A DNA stretch of 44,801 nt from Acidobacteriota bacterium. GTDB taxonomy: Bacteria; Acidobacteriota; Holophagae; Thermotomaculales; Thermotomaculaceae. A program made the position numbers and the translations under genes. The notes beneath the pieces were generated by a model that did no database searches, was not told the origin of the DNA, and was given only the letters and a program-made list of their open reading frames with translations. The stretch lies in contig JAADJC010000091.1 in NCBI GenBank assembly GCA_013151025.1, positions 73,907-118,707 on the forward strand, written 5' to 3'. Shown one piece after another: positions 1 to 44,801 of the stretch. How positions within the stretch are numbered: the stretch's first letter is position 1; each line of letters opens with the position of its first letter.

Positions 1-1180
1 GACCGGTATCCTCCAGCAGCCACTCATATTTCTTTCTCCCTTATGCGTTTTCTCGCTGGTGGCAAGTCTTCGAAAAGGAAAACGAATTGCTATTTCCTCC
101 GCTTTGTTATCCTTATTTTTGCTTACAGGTATTGTTGGGTTCATTCAATTTCGATTTGTCAAATATTTTGAGTTAACCACAGCGGTGTCGCTTGCTGTCT
201 CCATTCGGTGGATGTTAAAGAACTTTCCCAACAAGCGTAATCTGATGGTTATTGCAGTGCTGGCTGTGTCTGTTCTGCCTCTCTTCAAAATCTATCGTTT
301 ATCAACTGAAAGTCGTTCTGGTTTTCAATCGATGCGTCCCGTAGAAGTGGCCATGGCTTGGTTGCGTGGCCATTCTCCGCAGGTTCCCCATTACTTAGAT
401 CCTGAAACAAAACCTGATTCAGCGTATTCAGTATTTAGTCCTGATTGGGCAATCGGGCATTTCATCATTTACAGGAGTCATCGGCCCGTAGTGGCGACTC
501 CGTTTGGGGGCACTCAGAAATATGAAATCGGTATTGAAGCTTGCGTCCTTGGGATGCTCACAGAAAAAGAAGATGTTTTTTATGCGATTTGTCAACAATT
601 TAAGTCCCGCTACGTTGTGTGTCAAGGTTTGAGAGTGGTTTCTCCCGCTGCTTTGCAGTTAATTTACAAAGATTTCACAGGGAAAACAGTTGCTACCAAG
701 ACGGACAACAGTTTTTATTACCGTCTTTTTGGCTGGAACAATTGGAGAACAGAAAAACTTGATAGCCCGACAAATGGATTCCAACATTTCAGATTGATTT
801 ATAACTCAAGATTCGCATTGGATGGTACTGCAAGTGCTTTACGGATATATGAGGTTGTACCTGGTGCTCATGTCCATGTTCAATTGCCAACGAACCAACA
901 TCATTTTACTGCTTCCATTTCACTTACACCCGGATTCGGGAAACCGATTCTCTACCGTGTCGACTTGGAACCGGATGCATCCGGTCATGCGGCATTTCTT
1001 TGCCCATTCAGTACGGACACCAATGGAGATGTAAGGGCCATTTCTAAACTGGAAATTCATGATATGGAGACTGGATCAGTTGTTGCACGTTCTCCGGTGT
1101 CATCGGAAGCGGTTCAAGAGGGACTTTCTGTCAATATTGTGTGTGAGGAGAAGCTTGGGCCTGTACGGGAGGAGAAGTAA
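1..1180 (+). CDS. STT3/GT-C-like membrane protein, C-terminal part (5' end outside window)
   Basis: The frame is open from base 2 with no stop upstream, so the GTG at 59 is only an internal valine and the true start lies before the window. The visible part opens with two or three hydrophobic helices (around bases 60-310), followed by an exoplasmic domain of about 290 residues. That domain contains [19 protein letters not shown], which resembles the WWDYGxxI region of STT3/AglB/PglB oligosaccharyltransferases, where a comparable segment is followed by a hydrophobic stretch and 'RPVVANPF'. Inference: this is a GT-C-fold glycan transferase of the STT3 type, acting at the membrane on lipid-linked sugar. 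It could instead be a GT39-type or wholly uncharacterised relative, because the N-terminal catalytic loops are not visible. It is followed 5 nt later by the FAD-oxidoreductase pseudogene, with an SD (GGGAGGAG) inside its own 3' end. The gene is visibly A+T-richer than genes after 3 kb. Confidence 0.7.
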
Positions 1181-1185
1181 AGACT

Positions 1186-2773
1186 ATGCCTCCTGATGAG
1201 AATAAGGTAAAAAAAGAGGGAAAACGTGCCATTATCATTGGAGCGGGGCCGGCAGGACTCACTGCAGCTTATGAATTAGCGACGCGAACCGACTACTATC
1301 CCATTGTTCTGGAACAAAGCAAATGGATGGGGGGGATTTCCCGCACTGTGAACCACAATGGAAATCGTATTGATATTGGCGGACACCGGTTTTTTTCCAA
1401 ATCTGACAGGGTAATGGACTGGTGGCTCAGCATGATGCCACTGGAGGCGTCCGCATCCGGCTTATTTGCCTTGACCTACCAGAACCGCCAGAAAGAATTA
1501 TTTGCCGATGGTAATGGGCCTGACCCGGAACAAAAAGATCGCGTCATGCTGGTTCGAACAAGAAAGTCCAGAATTTATTTTAATCGGAGTTTTTTTGATT
1601 ATCCGGTCACCCTGAACTACAATACCATTCGAAACTTGGGATTGTTCAGGATAATGAAAATCGGGTTCAGCTATATGTGGCGCGTCCTTTTTCCACTCAA
1701 ACCGGAAAATAATTTAGAGGAATTTTTCATCAACCGTTTTGGGAAAGAACTTTATCGAACCTTTTTTGAATCTTACACCGAAAAAGTACGTAAAATGTCA
1801 GAATATCAGTGCTGAGTGGGGGGCTCAACGAATCAAAGGGCTCTCGATTACCAAGACAATCCTTCACTTACTGAAAAGGATGTTACCCCAAAAACAGGAT
1901 ATTCGCCAAAAAGACATAGAAACCTCACTGATTGAACAGTTTCTGTACCCGAAACACGGGCCTGGCCAGATGTGGGAAACGGTGGCGGACAAAATTAGGG
2001 AAAAGGGAGGAGAAATCAAAACTGAATGGCGGGTAATAAAGTTGCACACCGAGAAGAACAGGATCACTTCTGTTACCGCCCAACACACAAAAACAGGTGA
2101 AACAAAAAACTGGCAAGCGAATCTGGTATTCAGCACAATGGCAATTAAAGATTTTGTGGAAGAATTAGATAGCGACGTACCGGAAAATGTTCGTAACATC
2201 GCAAACGGATTGATGTACAGAGACTTTATTACAGTGGGACTATTGCTGAAAGACCTGAAAATTCGAAATAAGGATGGTTCTCCCATTACCGATAACTGGA
2301 TTTATATTCAGGAACCGGACGTAAAAGTGGGAAGGTTGCAGGTTTTCAATAACTGGAGTCCTTACATGGTAAAAAATCCAGGCACTGTCTGGATTGGTTT
2401 GGAATATTTTTGTAATGAGGGCGACACGTTGTGGTCACTAAGTGACAAGGCTTTGGAAGAGCTGGCAGGAGAAGAACTGGACAAAATTGGAATTATCAGA
2501 AAAACCGATATACTGGACAAGGTTGTGATTCGAATGCCGAAAACGTACCCGGCTTATTTTGGAGCTTATCAGCATTTTGAGGTAGTCCGGCAATTTCTGG
2601 ATCAATTTGAAAACCTTTACCCAATCGGGCGCAATGGTATGCATCGATATAACAATCAGGATCATTCTATGCTGACTGCTATGACAGCTGTGGACAACAT
2701 CCTTTCTGGTGAAACAGATAAAGAAAATATCTGGGCCGTTAATACGGAGCAGGAGTATCATGAAGAAAAGTGA
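1186..2773 (+). pseudogene. FAD-dependent oxidoreductase (UDP-galactopyranose-mutase-like), broken by a 5-nt deletion
   Basis: The 5' part (1186-1815) encodes a Rossmann FAD-binding start with [14 protein letters not shown] and [20 protein letters not shown]. The 3' part (from 1790, one frame over) continues with [14 protein letters not shown] and ends with the family signature [19 protein letters not shown]. Alignment with the intact paralogue at 4606-6198, which reads EKVWGVPC in this place, shows five bases missing between 1788 and 1789. Restoring TGGGG after GTA gives [16 protein letters not shown] in one frame. Without it, translation stops after 209 residues at 1815. The rest of the gene has no other stop, so the lesion is recent or is a sequencing or assembly error. 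The family is found in polysaccharide loci and annotated as NAD(P)/FAD-dependent oxidoreductase with the amine-oxidase/UGM fold. The substrate is unknown. Confidence 0.88.
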
Positions 2774-3103
2774 TTCTGTCGCATTAAAATTAAATCAACA
2801 ATTTCTAAACGAAGACAAAGTAGCGCAGGCACAATTTTCAATACAATTGAACGTTACGCCGAACTACAAAATGGTCCAATTCTTTCGGGACCGGTTGTGG
2901 TTCAAGGCCCTGCCCAATCCTGAAATTGAGGACTTCTGTGTTTTCAAGCAGATATTACCGTAGTATATGCTTGTACTCATTCCAGAAGATCCGGGAACCG
3001 GGATCCAAGCTGGCGGCGACTCCACTTGTTTTTCTGTGGGATTTTTTTACCAGGCGCTTCGCGCTGTTTTTCACCCCTGCTGGAAACGGGCAGGGAATGG
3101 GAG
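2774..3103. other. Gene-poor gap between pseudogene and GT-C gene
   Basis: These 330 bases hold no gene I recognise. A 67-codon frame opens at the ATG at 2760, overlapping the end of the pseudogene, and runs to 2963. It contains VQFFRDRLWFKALPNPEIED and matches no family known to me. A second frame (2926-3114) is aromatic-rich and looks non-coding. The stretch may be the eroded remains of a small gene. The AGGGA at 3092-3096 is the probable ribosome-binding site of the gene starting at 3104. Confidence 0.5.
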
Positions 3104-4609
3104 ATGGAAAATAGAATGAAGGGTAAAGAGGCTGTTTCCGGGAATAAACCTCTCAAATTTCTTTCAATTCACCGGCAGGCTGTTGTTGCGCTAACCGCTG
3201 CCTTGCTCTATGCAATTCTTGTGTTTTACACCGCCCGGTTCCATGAACCGTGGTTTGACGAAGCCCAGTCATGGCTTATGGTACGGGATTTGAACCTGTG
3301 GAATCTGCTGGCTCACCACCTTCGCTACGAGGGGCATCCGTCCCTGTGGTACTTAGTGTTGTGGCTGCCGGTTCACATGGGTCTGCCCTACCAGTGGCTT
3401 CCTTTAATTCCGGCTGCCATTGCGGTTTTAACAGCTTGGCTGGTTTTCCGTTACGCGCCTTTTCCGCCGTTTATTACCTGGATGATCCCGTTTGGTTATT
3501 ATTTTGTCTATCAGTATGCCGTGATTGCCAGGAGTTATGTTTTGATTCCATTGATTCTCTCCGCTCTGGCGATTCTCTACAAAAAACGGCTTCAACGACC
3601 GGTTCTTTTTTTTGTTCTGATCACGCTACTGGCGCACGTAAGCCTTCACGGCACCGTGATAGCGGCGGGGTTGGGATTGGCGGAATTTGTCAATGCCATA
3701 TGGTGGCCGGAGGGCGCGCCTGCCCGGCACCGCCGATTTTCCCACTGGTTTTTTCTGGTTCTGGCGATAAACGCACTGCTTCTTGCCGTTCAGCTTTCTT
3801 TTCCGGACGGGTTGATTTATATGGGTGGCAACCCTGAAAAGAGTCCTTTTCAAATTGTGAACCATTCAATGACCGGAATTTGGGGCTTTTCTCTGGTTTT
3901 CTGGCTGCTGATTGTCCTATGGCTTTTCCATCGCAAGGCGGTATTGCTTTACCTTTTTCCTTTTGTCGGGCTTCTGCGGTTGTTTTCCGGAGTGTACAAG
4001 GTTTGGCACGGGGGGCTCCTATTTGTACTATTGATTTTTGTGCTCTGGATCAGTTACCCCACCGGGGAAGAGAAAATTTCCGTCACTGATAAGGTCGGGC
4101 GCCGGTACCGAACTGCTTTCCTCGTGGTATTCGGATGTACGCTGTCCATTCACATAATTTGGGGCATTCGCGCCATTCGCTATGACCTGAAAAATTCCTA
4201 TTCCGGCTCACAAAGTTGCGCGAACGCACTGAAATCAGCGGGGCTGGACAGTGCAGGACTGTACATGATCGGCTACAATACGATGGGGGTACAGCCATAT
4301 TTTGACCGAAACATTTTTATCAATAACCCCACGCCGGGAAATGGCGCGTTCTGGTTCTGGAGTACCGCAAATCCATTGGTACGGAACATGGTCACACCAG
4401 CAAGATTCAGGACAACCCTTGACAAGCTGAAAGCTGAAAAACCACGCTACGCTCTGGTTGGTGTATACGATTCGGAATCACAAGCATTTCTGAACAGAAT
4501 TCTTGCCGAAACACCCTACCGGGTCAACCGGTCTTTCAGAGGGTCCACCGGATGGAAGGGAGACCCATACGAACGGGATGATCTGTTTCTTCTGCGGAGG
4601 GTAGAATGA
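3104..4609 (+). CDS. Polytopic GT-C-type glycosyltransferase (PMT/ArnT-like)
   Basis: This is an integral membrane protein of 501 residues when read from ATG 3104. AGGGA lies seven bases upstream of that ATG. The in-frame ATG at 3026 would add 26 residues with no signal, and ATG 3116 is also possible. The first helix ([18 protein letters not shown]) is followed by an exoplasmic loop with the acidic motif [11 protein letters not shown], then [11 protein letters not shown]. That is the arrangement of the DE-containing first loop in GT-C enzymes (PMT, ArnT, GT39 and relatives), where the acidic residue is catalytic. About nine more hydrophobic segments follow, then a soluble C-terminal domain of about 120 residues. 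Inference: it transfers a sugar from a polyprenyl-phosphate donor on the outer face of the membrane. The stop overlaps the start of the next gene (ATGA, 4606-4609), so the two are probably co-translated. The donor and acceptor cannot be read from the sequence. Confidence 0.82.
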
Positions 4610-6198
4610 AAAAAAAAGCTGTGATTATCGGAGCCGGCCCTGCGGGATTGACAGCCGCATACGAACTGCTGAAAAGAACAGATATCCACCCCATCGTTAT
4701 TGAGCAGGACGGGGAAGTGGGCGGTATTTCCCGCACAGTGAACTTTAAGGGAAACCGGATCGATGTCGGCGGCCATCGTTTTTTTTCAAAATCGGATCGG
4801 ATAATGGACTGGTGGCTCAATATTCTGCCCCTGGAAGAATCCGCTTCCGGTTCTTTTGCAATTCACTATCAGAACAAACAAAAAACAATCATTGCCGAAG
4901 AAAGCGATCCCACTCCCAACTCCTACCCCTACTCCGAAGACCGGGTTATGCTGGTGAGAAAACGGAAGTCCAGGATCTATTTTCAGCGGAAATTCTTTGA
5001 TTATCCCGTCCGGTTGAATCTCCGGACTGTCCGGAACCTCGGGTTGGCCCGAATGGTAAAAATCGGGTTCAGTTATCTGAAAAGCGCATTTTTACCCATT
5101 CGGCCGGAAAGAAACCTGGAGGAATTCTTTATCAACCGTTTCGGACGGGAACTCTACGAGACTTTTTTCCATTCGTATACCGAGAAGGTATGGGGAGTAC
5201 CCTGCCGGGAAATTACTGCTGAGTGGGGTGCCCAGCGAATCAGGGGTTTGTCCATTGGAAAAGCCCTGTTGCATACTGTGACAAACCTGTTCAGGGGAAA
5301 GGGGAATATTGCCCAGAAGGGTACGGAAACATCGTTGATTGAGCAGTTTCTCTACCCCCGGCTCGGCCCCGGACAGATGTGGGAAGCGGTGGCGGACAAG
5401 GTTCGTGAAATGGGGGGCGAAATCCTCACCGGGTACCGGGCGACCCGCCTGCTGACAGAGGGAAACCGGATTCGGGCGGTGGCGGCTGTCAGCCAGTTGT
5501 CCGGGGTGGTGCGGGAATTTAACGCCGATTATGTGTTTTCCACCATGCCGGTGCAAGGCCTTATCCGGGCAATGGGGCAGGCTGTGCCGAAGTCCGTCCG
5601 CCACATCAGCGAAGGTCTTCAATACCGTGATTTTTTGACGGTGGGGCTGCTTTTGAAAAATATGCAGGTGAAGGACAAAAAAGGTGGGTTGATTTCTGAC
5701 AACTGGATTTATATTCAGGATCCGGATGTGTCACTGGGACGGGTACAGATTTTCAATAACTGGAGTCCTTTCATGGTAAGGAATCCAGAATATGTATGGG
5801 TGGGACTGGAATATTTCTGCAACGAAGGCGATAAACTGTGGGAAATGGCGGACAGTGAGCTGATTCGTCTGGGTCGGGAGGAACTGGCAAAAGTCGGCAT
5901 GGCATCAGGAGACGCCTTTGTGGACGGGGTGGTGGTTCGGATGCCGAAGGCCTACCCGGCTTATTTCGGCACTTACCCGCAGTTTGGCCAAATTCGGGAA
6001 TATCTCGACCCCTTTGAAAACCTCTTGCTTGTGGGCCGAAACGGGATGCACCGCTACAACAATCAGGACCATTCCATGCTGACTGCCATGACCGCTGTGG
6101 ATAACATTGTGGAAGGACGGAAAGACAGGGAGAACATCTGGGCGGTGAACACAGAAGAAGATTATCATGAGCGACTGGAACAGCCGAATGTTAAATGA
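4606..6198 (+). CDS. NAD(P)/FAD-dependent oxidoreductase, UDP-galactopyranose-mutase/amine-oxidase-like
   Basis: 530 residues. The FAD dinucleotide motif GAGPAG is at residues 9-14, followed by a GGISR turn and [19 protein letters not shown]. The mid-region contains [19 protein letters not shown], and the C-terminus contains [19 protein letters not shown], which closes the FAD pocket in this family. These proteins occur in glycan clusters; their reaction is not established, though a mutase or sugar-oxidation role by analogy with UDP-galactopyranose mutase is reasonable. It is the intact twin of the pseudogene at 1186-2773, and the two align almost without gaps. It begins on the stop of the GT-C gene (ATGA overlap). 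The last residues, LEQPNVK, are encoded by the palindromic repeat starting at 6171, whereas the twin ends right after YHEEK. Confidence 0.93.
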
Positions 6199-6316
6199 TG
6201 AATGTTAAATGTTAAATTGAAGAACAAGAACGGGGAATTGGCCAATTTCGCGCTGTTTCCCTGTCTTTTCCCCTTTCCCCCATTCAAAACTTAACACTCA
6301 AAACTCAGAACTCCGG
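6171..6316. repeat. Family B palindromic element, copy 1
   Basis: 146-nt unit starting GCGACTGGAACAGCCGAATG. The left arm (6187-6222) is built from GAATGTTAAAT-like words. The right arm (6281-6313; CATTCAAAACTTAACACTC) is its imperfect reverse complement. A perfect palindrome AATTGGCCAATT lies in the middle (6236-6247). The element overlaps the last codons and stop of the upstream gene. It is followed 148 nt downstream by a second copy in the same orientation. Confidence 0.8.
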
Positions 6317-6318
6317 TA

Positions 6319-6464
6319 GCGGCTGGAACAGCCGAATGCTAAATGATGAATGTTAAATATTGAATTGAAGATACAGGACAGATAGCGGCTGTTTCCCTGT
6401 CTTTTCCCTCATTCCTCATTCAAAATTCAACATTCAAAACTCAGCGGCCCGGTCGGGCCGCTGG
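6319..6464. repeat. Family B palindromic element, copy 2, ending in a GC hairpin
   Basis: Second copy, same order of parts: GCGGCTGGAACAGCCG (itself a small hairpin), left arm GAATGTTAAATATTGAATTG (from 6349), shared GCTGTTTCCCTGTCTTTTCC in the middle, and right arm CTCATTCAAAATTCAACATT (from 6416). It closes with a perfect nine-pair hairpin CAGCGGCCC-GGTC-GGGCCGCTG (6442-6463). The hairpin has no adjacent T-run, so it is not a typical intrinsic terminator. Confidence 0.8.
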
Positions 6465-6486
6465 AGGCCAGTAGTTTTTGTACAGT

Positions 6487-6690
6487 TCAGGTGAGTTGTA
6501 ACAGGTGAGCTGGCGGCTTCACCCTTTCTTTATAGTTCCAGTAGAGATCGTGTTGTTCAGGGGGGTCTTTTTCCATGTTGAAAAGTTCAGTCCGAAGGGG
6601 ATACCAGGTAAGTAGAAGCTTTCATGGCCACTGGATAATGTCGCCCTGCTGAATCAGAGCGTTACTGTTCATATAAACGAACCGGCGCTT
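6487..6690 (-). pseudogene. Decayed C-terminal fragment of a sulfatase-family enzyme
   Basis: Reading the minus strand from 6690 gives 68 codons: KRRFVYMNSNALIQQGDII, then an in-frame TGA at 6624-6622, then KLLLTWYPLRTELFNMEKDP and PEQHDLYWNYKE, ending at TGA 6489-6487. 'KL...ELFNMEKDPxEQHDL' is the usual C-terminal signature of arylsulfatase-like enzymes (KL...ELYDLExDPxExxNL). No catalytic N-terminal part or start is present upstream, so this is a relic. The fragment sits beside the family B repeats. Confidence 0.6.
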
Positions 6691-6822
6691 TCCTTGACTT
6701 CATTTCTCCTATTCTTTCCGGAATGGGTTGGAAACCTGCACAATTGATCGAAACCCTTACGAGTCACTGACCAATTGAATCATCCAATTAGCATATCAAT
6801 TCTATTTGCGTTGACACTATTT

Positions 6823-6850
6823 TGCAAAAAAAGTGATTGTGGTTTATACT
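6823..6850 (+). promoter_or_regulatory. Putative sigma-70 promoter
   Basis: TTGCAA (6823-6828) and TATACT (6845-6850) with a 16-bp spacer. The expected start of transcription, about 6857, lies only a few bases before the ATG at 6860. A TTGACA at 6811 is too far from the -10 to pair with it. Confidence 0.5.
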
Positions 6851-6859
6851 GTCATTAAT

Positions 6860-7225
6860 ATGTTAAATGAGATGGATATGAACCGAATGAACAATTGGCA
6901 GATGCACTTCCTGATTCTCTGTTTTTCGGGGCCAATGGTGCTGCTTCTGTGGCCGGTTTACGGTAGCCTGTCATCTCAACGCCAGGCGCTGGTACGGGAA
7001 GGGACCATTTACTTTGCTGTCACCGCACTTCTATTCTTTATTTTCCGGATATTTACGGAACTACCGCTGATCGGGGGCCTGTTCCTTTTCTTGTCCATTT
7101 TTTATTGGATGGCATATCTCGCTGTTTCCGTGTGGATTATTGTAAAAAAAAGAGAAGACATGCATTTTGTCCTGCCATTTATCTCCACCCACGCGGAGAG
7201 ACTGGAGAACAAAAATGTACTGTAA
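6860..7225 (+). CDS. Small membrane protein, three predicted helices
   Basis: 121 residues from ATG 6860. The GTG at 6833 is in frame but lies upstream of the likely -10 box, and ATG 6872 is an alternative; none has a Shine-Dalgarno. Three hydrophobic stretches are visible (MHFLILCFSGPMVLLLWPVY, GTIYFAVTALLFFIFRIF, LIGGLFLFLSIFYWMAYLAV), and the protein ends with charged KKREDMHFV and STHAERLENK. The layout resembles small DUF4870-like proteins, but I cannot assign a family. The 3' end overlaps the start of the zinc-ribbon gene by 11 nt, so the pair is probably co-translated. Confidence 0.65.
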   Translation: MLNEMDMNRMNNWQMHFLILCFSGPMVLLLWPVYGSLSSQRQALVREGTIYFAVTALLFFIFRIFTELPLIGGLFLFLSIFYWMAYLAVSVWIIVKKREDMHFVLPFISTHAERLENKNVL

Positions 7226-7952
7226 AAAGTGCGGCGCCCGTATACCCGATGAGCACACGCGTTTCTGCCCAAGCTGCGGAGAACCCGTTGTTCACGAAAA
7301 ACTGGGCCCTTCCAATACTGAAAAAGGCCTCTGGGTTGTAATCGGGATAATAATTCTGATCGCGGCATTTGTTCTGCTCCGGAATAAAACGAGTTCCAAT
7401 GCGGCAAATACGATTTCTACGCCTCAACTCAATGTAAATTCTAACACTGTTTCAGACACAAAAAGGAATTCTCCCAGGCTTCGCCGTGAAGTTTCTGCAC
7501 CCCCATCCCCGTCGGCATCTTCCATCACACCGGTCCAGACGCCGTCAAGCCTCCTTTACGCTTCTCTGGCAGAAGCACTGAAGGGAAGCCGTTATTCCCT
7601 TGAGGTCAAGTATGTCAATCAACTGAAGGCTTTTCGCGTAAGTGCGTCCGTTCTTTACGACAACCAGCCAAGGGAAACATATCTGAACATTTTTTCCCGT
7701 TTTTTCGCGATATGTTACGGTGGCAGAAGCCGGCCTTTGATTTCGGCGACCATTTCTCTGAAACAGGGTGACGGCAAACCCATGATGGCTATGGGAATCG
7801 GCCGCAAAACAGCCGGTTCAGTTCCGGCTGTTACCTGGCGGCAGTTTTCCGATATGGGGACCAGCCTTGTGAACTGGGTTCGCAATCATGAGGTAAAAAA
7901 TCCGCCTTCTCCTGAAATGGCCTGCTATTTCAAGCAGAATGCAGAATTCTGA
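7215..7952 (+). CDS. Zinc-ribbon, single-TM protein of unknown function
   Basis: 245 residues from ATG 7215. The N-terminus is a zinc ribbon (CKKCG at 3-7 and CPSCGEP about 15 residues later), followed by one transmembrane helix (GLWVVIGIIILIAAFVLL). A Ser/Pro/Thr-rich linker leads to a C-terminal domain of about 130 residues (LYASLAEALKGSRYSLEVKY onward) that I do not recognise. The topology places the zinc ribbon in the cytoplasm and the C-terminal domain outside the membrane. A longer frame from 7167 exists, but the zinc ribbon normally begins at the N-terminus, so I prefer 7215. It is coupled to the small membrane protein just upstream. Confidence 0.75.
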   Translation: MYCKKCGARIPDEHTRFCPSCGEPVVHEKLGPSNTEKGLWVVIGIIILIAAFVLLRNKTSSNAANTISTPQLNVNSNTVSDTKRNSPRLRREVSAPPSPSASSITPVQTPSSLLYASLAEALKGSRYSLEVKYVNQLKAFRVSASVLYDNQPRETYLNIFSRFFAICYGGRSRPLISATISLKQGDGKPMMAMGIGRKTAGSVPAVTWRQFSDMGTSLVNWVRNHEVKNPPSPEMACYFKQNAEF

Positions 7953-7971
7953 GCCGGATTGGCTACTTTTC

Positions 7972-8000
7972 TTTACCCTTCAACGTCCATGCTTTATAAT
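7972..8000 (+). promoter_or_regulatory. Promoter for the TonB-dependent receptor gene
   Basis: TTTACC (7972-7977), 17-bp spacer, then a consensus TATAAT (7995-8000). The implied leader of about 75 nt is too short for a cobalamin riboswitch and I see no other riboswitch. Confidence 0.6.
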
Positions 8001-8080
8001 CGCGTCTGTTGTGTGGAAGTCGACTCAGATTTGTTCGGCTTGCCGGGCTTTATGCCGATTTTGAAACGGGGAGGGGCTCA

Positions 8081-9694
8081 ATGGGCCATGGAGTATTACT
8101 TGCCCTGCTGTTGCTTACCGCAAATCCGAAAGTGAATGAGCAGGTTGTGGTAACGGCAAAAACAGGAAGCGCGGAGAAAACAGAAACCATCGACCAGTCG
8201 GTAATGGATAAATTCACCCTGCTCAATACAGCAGATCTGTTTGAATTTTTCCCCTCATTGTCCCTGGCTACCCGTGGGCCGGGCGGTGTACAGGCGGACA
8301 TTTCATTTCGTGGCGCACGGGGAAACCAGGTGGGTGTTCTTCTCAACGGGATTCCCCTGAACAACGCCCAGACCTATCACCACAATTTTGATATTCCGGT
8401 GGCGCCGGAAGATCTGACGGCGTTCTCGGTTCGGCCCGGGGCCTCCGGTGCAGAGTCCCCCTACGGGTTCAGCGGCCAGGTGAACCTGAAGACCGGCAGC
8501 AATCAAAAAGAACGGTACAACTTTGCCTACGGAAGTGACAGATATTATCACATCTATGCGGCTCAATATGGGCTTTCCTATCTGTTGGAAGGCAGCGACG
8601 GATATCGGGACAATACGGATTATCACACCACAAACGTAACCTGGCAGGGGGAACGCAATGGTTTTCGGGTTTTCACCGCTTTTAATCGGAAAAGTTTCGG
8701 CGCCCAGGACTTTTATGCGCCCTATCCATCCTATGAAACAACCGAAACCTATCTCGCGTCTGCCAGCTGGAAGAACCTGACTGTGTATGGAATCCGTCAC
8801 GACGACACATTTCTGCTGGATCGGGACAACCCGGATTTTTACATGAATGAAACCGAGACTGTCCGCAGTGGATTCCATCAGGAATTTCAATTGCCACACA
8901 ATATATTTCTTTCCTATGATTTTGCAGCCAATAGTGTTTCCAGCCTGGTATTGGGACAACACAACGACCATGAGCTGACGATAAAAGGGGCAATGGTTTT
9001 GCGGGCCGGTGGCTGGCGCATTCGTCCGGGAATTACCCTTGTAGATTCTTCAAGAGATAGTGGGGAATGGATGCCCTTTGTGGGTATTTACAGGTGGATC
9101 AACAGCTACCGCGTATCTATGGAAGCCTCCCGTACCGTTCGTCTGCCGGATTATACGGAACTCTACTACATTTCCCCGGTAAATCAGGGAAATTCCGAAC
9201 TTCAGTCGGAATCCGCCTGGAATGTGGACCTCTCGGTGGGCAGGGCATGGTGGAAAGGAACGCTTTTCTACCGGAATGAATCCCGTCTCATTGACTGGGT
9301 GCGAAGGGATGAGATGTGGCACGCGGAAAACATCGGCCATTCCCGTGTCTGGGGCCTGGAAGCCTCTGCGGTAATCGGGAAATGGTCTGCGGGATATCAG
9401 ATGATCAGCCGGCAATCATCCACAGACCTGGAAACCAAGTACAGCTGGCATCTTCCAAAGAACCGCTGGGTGCTTCGCTATCACGGGAAAGACTTGTCTA
9501 TTATGTACCAGTTCATGGACACACCGGGATTGTCCAATGCTTCTGTACTGGATATGACATTTTTCGGCACCGGATTCTATCTGAAAGTAAAAAATGCAAT
9601 GGATGACAACTATGAAACCATACCCGGAATTCCAATGCCGGGTCGCACTTACCTGTTCGGATATCGGGTCAACGGCCCTTTGTTAACCTACTGA
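8081..9694 (+). CDS. TonB-dependent outer-membrane receptor (BtuB-like size)
   Basis: 537 residues from ATG 8081, which has a strong GGGGAGGGG five bases upstream. Starting at 8009 would put the hydrophobic segment too far inside. There is a short signal sequence (MGHGVLLALLLLTA), then a TonB-box-like EQVVVTA. The plug domain shows MDKFTLLNTADLFEFFPSLS, SFRGARGNQVGVLLNGIPLN and SPYGFSGQVNLKTG. About 350 residues of alternating aromatic/polar beta-strand sequence form the barrel. The protein imports a scarce ligand (for example a cobamide, iron chelate or sugar) with energy from TonB/ExbBD, which are not in this window. It is at the short end for the family, close to BtuB. The C-terminus (FGYRVNGPLLTY) carries a few extra residues after the usual terminal strand. 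No ligand-specific gene is adjacent. Confidence 0.9.
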   Translation: MGHGVLLALLLLTANPKVNEQVVVTAKTGSAEKTETIDQSVMDKFTLLNTADLFEFFPSLSLATRGPGGVQADISFRGARGNQVGVLLNGIPLNNAQTYHHNFDIPVAPEDLTAFSVRPGASGAESPYGFSGQVNLKTGSNQKERYNFAYGSDRYYHIYAAQYGLSYLLEGSDGYRDNTDYHTTNVTWQGERNGFRVFTAFNRKSFGAQDFYAPYPSYETTETYLASASWKNLTVYGIRHDDTFLLDRDNPDFYMNETETVRSGFHQEFQLPHNIFLSYDFAANSVSSLVLGQHNDHELTIKGAMVLRAGGWRIRPGITLVDSSRDSGEWMPFVGIYRWINSYRVSMEASRTVRLPDYTELYYISPVNQGNSELQSESAWNVDLSVGRAWWKGTLFYRNESRLIDWVRRDEMWHAENIGHSRVWGLEASAVIGKWSAGYQMISRQSSTDLETKYSWHLPKNRWVLRYHGKDLSIMYQFMDTPGLSNASVLDMTFFGTGFYLKVKNAMDDNYETIPGIPMPGRTYLFGYRVNGPLLTY

Positions 9695-9730
9695 ATAAGA
9701 TTGAGTGAAGCAATCCGCGAGGGAGGCTAC

Positions 9731-10519
9731 GTGAATGGAATGAAAAGTGAGTGTCAACGCCTGGTGGAGATAATGGACCGGCTTCGGGGAGAGGACGGTT
9801 GCCCCTGGGATCGGGAACAGACGTTTGAAAGCCTGAAAACTTTTTTAATAGAAGAAAGCTACGAAGTAATAGAAGCTGTGGACAAGGGGGATTTTGACGC
9901 CCTGTGTGGAGAGCTGGGAGATGTGCAATTGCAGATCGTGTTCATGGCCCGAATGGCAAAAGAAAAAGGCCTTTTTACCATGGTGGACGTGCTCCGTCGC
10001 ATAAACGAAAAGATGATTCGCCGCCATCCCCACGTGTTCGGAGATGAAACCGTTCATTCCACCGATGAGGTGCTGGAAAACTGGGAAAAAATCAAGGCAA
10101 AGGAAAGGGAAGACGAAAACGGCAGCAACAGTGAGTCCAAAGGCTTCCTCTCCGGAATTCCCAAAACCCTTCCCGCCCTCCAGGTCGCGTATCAGATTGG
10201 CGTAAAAACATCCCGGATTGGTTTTGACTGGGACACGCCGGCTCAGGTAGAAGAAAAAATCCATGAAGAATGGGCGGAAATGAAGGAAGCGGAAGCGGCA
10301 AATGATTGGGAAGGGCTTCGGGAAGAGTTGGGAGACCTGCTTTTTACCATTGCCAATTTTGCAAGAAAGCATGGAATCGACCCGGAAGACGCCCTTCGCC
10401 TCAGTAACCGCAAGTTTATGGGAAGATTTAACAAAATGGAAAAAGTCGCCGATGTGACCGCATCCACACCGGAAAAACTGGAAGAACTCTGGCAGGCGGC
10501 AAAGGCCGGGGAAAAGTAA
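9731..10519 (+). CDS. mazG: Nucleoside triphosphate pyrophosphohydrolase MazG
   Basis: 262 residues. GTG 9731 is preceded by GGGAGG with a four-base gap; ATG 9740 is the alternative start. It has two tandem MazG domains. The first has GCPWDREQTFESLKTFLIEE and EEsYEvieA followed by GELGDVQLQIVFMA, which supplies the metal-binding ExxE and ExxD residues. The second repeats this as IHEEWAEMKEAE and LREELGDLLFTIANFARKHG. MazG hydrolyses NTPs and dNTPs to the monophosphate and PPi, clearing non-canonical nucleotides and affecting (p)ppGpp responses. The stop is two bases before mnmA, so the two genes form one unit. Confidence 0.95.
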   Translation: MNGMKSECQRLVEIMDRLRGEDGCPWDREQTFESLKTFLIEESYEVIEAVDKGDFDALCGELGDVQLQIVFMARMAKEKGLFTMVDVLRRINEKMIRRHPHVFGDETVHSTDEVLENWEKIKAKEREDENGSNSESKGFLSGIPKTLPALQVAYQIGVKTSRIGFDWDTPAQVEEKIHEEWAEMKEAEAANDWEGLREELGDLLFTIANFARKHGIDPEDALRLSNRKFMGRFNKMEKVADVTASTPEKLEELWQAAKAGEK

Positions 10520-10521
10520 AT

Positions 10522-11565
10522 ATGCGCGTTTTACTGGCCATGAGCGGAGGCGTGGATTCCTGTGTGTCCGCCCACCTGCTGAAAGAAGCCGGCCATGATG
10601 TCACCGGCATCACGCTGGTGTTTCACCCCGACGTGGAAACGGCCCGGTGCAACCTGAAGATCTGCTGTTCCAGTCAGGATACAAAAGATGCAGAAGAGGT
10701 GTGCCGAAAGCTGGACATTCCCCACCATACTCTGGATCTTTCGAAAGAATTTAACCGGGCCATTGTGCAGCCGTTTATTGATGCATATCGTCTGGGGGAA
10801 ACTCCAAATCCCTGCGGGAGTTGCAACCGCTTTTTGAAAATAGGGCGCCTGGCGGAAGTGTTGGAAGATTATGGCTGTGAAAGGCTGGCAACCGGACATT
10901 ACTGCCGGGTACGGGACGGGAAACTCTATCGCGGCAGAGATATTACCAAAGATCAGTCTTATTTTCTGTCCATGGTCCGGGCAAAACATATTGAAAAGAT
11001 GATATTTCCACTGGGAGAAATGACCAAGTCGGAAGTGCGTAAAATTGCGGACATGCTGAATCTTGCCGTGGCGGACAAACGGGAGAGTCAGGAACTCTGT
11101 TTTACCGGAGGAAAGTCTCCCAATTCTTTTGTTTCCGGGAAAATCTCAGAAAAACCCGGATTCATTAAACATGTGTCCGGCCACATCTTCAAGCTTCATC
11201 ATGGAATGTCCGCTTTCACCATCGGTCAGCGGAAGGGGCTGGGCATTGCCTGGAACGAACCCCTGTACGTGCTGCAATTGGATGCCCGAAATCGAACAGT
11301 GGTTGTGGGAGAACGGCATTTCCTGGAAAAAAGAACCGTCCTGGTTCGCAGTTTCAATATGCTTTCTGAAATTTCCGGAGAAATATCCGGCTGTATCCGA
11401 TACAATCAGGAACCGAAGCCGGTTGAAACTGTTTCACAGGTTGACGACACCTCGTTATTGGTTCGATTTCAAGGCCCGATTGCCGCAGTGGCACCGGGTC
11501 AGATCTTTGCTGCTTACTCTGATGATTGCGTCATCGGTGGCGGCATCATAATGGAGGCAATGTGA
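10522..11565 (+). CDS. mnmA: tRNA-specific 2-thiouridylase MnmA
   Basis: 347 residues, the usual size. The enzyme puts sulfur on C2 of the wobble uridine in tRNA-Lys, -Glu and -Gln. The PP-loop AMSGGVDSC is at residues 6-14. The catalytic cysteine is C98 in ETPNPCGSCN and the second, persulfide-forming cysteine is C193 in ESQELCF. GHYCRV and KDQSYFL are further family motifs, and the C-terminal beta-barrel (IGQRKGLGI onward) is complete. It starts two bases after mazG. Its stop overlaps the GTG start of the next gene (ATGTGA at 11560-11565), and that gene's SD lies inside the mnmA 3' end. Confidence 0.97.
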   Translation: MRVLLAMSGGVDSCVSAHLLKEAGHDVTGITLVFHPDVETARCNLKICCSSQDTKDAEEVCRKLDIPHHTLDLSKEFNRAIVQPFIDAYRLGETPNPCGSCNRFLKIGRLAEVLEDYGCERLATGHYCRVRDGKLYRGRDITKDQSYFLSMVRAKHIEKMIFPLGEMTKSEVRKIADMLNLAVADKRESQELCFTGGKSPNSFVSGKISEKPGFIKHVSGHIFKLHHGMSAFTIGQRKGLGIAWNEPLYVLQLDARNRTVVVGERHFLEKRTVLVRSFNMLSEISGEISGCIRYNQEPKPVETVSQVDDTSLLVRFQGPIAAVAPGQIFAAYSDDCVIGGGIIMEAM

Positions 11566-12545
11566 AGGATTTTCTCGCTGTAGAATCCTTTGACGCAAAC
11601 GGTAAAACGCTCACCATTATGCTCTTCATGCGAATGAAGCTGCCCACGACTTCCTTTACCCTTCCGGTTACCGTACCGGAGAGTATGCTGAAGACGCTGA
11701 TAAGTCGTCTCCCGAAAGAGTGTGAGCTGTCCCAGCGGATGCAGGCCAACCTCGTTTCCATTTTCCATGAAGCCCAGAACAGCGTTGCAACCGGCAACCC
11801 TCCTGAAGAAGAGGTTCAACTGCTCTTAACCGCCCGGTTTGAAGATGGGGAAACCAGCACTCTGTTCCAGAAAACCGACCGGAAGCTCACGCGGTTGAAA
11901 CAGATGCTGAACCGGTTGCTTGAAGATGGGAATCCCCGCTTTGTTTATATGGTGTTTGGCATGCTTCTCGGGAACTCACCCGATCCGGATACCATCGAAC
12001 AATATGTGGCTTTCTGCGTAAAGCGGAATGAAACAGACCGGCTTTTGAACTGGCTGAATTTTCCTTCAACCCATGAGGGATGCTCTGTGGAGACCATTAC
12101 AAACCTGGCGGATATTGCGATTTATCACAAACAGTACTTTGATGGGGAGGCCCTCTGTGACCTGGCGTTACACGAAAACTACGGCAATGTGGCCGCATTA
12201 ATCGGAAAAGCTCAGTGCCGCTATCAGATTGGAAAAGATGATTATCTGGTCTTTCTCCAGAAAGCCTTTCATTTCAACAAGCGAATTACGGTGGAAACAG
12301 TTACCCGGCGATTCCAGTTCCGAAGGGACGTCCGGGCGGACGTATTTGACGTACTCAGCCTCAAGGACGCAATGGCAGAGGTTCGAATCCCCCCGGAGGC
12401 CTTGAAGCGAAAAGAACTTCTATCCCTTCCCTACCGCACCGAAAGCAGCCAGGGCAGTATCTACTTTGTCCGGAAAGAACTCGCCGCATGGAAAGAAACC
12501 ATGGACACACTGAGCATCGTTTCCGGTCGTTTCGGAAGAGGGTGA
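11562..12545 (+). CDS. Unknown protein translationally coupled to mnmA, TPR-like region
   Basis: 327 residues from GTG 11562, with GGAGG four bases upstream inside mnmA. I do not recognise the family. The N-terminal 100 residues are mixed alpha/beta (ESFDANGKTLTIMLFMRM onward). The middle (IEQYVAFCVKRNETDRLLNW to YFDGEALCDLALHENYGNVA and KAQCRYQIGKDDY) has the helix-turn-helix spacing of tetratricopeptide repeats. There is no signal peptide or membrane segment, so it is cytoplasmic. Context suggests a role near tRNA thiolation or a protein-interaction scaffold, but this is only positional. The gene ends just before a family A palindrome. Confidence 0.8.
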   Translation: MKDFLAVESFDANGKTLTIMLFMRMKLPTTSFTLPVTVPESMLKTLISRLPKECELSQRMQANLVSIFHEAQNSVATGNPPEEEVQLLLTARFEDGETSTLFQKTDRKLTRLKQMLNRLLEDGNPRFVYMVFGMLLGNSPDPDTIEQYVAFCVKRNETDRLLNWLNFPSTHEGCSVETITNLADIAIYHKQYFDGEALCDLALHENYGNVAALIGKAQCRYQIGKDDYLVFLQKAFHFNKRITVETVTRRFQFRRDVRADVFDVLSLKDAMAEVRIPPEALKRKELLSLPYRTESSQGSIYFVRKELAAWKETMDTLSIVSGRFGRG

Positions 12546-12548
12546 AGA

Positions 12549-12691
12549 GAAGTAAAGACAAGTAGGGACAAGGTTGAGCTTAAGTCCGGATAAGATTAAG
12601 AAGGAGCAGGGATTGCCCCACTCCTGGCAATTGCTGATTCTCAGTCTTCACTTAAACTAAATCTTGTCTTCTACTTAAACTTGTCTTTCTT
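12549..12691. repeat. Family A long imperfect palindrome, copy 1
   Basis: About 143 nt between convergent genes. Three blocks on the left match inverted blocks on the right in nested order: AAAGACAAGT (12554-12563) with ACTTGTCTTT (12679-12688); GACAAG (12567-12572) with CTTGTC (12663-12668); TTAAGT (12580-12585) with ACTTAA (12650-12655). The unit resembles the one at 17955-18090 in both arms. Its right edge contains the stop codon (12690-12692) of the minus-strand gene. Confidence 0.82.
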
Positions 12692-12902
12692 ATCCTTCCT
12701 CATCGCCTTCACCGAAGTAAAAGTAATTGGCACAGGATTTGGAACAAAACTGGCGTCCGCCGAAAGAATAGCCGCAGTCAGGGCAGAAGATGGCGAAACA
12801 CATGGGGCACTTCTGCAGAAGAGTGGTTTCTTCTTCTGTTATGCCACAGAATTTACATTCCATTAGTTTTTTTTGATCCCGGAAACGAAAAATGTCAGTC
12901 AT
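12690..12902 (-). CDS. Small eight-cysteine zinc-binding protein
   Basis: 70 residues from ATG 12902 (MTDIFRFRDQKK), whose first bases overlap the stop of the histidine kinase and which has AGGA just upstream. An internal start at 12863 (MECKFCG) would give 57 residues. Four Cys pairs are visible: CKFC, CPMC, CPDC and CSKSC, which suggests two zinc sites. The C-terminus is acidic (FGEGDEEG). Small proteins of this type bind zinc structurally and often mediate contacts. Being encoded in overlap with a histidine kinase suggests joint expression and perhaps a partnership, but that is inference. The stop codon lies in the family A repeat. Confidence 0.7.
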   Translation of the reverse strand: MTDIFRFRDQKKLMECKFCGITEEETTLLQKCPMCFAIFCPDCGYSFGGRQFCSKSCANYFYFGEGDEEG

Positions 12903-13710
12903 GTTCCTGGGCATCCATCGGCATCTGGATGGTAAATACAGTTCCCACATTTCGTGTGGAATTTACAAGTATTCTGCCGCCGTGGCGTTCCACTGCCAGT
13001 TTACAGAAAGTGAGTCCAATCCCGGTATCCATCTGTTCCTTGCGTTTTTCCGGGTTGAGCTGAATAAATGCCTGGAATATTTTTTCGAGGTCGGTTTCTT
13101 CCATTCCCTCTCCGTTGTCGATAATCCGGATATCAAACCGCCTTGCCTTTTTGTCCATGGACAGGGAGATTTCAACCCGCCCTTTCCCTTCTTTCGTATG
13201 GCGCAGTGAGTTGGACATGATGTTCTCAAGAACACGCTTCAGAACATCCCGGTCCACCATAGCAAGATCAAAAGACTCAGGCGGATAAAAGAGAATTTCC
13301 TTTTTTTCCAGTTGCAGCCGAATCTGAAATCCCCGCTTGGTTTCCTCAACAAGGAGTGGGATATCCACCGGCTCCAACACCAGAATAAGGCCGCCACCGC
13401 CATATTTGGACACGTCCAGGGCATTCATCACCATTGCAAATACCCGGTTGATAGAGTCCAAAGCGTTGGCAATGTATTTTTTTTGTTCAAATATACTGAG
13501 CATATTTACCATTTCAGGGTCCTGAAGCAATTCCAGCGAACTTTTGGAAACAGACAAGGGATTCTTCATATCGTGAATGAACATTTCCAGATATTCCTTG
13601 TGGCGTATAGCGGTGCGCCGGTACGCCTCCTGCTTGCGGCGGGTCCATACCAACAAAATAAACAACAGAATATTGATGAACAGGCTGGCCGACAACAACA
13701 TGTATTCCAT
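12895..13710 (-). CDS. Membrane-anchored sensor histidine kinase without extracellular domain
   Basis: 271 residues from ATG 13710 (MEYMLLSASLF). A TTG at 13773 would add 21 residues but has no SD; neither start has a clear one. There is one N-terminal helix (residues about 4-23) and then directly a HisKA dimerisation domain with H46 in MFIHDMKNPLSV. The HATPase domain follows, with N-box NIMSNSLRHT, G1 IDNGEGM, F-box FQAFIQL and G2 DTGIGLTFCK. All catalytic boxes are intact. No periplasmic, PAS or HAMP domain is present, so it presumably senses through the membrane helix or a partner protein. No response regulator is encoded nearby. The overlapping downstream gene encodes a small zinc protein. 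Confidence 0.9.
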   Translation of the reverse strand: MEYMLLSASLFINILLFILLVWTRRKQEAYRRTAIRHKEYLEMFIHDMKNPLSVSKSSLELLQDPEMVNMLSIFEQKKYIANALDSINRVFAMVMNALDVSKYGGGGLILVLEPVDIPLLVEETKRGFQIRLQLEKKEILFYPPESFDLAMVDRDVLKRVLENIMSNSLRHTKEGKGRVEISLSMDKKARRFDIRIIDNGEGMEETDLEKIFQAFIQLNPEKRKEQMDTGIGLTFCKLAVERHGGRILVNSTRNVGTVFTIQMPMDAQEHD

Positions 13711-14051
13711 ACCATTATTTAACGGTTCATTGCACTGAATGTCAAGAAAAACCTTTTTGTTAAGATGAATCAATTGTTCATGGTTTTCCCCGGGAAGGGG
13801 AAATTACAAATCAAGAACACTGAGACAGAAAAAAGCCAATTGCCGTTCTGCAAACCTGATCGCCTCACCAGCTATTGCGTATGCCCCGATGTACACTGCG
13901 GCGTTTCCCTTTACCGGTCGGACTTTTTAGAATTGACAGGGCTGTGCATTTGCGTTATAAACATACCATTATTTGCTGAGCTGTTGACTCAAACGGATCT
14001 TTTTTAATCATGTTATCCCGTTAGAATAGACAAACGGAGGAGGAGTACCCC
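13711..14051. promoter_or_regulatory. Divergent intergenic region with near-consensus promoter for the aminotransferase-pckA operon
   Basis: 341 nt between the kinase (minus) and the aminotransferase (plus). TTGACA (13933-13938) and TATAAA (13956-13961) with a 17-bp spacer form a near-perfect sigma-70 promoter, with transcription expected from about 13968. GGAGGAGGAG just before ATG 14052 is the ribosome-binding site. An 80-codon frame (13765-14007) covers this promoter and is not a credible gene. No attenuator or operator palindrome was seen. Confidence 0.7.
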
Positions 14052-15269
14052 ATGAGTATCGGCCTGATGGCGAGGTCTTTGGTTGAATCGCCCACAATGC
14101 GACTCAATGAAGAGGCACGAAAAATGCGGGAACGGGGAGAGCCGGTTATTCACTTAGGCATTGGCGAGCCCAAAAGCCCGACCCCGGTGGATGCGATTCG
14201 CAGCGCCATGGCAAAGCTGTCGGACGCCAACATTCACTACACGCCCACCGATGGCACCCCGGAGCTTAAACAAGCCATTATCCGATACATGGATGATAAC
14301 TATGATCGCCAGGCGGCACCGGATCAGGTGATTGCATCCGGCGGCGCCAAACAATCTCTCAGTGTAATTCTGGCCAGCATTCTCAATCCTCAGGATGAAG
14401 TAATTATCCCGGCCCCCTACTGGGTCAGTTATCCGGAAATGGTAAAAATCGCCTACGGTGTACCGGTGATTGTCCACCCGGAAGACGGCCGGTTCCAGCC
14501 GCGTTTTTCAGAAATAGCCGATGCGGTCACTTCCTATACCAAGGCAATTATTCTCAATAATCCCAACAACCCCTCCGGCGCCATCTATTCGGAAGACTTT
14601 ATACGGGAAATAGTCGAATTCAGCGAGAAAAAAGGCATCTGGCTCATCATGGACGATATTTATCACAAACTGGTGTATGGTGGCAAAAGCTGTGTACCGG
14701 CCACCCGTTTTACCGAACGGGACATTGATGATTCTAAGATTATTATTCTCAACGGCATTTCAAAACTCTACGCCATGACCGGATTTCGTATCGGCTGGGT
14801 AGTGGCACCGAGAAAACTGGTCAACGTAATGATAAAAGTTCAGGGCCACGGGTCTTCCTGCCCCCCGGCAGTCTCTCAGGCTGCGGCAGCCGGAGCGCTG
14901 AACGGCATTCAGAGTATGGTGGAAAATCTCCGGTTGACTCTTCAGAATCTCCGGGATCTCATGGTGCAGGAGCTGGAAGGCTTCAACGGTGTTCGCATTA
15001 CAAAGCCAGATGGCGCTCTCTACTGTCTGGCTGACTTTCGCGCCTACAGCAATAATTCCGAGGAACTGGCCGACTTTCTGTTGAAAAAAGTAATGGTTGT
15101 AACGGTTCCCGGAAGTGCTTTTGGAATGGAAGGATTTCTCCGATTGTCTTTCTGTAAGAACGTCAAAGACATCACAGAGGGTATTGCCCGGATAAAATGG
15201 GCACTGGACACCACTTCTCCCAATGAAATTTTTATCAACGACCATAAACTGGTGAGGGACTGGCTATGA
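14052..15269 (+). CDS. Aspartate-type aminotransferase (class I/II, PLP-dependent)
   Basis: 405 residues. ATG 14052 has a strong GGAGGAGGAG upstream. Features of fold-type I aminotransferases: HLGIGEPKSPTP near the N-terminus, HYTPTDGTPELK, the PLP phosphate/ring contacts ASGGAKQSL and NNPNNPSG, MDDIYHKLVYGG, and the PLP lysine K238 in NGISKLYAMTGFRIGW. The substrate-carboxylate arginine is in GFLRLSFC. Closest to the aspartate/aromatic aminotransferase Ib subgroup. It would convert aspartate and 2-oxoglutarate to oxaloacetate and glutamate. The stop overlaps the start of pckA (ATGA), so oxaloacetate production is coupled to its use by PEP carboxykinase. Confidence 0.93.
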   Translation: MSIGLMARSLVESPTMRLNEEARKMRERGEPVIHLGIGEPKSPTPVDAIRSAMAKLSDANIHYTPTDGTPELKQAIIRYMDDNYDRQAAPDQVIASGGAKQSLSVILASILNPQDEVIIPAPYWVSYPEMVKIAYGVPVIVHPEDGRFQPRFSEIADAVTSYTKAIILNNPNNPSGAIYSEDFIREIVEFSEKKGIWLIMDDIYHKLVYGGKSCVPATRFTERDIDDSKIIILNGISKLYAMTGFRIGWVVAPRKLVNVMIKVQGHGSSCPPAVSQAAAAGALNGIQSMVENLRLTLQNLRDLMVQELEGFNGVRITKPDGALYCLADFRAYSNNSEELADFLLKKVMVVTVPGSAFGMEGFLRLSFCKNVKDITEGIARIKWALDTTSPNEIFINDHKLVRDWL

Positions 15270-16915
15270 TGGATTTTCTGAATATCAAAACGCCGGCACA
15301 GAAAATTGCCGGTGAGCGGGCCAGCGAGATCAATCTGGAGAGCCTCGGGCTGAAAAACATTCGCAAGGCATACTGGAATCTACCGTCTGCAGCCTTGTAT
15401 GAAGAAGCCCTGTTTCGCCGTGAAGGCAACATCGCCCACATGGGCCCATTGATTGTCAACACCGGAAAACACACAGCCCGTGCTGCCAACGACAAATATG
15501 TTGTCCGGGAAACAGACAGTGAAAGCCACATCTGGTGGGGAGAATACAACCGTCCTTTCAGTGAAGACAAATTCAATGAAGTACTCAATCGGCTCCAGGC
15601 ATTTTTCCAGCAACGGGACGTTTTTGTCCAGGATTGCTACGGTGGCGCCCATCCGGACTACCAGCTTCCGGTACGTGTGGTCACCGAAATGGCCTGGCAC
15701 TCTCTTTTTGCGAGAAACATGCTGATTCCACCGAAAACAATGGATGAATACCGACATTTTGTCCCCGGATTCACCGTCATCTGTGCGCCGTCGTTCAAAG
15801 CAATACCGGAAATGGACGGAACCAACAGCGGAACATTTATCCTCATCAGTTTCAAACATCGGATTGCCCTTCTCGGCAGCACCGGATACGGAGGAGAAAT
15901 TAAAAAATCCGTTTTCAGCGTAATGAACTACCTCCTGCCGTTACAGAACGTCATGACCATGCACTGCTCCGCCAACGTGGGCAAGGGAGGAGACGTGGCG
16001 CTGTTCTTCGGATTGTCCGGAACCGGGAAAACCACGCTCTCCGCCGATCCGAGACGCCGGCTCATCGGAGATGATGAACACGGCTGGTGTGACGACGGGG
16101 TGTTTAACTTTGAAAATGGATGCTACGCCAAAGTCATCAACCTGTCCGCGTCTGCGGAACCGGAAATCCATGCCTGTACCCGTCGATTCGGAACCATCCT
16201 TGAAAATGTCGTATTTGACCAGACTTCCCGGCGACTGGACCTGGATGACGAAACCCTTACGGAAAATACCCGGGCATCCTATCCCCTGACTTATATCGCA
16301 AACTCCGTACCGGAAAAACGGGCAGGCCACCCGAAAAATATCATTCTGCTGACCTGCGACGCCTCAGGAGTCATGCCCCCCATTGCCAGGCTGTCCCCGG
16401 ACCAGGCTCTCTACCACTTCATTTCGGGATACACCGCAAAGGTCAGTGGCACTGAACTGGATCTGGGCCTGGAACCGGAAATTACCTTCAGTGCCTGCTT
16501 TGGCGCGCCGTTCATGGTTCACTCTCCCCACTATTACGCGGAACTTCTGAAGCAGAAAATTCTTCGCTATGACGTCCGCTGCTGGCTGGTGAATACCGGG
16601 TGGACAGGCGGCCCCTTCGGAATCGGAAAACGAATCAGCATTCGCTACACCCGTGCCCTGCTGGATGCGGCACTGGACGGAAAACTGGACGATGTGGAAT
16701 ACCGGAAAGACGAGATGTTTGAGTTTGAAGTGCCGAAAACCTGCCCCAACGTACCGGAAAAAGTTCTGACCCCGGAAGCGGCATGGCATGACTCCGATGC
16801 CTACTGGCAGAAATATCGGCAGCTTGCGGCTCTCTACATTGAAAACTTTAAGAAATTCAGAAGCGGAGCGTCGCCGGAGGTCATTGCCTGCAACCCGAAG
16901 CAAAAACAAAAGTAA
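15266..16915 (+). CDS. pckA: Phosphoenolpyruvate carboxykinase (ATP)
   Basis: 549 residues; ATG 15266 overlaps the aminotransferase stop (ATG 15269 is an alternative). The enzyme converts oxaloacetate and ATP to PEP, CO2 and ADP, the entry step of gluconeogenesis. P-loop GLSGTGKTTLS is at about 249-259, followed by DDEHGWCDDGVFNFENGCYAK (metal and kinase-2 region), then TENTRASYP and FSACFGAPFM. The substrate-loop motif reads TGKHTARAANDKYVV, where most ATP-type enzymes have TGxxTGRSPKDK. The Arg, Asp and Lys are kept but the SPK core is changed. The C-terminus ends in a low-complexity tail (PKQKQK) that runs into sequence resembling family A repeats. No promoter of its own is visible, so it depends on the upstream gene. 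Confidence 0.96.
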   Translation: MMDFLNIKTPAQKIAGERASEINLESLGLKNIRKAYWNLPSAALYEEALFRREGNIAHMGPLIVNTGKHTARAANDKYVVRETDSESHIWWGEYNRPFSEDKFNEVLNRLQAFFQQRDVFVQDCYGGAHPDYQLPVRVVTEMAWHSLFARNMLIPPKTMDEYRHFVPGFTVICAPSFKAIPEMDGTNSGTFILISFKHRIALLGSTGYGGEIKKSVFSVMNYLLPLQNVMTMHCSANVGKGGDVALFFGLSGTGKTTLSADPRRRLIGDDEHGWCDDGVFNFENGCYAKVINLSASAEPEIHACTRRFGTILENVVFDQTSRRLDLDDETLTENTRASYPLTYIANSVPEKRAGHPKNIILLTCDASGVMPPIARLSPDQALYHFISGYTAKVSGTELDLGLEPEITFSACFGAPFMVHSPHYYAELLKQKILRYDVRCWLVNTGWTGGPFGIGKRISIRYTRALLDAALDGKLDDVEYRKDEMFEFEVPKTCPNVPEKVLTPEAAWHDSDAYWQKYRQLAALYIENFKKFRSGASPEVIACNPKQKQK

Positions 16916-17092
16916 AACCAGGGTTGAGACCGGATGAGGCTGAGTAAAACAAAAAAGTGTTCTGAAATTATTTCCACTTTATCTTGCGGGTAGATGGAGG
17001 GTGGGGTAACAAGCCCTTAAGTTGAAATCAATTGGAGAATAGACGGGAAAATCAGCCGATCTGTACTCAAACATCAACTTTGCTTTTCTCAT
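16903..17092. repeat. Possible degenerate family A palindrome
   Basis: AAAGTAAAACCAGGGTTGAG and ACCGGATGAGGCTGAG after the pckA stop resemble the family A left arm, with a short internal deletion. CTCAAACATCAACTTTGC (from 17067) resembles a right arm. The match is clearly weaker than at 12549 or 17955. Confidence 0.35.
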
Positions 17093-17094
17093 CG

Positions 17095-17103
17095 TGGTAT
17101 ACT
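17095..17103 (+). promoter_or_regulatory. Extended -10 promoter immediately before queH
   Basis: TGGTATACT is an extended -10 element (TGnTATACT) with no good -35. Its end is six bases from the queH ATG at 17110, where transcription should start, implying a leaderless mRNA. Confidence 0.5.
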
Positions 17104-17109
17104 TTCTCC

Positions 17110-17952
17110 ATGAAGAAGAAGCTGTTACTCCACATCTGCTGCGCGCCGGATGCCGCATGGATTCCGGAAAAACTGGAGCAGGATTACGAAGTGACCTGTT
17201 TTTTCTACAACCCCAACATCTATCCGGCAAAAGAGCATGAAAAACGGGCTTTTGAAATGCGTCGTCTGGCCGAAGCAAAGGGATACCGCCTGGCTGAACC
17301 CCCCTATGACCCGGAAGTTTTTGAACAGCGAACCCGCGATCTCAAATACCAACCGGAAAAGGAGGGACGGTGTTCCATCTGTTACAGATTGCGGCTGGAC
17401 GAAACAGCGCGGTACGCACAGGCAAACGGGTTTGATTTCTTTGCTACTGTGCTTACCGTGAGCCCCCACAAACTGGTGGAACGGGTAAACCGGATCGGGA
17501 AAGCGGCGGCAGAAAAGTATGGTGTCGATTATTTCCCGTCGGACTTCAAAAAAGAAGATGGGTTTCGCAAATCTGTGGAAAAATCCCGGAAATACGATTT
17601 ATATCGCCAGGACTACTGCGGTTGTGAATCCTCCCTTCGATACAGGCAGATGTTCAAGAATGCCGGCAGCCAGAAATTTGTACCCCTGGTGAGCGGGATA
17701 CAAATTGGAATTTATGATATCCAGTCTTTTCGCCGCTGGCTGGATCGAAAGGGCCTGAAAACAGGCTTCCTGTTCTTTCAGACTGTCCCGACAGTCGCAG
17801 TTTTCAAAGAGGCTTATGAAGAAAGAATCTTCCTGGAATCGGCAGAAAACATAGAATGGAGAAAACGGATTTTCAACAAAAAAGGGCAGGAAATCCGTGA
17901 AATGAATATCTCTGAAATTGCCAACCGGGACATTTTTTCCGATCCCCTCTGA
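17110..17952 (+). CDS. queH: Epoxyqueuosine reductase QueH
   Basis: 280 residues from ATG 17110 (MKKKLLLHICCAPD). A frame from 17032 exists but covers the promoter. The DUF208/QueH cysteine set is complete: adjacent C10-C11, C88 and C91 in GRCSICYRLR, and C170/C172 in RQDYCGCESS. These hold an iron-sulfur cluster and a second metal site. The enzyme performs the last step of queuosine synthesis, reducing epoxyqueuosine at position 34 of GUN-anticodon tRNAs, and replaces QueG in many bacteria. The C-terminal 100 residues (DIQSFRRWLDRKGL onward) are longer than in minimal QueH proteins. No other queuosine gene is in the window. There is no SD, and the ATG sits at the expected transcription start. 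Confidence 0.93.
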   Translation: MKKKLLLHICCAPDAAWIPEKLEQDYEVTCFFYNPNIYPAKEHEKRAFEMRRLAEAKGYRLAEPPYDPEVFEQRTRDLKYQPEKEGRCSICYRLRLDETARYAQANGFDFFATVLTVSPHKLVERVNRIGKAAAEKYGVDYFPSDFKKEDGFRKSVEKSRKYDLYRQDYCGCESSLRYRQMFKNAGSQKFVPLVSGIQIGIYDIQSFRRWLDRKGLKTGFLFFQTVPTVAVFKEAYEERIFLESAENIEWRKRIFNKKGQEIREMNISEIANRDIFSDPL

Positions 17953-17954
17953 GA

Positions 17955-18090
17955 ATGAGACAAGCAGAAACAAGTCTAAGTTTAAGCTCGGATAATATAT
18001 AGAAAAGACAGGAAATGGGAAATTCTACTGTTTTCTGAAACCATGATTCTCCATCTTCACTCAAACCTTGTCTTCTACTCAACCTTCTCT
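17955..18090. repeat. Family A long imperfect palindrome, copy 2
   Basis: Left arm GAGACAAGCAGAAACAAGTC, then AAGTTTAAGCTCGGATAA. Right arm TGATTCTCCATCTTCACTC, then AAACCTTGTCTTCTACTC. Both arms align with copy 1 at 12549-12691, including CGGATAA on the left and TTGTCTTCTAC on the right. It lies between convergent queH and tatC, and its right arm encodes the last codons and stop of TatC (EKVE-stop). Confidence 0.8.
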
Positions 18091-18830
18091 ACGTCCTCCG
18101 GTTTTTTTCGATCGCGGCCGAACATGTATGCGACCAGTACGCCCAGCAGATAAAGGATCAGCATGGGCAGCGCGAACACGGTCTGGGTAACCGGGTCGCC
18201 GGACGGGGTAATAACGGCGGCAATGATGAACACGATGACAATGGCATATTTGAATTTCTTCAACAAAAACACGTGATCCACCAGCCCCATCAGGGATAGA
18301 AACAGGATGATAATAGGGGTTTCAAAAACCAGCCCCATTCCAAGAATCACTGTCGACGTCAATGAAATGTATTTATCCATAGTCAGCACCGGAACAAGGC
18401 CCTGGGCTTCCTGAAGAAAAAATGAAATCATATATTTTAGCCCGATAGTGTAACCGAAATAGCCGCCGGCAAGAAAAAGCAGTGTGGAAAAGAGGATAAA
18501 CGGAAACGCGTATTTCTTTTCTTCTTTGTAGAGGGCCGGAGAGATGAAAAGCCACACTTGATGCAGGACAAAGGGAGAGGCCACGAAAATCCCGACATAA
18601 AACGACAATCGCAGGTAGGTGAAAAATGGTTCACTGAGGGTGTGGAAGGCAAATACGTTGCTGTACTGTTTCGGCGCGATTTTGAGTAGCGGAAGGGCCA
18701 GTATGTGAAAGAGTTGTTTGTGGAACCCATAGCAGGCGACAAAACCGAGAAAGAGAAACAACAGGGAATAGATCAGCCGCTTTCGAAGGTCCGCAAGATG
18801 CCCAAAAAATGAGCTCAGTTCTTCATTCAT
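18075..18830 (-). CDS. tatC: Sec-independent protein translocase TatC
   Basis: 251 residues, six transmembrane helices. It starts with the cytoplasmic MNEELSSFFGHLADLRKRLI, whose HLxELRxR-type motif binds the twin-arginine signal, and has FAFHTLSEPFFTYLRLSF and the conserved region of helices 3-4 (LHQVWLFISPALYKEEKK). P and D residues in AVITPSGDPVTQ are typical of the last loop. TatC is the signal-peptide receptor of the Tat pathway, which exports folded cofactor-containing proteins. It overlaps tatB by eight bases. The C-terminal tail (RKKPEDVEKVE) is partly written by the repeat at 17955-18090. Confidence 0.97.
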   Translation of the reverse strand: MNEELSSFFGHLADLRKRLIYSLLFLFLGFVACYGFHKQLFHILALPLLKIAPKQYSNVFAFHTLSEPFFTYLRLSFYVGIFVASPFVLHQVWLFISPALYKEEKKYAFPFILFSTLLFLAGGYFGYTIGLKYMISFFLQEAQGLVPVLTMDKYISLTSTVILGMGLVFETPIIILFLSLMGLVDHVFLLKKFKYAIVIVFIIAAVITPSGDPVTQTVFALPMLILYLLGVLVAYMFGRDRKKPEDVEKVE

Positions 18831-19209
18831 CTATTACTTTCTCCGTTCTTTCGGCTTCTGGTGTTGAAGTCCCTTCCTGAGTCTCTGTTGTGCTTTTTTC
18901 TGTTTCCCGTTCCACTTGCCTTTTCTCAATTTCTTTCAACTTTTCCTTTCTTCTCCGTGCCACCTCGTCCGGTGGGAGGACCAGGTTTCGGACGTTCCGG
19001 CGCACTTCCGCAGGGAGATCCAAGGTGGACTGAATCTCTTCCAGGTTTATTTCTCTTTGAATTGTTTCTGTCAGTTCACTGGTTGTTTTTTTCAGATCCC
19101 GTGCAAGTTTACCGACGGTCCGGGCAACTGTCGGTAATTTCTCGGGTCCGAATACAATCAGGGCGATGACAAAAATCAACACCAGTTCGCCGATGCCCAT
19201 TCCAAACAT
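18823..19209 (-). CDS. tatB: Sec-independent protein translocase TatB
   Basis: 128 residues. One N-terminal helix with the family pattern MFGMGIGELVLIFVIALIVF, then GPEKLPTVARTVGK, which begins an amphipathic helix. The FGPEKLP hinge and the early glutamate (GIGEL) favour TatB rather than TatA. A long charged, partly coiled C-terminal region follows (ARRRKEKLKEIEKRQVERE), ending in a Thr/Glu-rich tail. TatB pairs with TatC to receive substrates. It is the middle gene of tatA-tatB-tatC; its start is 27 nt downstream of the tatA stop. Confidence 0.93.
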   Translation of the reverse strand: MFGMGIGELVLIFVIALIVFGPEKLPTVARTVGKLARDLKKTTSELTETIQREINLEEIQSTLDLPAEVRRNVRNLVLPPDEVARRRKEKLKEIEKRQVERETEKSTTETQEGTSTPEAERTEKVIDE

Positions 19210-19236
19210 GATGGCGCCTCCCGCGATTGGGTGAAT

Positions 19237-19422
19237 TTATTTTGTATCTTTCTCTTCTGCTTTTTTTGTTTTTTCGTCCTCGTCCGGTTCCTGCACGGCT
19301 TTTCGGAAGTTTTTCAGGGCTTTTCCCATCCCTTCCGCCAACTGTGGAAGCTTCTTGCCACCAAAGAGGAGTAGAAGCACTAGAAAAATAAGGAGAATTT
19401 CGCCAATTCCAAGGTTGCCCAT
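19237..19422 (-). CDS. tatA: Sec-independent protein translocase TatA
   Basis: 61 residues from ATG 19422 (MGNLGIGEILLIFLVLLLLF), with GGGAGGTG five bases upstream. The longer frame beginning at 19440 (MEGRCR) starts inside the SD and is not used. The helix is followed by the conserved FGGKKLPQLAEGMGKALKNF hinge and amphipathic helix, then a short charged tail (DEKTKKAEEKDTK). TatA forms the oligomeric pore of the Tat system. It is first in the operon; a possible promoter on the minus strand has TTGCAC (19481-19476) and TACAAT (19460-19455) with a short 15-bp spacer. Confidence 0.93.
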   Translation of the reverse strand: MGNLGIGEILLIFLVLLLLFGGKKLPQLAEGMGKALKNFRKAVQEPDEDEKTKKAEEKDTK

Positions 19423-19520
19423 CCGGCACCTCCCTTCCATTCAAAATCCGACTCATTGTAACACACTCCCCAAAAGTGCAAGGTCAACTCCTTTTCCGTC
19501 CGTTTCCTTTCCGGATTTTC

Positions 19521-19556
19521 TTTCACTTAACGCTCAATATTCACAATTTAACATTC
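19521..19556. repeat. Half copy of a family B arm
   Basis: TTTCACTTAACGCTCAATAT followed by TCACAATTTAACATTCGG. The reverse complement begins CCGAATGTTAAAT, the same phrase that opens the left arms at 6187 and 6335. No partner arm was found, and it lies in the divergent tatA/LVIVD spacer. Confidence 0.5.
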
Positions 19557-19582
19557 GGCGCAACACGCCGTGCGCATATTCA

Positions 19583-19611
19583 TTGACAAATGGGCCTGAA
19601 TTCAAGACAAT
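19583..19611 (+). promoter_or_regulatory. Promoter for the LVIVD-propeller gene
   Basis: TTGACA (19583-19588), 17-bp spacer, GACAAT (19606-19611). This supports translation from ATG 19664, which has AAGGAAGGGG upstream, rather than the in-frame ATG 19619 or anything earlier. Confidence 0.55.
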
Positions 19612-19663
19612 CACAGGGATGAAAAAATGCGCATCTTTGAAACGACGCAAGGAAGGGGTATTC

Positions 19664-22147
19664 ATGAAGAAACTGCTCGCCGTATTTGTCTTGGGAATGC
19701 TGGTCACGGGAATGGGCTTTGCCCAGACACTGGAAAGAATCGGAGAATGGGGCACACCCGCCTATAACCGGATAGTGAAGGTGCAGAATATGGCTTACAT
19801 GCTCGCCGGGACCGGTTGGCTTGACGTTGTGAATGTAGCAGACCCTGCACAACCAGACCTGGTGACCCGGCTTCATTTTGACGGAAAACCCAAACGTCTT
19901 CTCCTGAACGGAAACGTGGCCTATCTCGCTGCCGGGTGGAGTGGTATCTATGTGTTGGATATCAGCACTCCTGAAGCCCCTGAGATCACAGCCCACCTGG
20001 ATTTGAATGCAGACACTACATGCATGGGAATCACCGGGAATTATCTCTACGTGGGCACCCGCCTTCAAGGTATCGCAATTCTGGACATCAGTGATCCGGC
20101 TTCACCGGTGCTGGACCACAGCTACGGCGTAACCGAAGGAACAGTTCAATTTGTTTCCAGTGTTACTTTTGATGAAACTTATGCGTATATACTGGATAAC
20201 AAAGCCGGTCTGTATGTGGTGGATGTAACAGACCCGCTGGCGCCGGATGCCCTTGTCCGTCTGTCTCTGGGATTCTCAATCCAGGACGCGGTGCTATCCG
20301 GCACCACCCTGGTAGTAGCGGCTGGAATAAACGGCGTACAGTTGCTGGACGTATCCGACCCCACTGCTCCAACACTGGCCGGGACATTCACCAGTCAGAG
20401 TTTTGATCTGGACAGCGACGGAATCACAGATGTGACGTATTCCATTTCTTATGTATCTCAGGTTTTTGTTCAAGACACTACTCTGGTTGCCGCAGACGGA
20501 GACAAGGGGTTTGATATCCTGGATATTTCTGACCCGACGGCTCCCGCTCTGACTGTACAGAACATAACATCGAACCGCACAGAAGGTGCAATTCTGGAAG
20601 GAAACACTCTCTATCTTGCCGAAACGGTTGGCGGATTGGCCATATTCGACATCTCAGATCCCACAACCCCCGCTTCAACCGGTGGATACCAGCAGGCGGG
20701 ATATGTCAGCGACGTGGCGTCTTCATCCGGATACTTATATCTGGCCGACGCTTACCAGGGCATCCGCAGCCTGAATGCAAGTAACCTGACAGACTTGCAG
20801 GAAGTAGGCCTGACACCCACAACTACTATGCCGATGGAGATTGAAGTAAAAGGAAATCGTCTGTATTCTGCGGCTCTGGATTCGGGTCTGACTGTTGTGG
20901 ATATCAGTGACCCCACAATCCCGGTTGAGATGGCCTCTGTTCCCCTGGACGGTATGATCTTCAGCCTGACCCCATGGAACGACGATCTGATTGCTTCCAG
21001 TGAATTTGGCGGCATTTCCGTTGTCAGCCTGGATGATCCGGACAATCCGATTGAAATCGGACACTATCTGGCTTCCGGCTTTGTATACGACGTTGCGGCA
21101 GATGGAAACCAGGTTGCCCTGGCAACGGGCTTTTCCGGTGTAGAGTTCCTTTCACTGGATGATCCGACCCACCCCGCCCTGCAGGGTAAACTGAATACAA
21201 GCGGTGTGGTGGCCAGTGTGGCTGTTCAGGGACAGACTGCGTATGTGGCCGACCTTTTTGCCGGCCTTTATGTAGTGGATATCAGCAATCCTGGCTCTCC
21301 GCAGATTCTGGCTGAATTACCGGATGAAACCGGCATTTCTGATCTGACAATCGGCGACGGAATCTTGTATGTTGCGCGGGGCACACAAGGAATGGATAAG
21401 CTGGACATTCACTCTGCACAAGTGCCGGTCTTTGTTGAAAATGTCGCGACTTTCGGCTCAGTCAGCCGGGTTCGGCTGGATCTCCCCTATGTGTACCTGG
21501 CAGATCGGGACAGCGGCAGGGTAATTGTTCTTAAAGAAAGCCCATCTACTAAACTGAGTATTCCTCATATCGCTTCCGGTTCCGGCTGGGAAACCGGCAT
21601 TACATTGACAAACACAGCAGAATTGGATGGTACCGCAGTGCTGACAACATACCGGGACACTGTTCCGATACTGTCCACGCGGCTTTCAATACCGGCATCC
21701 GGCTCCCTTACGGTGAACACACTGCCTGGTACCTGCGGAACCATAGAATTCTGGTCACCGGAGATGAAGGCATCGGAAACCATCATGGCAACTGCAACCG
21801 AAAATAAGGTCACCATACCCTTGACGCAATTGAAACAACACGAAGTCAGAATTGCTGTTCCTGACAATGCGGATACGACTTGGACGGGCCTGGCATTGAT
21901 GAACGGCGGTAAAAACAATGCAGAACTTATTGTTCATGCCTTGAATGCCGATGGTGTTCTGCTGGCCACAAAGACGGTAATTCTCGGAAGCAATTACCGT
22001 AAGGCGTGGCTCATGAGTGATCTCTTCGGTAACATCAACCACAAGGAAATTGCTTCCGTTACCGTCAATTCACAGGAACCGGTTAACGGTCTGTGCATTT
22101 CGGGAAATATTGACGGGACTATGGAAGCGGCTGTCGGTAGAAATTAA
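19664..22147 (+). CDS. Secreted LVIVD-repeat beta-propeller protein with two C-terminal W-G-N/DLF modules
   Basis: 827 residues from ATG 19664. A signal peptide (MKKLLAVFVLGMLVTGMGFA) has a likely cut before QTL. Residues about 22-625 are around eleven LVIVD-type repeats of 40-50 residues, each with the phrase [LVF]D[IV]SDPxxPxx, for example LDISTPEAPE, LDVSDPTAPT, FDISDPTTPA and VDISNPGSPQ. These form one or two beta-propellers outside the cytoplasm; family members are surface or periplasmic and their ligands are unknown. Residues about 628-827 are two copies of a different module: IPHIASGSGWETGITLTN in the first, and WTGLALMNGG with WLMSDLFG in the second. The same module ends the protein at 28268-31483. 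No anchor, sorting signal or membrane helix follows. Confidence 0.9.
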   Translation: MKKLLAVFVLGMLVTGMGFAQTLERIGEWGTPAYNRIVKVQNMAYMLAGTGWLDVVNVADPAQPDLVTRLHFDGKPKRLLLNGNVAYLAAGWSGIYVLDISTPEAPEITAHLDLNADTTCMGITGNYLYVGTRLQGIAILDISDPASPVLDHSYGVTEGTVQFVSSVTFDETYAYILDNKAGLYVVDVTDPLAPDALVRLSLGFSIQDAVLSGTTLVVAAGINGVQLLDVSDPTAPTLAGTFTSQSFDLDSDGITDVTYSISYVSQVFVQDTTLVAADGDKGFDILDISDPTAPALTVQNITSNRTEGAILEGNTLYLAETVGGLAIFDISDPTTPASTGGYQQAGYVSDVASSSGYLYLADAYQGIRSLNASNLTDLQEVGLTPTTTMPMEIEVKGNRLYSAALDSGLTVVDISDPTIPVEMASVPLDGMIFSLTPWNDDLIASSEFGGISVVSLDDPDNPIEIGHYLASGFVYDVAADGNQVALATGFSGVEFLSLDDPTHPALQGKLNTSGVVASVAVQGQTAYVADLFAGLYVVDISNPGSPQILAELPDETGISDLTIGDGILYVARGTQGMDKLDIHSAQVPVFVENVATFGSVSRVRLDLPYVYLADRDSGRVIVLKESPSTKLSIPHIASGSGWETGITLTNTAELDGTAVLTTYRDTVPILSTRLSIPASGSLTVNTLPGTCGTIEFWSPEMKASETIMATATENKVTIPLTQLKQHEVRIAVPDNADTTWTGLALMNGGKNNAELIVHALNADGVLLATKTVILGSNYRKAWLMSDLFGNINHKEIASVTVNSQEPVNGLCISGNIDGTMEAAVGRN

Positions 22148-22154
22148 CAGACGA

Positions 22155-22198
22155 TCCGGCACGGATTGATTGACACAATGCCGGAGCTTCTCTATAAT
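22155..22198 (+). promoter_or_regulatory. tRNA promoter with inverted repeat around the -35 box
   Basis: TTGACA (22170-22175), 17-bp spacer, TATAAT (22193-22198): a full consensus sigma-70 promoter 12 bases before the tRNA. A perfect seven-base inverted repeat, TCCGGCA (22155-22161) and TGCCGGA (22179-22185), brackets the -35 box. Confidence 0.75.
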
Positions 22199-22210
22199 CT
22201 TTTTCACCGG

Positions 22211-22286
22211 GCGGGCATAGCTCAGTTGGCAGAGCGCAAGCTTCCCAAGCTTGAGGTCGCGGGTTCGACCCCCGTTGCCCGCTCCA
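22211..22286 (+). tRNA. tRNA-Gly (anticodon CCC)
   Basis: Cloverleaf by eye. Acceptor GCGGGCA pairs with TGCCCGC, followed by discriminator T and encoded CCA (22284-22286). The D-arm contains AGCTCAGTTGGCAGAGC. The anticodon stem CAAGC/GCTTG holds loop TTCCCAA, so the anticodon is CCC, reading GGG glycine codons. The T-arm is GCGGG-TTCGACC-CCCGT. It has its own consensus promoter and is followed by a T-rich stretch. Confidence 0.96.
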
Positions 22287-22344
22287 TTTTTTCTTTTTCA
22301 CGCCTTCTCTCCGGCTTTTTTCCCGATTCCACTGCCAGGTGTCA

Positions 22345-22353
22345 TGCTATAAT
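22345..22353 (+). promoter_or_regulatory. Extended -10 promoter for the thiamine-binding-family/PBP1A pair
   Basis: TGCTATAAT is an extended -10 with consensus hexamer. Transcription from about 22360 gives a 27-nt leader containing the GGGGG ribosome-binding site of the gene at 22387. Confidence 0.55.
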
Positions 22354-22386
22354 AACGGGGAAATTGAATCCTATCGGGGGCATAAA

Positions 22387-22680
22387 ATGATTGTGGAATT
22401 TTCCATCGTTCCGTTCACAGGGAAAGAATCCTTGTCCACTCATATAGCACACATTCAGCGAATTGTCCGGAAAAGTGGCCTTTCCTTCCGCCTGACCCCC
22501 ATGGGGACCATTATTGAAGGAGAACCCCGCGCGGTGTTTGATCTGATTTACACTTGCCACATGGCAATGAAAGAGCAGGCAAACCGCGTACTTACCCAAA
22601 TCAGTATTGACGACAGAGGGGATGATTTGAACCGGATGGACAAGAAAATACTGGCTGTACAGGAAAAAGTCAATGACTGA
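22387..22680 (+). CDS. MTH1187/UPF0045-family thiamine-binding protein
   Basis: 97 residues from ATG 22387, with GGGGG seven bases upstream; an in-frame ATG at 22339 lies before the promoter. It begins MIVEFSIVPFTGKESLSTHI and has SFRLTPMGTIIEG, the ferredoxin-like fold and core motif of the MTH1187/YqgV family. Members bind thiamine-type ligands, and some are linked to thiamine precursor supply. It is cytoplasmic. The last eight bases overlap the PBP1A start, so the two genes are translated together, although no functional link between these families is known. Confidence 0.88.
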   Translation: MIVEFSIVPFTGKESLSTHIAHIQRIVRKSGLSFRLTPMGTIIEGEPRAVFDLIYTCHMAMKEQANRVLTQISIDDRGDDLNRMDKKILAVQEKVND

Positions 22681-25279
22681 ACCGGAAGAACAGATTGTTG
22701 CTGATTCCGGGGAAAAAGAACAGGTCGAACCCCAGAAAAAGCCTGCTGGATCCAGTGAAATTAAAGAACTGAGGCGGCTGCGCCAGCGCCGTTTACGGCG
22801 AAAATGGTTCCGCTATGCGGGAGCCCCCGCTCTTATTCTGATACTGATGCTCGCAAGCGGCCACTTGACCGGCCGCTACATCCTGAAAACCGGACAGGAC
22901 CATACCCTGATGAAAAAGCTCCGTAAATTTAAGCCTCGACTGATTACAAAAGTTTATGATATTCATGGTCGGATTATCGGCACGTTTTCCCGTGAGAAAC
23001 GGGAGCTCATTACCTACGATGAAATCCCTGAAAGTTTTACCCAGGCCCTGGTGGCCACAGAAGACACCAGTTTTTTCCACCATATCGGAGTGGACCCCTT
23101 TGGCGTGTTGCGAGCGGCGGTACGAAACGTACTGGCAGGGCGCGTGGTACAGGGCGCATCCACATTGACTATGCAATTGGTCCGACTCATTACCGAGCAG
23201 CGCAAGACTTCCATGAAACGAAAAATCACTGAAGCAGTCCTTGCAATTCAGATTGAGCGAATGTTTACCAAACAGGAAATTCTGGAGCGATACGCGAATC
23301 TTGTATACTTGGGACATGGACTTTATGGCATTCAGGCTGCAGCCAACACATACTTCGGAAAGGACGCGGCTGAGCTGACCCTTTCGGAAAGTGCAATGCT
23401 GGCTGGTCTGGTACAGAACCCATATCGCTATTCTCCGATCCGGGACATAGAACTGGCCCGGAAGCGGCGCAATCATGTATTGAAAAGGATGCTGTCTGAA
23501 GGCTACATCACCAATGAAGTTTATGGGAAAACCATTGAGGAACCGATTCAGACAGTACAAACAAAGGAAACCGGAAAAAATCAGATAGGCGCATATTTCC
23601 TTGAAGAAGTACGGAAATACCTGTATAAGCACTATGGCATGGATCAGGTACTGGATTCAGGCCTCAACGTTTATACCACTCTGGATCTTGACCTGCAGAA
23701 AGATGCGGAAGAAGCGGTTCGAACGGGACTGAAACACCTGGACAAACGCCAGGGCTTCCGCATTGAGGACAAACGCTTTATTAAACCGGAAGAAATCAAC
23801 GACTACTGGTCCCCCACCTGGAACCACAACATCCAGGCAGGTATCACCGTGGACGGATTGATTGTAAACGTAACCCCGAACAAGGCAATTGTCCGTATCG
23901 GTAAAACCGATATAACCATCGGTAACTATGAAATTGTCTGGACAAAAGCAAAACACATGTCCGACATCCTCAAAAAAGGAGATGTGGTGGAATTTAAAAT
24001 CCACAAATGGGATCCGGAAAAGAATCGCTACAACATTTCTCTGGACCAGGAACCCAGAGTTCAGGGGGCGCTTCTGGCAATCAATCATCACACCGGGGAA
24101 GTGGAAGCCATGGTCGGGGGATATAGTTTTGCAGATTCTGAGTTTAACCGTGCATGGAACAGCCAGGCCATTCGCCAGACCGGTTCTGTCTTCAAACCTC
24201 TACTCTATGCATCAGCACTGGACAGCGGGTTTACGTTGGCGGATACGTTCTTCGATGAGCCTACCATTTTTCTGGATCAGGGCCTGTTTTATGTGGATGA
24301 GCATCGCAAGATTCGGCAATTTGAGCTGACCCCGGAATTGAGACAGAAGATCAAGGACAAAGAACTGGACGAACCGGCACCCTACGAACCGGACAACTAT
24401 CACCACTCTTATGACGGGCTGATTACCCTCCGTACGGCGCTGGAAAAATCAAAGAACATTGTATCGGTAAAGCTCTTCAACCGGGTTGGACAGCTGAAGG
24501 TCCGGCATTTTGCCCGGGCCTGTGGCATCACAACCAACATTTCCCCCTTTCTGTCCTCCGCACTGGGTGCTACCAGCATCACGGTGAAAGAAGTATGCAA
24601 GGCATACAGTACATTTGCCAACGGCGGCATCCGGACAGAGCCGTACTTTATTCGCAAGGTCACCGACCACTACGGAAAAACCCTGGAAGAGAACAAGCCC
24701 CTCACCGTTCAGGCAGTTTCCCCCTCCACCGCCTACCTGATTGTTTCGGGAATGGAAGGGGTTATAAAAGAGGGTACCGGTGTCCGGGCACGGGCGTTGA
24801 ATTGGAACCTCTGTGGGAAAACCGGTACCACCGACGATTACACTGATGCATGGTTTGTGGGCTCTGACCCGGATCTTACGGTGGGTGTCTGGACAGGATT
24901 TGATCAGACGAAAACACTGGGTGACGAAGAAACCGGGGCTAAGGCGGCATTGCCCATCTGGATCGACTTTATGAAAGCATACATTAAGGGCAGGCCCAAA
25001 CAGGATTGGCCCATGCCCCAGGATATCATTCGTGTTCCCATTGACAAAAAGACCGGGCTTCTGGCCAACCCCCCGGCGGGATGTCTCCCCTCGGATATCC
25101 TCCTGGAAACATTCCTGAAGGGAACCGAGCCACTTGAAAAATGTAACCGCCATATTCATGACCTGATAAAACTTCCGTATTATCAACAACATGGTAAGAT
25201 TATTTTTGACGAACTCACAGGCTTGCCCCTGCCCAAAATCGAATTCCTGATACCACATCCCAGGCAGGTCCGCCGATAA
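22673..25279 (+). CDS. Penicillin-binding protein 1A (bifunctional glycosyltransferase/transpeptidase)
   Basis: 868 residues. Cytoplasmic basic N-terminus (LRRLRQRRLRRKWFR), one membrane helix (about 48-66), then the GT51 glycosyltransferase with catalytic Glu in LVATEDTSFFHHIG (about 130) and GRVVQGASTLTMQLVR. An OB-like insert (about 365-460) precedes the transpeptidase, which has S505 in QTGSVFKPLLYAS (SxxK), S593-x-N595 in KSKNIVS, and KTG at 716-718 in CGKTGTTDDYTDAW. It polymerises lipid II and crosslinks peptidoglycan. The family usually has GSTFKP at the active site; here Thr is Val. The insert between SxxK and SxN contains a charged stretch (HRKIRQFELTPELRQK). It overlaps the upstream UPF0045-family gene and reads in the same direction as pepF. 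Confidence 0.95.
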   Translation: MTEPEEQIVADSGEKEQVEPQKKPAGSSEIKELRRLRQRRLRRKWFRYAGAPALILILMLASGHLTGRYILKTGQDHTLMKKLRKFKPRLITKVYDIHGRIIGTFSREKRELITYDEIPESFTQALVATEDTSFFHHIGVDPFGVLRAAVRNVLAGRVVQGASTLTMQLVRLITEQRKTSMKRKITEAVLAIQIERMFTKQEILERYANLVYLGHGLYGIQAAANTYFGKDAAELTLSESAMLAGLVQNPYRYSPIRDIELARKRRNHVLKRMLSEGYITNEVYGKTIEEPIQTVQTKETGKNQIGAYFLEEVRKYLYKHYGMDQVLDSGLNVYTTLDLDLQKDAEEAVRTGLKHLDKRQGFRIEDKRFIKPEEINDYWSPTWNHNIQAGITVDGLIVNVTPNKAIVRIGKTDITIGNYEIVWTKAKHMSDILKKGDVVEFKIHKWDPEKNRYNISLDQEPRVQGALLAINHHTGEVEAMVGGYSFADSEFNRAWNSQAIRQTGSVFKPLLYASALDSGFTLADTFFDEPTIFLDQGLFYVDEHRKIRQFELTPELRQKIKDKELDEPAPYEPDNYHHSYDGLITLRTALEKSKNIVSVKLFNRVGQLKVRHFARACGITTNISPFLSSALGATSITVKEVCKAYSTFANGGIRTEPYFIRKVTDHYGKTLEENKPLTVQAVSPSTAYLIVSGMEGVIKEGTGVRARALNWNLCGKTGTTDDYTDAWFVGSDPDLTVGVWTGFDQTKTLGDEETGAKAALPIWIDFMKAYIKGRPKQDWPMPQDIIRVPIDKKTGLLANPPAGCLPSDILLETFLKGTEPLEKCNRHIHDLIKLPYYQQHGKIIFDELTGLPLPKIEFLIPHPRQVRR

Positions 25280-25322
25280 ACAACCAACAAGGCCATCAAG
25301 CCGAATTGGAACTGGAGGGCAT

Positions 25323-27176
25323 ATGCGCCATCCCGAGAAATTGAAAGAAGATCTCACATTATCGGATAAAAACTCCGTCCCTGCGCGGCATACTGTTCCG
25401 GAATCCCGAAAATGGGACCTCTCAGATATCTACCCGACCGAAACCGCTTTTCTCGCAACCAGAGATAAATTTTCCAGAGAAATCGGTCATCTTTCAGACT
25501 TTCGTGGAAAGCTGGCCGGCAGTTCAAAGGAACTTCGGCAGGCACTTGACAGCTATTTTGACATGATGAAAACCTATTCCCGTCTGTCAAGTTATGCCTC
25601 ACTGACAGCAGACCAGAACATGAAAGATCCGCACGGAGAACACCTGCGAAAAGAAACCCGTCAACTTGGAGTCAAATTCTCTGAAATCGCTTCCTACATC
25701 ATTCCTGAAATCATTGCCATCGGAGAAGATGCCCTCCATGGCTTTCTGGTAGAAGATTCCGGACTCCAATCTTATCGCATGTATCTTGATGACATCATCC
25801 GGACTGCCCGGCATACCTTGTCGGAAAAGGAAGAACTCATCCTGTCGAGAACCGGTATGCTGGCCGGAGTCGCCGGGGGCGCTTACGGCATTTTTACCAA
25901 TTCCGACATGGTATTTCCCACAGTTACCCTGTCCAACGGGACAGAACTGGAACTGAACCAGGCCAACTACGGAAAATATCGTGGCATGGAAAATCGTCTG
26001 GACCGGGAACTTGTCTTCCATGAATTCTGGAAAACATTCAATCACTATGAAAATACCTTCGGAGCACTTCTCTATGCTTCTGTTCAACAGGACTGGTTTT
26101 ATGCGGTTACCCGGAACTACGAATCCTCAGTGGAAGCCGCATTGGACGCAGATAACATTCCGACCAGTGTTTACACGGGGCTTCTGGAAAACATTCATGC
26201 CCACCTTCCGGCCCTTCATCGCTACCTGGCCTTGAGAAAAAGAATGATGGAGCTGGACACCCTCAAGTACTCCGACCTCTACCCTTCCCTTGTTCCCGGT
26301 GTGGATGTGGAATATCCCTTTGACACCGCCTGCCGGCATGTGCTGGATGCCGTTGCCCCACTGGGTGATAAATATGTCGCTCCCCTGCAAAAAGCACTGG
26401 GTTCCCGCTGGACAGATGTATTCCCCACCGACGGCAAACGCAGCGGCGCCTACAGTAACGGTGCCTGCTACGATGTCCATCCCTTCGTATTGCTCAATCA
26501 CAACGACGACTATGAATCTCTTTCCACCATTGCCCACGAATTCGGCCATGCCATGCATAGCTGGTTTTCCAACAGGAACCAACCCTACCCCACCTCCGAC
26601 TACTCCATTTTTGTTGCGGAAGTGGCTTCCACTTTCAACGAAAATCTCCTGAACCAACACCTGCTGGCTGTAAGCGGTAATCGGGACATGAAGCTCTTTC
26701 TTCTGGGTCATGCTCTGGAACGCATCCGCACCACCATTTTCCGCCAGGCCATGTTCGCCGAATTCGAACTGAAAATACACAGCGTTGTGGAGGGTCAGAA
26801 CGCACTGACCGGAGAAATTCTCACCGAAACCTATCTGGATCTGGCCCGGAAATATTACGGACATAAGGAAGGCATCTGCCAGGTGGATGAACTCTATGGG
26901 GTGGAATGGGCTTTTATCCCGCATTTCTACTACAACTTTTATGTGTATCAATACGCCACCGGCATGGTCGCGGCAACCGCGCTCTCCGAAAAAGTCATCA
27001 GTGGAGAAACAGGTGCCATAGAGCGTTATCTGGAATTTCTGAAAAGCGGTTGTTCCGACTATCCCATCCCCATTCTCCGAAAGGCAGGCGCTGACCTGGA
27101 AACATCTGAACCCCTGGATTTAACCATGCAGGTATTTCATCGAACCATGGATCAGATTGAGGCCCTGCTGGAATAG
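25323..27176 (+). CDS. pepF: Oligoendopeptidase F (M3 metallopeptidase)
   Basis: 617 residues, typical for PepF; ATG 25323 follows GGAGGG. N-terminal helical domain starts RKWDLSDIYPTETAF. The zinc site is HEFGH at 405-409 (STIAHEFGHAMHSWFS), with the third ligand expected in FVAEVASTFNE about 25 residues later. The C-terminal signature (GVEWAFIPHFYYNFYVYQYATG) closes the cleft. PepF cleaves 7-17-residue peptides in the cytoplasm, recycling peptides and signal-peptide remnants. There is no export signal. It lies between the PBP1A gene and nadC, with gaps of about 43 nt on both sides. Confidence 0.96.
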   Translation: MRHPEKLKEDLTLSDKNSVPARHTVPESRKWDLSDIYPTETAFLATRDKFSREIGHLSDFRGKLAGSSKELRQALDSYFDMMKTYSRLSSYASLTADQNMKDPHGEHLRKETRQLGVKFSEIASYIIPEIIAIGEDALHGFLVEDSGLQSYRMYLDDIIRTARHTLSEKEELILSRTGMLAGVAGGAYGIFTNSDMVFPTVTLSNGTELELNQANYGKYRGMENRLDRELVFHEFWKTFNHYENTFGALLYASVQQDWFYAVTRNYESSVEAALDADNIPTSVYTGLLENIHAHLPALHRYLALRKRMMELDTLKYSDLYPSLVPGVDVEYPFDTACRHVLDAVAPLGDKYVAPLQKALGSRWTDVFPTDGKRSGAYSNGACYDVHPFVLLNHNDDYESLSTIAHEFGHAMHSWFSNRNQPYPTSDYSIFVAEVASTFNENLLNQHLLAVSGNRDMKLFLLGHALERIRTTIFRQAMFAEFELKIHSVVEGQNALTGEILTETYLDLARKYYGHKEGICQVDELYGVEWAFIPHFYYNFYVYQYATGMVAATALSEKVISGETGAIERYLEFLKSGCSDYPIPILRKAGADLETSEPLDLTMQVFHRTMDQIEALLE

Positions 27177-27219
27177 AAGGCGGGGAAATAACTTCCCGAT
27201 AACTTGAGGAGGAAATCAA

Positions 27220-28053
27220 GTGTTTGAGTTGGACAAAGGACTTGAAATTGTTGAACTTGCTCTCAAAGAAGATATGCCTGCAGGAGATATCACCACTGAG
27301 GCCATCTTTTCCGGCGAAGAGGCAATTGTCAGCGCAAGAGTGGAAACCCGGAAATCCTGCGTTGTCGCGGGCTTTCCAGCCGTTGAAAAGGCAGTTCGCC
27401 ACTTTCCCGATATCGAACTGTCGGTCTTTCACGGCGACGGCGACTTTGTTTCGGTCGGCGACATCATCTACACCCTCACCGGAAATCCCGCCTCCATTCT
27501 CAAAGTGGAACGGACCCTCCTCAACTTCCTCCAGCGCCTCTCCGGCATTGCGACAAAAACAAGAGCCGTTGTAAACCTGTTGGATGGAACCCGCATTCGC
27601 ATTCTGGACACCCGGAAAACCGCCCCTGGAATGCGGCATCTGGAAAAATACGCTGTCCGGGTTGGTGGCGGACACAACCACCGTTTCTCCCTCTCCGATG
27701 GCATTTTAATTAAAGAAAATCACATCCGGGCCGCCGGTTCCATTGAAAATGCTATTCAGCATTGCCAAAAATATGCTTCTCACCTGACGAAAGTTGAAAT
27801 TGAGGTGGAAAACCTGGCCCAACTCGATGAAGCTCTGTCTGCCGGTGCAAACGGCGTCCTCCTGGACAACATGAGCACGGAAGAAATCGCCGCCGCCTGC
27901 GGCCGAAAAGAGAACCACAGCTTCTTTATCGAGGTATCCGGCGGCATCAGCGAAGCCAGAATTGCCGAACTGCTGCCATTGAACATCGACTACATCTCCA
28001 TGGGGGCCCTGACCCACTCCGCCGGAATCATCGACATGACGCTTCTCTTTTAA
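27220..28053 (+). CDS. nadC: Nicotinate-nucleotide pyrophosphorylase (quinolinate phosphoribosyltransferase)
   Basis: 277 residues from GTG 27220, with GAGGAGGAAAT upstream. The enzyme converts quinolinate and PRPP to nicotinate mononucleotide, CO2 and PPi in de novo NAD synthesis. Family motifs are present: EDMPAGDITTEA near the N-terminus, ERTLLNFLQRLSGIAT, the substrate-binding TRKTAPGMRHLEKYAV and GGGHNHRFSLSDGILIKENH, then IEVEVENLAQ-type and VLLDNMS strands, and the final EVSGGIS / ISMGALTHS phosphate loop. No nadA or nadB is in the window. A gap of 214 nt with a possible miniature element follows. Confidence 0.96.
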   Translation: MFELDKGLEIVELALKEDMPAGDITTEAIFSGEEAIVSARVETRKSCVVAGFPAVEKAVRHFPDIELSVFHGDGDFVSVGDIIYTLTGNPASILKVERTLLNFLQRLSGIATKTRAVVNLLDGTRIRILDTRKTAPGMRHLEKYAVRVGGGHNHRFSLSDGILIKENHIRAAGSIENAIQHCQKYASHLTKVEIEVENLAQLDEALSAGANGVLLDNMSTEEIAAACGRKENHSFFIEVSGGISEARIAELLPLNIDYISMGALTHSAGIIDMTLLF

Positions 28054-28127
28054 CCCAACTCAAAACAGATAAGCAAAAAAGACTGCCTGATAAAAAAAAC
28101 CGCAGCAAAACAGATCGTTCTTCCGGT

Positions 28128-28247
28128 AGTGTCAGAAATTTTTTGTACATTATTTTTTTATAGTTGCAGCCATAGAAAAACGGATTATAATAGAAGCCAA
28201 GTTGAACAATCAGCGTTAGCCAGCCGATGTCCCGACTTCCTGACACT
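28128..28247. mobile_element. Possible 120-nt terminal-inverted-repeat element carrying a promoter
   Basis: AGTGTCAGAAA (28128-28138) and TTCCTGACACT (28237-28247) are inverted and match in 10 of 11 positions. The enclosed 98 nt are A+T-rich and include TTGCAG (28164-28169) and TATAAT (28186-28191) with a 16-bp spacer, a good promoter for the next gene. No clear target-site duplication is visible, so this may also be a chance or regulatory inverted repeat. Confidence 0.4.
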
Positions 28248-28267
28248 GTGAAAAGGAGGAAAGGGAT

Positions 28268-31200
28268 ATGAAATCTGTTTTTCTGAATCGGACTATTCTA
28301 ATTGCCGTCGGCTTATGCCTGGGTATTTTTACAAGCGTAGCCGCGAAAACGACTGCGAGAACCCAAGCTACTATTCATTCACCTAAGGCTGTAACCGGCA
28401 CTTTAGCGGAAAAAGCGGTAAGTCATCCGCAGACAGCATCCACTGGAGATATAAACGGGAACAAGTACTCCGACGTAATTTTCGGGGAACCTGATTATGA
28501 CAATAGACAGACCAATGAAGGGCTGACATTTGTCCATCTCGATTCCGGTTCCGTCACCACTGCTCCCAGTTCTCACACCATCTCCGCCAGTGCGGGAAGC
28601 GATGGAAACATCAGTCCCAGCGGCAGTGTCAGCGTCTATGAAGGCGCAAACCAGACCTTCACGATCACTGCGGGCACCGGCTACCATATCAGCGATGTCA
28701 CAGTAGACAGCGCATCTGTCGGTGCAGTAAGCAGCTATACCTTCAATAATGTCACCACAGACCACACCATCTCTGCCACCTTCGCCATCAACACCTACAC
28801 CCTGACCTACACGGCAGGAGCAAACGGTTCCATCAGCGGCACCAGTCCGCAGACGGTGAACTACGGTGCTGACGGCACAGCGGTCACAGCGGTACCGGAC
28901 ACCGGCTATCATTTTGTGCAGTGGAGTGACGGCAGCACCGCCAACCCCCGAACCGACACCAATGTCACTGCCGCCGATATCAGCGTCACTGCCGTATTCG
29001 CCGTATTAGCAGTAAACGCCCATATCATTACCGCCAGCGCAGAGGCAGGCGGAAGCATCAGTCCCAGCGGCGCTGTCAGCGTCAATGATGGCGCAAACCA
29101 GAGCTTCACTATCACTGCGGACACCGGCTACCACATCAGCGATGTCACAGTGGACAGCTCATCTGTCGGTGCCGTAAGCAGCTACACCTTCACTAATGTC
29201 ACCGCAGACCACACCATCTCCGCCACCTTCGCCATCAACACCTACACCCTGACCTACACGGCGGGAACAAACGGGACCATCAGCGGCGCCAGCCCTCAGA
29301 CCGTCAATTATGGCACGGACGGCACAGCGGTCACAGCGGTACCGGACACCCACTATCATTTTGTGCAGTGGAGTGACGGCAGCACCTCGAATACTCGTAC
29401 CGATACCAACGTTACCGCAGACATCAGTGTTACTGCAGAGTTTGCCATTGACACGTTCACTGTAACGGCAACGGCCGGAACAAACGGGTCACTGGACGGA
29501 ACCACCCCTTCACCGGTAACTGTGAACTACGGGGACACGGCATCTTTTACCTTCAACGCGGATACCGGATACCATGTGGCATCGGTGAGCGGATGTTCCG
29601 GAACTCCTTACAGCAATTCCGCCAACAGTGCGGCTACTTACACCTATACAACCGGGCCCATTACCGCCGACTGCACAGTCACCGCTACTTTTGCCATCAA
29701 TACGTATACCATCACCGCCAGTGCTGGTACCGGCGGGAATATCAGCCCTGAAGGCAGTGTTTCGGTAAATTACGGAGACTCCCAAGTCTTTCTCTTCACC
29801 CCCAATACCGGATATCATGTATCCAACGTGGTTGTGGACGGAACAGGTGTCGGAGCGCCCGGGCACTATACTTTTATGAACGTAACGGCACCGCATACGA
29901 TTTCCGTGGCTTTCTCCGCCAATATTCCCCCGGTGATTGACAGTTTCACCGCGGACGGAACATCCGGGAACGCGCCTTTAACGGTGAATTTCAACTGTAT
30001 GGCCCACGACCCGGACGGCGGGAGTATTGTCCGCTACACCTGGAACATCACCGGAAAACGGGGAGATACGCTGGTAACCTCAACCGGAGCACTTGCCTAC
30101 CGGTTTATTATCCCTGGGGATTATCAGGTTTCCGTTACCGTGACCGATGATGAGGGGGAAACGGCTACCGCGACCCTTAATACCGGTTCTGCCGGTAATG
30201 AAATCAATGTGGCCGATTCCGCGCCGATGGCAATTCCTCTGCCCGGCCTGATTCAGATCAGTCAGGCGATGAAGGACGGTTCCGCAGTGATTCAGACCAC
30301 TGCGGTGAATGAGTTTGATGAGAATGCCTCGGTTATCCTGGACGCAAAAGATGCCGATGGCAATACGCTGGGCACCGCCACGGTGACGGTTCCGGCAAAG
30401 GGCTCGGCAGTGCTTGCTTCCGACAGTTTCAACAATCTTTCTTACGACAGGATTGAGGCGACTGCGGACCGGCATCTGCTGCTTTTCTCAAAGGTCGGTT
30501 CCGATACGGCGAAGATGACGGCATTCCTTTCCACTTTGCCGGAAAGCCCGATTTTTATCCCCCATATCGCGGAGGAGACGGATTACTGGCATAGTTTCGC
30601 TTATCTCTCGGACAGTAATCCCCTGATGCTGGATGTGACGGTGGCGGGACAGACGGAATCCCGGACAGCGGTTCCGGCTGAGTCGATTGATTTGAATGCA
30701 CTGCTGCCGGCTGATGTGGATGTGGCGGATGCCTGGGGGAAGCTGACGGCGTATGCCACGAATCCATTCAGCAATATCAATTCCCTTTCCGGGTTTGAGA
30801 TGTTTGTGAAGAACGGCGGGGACGGCGCCGCCTGTGAATTGGTGAACCGGGGCAGTACGAGGCTTTTTATCCCCCATGTACCGGAGGAGACAGATATTTT
30901 CTGGACCGGGTTCGCGTTTTTGAATACCGGCAGCAGTCCGGCAGCGGTCACGGCAACGTTTTATGATGATAACGGCAATGGGGTGGGAAGTGAAACGTTC
31001 ATGATTCCGGCCAATTCCAAGATTAAGGGCCTGATGACGGATTTGTTCCCCAATGAAGCGGGCATGGCACGCTGGGGCGTGATTGATTCGGATCAGGTGA
31101 TTACCGGTATTGAGATTTACGGCACCTATAACGCCGGTATCTGCGGTATGGTGCTGCCCACGGTGGCAAATACCTGGGGAATTCTGCCGGATGTGCTCAC

Positions 31201-31483
31201 CGGAGAGGATAACTGGACCGGGATTGCCATTACCAATGTGAGTTCTTCAGACGCGACAGTGACGATTCGGCTGATGGGCGCAGACGGTACGGTGAAGGCG
31301 GAAAAGAGTGTTTCCGTTGCCGTGATGCACCGGTTCAAGGCGGTTTTGACCGACCTGTTTGCCGGTGTTACGCCGGAAGCCGGTGATACGGTCCGTTACA
31401 GTTCCACCGCCCCGGTGGTGGCACTGGAGTCAAGCGGCGATCTGGACCGCACGTTCATGACTGCCCTCACCGGCAGCCGGTAA
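28268..31483 (+). CDS. Large secreted repeat protein: FG-GAP remnant, InlB-type repeats, PKD domain, W-G-N/DLF modules
   Basis: 1071 residues; ATG 28268 follows GGAGGAAAGGG. Signal peptide MKSVFLNRTILIAVGLCLGI, cut near AA-KTT. Residues 59-92 are one FG-GAP (integrin-propeller) repeat, GDINGNKYSDVIFGEPDYDN, with a degraded calcium loop. Residues about 103-556 are divergent InlB B-repeats of alternating types (SYTFNNVTTDHTISATFAIN; GYHFVQWSDGST). Residues about 555-637 form a PKD domain (SGNAPLTVNFNC ... DYQVSVTVTDDEGE). The rest is about four copies of a roughly 100-residue module also found at the end of the protein at 19664-22147: FIPHVPEETDIFWTGFAFLN and GLMTDLFPNE are the clearest. It is probably an extracellular or surface protein that binds something; no enzyme domain or anchor is visible. 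A strong terminator follows. Confidence 0.9.
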   Translation: MKSVFLNRTILIAVGLCLGIFTSVAAKTTARTQATIHSPKAVTGTLAEKAVSHPQTASTGDINGNKYSDVIFGEPDYDNRQTNEGLTFVHLDSGSVTTAPSSHTISASAGSDGNISPSGSVSVYEGANQTFTITAGTGYHISDVTVDSASVGAVSSYTFNNVTTDHTISATFAINTYTLTYTAGANGSISGTSPQTVNYGADGTAVTAVPDTGYHFVQWSDGSTANPRTDTNVTAADISVTAVFAVLAVNAHIITASAEAGGSISPSGAVSVNDGANQSFTITADTGYHISDVTVDSSSVGAVSSYTFTNVTADHTISATFAINTYTLTYTAGTNGTISGASPQTVNYGTDGTAVTAVPDTHYHFVQWSDGSTSNTRTDTNVTADISVTAEFAIDTFTVTATAGTNGSLDGTTPSPVTVNYGDTASFTFNADTGYHVASVSGCSGTPYSNSANSAATYTYTTGPITADCTVTATFAINTYTITASAGTGGNISPEGSVSVNYGDSQVFLFTPNTGYHVSNVVVDGTGVGAPGHYTFMNVTAPHTISVAFSANIPPVIDSFTADGTSGNAPLTVNFNCMAHDPDGGSIVRYTWNITGKRGDTLVTSTGALAYRFIIPGDYQVSVTVTDDEGETATATLNTGSAGNEINVADSAPMAIPLPGLIQISQAMKDGSAVIQTTAVNEFDENASVILDAKDADGNTLGTATVTVPAKGSAVLASDSFNNLSYDRIEATADRHLLLFSKVGSDTAKMTAFLSTLPESPIFIPHIAEETDYWHSFAYLSDSNPLMLDVTVAGQTESRTAVPAESIDLNALLPADVDVADAWGKLTAYATNPFSNINSLSGFEMFVKNGGDGAACELVNRGSTRLFIPHVPEETDIFWTGFAFLNTGSSPAAVTATFYDDNGNGVGSETFMIPANSKIKGLMTDLFPNEAGMARWGVIDSDQVITGIEIYGTYNAGICGMVLPTVANTWGILPDVLTGEDNWTGIAITNVSSSDATVTIRLMGADGTVKAEKSVSVAVMHRFKAVLTDLFAGVTPEAGDTVRYSSTAPVVALESSGDLDRTFMTALTGSR
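28573..29466 (+). repeat. Tandem 447-nt coding repeat
   Basis: Two adjacent units offset by exactly 447 nt (149 codons). GGCGCAAACCAG occurs at 28643 and 29090, and CACACCATCTC at 28763 and 29210. Runs such as GCCACCTTCGCCATCAACAC are identical in both. Each unit encodes two different InlB-type domains, and the shared stretches are long enough to recombine. Confidence 0.85.
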
Positions 31484-31527
31484 AGGGAAATCGCTTGTGT
31501 CAGAAGAAGGAGTGAATTGAACCGAAA

Positions 31528-31559
31528 GGGGCCGGGAATTCTCCCGGCCCCTTTTTTTT
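31528..31559 (+). terminator. Rho-independent terminator
   Basis: GGGGCCGGGA (31528-31537), loop ATTC, TCCCGGCCCC (31542-31551), then eight Ts (31552-31559). It is a perfect ten-pair stem ending the secreted-protein gene. Read on the minus strand the stem is followed only by TTT, so termination of the convergent tricorn gene there would be weaker. Confidence 0.95.
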
Positions 31560-31585
31560 ACACGCGTACTGTGCGGCACCGTTCT

Positions 31586-34500
31586 TTACCGGACGGGATA
31601 AAGCGGGTGCTGAACCGGAATTTCCGGCTTTCCTTTTTGCTTGATCTCATCCAGTACCACCTGAATGGCTTTATCCAGCTGCGGGTCCTTCCCCGCCATA
31701 ACGGACGCCGGATCGTTGTCCACCGTGATATCCGGATCGGCACCGTGGTTTTCCACCCACCATTTGCCTTCTTTTCCGTAAAAACTGTTGTTGGGCTGGT
31801 AAACGGTGCCGTTGTCCACCGTAAGCTGGCCGTTGATAATTCCCACCAGTCCGCCCCATGACGGTACGCCGACTACTTTGCCCAGCTTTATCGCTTTGAA
31901 ATGTTCAATAAAGGCTTCTCCGTCGGAGCCGTTGTACTCGTTGGAAATTGCCACGTATTTGGCTGTGGAAGCCGCGCCGGGATAGCGCATGGGATTCATG
32001 CCGGTAAGCACGTTGTACGCCACCATTTTCCGTTCCAGCTTGTCAATTATAAAATACTCTGTCCAGCCGCCGGAGTTGCGCCGCACGTCAATGATGATGC
32101 CTTTTTTATAGCGGAAAGCCCGCCAGAATTTGTCAAATTCGCCGATTCCGGCATCGGACATGTCGTTGATGTGCATGTAGCCCACCTGGCCGTCTGTTTT
32201 TTTCAATACATAGTCAATATTGTGTGCCAGCCAGTGATCGTAGCGGAGCCGGCTTTCCGAGAATACCGGTTTAACCCGATAGGTTCGGGAATTTTTCCCG
32301 TCTGCATGGCTGCTGACGGTAATGGAAACCCGTTCCCCCGAAACCACCTGCAGGTAACGGTACCAATTGTCATTGTCGCTGATTTTGTGATTGTTGACGG
32401 CAATGAGATAGTCCCCCGCCGCCACTTTCACATCCGGCCGGCTCAGGGGGCCGGTAATGTTCAGATTGTACTTTGTGGGGCCGAAGATTGTGGCAAAACG
32501 ATAGTGCTTCGCCTGACTGTCCGGGATCAGGTCCGCCCCCAGCAGGGCCGGCCGGATATCCGCCCGGTTTTTCGGCGGGCGTACGGCGTTGACATCCCCG
32601 CCGAAAATATAGGCATGTCCCACCGATACTTCGCCGACCATCTGAGAAATCAGCCAGTTGAGCCCGTTTCGGCTGGTGACATAGGGAATGTAGGAACGAT
32701 ACTGTTCCCCCAGTTTCTTCCAGTCGTGGCCATGAAGGTTTTTGTCGTAGAAGAAATCCCGCCACCAGCGCCACGCGTCACTGAAAATCTGGTTGTACTC
32801 CGCAAGTGTGTTGACCCTGTATGTCATTTTAGACAGGTCCAGCGTCTCGCCGAATTTCTTTCCACTGTATGCCTTGTCCGTGGACACAACGTGGAATCCG
32901 TCGCTTTGGTGCGAAATAAGCTGGCTGCCGTCCAAAGACAGACGGAAATTCTGTACCCGCCCCGACAGTTTCACTTCCTTCTTTTTCCCCATGTCGAAAA
33001 TGTGGAGCCACACCCTGGTGGAGCGGTTGGGCTTGAACACGGTGTCATAGTCGTGTTCCACCCATCTGTCCACCGAAGCCCAGAGGACTTTTCCATTTCC
33101 CGCCTTCAGGTAGAGGTCATTTCCGGGTTTCACCGGCAGTGGGAATGTCCGCCCTGCCAGCCCCGGCAGGTCAATGCGAAATGCTTCTTTTTCCTTCTTT
33201 TTTCTGTCGTTAGCCGCTGTTTTTGTCTTGTTTCCGGTTTCCACGGCACTTAAATCCGCGAAAGGGGGCTTCATCCCCGCCTTCAATTGAACCGCAACCG
33301 GTGTGTAGGGGGAGTTCAGGATGTGGTCATCCTCATAAATATCCATCTGAACGTTGAAATTGCGGCTGGAAAGGTAGTAGAGGTAATTTCCCTTCTTATC
33401 GAAGCGGGGATTCAGGTTGTCATAGAAGTCATCGGTCAGCACAACCCGCTTTTTGTCGGAAAGGCGGAAAAGTTTGACGACACAGTTCCGGTTTTCCGCC
33501 ACGGTGGTGTAGCAGATCCAGTCGGAATCCGGTGCAAAGCCGTAATCGTCGATTTCCCAGTAAAATTCATCGTTTTTCAACTGGTGATACTCATCCACCT
33601 TCGTCAGTTTTCTATTTGCCACATCCACCACGTAAATCCGGAAGTGCTTGGTGCCGAACAGGATTTTCTTTCCGTCCGGTGACCATACCGGCCGGTAGGG
33701 ATAGGCAAAGCGGCCGTTTGTCAACTGAAACCAGGGCCCGCCGCCGATGGATTGCCGGTAGAGCTGGTATTCCCCGGTTTTATCGGAAAAAAAGCAGACC
33801 CATTTCCCGTCCGGTGAAATCCGTGGCAGCCGTTCTCTGGACGCAGAGGTGACGGACAGGTTCAGTGTGTCTTCTTTTTTGTCCGACGGAATGGTATACA
33901 CGTCGCCACGGGCTTCCAAAACAGCGGTTTTTCCGTCGTTTGACACATCCATAAAGTGAACATAATCCTTTGGGTTGATAACCCTGTCCCGCATCCGCCA
34001 GCGGTCACTGGGAAGCGTCACCGGAATATCCTGTACCCTGGCGTTTGCCGCATCCAGCACATGGAGTGTTCCGTCCTGTACATACACCATCCGGCTGCCG
34101 TCGTGCCCCGCCATCATCACGTCCAGTTTGTCATAGTGGGTCAACTGCTTCACCGAACCGGTTGCAAGGTCTTTCTTAAACACATTGCAGACCTTGTGGG
34201 GGCCCCGGTCGGACACAAACAACATGCTGTTTTTGAACCACATGGGGTAGGTGTTCTTCCCCACGAAATGGGTTACCGGAGAAAACCGGCGGGTGTTGAA
34301 ATTATAACGCCAGATGTCCACATATTCGCCGCCCCGATAGCGTTTCCACTGATATTCCGGGTTGCCCTTCCGGCAGTACAGCATTTCACTGCCGTCTCCG
34401 TTGAACCCCAAAAGCACCCCCCGGTCCAGCGGCAACTGCTTCGGGGAAATGCCATCCGCCGTTACAGAAAACAGCTTCGGGTCCCGGTAGATAAAGGTTT

Positions 34501-34882
34501 TCATGTAGGATGAAAACACAATCCGTCCACCGTCCGGCGTCCAGTCCAATACCTTTGCCCGTCCCGGATTCCAGCTTAAGCGAACCGGCTCGCCACCTGT
34601 CGCCGGAATCTTGTACACTGACTGTGCTCCGTCATAGGAGGCGGAAAACGCGATCCATTTTCCATCCGGTGAAAATTTCGGGCTGCTTTCGGTACCGGGA
34701 AAACTGGTCAACCGTGTGGCTTCTCCACCCGTTGCCGCCACAGTCCACAAATCTCCTTCATAGGAAAACACAATGCGCTTTCCGTGGATGTCCGGTTCCG
34801 CCATAAACTTCGCTGCCGGTGGCGCCGCGAAAGTCAGCCCGGCAATCATCACAATAACTGCTGTCCACGCAATTTTTCTCAT
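31586..34882 (-). CDS. Secreted tricorn-type serine protease
   Basis: 1098 residues from ATG 34882. GGGAGG is ten bases upstream; ATG 34891 sits too close to it, and 34909 is less likely. A signal peptide (MRKIAWTAVIVMIAGLTFAA) marks export, unlike archaeal cytosolic tricorn. N-terminal WD40-like/TolB-type blades follow (PDIHGKRIVFSYEGDLWTVA, SPKFSPDGKWIAFSAS and more), forming the six- and seven-bladed propellers. A PDZ domain comes next (PLSRPDVKVAAGDYLIAVNN), then an S41 peptidase core. Catalytic residues expected: His in GEVSVGHAYIFGGD, nucleophile S986 in NEYNGSDGEAF, and Glu in WWVENHGADPDI. The enzyme degrades oligopeptides of 6-12 residues; in the periplasm it would feed on or clear peptides. 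It is alone in its unit and convergent with the repeat-protein gene. Confidence 0.95.
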   Translation of the reverse strand: MRKIAWTAVIVMIAGLTFAAPPAAKFMAEPDIHGKRIVFSYEGDLWTVAATGGEATRLTSFPGTESSPKFSPDGKWIAFSASYDGAQSVYKIPATGGEPVRLSWNPGRAKVLDWTPDGGRIVFSSYMKTFIYRDPKLFSVTADGISPKQLPLDRGVLLGFNGDGSEMLYCRKGNPEYQWKRYRGGEYVDIWRYNFNTRRFSPVTHFVGKNTYPMWFKNSMLFVSDRGPHKVCNVFKKDLATGSVKQLTHYDKLDVMMAGHDGSRMVYVQDGTLHVLDAANARVQDIPVTLPSDRWRMRDRVINPKDYVHFMDVSNDGKTAVLEARGDVYTIPSDKKEDTLNLSVTSASRERLPRISPDGKWVCFFSDKTGEYQLYRQSIGGGPWFQLTNGRFAYPYRPVWSPDGKKILFGTKHFRIYVVDVANRKLTKVDEYHQLKNDEFYWEIDDYGFAPDSDWICYTTVAENRNCVVKLFRLSDKKRVVLTDDFYDNLNPRFDKKGNYLYYLSSRNFNVQMDIYEDDHILNSPYTPVAVQLKAGMKPPFADLSAVETGNKTKTAANDRKKKEKEAFRIDLPGLAGRTFPLPVKPGNDLYLKAGNGKVLWASVDRWVEHDYDTVFKPNRSTRVWLHIFDMGKKKEVKLSGRVQNFRLSLDGSQLISHQSDGFHVVSTDKAYSGKKFGETLDLSKMTYRVNTLAEYNQIFSDAWRWWRDFFYDKNLHGHDWKKLGEQYRSYIPYVTSRNGLNWLISQMVGEVSVGHAYIFGGDVNAVRPPKNRADIRPALLGADLIPDSQAKHYRFATIFGPTKYNLNITGPLSRPDVKVAAGDYLIAVNNHKISDNDNWYRYLQVVSGERVSITVSSHADGKNSRTYRVKPVFSESRLRYDHWLAHNIDYVLKKTDGQVGYMHINDMSDAGIGEFDKFWRAFRYKKGIIIDVRRNSGGWTEYFIIDKLERKMVAYNVLTGMNPMRYPGAASTAKYVAISNEYNGSDGEAFIEHFKAIKLGKVVGVPSWGGLVGIINGQLTVDNGTVYQPNNSFYGKEGKWWVENHGADPDITVDNDPASVMAGKDPQLDKAIQVVLDEIKQKGKPEIPVQHPLYPVR

Positions 34883-35076
34883 AAAACACATTCCTCCCTT
34901 ATCCATCATTCAACTTTTTTATTTAAGAATACACAAAATACCCGTCATGAACATATTCTACGGGGGAAACAGTCCTTCGGTTGCAGAATATCCGGTGGAA
35001 AAGTGATGAAGCGCCGGTTTCCCGGTTCAGCGGGATAAATGGTAAGATAGCCTGAACATTTCCAGATGGAGGGAAT

Positions 35077-35628
35077 ATGGGAAAAACCACTGTTTCCGTT
35101 GTTCTCCGGCTTTTCTGGTGGGTTTTGATGATTTTCGGCGGGGCGGTTCTGTGCATTTACCTTGATGTAAAGCGGCACAATCTCTTTTTTTCCCTCCCTT
35201 TTCATCTGACCAGTTTTTTCATCGGCCTCATTGTCACAAAGCTGGCGTTCGCCGCCGCAGCCACCGGGGGGCGGGAATTGAAAAAAGGGCGAAGCGAAAA
35301 CACCCCCAGGCTGGAAACGGACAAGATTGTAACCACGGGGATTTATTCCTGTATGCGCCATCCGATGCTGTTTGGCCTGACCTTGCTGCCCCTTGGCTGG
35401 GCATTGCTTCTCGGCAGCCCCCACTTCATTTTCTTTCTCGCGCCTGTCGAAATCCTCACCATCATTGTCATGGTTTTCACCCTTGAAGAAGCAGAATGCA
35501 GAAAAAAGTTCGGGGCAGAGTATCTGGCGTACAAAAAACAGGTTCCCGCTGTCAGCCTCCGTGCCCACTGTCTCAAATGGCTCTTCACCTCCAAACCGGG
35601 GCCAAGTTTGAGCAAGAGGAAAGGCTGA
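35077..35628 (+). CDS. ICMT/PEMT-like membrane methyltransferase
   Basis: 183 residues; ATG 35077 follows GGAGGGAAT. About five hydrophobic segments. The C-terminal half carries the isoprenylcysteine methyltransferase-type signature: TTGIYSCMRHPMLFGLTLL, then LEEAECRKKFGAEYLAYKKQ (the 'GIYxxxRHPMYxG ... EExxLxxxFGxEYxxY' pattern), which binds S-adenosylmethionine and a lipid substrate within the membrane. The bacterial substrate is unknown. The last residues (PSLSKRKG) are encoded by sequence resembling the family A left arm (35602-35640). An eight-pair hairpin, GTCTGTGT-GCA-ACACAGAC (35682-35700), followed by TTT lies 54 nt after the stop and may act as a weak terminator. Confidence 0.85.
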   Translation: MGKTTVSVVLRLFWWVLMIFGGAVLCIYLDVKRHNLFFSLPFHLTSFFIGLIVTKLAFAAAATGGRELKKGRSENTPRLETDKIVTTGIYSCMRHPMLFGLTLLPLGWALLLGSPHFIFFLAPVEILTIIVMVFTLEEAECRKKFGAEYLAYKKQVPAVSLRAHCLKWLFTSKPGPSLSKRKG

Positions 35629-35810
35629 GCTTGAGTCCAGAGCAGGTTCTAAAAAACCATAGCAAAAACCAATTACCTTTCGTCTGTGTGCAACACAGAC
35701 TTTCACCGGCACTATATCTGACACAAGGTAAAATTTCTGTTATTGAAAGACGAGTATGATTCCCGATTGCAAAATTGTCGTGTGGAAATTCCCTGTTTCA
35801 GGCAGGGGAA

Positions 35811-35840
35811 TTGGCAGTGAACTATATTTTCTGGTATAAC
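35811..35840 (+). promoter_or_regulatory. Promoter for the symporter-dGTPase pair
   Basis: TTGGCA (35811-35816) and TATAAC (35835-35840) with an 18-bp spacer; the -10 is extended by TGG. The small hairpin CCCTG-TTTCAGG-CAGGG lies directly upstream (35791-35807). Confidence 0.6.
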
Positions 35841-35875
35841 TGAACCAATACAAAACCGGATTTCGGGAGGGATGA

Positions 35876-37309
35876 ATGGCGGCACATGAAACAGCGCTGA
35901 TGATAACCTTCGGGCTTTACCTTGTGGCATTGATTGCCATCGGCTACCTCGGGGAACGAAAGTTTTCAAAAAGTTATGATGATTTTGTATCGGCCGGAAA
36001 ATCACTGGGCGCCATTGTCACGGCGCTGAGTGCCGCAGCGAGTTCGGAAAGTGCATGGGTGATGCTGGGGCTCTCCGGGCTGGGCTACACGAAAGGCCTG
36101 GCGGCCTATTGGGCGGTGATTGGCTGTGTGGCAGGATATGCGGTGAACTGGTTTTTTGTGATTGTGCCGGTGCGTCGTATTTCCGGTGTTCACAATTCCC
36201 TGACACTGGCGGATATGGTGGAAGATGAACTGAACGACCGAAAGAAGATGCTCCGTATCATCGGCAGTGTTGTTATTGTATTTTTCATGGGGGTTTACGT
36301 GGTGTCCCAGTTTGTGGGGGCGGGGAAAACCCTTCACGGTATGGGATTGATGGACTACCGCCAGGGGGTGCTGCTGGGCAGCATCATCATCGGGGTCTAT
36401 GTGCTGATGGGGGGCTACGCGGCCGTGTGCTGGACCGACGCCCTCCAGGGCATTCTCATGGCGATTATCATGGTATCCCTGCCCATCCTCGCCGTGGTGG
36501 ATGCCGGGGGGCCGCTACATATCCATGAGGTACTGAAAAGTGCCGGGCTGGAAGGGTTCTGGTCTCTGGGCGGGTTGACTGTCTGGGGCAGTGTGGGTTT
36601 TATTGTGGGCCAGCTGGGAATCGGACTCGGTTATCAGGGCATGCCCCACGTGGTGGTTCGTTACATCACAGTGAAAAACGAAGAAGAGGGCCGCCGTTCC
36701 GGTATGATTGCTACCTTATGGGGGATTCTGGTACTGACCGGGTCGGTGACACTGGGTATCGCGGGCCGGGCACTGTATCCCGCTTTGAAAGATGCGGAAC
36801 ATATTCTGCCGAGGTTTGCCGCCGAACATCTGCCGCCGGTGCTGGCCGGGGTGGTCCTGGCTGCTATTACCGCCGCCATCATGTCTACGGCGGATTCCCA
36901 GCTCATGTATGCCGCTACCTCCCTGGTCAATGACCTGTGGCTGAAATTGACAAAGCGAAAGGTTGAGGGTCGCCGTCTGGTACTGGCGACACGCCTTGTG
37001 ATTCTCACGATGACTGTTATTGCGATCCTCATTGCCCTTCTCAACGTTAAAGTTATTTATACCTTTGTTCTCTACGCGTGGGGGGCACTTGGCGCCGCCT
37101 TCTCCCCGATGATTCTGTCTATGATTTACATCCGGCGCTTCAACAAATGGGGGGCGCTGGCAAACCTCATTGTCGGGCCGCTGACCGTTGTCATCTGGAA
37201 TAACATTCCGGTACTGGATAACGCGGTGTATGAACTGATTCCCGCTTTCTTTCTCTCCCTCGCGGCAGGCTGGCTGGTGTCCATCGTCACCGGTGGGAGA
37301 AAATCATGA
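35876..37309 (+). CDS. Sodium:solute symporter (SSS family, PutP-like)
   Basis: 477 residues, about 12-13 membrane helices, with GGGAGG before ATG 35876. It begins with ALMITFGLYLVALIAIGYLG and has SAAASSESAWVMLGLSGLGY in helix 1-2 (unwound Na+/substrate site), VLMGGYAAVCWTDALQGILM, and AAIMSTADSQLMYAATSL, whose Ser/Thr/Asp residues form the Na2 site. Closest to sodium/proline symporters, but sodium/pantothenate and other branches look similar, so the substrate is uncertain. It moves solute inward with sodium. Its stop overlaps the dGTPase start (ATGA at 37306-37309). Confidence 0.93.
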   Translation: MAAHETALMITFGLYLVALIAIGYLGERKFSKSYDDFVSAGKSLGAIVTALSAAASSESAWVMLGLSGLGYTKGLAAYWAVIGCVAGYAVNWFFVIVPVRRISGVHNSLTLADMVEDELNDRKKMLRIIGSVVIVFFMGVYVVSQFVGAGKTLHGMGLMDYRQGVLLGSIIIGVYVLMGGYAAVCWTDALQGILMAIIMVSLPILAVVDAGGPLHIHEVLKSAGLEGFWSLGGLTVWGSVGFIVGQLGIGLGYQGMPHVVVRYITVKNEEEGRRSGMIATLWGILVLTGSVTLGIAGRALYPALKDAEHILPRFAAEHLPPVLAGVVLAAITAAIMSTADSQLMYAATSLVNDLWLKLTKRKVEGRRLVLATRLVILTMTVIAILIALLNVKVIYTFVLYAWGALGAAFSPMILSMIYIRRFNKWGALANLIVGPLTVVIWNNIPVLDNAVYELIPAFFLSLAAGWLVSIVTGGRKS

Positions 37310-38340
37310 CAATCCGGGAAGAAAGCGAAGCCCTTGAGCGAAAAACCCTTTCTCCCCACGCCTGTCTTGCATCTGAAAGCCGGGGCCGTCACCAGCTGGA
37401 GAGCCCCTGCGATATTCGAACCTGCTTTCAGCGGGACCGGGATCGAATCCTCCACTGCAAGTCTTTCCGGCGGCTGAAGCATAAAACACAGGTCTTTCTG
37501 GCACCTGTGGGGGATCACTACCGCACGAGGCTTACCCACACCCTGGAAGTCTCCCAGATTGCCCGGACCATTGCCCGGGCCCTTCGCCTCAACGAAGACC
37601 TTACCGAAGCCATCGCCCTGGGCCATGACCTCGGCCACACCCCCTTCGGCCATGCCGGAGAGGCGGTGCTGGACCGCCTGGTGGACGGCGGTTTCCGTCA
37701 CTTTGTCCAGAGCGTTCGCGTGGTGAATTTCCTTGAGCGAAAGGGCCAGGGCCTCAACCTGACGGGAGAGGTGGTGGAGGGCATCGGAAAACATTCCAAG
37801 GGCCGGTCCGGGGACCCCTCCGGTGCATCCCTTGGCATCCGCACGCTGGAAGCACGGGTTGTCCGGGTTTCCGACGTGGTGGCGTACCTGAACCATGACT
37901 GCGACGATGCAATCCGGGCAGGGATCATCCGGGAAGAAGACATACCGGGAAAAGTAGCACAGACCATAGGCCGCACCCCCCGGGAACGGATTGACCGGCT
38001 GGTTCGGGATCTGATTCAGAACAGCCGTGCCACAGACGGAGCGGAAATCCGGATGAGCCCGGAAATTGAAGAAGCGTTCCGGCAGTACAAGGATTTCATG
38101 TACGAAGACATCTACTTCAATGAAAAGGTTAAAAAAGAATTCAGCAAGTCTGAAAAAATTATTGAATTTCTCTTTGAGTACCTGATGCAGAATCCTGAAG
38201 AACACATCCCGGCATTCTACTTTGAACGAAAAAACAAACGGGACCGGGTGGTGGCAGACTACATTTCCGGCATGACAGACCTTTTCGCCATCAACCTCTT
38301 TGAAGAGCTTTTTGTTCCCCGCCGCTGGTTCCGGCTGTAG
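37306..38340 (+). CDS. dgt: dGTPase-like HD-domain dNTP triphosphohydrolase
   Basis: 344 residues. The HD metal site is H78 in RTRLTHTLEVSQIARTIARA and H107-D108 in LGHDLGHTPFGHAGE, with the last Asp expected near VVRVSDVVAYLNHDCD. FRRLKHKTQVF and HRYRTRLTHT-type sequence before the first His is typical of deoxyguanosinetriphosphate triphosphohydrolase-like proteins. The family removes triphosphate from dNTPs to give the nucleoside, adjusting dNTP pools. This size matches the short type-2 subgroup rather than E. coli Dgt. It is coupled to the symporter by a four-base overlap and converges with pabC across only nine bases. Confidence 0.93.
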   Translation: MTIREESEALERKTLSPHACLASESRGRHQLESPCDIRTCFQRDRDRILHCKSFRRLKHKTQVFLAPVGDHYRTRLTHTLEVSQIARTIARALRLNEDLTEAIALGHDLGHTPFGHAGEAVLDRLVDGGFRHFVQSVRVVNFLERKGQGLNLTGEVVEGIGKHSKGRSGDPSGASLGIRTLEARVVRVSDVVAYLNHDCDDAIRAGIIREEDIPGKVAQTIGRTPRERIDRLVRDLIQNSRATDGAEIRMSPEIEEAFRQYKDFMYEDIYFNEKVKKEFSKSEKIIEFLFEYLMQNPEEHIPAFYFERKNKRDRVVADYISGMTDLFAINLFEELFVPRRWFRL

Positions 38341-38349
38341 CGATTGGAT

Positions 38350-39123
38350 TCAACTGAACAGCCGGAGATCTTCCACAACGGCCCTGGTAATTTCTCTCTT
38401 AACCTCCAGAATCAGAGGATGATGCAGGTTTTTCCGACCCATTCCAAGTACTTTTGACACCGGAACGGCGCCGATCAGCGCATTGGTCAGGAAGGCAGCT
38501 TCACATTGAGCCAGATCTTTCGGTTTCAGCGGCTGTTCCATCACCTTTCCCGTTTCCAGTACAATGCTCCGGCTGATGCCGGGGAGACAGCCGTCGGCGA
38601 GGGGCGGTGTCATAATTTCTCCGCTTTGCACCAGGAACAGGTTTGTCCGCCCCCCTTCGGTGAGATTTTCGTGTTCGTTCAGGGCGATACAATCGAAGGC
38701 GCCGGTTTGCGCTGCTTCCGCCCGCAGTGCATCACTCCAGCTCCGAGCAACCGGTTTCAGCTTTGCCAGGGGCGAGGCAGATTGACGAAGGACCGATTTC
38801 GAGATGCCAATGACCACGGCCGCCGGTACCGGGGCGGCTTTTCGGGGGAGAACGTGGAGGAGGGGCCCCGCAGCCATGAGTTTTATCGCACCGCCAACGG
38901 TTCCGGTCAGGGCCAGGCTGCGGATAATGGCGGTCCGGACGGATTCAGCCGGTGGAAGCGATTCTGTTTTCATGAAGAGAAGGCCCACTGCCATCCGGTT
39001 CAGGTGTCGATCCAGAAAAATCGGCTGCCCCTCCGAAACCCGGATAGTTTCAAACAGGGCGGTATCCATTTCGGTCGGTGAAACCCGCATGTTTTCGCTT
39101 GCATGGATTGTTAATTCAAGCAT
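38350..39123 (-). CDS. pabC: Aminodeoxychorismate lyase / class IV aminotransferase
   Basis: 257 residues from ATG 39123 (MLELTIHASENMRVSPTEMD), overlapping the pabB stop by 13 bases; the longer frame to 39366 is a shadow of pabB. Class IV (D-amino-acid/branched-chain/PabC) fold: FETIRVSEGQPIFLDRHLNRM near the N-terminus, a lysine in LAKLKPVARSWSDAL in the position of the PLP lysine, and NLTEGGRTNLFLVQSGE, then GCLPGISRSIVLE, which hold the PLP phosphate. In this operon it would release pyruvate from 4-amino-4-deoxychorismate to give p-aminobenzoate. By sequence alone a branched-chain aminotransferase would look similar; the pabA-pabB context decides. Confidence 0.9.
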   Translation of the reverse strand: MLELTIHASENMRVSPTEMDTALFETIRVSEGQPIFLDRHLNRMAVGLLFMKTESLPPAESVRTAIIRSLALTGTVGGAIKLMAAGPLLHVLPRKAAPVPAAVVIGISKSVLRQSASPLAKLKPVARSWSDALRAEAAQTGAFDCIALNEHENLTEGGRTNLFLVQSGEIMTPPLADGCLPGISRSIVLETGKVMEQPLKPKDLAQCEAAFLTNALIGAVPVSKVLGMGRKNLHHPLILEVKREITRAVVEDLRLFS

Positions 39124-40343
39124 TTGACAATTGATTCCCCTTTTTTGACTGTTTCTTCGTATTCGTCGGCCGGATTTGAATCCCAAACCACGCCGCCCCC
39201 GACACCAAAGGTGAGGATTCCATTTTGAATGGTGCAGGTACGGATGGCAATGTTGAGATCCATCATGGCGGCATCTCCGGAGATCCAACCCATTGAACCG
39301 GTGTATATTCCCCTTGGTTCCGGTTCCAGAGCCCGAATAAGATGCATGGCAGCGATCTTCGGGCACCCGGTAATGGATCCACCTGGAAAAGTTCCTTTGA
39401 GAATATCAGCCAGAGAAATACCTTCCAGTGAACAGCCGGTAATATGCGCAACAAGGTGGTGGACATTGGTATAACTCTCCAGCTCCGGGAATGACCTTAC
39501 CCGGACACTGCCCGGTTTGCATATTGTGGAGAGGTCGTTTCGCAGCAGATCCACGATCATGGCCAGTTCCGCACGATTTTTTTCATCATTGACCAGAAAC
39601 CGGGCCAACACTTCATCTTCTTCAACTGAAACACCCCGAGCTGCAGTCCCCTTGATGGGGCTGGTCAAAAATATTCCATCCCTGAGAGACAGAAACCGTT
39701 CCGGCGATGATGAAACAATCGTAAAACCACGCTGTTGAATAAAGCCGGAAAAAGGAGCCGGATTTTCCCGGTTCAGACGCAGCGCAAATTCCCGGACATC
39801 TCCGCTGACGGTCCATTTTTCCTGGCGAGTCAGATCCACCTGGTAGACGTTTCCGGATGCAATTTCATCTCGGATTGCGGCAACTTTTTCCATGTAGACT
39901 GCAGGGGAATCCGTGTCTTCCACTTTCTGTGCACGGAAAGGCCCACTGCCAAGCGGAACTGATAAAGCGAGAGATTCTCCGTTCCGGACCCCCCGGAATG
40001 TCTGCTTTCCGGGGCGGTGGCACAGCACGATGTGGCGATAAATTTCAAACTGAAAAAGCGGCAATGGACAGGGTGGCAGGACCGGAAGTGCTGCATCCAG
40101 CGTGTATCCGAATTCATACGAAATAAATCCCATTAAATCCGGTTGAATCGGGGGGATTTTCCCTGATCGAACAAATTTAATTGGAAAAGGAGGTTCCATA
40201 AATGTCGCGATCGGATCCCAGCCGGCAATCAGCCAATCTCCTTCTCCGTATAAGAGTACAGCTGGAAAGTCCCCTGCCAACTGGAACAGTTCTGTTTCAG
40301 TCAGCACCCCGTCTGTCCGGTTCCAATGCTCAAAGATTTCCAT
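39111..40343 (-). CDS. pabB: Aminodeoxychorismate synthase component I
   Basis: 410 residues from ATG 40343; AAGGA is nine bases upstream, and ATG 40352 abuts it. Chorismate-binding fold: the N-terminal domain includes LMGFISYEFGYTLD, and the catalytic domain starts YMEKVAAIRDEIASGNVYQV. K231 in SPIKGTAARG is the residue that forms the covalent intermediate in PabB enzymes and distinguishes PabB from TrpE. FPGGSITGCPK and GIYTGSMGWIS follow. It adds ammonia from PabA to chorismate. It overlaps both neighbours by 13-14 bases, so the three subunits are probably made in fixed ratio. Confidence 0.94.
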   Translation of the reverse strand: MEIFEHWNRTDGVLTETELFQLAGDFPAVLLYGEGDWLIAGWDPIATFMEPPFPIKFVRSGKIPPIQPDLMGFISYEFGYTLDAALPVLPPCPLPLFQFEIYRHIVLCHRPGKQTFRGVRNGESLALSVPLGSGPFRAQKVEDTDSPAVYMEKVAAIRDEIASGNVYQVDLTRQEKWTVSGDVREFALRLNRENPAPFSGFIQQRGFTIVSSSPERFLSLRDGIFLTSPIKGTAARGVSVEEDEVLARFLVNDEKNRAELAMIVDLLRNDLSTICKPGSVRVRSFPELESYTNVHHLVAHITGCSLEGISLADILKGTFPGGSITGCPKIAAMHLIRALEPEPRGIYTGSMGWISGDAAMMDLNIAIRTCTIQNGILTFGVGGGVVWDSNPADEYEETVKKGESIVKCLN

Positions 40344-40899
40344 GGAGCACATTCCTTGCGATTTGGAGCCCCTGCTCGGTGAGAAAGGATTCCGGATGAA
40401 ACTGGACCCCGGCAAGGGGGAGGGTGCGGTGGCGAATTGACATGGGAATTCCGTCTGAAGTTCCGGCATTCACTTCAAGCTCGTCTGGACATTCTGAAAG
40501 CCGGAGAGAGTGGTAGCGCCCCACGGTGAAGGGGGAGGAAATAGCTGAAAAAACGCCGTTTCCCTCGTGATGAACAGCCCGTGTCTTCCCGTGACAGGGG
40601 TCTCCCTTCGATACAATGCCTCCCAGCTCCAGCGCGATACACTGCATCCCGAGACAAATTCCAAAGATGGGAATATTACCGTAAAATTTTCGGATAATTG
40701 CACGGGACAATACAGCTTTCTCAGGCGACCCGGGTCCAGGAGAAATCAGAAGCAATTCAGGAGAGAATTTTTCAATATCTGTGAGAGTGGCGCTGTCGGA
40801 CCGGAAAACAGTGACGTCGGCTCCCGCCATCTGAAAAAGATGACGAACATTCTGGGTGAAGGAGTCCATATTGTCGATAAGCAGTGTCTTTGTCCACAT
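40330..40899 (-). CDS. pabA: Aminodeoxychorismate synthase component II (glutamine amidotransferase)
   Basis: 189 residues. Class I glutamine amidotransferase: LLIDNMDSFTQNVRHLF at the N-terminus, SPGPGSPE oxyanion loop, nucleophile C82 in GICLGMQCIAL, and the His/Glu pair H168 and E170 in GVQFHPESF. It gives ammonia to PabB for p-aminobenzoate synthesis (folate); such subunits can also serve anthranilate synthase, but no trp genes are here. It is first in the operon and overlaps pabB by 14 bases. No Shine-Dalgarno is present; the ATG lies nine bases after a TATAAT, so the mRNA may be leaderless. Confidence 0.95.
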   Translation of the reverse strand: MWTKTLLIDNMDSFTQNVRHLFQMAGADVTVFRSDSATLTDIEKFSPELLLISPGPGSPEKAVLSRAIIRKFYGNIPIFGICLGMQCIALELGGIVSKGDPCHGKTRAVHHEGNGVFSAISSPFTVGRYHSLRLSECPDELEVNAGTSDGIPMSIRHRTLPLAGVQFHPESFLTEQGLQIARNVLHGNL

Positions 40900-40907
40900 G
40901 GCGGGGG

Positions 40908-40916
40908 ATTATACCA
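40908..40916 (-). promoter_or_regulatory. Extended -10 promoter of the pab operon
   Basis: On the minus strand TGGTATAAT (40916 to 40908) is an extended consensus -10 without a good -35. The eight bases to the pabA ATG (CCCCCGCC) contain no ribosome-binding site. Confidence 0.6.
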
Positions 40917-40934
40917 CAACTGCCGTCTTTCTAC

Positions 40935-40963
40935 TTGCGTCGCGGGGCGATTTCGGACACAAT
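40935..40963 (+). promoter_or_regulatory. Putative promoter of the sthA-like gene
   Basis: TTGCGT (40935-40940), 17-bp spacer, CACAAT (40958-40963), divergent from the pab promoter. GGAG (40993-40996) precedes ATG 41003. Confidence 0.45.
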
Positions 40964-41002
40964 AAAACAGAAAGCAAAGACTAGACAAACCCGGAGTAAG
41001 CA

Positions 41003-42478
41003 ATGGGAGACAACATCCAGAAAGAGAAAACAACGATTCACTGTGATGTGGCGGTGGTGGGGAGCGGGCCTGCGGGTCAGCGGGCAGCGATGGAGTGCGG
41101 CAGGGAGGGGCTGGACACCATCGTCATTGACCGGCGCAACCTGAAAGTGGGGGGAGTTTCCCTTCATGTCGGCACCATACCCAGTAAAACACTGCGGGAA
41201 GCGGTGTTGCATCTCATCGGGTATCGGCACAGACACCTCTACGGGAACGGATACAAGGTAAGGCAGCACATCTGCCTGAAGGATCTCACTGAACGGGTCG
41301 AATTGACACTGAAGCGGGAGCTGGCGGTGCTGGAATCTCAATTCATGGCAGCAGGCGTAAAAATCCGCTACGGGGAGGCCCGGTTTGTGGACCCACACAC
41401 ACTTGAAATCCACAATCGGATAGATGAAAGTCTGCTCACTGTGCATGCAGACCAGATCGTTCTGGCACCGGGTACGGTCCCCCGGCATCCTGATGATATT
41501 TCCTTTGATTACGAGGTTGTTTTTGACAGTAATTTTGTCTTTTCCCACAAAAGTCGAATCAATGAACTGCCCAAAAGCCTCATTGTTGTGGGAGCGGGGG
41601 TCATTGGAACGGAATACGCTGCCATGTTTGCAGCATTGGGCTGCCGGGTTACACTGGTGGATCGCCACACCCGGATTCTCCCCTACCTGGATGGGGACAT
41701 TAACCGTCTCTTGTTGAGTGAAATGGAAAAAATGGGCGTTACTATGGCGTTGGGCCGGGGATATCGCGCCATCGGCCGAACAAAAGACGGAAAGGGCCGG
41801 GTGGAAACCGATACCGGAGAAATACTGGCAGCGGATGCCGTACTGGTTTCTCTGGGGCGTGTTCCCTGCGTCGAGCGATTGAACCTCCCCGTTGCCGGGG
41901 TGGAACTGGACAAGCGCCCCACAATAAAAGTTGATGATAATTTCCGCACTTCGGCTCCCCATATTTTTGCCGCCGGTGACGTTATCGGGCCACCGGCACT
42001 GGCATCCACCAGCGCGGAACAAGGCCGTGTGGCAGGACGGAATGTTCTGGGCTACACCGTTCGGGACCATCGTCCCGAACTTTCTCCCTTTGCCATCTAT
42101 TCCATCCCGGAAGCGTCCCTTATCGGCAGCACTGAAGAACAACTGGTGAAAAAAGATGTCCCCTTTGTTAAAGGCATTGCCCGGTATCAGGAGGTTTCCA
42201 AAGCCACCATCAAGGGCGGCTCTGTGGGAATGTTGAAACTCCTGTTTTCTCCGGATGACTGGAAACTCCTCGGTATTCACGTGGTCGGGGATCAGGCGGC
42301 GGAACTGATTCACATCGGCCAGGCCGTCATGTCCCTCGGCGGCCGGGTTGATTACTTTGTTCATAACGTATTCAATTATCCCACATGGGCGGAGGCTTAC
42401 CGGGTTGCAGCACTGGACGGACTGGCCCGGCTCCGGGTTCCCAGCCACCTCGACGGAAGCGGAACAGGCGGAGCGTGA
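41003..42478 (+). CDS. sthA: Soluble pyridine nucleotide transhydrogenase-like flavoprotein
   Basis: 491 residues. Class I disulfide-reductase fold: FAD motif VVGSGPAGQRAAME, NAD(P) motif VVGAGVIGTEYAAMFAALGC, second FAD motif HIFAAGDVIGPPALAS, and C-terminal interface HNVFNYPTWAEAYRVAALDG. The redox-active CxxxxC of lipoamide dehydrogenases is absent. The segment reads GGVSLHVGTIPSKTLREA, matching SthA (GGCTHWGTIPSK), where only one or no cysteine remains. SthA reoxidises NADPH with NAD+ and balances cofactor pools in the cytoplasm. Here neither cysteine is kept. The C-terminus (HLDGSGTGGA) runs into a family C palindrome. A long minus-strand open frame covers the gene but is a shadow. Confidence 0.9.
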   Translation: MGDNIQKEKTTIHCDVAVVGSGPAGQRAAMECGREGLDTIVIDRRNLKVGGVSLHVGTIPSKTLREAVLHLIGYRHRHLYGNGYKVRQHICLKDLTERVELTLKRELAVLESQFMAAGVKIRYGEARFVDPHTLEIHNRIDESLLTVHADQIVLAPGTVPRHPDDISFDYEVVFDSNFVFSHKSRINELPKSLIVVGAGVIGTEYAAMFAALGCRVTLVDRHTRILPYLDGDINRLLLSEMEKMGVTMALGRGYRAIGRTKDGKGRVETDTGEILAADAVLVSLGRVPCVERLNLPVAGVELDKRPTIKVDDNFRTSAPHIFAAGDVIGPPALASTSAEQGRVAGRNVLGYTVRDHRPELSPFAIYSIPEASLIGSTEEQLVKKDVPFVKGIARYQEVSKATIKGGSVGMLKLLFSPDDWKLLGIHVVGDQAAELIHIGQAVMSLGGRVDYFVHNVFNYPTWAEAYRVAALDGLARLRVPSHLDGSGTGGA

Positions 42479-42690
42479 CCGGCAGATCCGCCGTGGATAG
42501 TGGATGGTGAATGGTTGGGGAAAAGATGGACAATTCCTTTCCCTTATATATTTGCACTGACTCAAATCGGCGCAGCTGCTGAGACGGATAATAAGTTGGG
42601 GAAAAACAAGAAACCAGGTAATTCTCTCTCTTTTCTTTTTTTGAACCATCCACAATTCACGCGGTCCGTCGGGCCGCTCCCTCCGCCGGT
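42479..42690. repeat. Family C palindromic element with GC hairpin cap
   Basis: Left arm GTGGATAGTGGATGGTGAAT (from 42493) and right arm GAACCATCCACAATTCAC (42643-42660) are imperfect reverse complements; AAAAGA and TCTTTT extend the pairing inwards. GGCGGA and TCCGCC flank the sthA stop as a small hairpin. After the right arm comes GCGGTCC-GTC-GGGCCGC (42661-42677), nearly the same as the cap of family B copy 2 at 6442-6463. Confidence 0.75.
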
Positions 42691-42753
42691 GGACAGATTT
42701 GTGGAACGATTGTTGCAAATAAAAAAAACGAAACGTCGAGAACGGAGGAAAAA

Positions 42754-44801
42754 ATGAAAAAAATTCTTGTATCTATTCTCTTGCTGTCGTGTATCGTGCC
42801 ACTGATGGCCAAACCGGTGGAGAAACCATCTCCCGATAAAACCCTTTCTCCCTATTTCTTTGTAAAATCCGATGACCCTTCGGTGGACAGACTGCCGTTG
42901 AAGGCGACTTCAGCGAAGGTCACCATCGTTGGGGTAATTGCCGATGTGACGGTGACCCAGGAATACCGTAACGTCGGGGAAAAGCCGCTGGAAGCCACCT
43001 ATATTTTCCCCGGTTCCACCCGTGCGGCGGTATACGGTATGAAAATGACCATCGGGAAGCGAACTCTTGTGGCGAAGATTGAAGAGCGGCAGAAGGCCCG
43101 CCAGGATTATGAACAGGCCAGAAACGAAGGGCGGAGCGCCTCTCTTCTGGAACAGCAGCGGCCCAATGTGTTTCAGATGAGCGTAGCGAATATTATGCCC
43201 GGTGATGTGATCAAAGTGGAATTAAAGTACACCGAACTTCTCGTTCCCACCGACGGTGTGTACAATTTTGTTTATCCCACGGTGGTGGGCCCCCGCTATT
43301 CGGAAACACCGGACGAGCCGGATCAGCCGGACAAATGGGTAAAAAATCCCTACCTTCATCAGGGAGAAGTCGCCCCATACACCTTCGGCCTTTCGGTGGA
43401 TATTTCTTCCCCCATTCCGGTTCAGGACGTATTCAGCCCCAGTCACAAAATCAACGTGGCTTTCGACGGGCCGAAGATGGCGATGATTCATCTGGATAAG
43501 AGTGAAAAAACCGGTGGAAACCGTGATTTTATCCTGAATTACCGCCTGTCCGGGGAAAAGATTCAATCGGGGTTGATGTTGTACAGGGGGAAAAGCGAAA
43601 ACTTCTTTCTTTTGATGGCAGAGCCGCCGAAACGGGTGAGCCCGGAAGAAATTCCACCCCGGGACTACGTGTTTATTGTGGATGTGTCCGGTTCCATGCG
43701 GGGATTTCCCCTGGACATTTCCAAAGCCCTGCTGAAAAAGCTGATTTCCTCGTTGAAACCCACAGACAGTTTCAATGTACTGCTCTTTTCAGGGGGGAAC
43801 CGTTTACTGAGCCCAACATCACTTCCCGCCACAAAGGAAAATGTTAAACAAGCTGTCACACTCATTGACAATCTTCGGGGAGGCGGTGGAACACGGCTCC
43901 TTCCCGCCATGAAAAAGGCATTGGCACTTCCGATGAATGAGGGCGTATCACGGAGCATGGTGGTGGTCACTGACGGCTATGTGTCTGTGGAAAAAGCCAC
44001 TTTTCAGATGATCCGTGAAAACCTCAACAATTCCAACCTTTTTGCCTTTGGAATCGGCAGCTCAGTAAACCGCTATCTCATCGAGGGAATGGCAAGGGCC
44101 GGACTGGGAGAACCTTTTGTGATTACCAACCCGAAAGATGCGGCAAAAACGGCGGAAAAGTTCCGAAGCTACATTCAGTCACCGGTACTGACAGACATCA
44201 AAGTCAACTTTGACGGATTTGATGTATACGACGTGGAACCGGTGTCCATTCCAGACCTTTTTGCCGGCCGCCCGGTAGTGATGTTCGGCAAATGGAAGGG
44301 CAAAATGGCAGGGAAGGTCACTGTCACCGGTATTTCCGGAAAGGGTTCGTACAAAGCCGAATTCAAAGTCACAGACAAACTGAACCGCAAAAAAAATGCG
44401 GCGCTCCGCTACCTCTGGGCCCGTACCCGTATCGCGGAATTGTCCGACTACGCAAGATTCGACGAATCCGAAATCAAGCCCACTGTTACCGAATTGGGTC
44501 TGAAATACAACCTCCTGACCGCCTACACATCCTTCGTGGCCATTGACACGAAAATCCGAAACAAAGACGGCAAACCGGTAACTGTGAAGCAACCGTTGCC
44601 ACTGCCCCAGGGCGTGTCCGACACGGCTGTGGGTGGCAGCAGGAAGATGGCGTATGTTCGACGGAGACCCCCTATGGCGGTAACAATGCCATCTCCCCAA
44701 GCAGGTATGGCGGTACGGGAATCCGTGGGTGGCGCTACCGTCAGTCCGGAAATGCCGGAACCAATTGTCGTGAAACCGACACTTCGGGGACTGGACAAAC
44801 T
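42754..44801 (+). CDS. VIT and von Willebrand A domain protein, exported (3' end outside window)
   Basis: 682 codons visible, with no stop before the window ends. ATG 42754 follows GGAGG by five bases. A signal peptide (MKKILVSILLLSCIVPLMA) marks export. Residues about 38-165 form a VIT domain: VTVTQEYRNVGEKPLEATYI, FPGSTRAAVYGMKMTIG and EERQKARQDYEQARNEG are its standard phrases. A VWA domain follows, with an intact MIDAS D310-x-S312-x-S314 in FIVDVSGSMRG, then VVVTDGYVS. Residues 540-620 (YLWARTRIAELSDYARF ... GLKYNLLTAYTSFVAID) are the typical region after VWA in bacterial VIT proteins. The tail is Pro/Met/Val-rich. These proteins resemble inter-alpha-trypsin inhibitor heavy chains and are thought to mediate metal-dependent adhesion or assembly at the cell surface; no enzyme activity is known. 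Confidence 0.92.
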   Translation, partial: MKKILVSILLLSCIVPLMAKPVEKPSPDKTLSPYFFVKSDDPSVDRLPLKATSAKVTIVGVIADVTVTQEYRNVGEKPLEATYIFPGSTRAAVYGMKMTIGKRTLVAKIEERQKARQDYEQARNEGRSASLLEQQRPNVFQMSVANIMPGDVIKVELKYTELLVPTDGVYNFVYPTVVGPRYSETPDEPDQPDKWVKNPYLHQGEVAPYTFGLSVDISSPIPVQDVFSPSHKINVAFDGPKMAMIHLDKSEKTGGNRDFILNYRLSGEKIQSGLMLYRGKSENFFLLMAEPPKRVSPEEIPPRDYVFIVDVSGSMRGFPLDISKALLKKLISSLKPTDSFNVLLFSGGNRLLSPTSLPATKENVKQAVTLIDNLRGGGGTRLLPAMKKALALPMNEGVSRSMVVVTDGYVSVEKATFQMIRENLNNSNLFAFGIGSSVNRYLIEGMARAGLGEPFVITNPKDAAKTAEKFRSYIQSPVLTDIKVNFDGFDVYDVEPVSIPDLFAGRPVVMFGKWKGKMAGKVTVTGISGKGSYKAEFKVTDKLNRKKNAALRYLWARTRIAELSDYARFDESEIKPTVTELGLKYNLLTAYTSFVAIDTKIRNKDGKPVTVKQPLPLPQGVSDTAVGGSRKMAYVRRRPPMAVTMPSPQAGMAVRESVGGATVSPEMPEPIVVKPTLRGLDK

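Follow-up and report, generated by a model that had tools for sequence, protein, structure and literature searches.

On the minus strand of the window (the whole 44,801-nucleotide stretch of an Acidobacteriota contig analysed here), positions 6463-6693 can be assigned, with a probability of about 0.95 on the basis of sequence comparison, to the pseudogene remnant of a deleted gene of the sulfatase superfamily (table 1). The gene is found whole in a genome of the same genus (G002), where an open frame encodes the 667-residue protein P0001. The remnant would be an ordinary case of gene loss with little significance outside the locus, but annotation of the region as featureless is unwarranted.

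The ancestor would have carried a membrane-anchored sulfatase-superfamily gene, divergently oriented, between a PRK07208-type gene and the gene of a small membrane protein. Most of this gene, comprising its start, its hydrophobic segment and all of the PF00884 domain, would have been deleted on the window's lineage. The surviving 3′ end additionally bears an in-frame stop and a short gap that shifts the frame; no order of these lesions is implied.

Table 1. Features of the window around the putative remnant and in the adjacent gene cluster
Feature	Positions	Strand	Evidence or remark
Sulfatase-family membrane protein gene, putative 3′-end remnant	6463-6693	minus	blastn, protein match and tblastn vs G002
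In-frame TGA stop within the remnant	6622-6624	minus	translation, sequence
32-base gap vs G002, frame shifted beyond	6517-6535	minus	alignments; exact place alignment-dependent
Deletion junction zone, ~70 bases	6694-6762	none	comparison with G002 and G003
Region upstream of the small hydrophobic protein gene, partly conserved with G002 and G003	6763-6832	plus	
Flanking gene, small hydrophobic protein	6833-7225	plus	G002 orthologue, 82%
Flanking gene, FAD-dependent oxidoreductase-like (PF01593; NCBIfam NF005546, PRK07208 group)	4606-6198	plus	G002 orthologue, 81%
A+T-rich repeat element, two diverged tandem copies	6170-6453	none	overlaps end of PRK07208-type gene
Second PRK07208-type gene	1186-2773	plus	split between two frames near 1740-1815
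GtrA-family gene tail, 25-codon remnant	3004-3078	plus	76% identical to G002 frame L023:10066-10530 (PF04138)

Homology and position of the remnant

The minus-strand translation contains YMNSNALIQQGDIIQWP, a stop codon and KLLLTWYPLRTELFNMEKDPPEQHDLYWNYKER in succession. Its 86-residue read-through matched the open 670-codon frame of G002 (E = 3.8e-22, 63% identity), and the DNA matched the same genome with a blastn E of 3.6e-42 (73% identity over 263 columns, gaps counted). Searching with P0001, tblastn recovered the remnant in two frames (E 2.8e-20 and 1.3e-7), and the counterpart of the remnant is formed by residues 576-663 of this protein. The strength of the protein and DNA matches to an open frame indicates that the resemblance is not due to chance, and the relic of a sulfatase C-terminus noticed on this strand by the initial annotation is thereby borne out. 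The extent proposed there (6487-6690) marks the right site, although it is slightly narrower than the DNA alignment; a protein profile alignment places the upper limit at ~6705. The frame that had been written as KDP-PEQHDL is present as well, but without the gap.

In library searches with the remnant alone, no Pfam family was found up to an E of 10, whereas two arylsulfatase models of NCBIfam (E 0.03-0.13) and one sulfatase of the PDB (E 0.022) were matched weakly. These matches are too weak to decide, so the identity of the remnant was settled by the comparison within the genus: the expected sulfatase similarity is weak in the libraries and strong against the frame of P0001. As compared with the sulfatase family (PF00884 and PF16347), the tail motif ELFNMEKDPPEQHDL is kept and resembles the same stretch in all 10 readable homologues (16 aligned). 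Just the last part of the PF16347 (SGSH_C) region survives, and the PF00884 domain is missing, the remnant starting at about residue 572-576 of P0001, past the domain end at 560.

The read-through, the DNA and P0001 were searched in 61 genomes, that is, the window's own (G000) and 60 relatives. At an E of up to 1, the read-through found matches in 10 of them: the window's own, G002 and eight with weak matches (E 0.02-0.83). At the same threshold, a 401-base DNA query matched 41 of the 61, mostly over short stretches; G002 gave 9.0e-42 and the next best genome after the window's own and G002 gave 3.3e-5.

Both flanks are colinear with G002. In detail, positions 6811-12560 align with 5853-109 of G002 (82%) and 4611-6170 with 10056-8497 (77%), and the match of the remnant (8272-8010) lies between them. 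The remnant is thus located at the site of the whole G002 gene and in the same orientation, with the same neighbours on both sides. This is the complete gene that the initial annotation had proposed to look for in related genomes.

Lesions and the deletion junction

The 5′ part of the gene is missing, and the similarity begins at residue 576 of P0001 in the DNA alignment and tblastn, or at residue 572 in the profile alignment. A segment of ~2.1 kb in G002, which includes the first 575 codons, corresponds in the window to the ~70 unmatched bases of the junction zone; their matches to G002 and G003, another genome of the genus, do not exceed the best one obtained from 200 shuffles. Since the PF00884 match stops at residue 560 of P0001, the domain and its presumed nucleophile are gone from the window, and no working enzyme of the sulfatase family could be encoded by what is left. 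The rest of the gene had been described as lost through a past deletion, and this is supported by the corresponding site of G002, where an open 667-residue copy is bordered on either side by DNA that matches the window.

The single TGA of the initial annotation was confirmed, and a second one occurs in the read-through frame beyond the frame shift. The 32-base gap, the two sides of which fall in different frames when P0001 is used in tblastn, is a lesion that had not been noticed before. The absent 5′ part, the in-frame TGA and this gap are disabling lesions of the kind seen in the ordinary decay of bacterial genes left behind by deletions, in which a 3′ end carrying a stop and a frameshift is left where a relative has the gene complete; the window remnant shows no difference of note from such cases.

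Along 53 in-frame codons, the remnant and G002 differ at 7, 6 and 15 first, second and third positions, respectively, and relatively fewer first- and second-position changes were counted in four intact neighbour genes. The codon pattern alone is no proof of lost constraint, because G002 and G003, in which frames of the same gene family are both open, differ at 59, 44 and 98 positions over 186 codons and are thus no more constrained (103 at first and second positions vs 98 at third).

The assembly of the window is a draft of 142 contigs and 92% complete, and it could be supposed that the organism has an intact gene whose sequence was dropped or wrongly joined here. Such an error is improbable, as the in-frame stop and the 32-base gap are separate from the 2 kb gap, the flanks remain colinear with G002 over kilobases, and a search for the missing 5′ part found nothing on the other contigs at an E of up to 1e-5. 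Full-length P0001, searched in the same assembly with this threshold, found nothing besides the remnant. A search of the assembly for the PF00884 domain itself found it in two other genes, a frame of 704 residues on contig C97 and one of 393 residues on C117.

The gene in related genomes

G003 carries the beginning of this gene on the minus strand, with 57% identity to residues 10-184 of P0001, up to the point where the contig ends. With respect to the small membrane gene, which G003 shares, it is oriented as in the window. Between the two genes, G003 has a further frame of 575 residues, apparently a membrane protein (L057:692-2419, plus strand), which is not at the corresponding place in G002 or the window.

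The third relative of the genus, G001, has no match to P0001 at an E of 1e-5, and other genes adjoin its small membrane gene, so that the distribution of the sulfatase-family gene within the genus may be patchy. In the sister genus, all five genomes (G004-G008) lack a match at this threshold. The state of G001 would also agree with a fragment that arrived by recombination in a lineage which never had the whole gene. This is even less probable than an assembly error, given that the site and orientation of the complete gene in G002 are exactly those of the remnant and that G003 has the gene start in the same orientation. The change seems to have been a loss on the window's side and not a gain on that of G002. 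The large deletion was presumably a single event, and the gene presumably once worked in this lineage.

Nothing in the sequence of the remnant is suggestive of function, and a protein is unlikely to be made from it. Between the two TGA codons there is a 44-codon run (KLLLTW...LLQLT), but it is hardly credible that a short functional protein, or a frame reading UGA as an amino acid, is still produced, since the frame departs from the family before this run ends, the PF00884 domain is wholly absent, and TGA at 6196-6198 serves as the stop next door, where it ends the PRK07208-type gene at 530 codons exactly as in G002. A very short decayed stretch could be read from the raw sequence and then be confirmed by a relative carrying the whole gene.

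The lost gene and its cluster

P0001 belongs to the PF00884 family (2.2e-24, residues 252-560, 86.7 bits against a cut-off of 25) and also matches PF16347 (1.1e-10, residues 510-644). Several hydrophobic stretches are found within its first 200 residues, so that from its sequence it looks like a membrane-anchored protein of the sulfatase superfamily. The motif C/S-x-P/A-x-R at the nucleophile position, which we take to be the mark of a formylglycine-dependent arylsulfatase, is not found at the aligned position of P0001, where SNYAD starts from residue 295 instead; the sole match to the motif is SDPWR at 320. In place of serine 295, all 10 readable homologues have a threonine. In this alignment, loci were available at 16 of the 20 homologue places, and six rows were left out because their frame was incomplete or wrongly chosen. 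The nucleophile position of P0001 rests on these homologues, as a PDB search with residues 245-460 gave no sulfatase and one unrelated match with an E of 2.

The superfamily named by the initial annotation is therefore correct, while the term arylsulfatase is too specific and such an activity is not implied. P0001 need not be a sulfatase by activity and might be an ester hydrolase or a membrane transferase. Lipoteichoic acid synthase and the phosphoethanolamine transferases have a hydrophobic N-terminus followed by a sulfatase-fold domain, and P0001 is similar to them in this respect, a hydrophobic N-terminal part setting it apart from the sulfatase family. Its matches to the models NF028537 (5.4e-6, 25.2 of 500 bits) and NF053595 of LtaS (0.033, 12.7 of 970) are weak and far under the curated cut-offs. 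In G002 the gene adjoins the PRK07208-type oxidoreductase-like frame, which in turn adjoins a GtrA-family frame (PF04138, 7.5e-24), neighbours that suggest a role of the lost gene in cell-surface glycan work.

Besides the sulfatase-family remnant, decay affects other sites in the gene cluster, namely the remaining tail of a GtrA-family gene and a paralogue of the PRK07208-type gene that is split between frames. As these two lie within about 5.5 kb, the remnant could belong to a remodelling, still under way, of a surface-glycan gene cluster in the genus, in which the decoration of the envelope may be switching or being lost; this broader reading is tentative and rather doubtful.

The GtrA tail overlaps the start of the frame at 3026-4609, and an intact GtrA-family match (G000:C124:72336-72686, E 1.5e-23) is located ~1.2 kb before the window start. 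The pieces of the split PRK07208-type gene are 58-69% identical to the intact one. Neither Pfam nor NCBIfam gave a family for the small hydrophobic protein up to an E of 0.1; it was matched in all nine genomes of the family that were searched, and the four genomes of the genus each have a weak second match.

The repeats next to the remnant, reported as palindromic, turned out to be a diverged pair in direct orientation (54 nt at 93% and 66 nt at 82%, with spacings of 148 and 136). Of the two stretches that were folded, the second one, which also takes in a G+C-rich hairpin at its end, is better than shuffles (z -3.26), whereas the other is not (z -0.30). There is no evidence for the repeats as the cause of the deletion, the junction being on the opposite side of the remnant. 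In its own genome the element has at least 12 further, partial matches at an E of up to 0.001, a lower bound from the 40 of 79 candidates that were scored, and 10 of these matches are 32-60 bases long.
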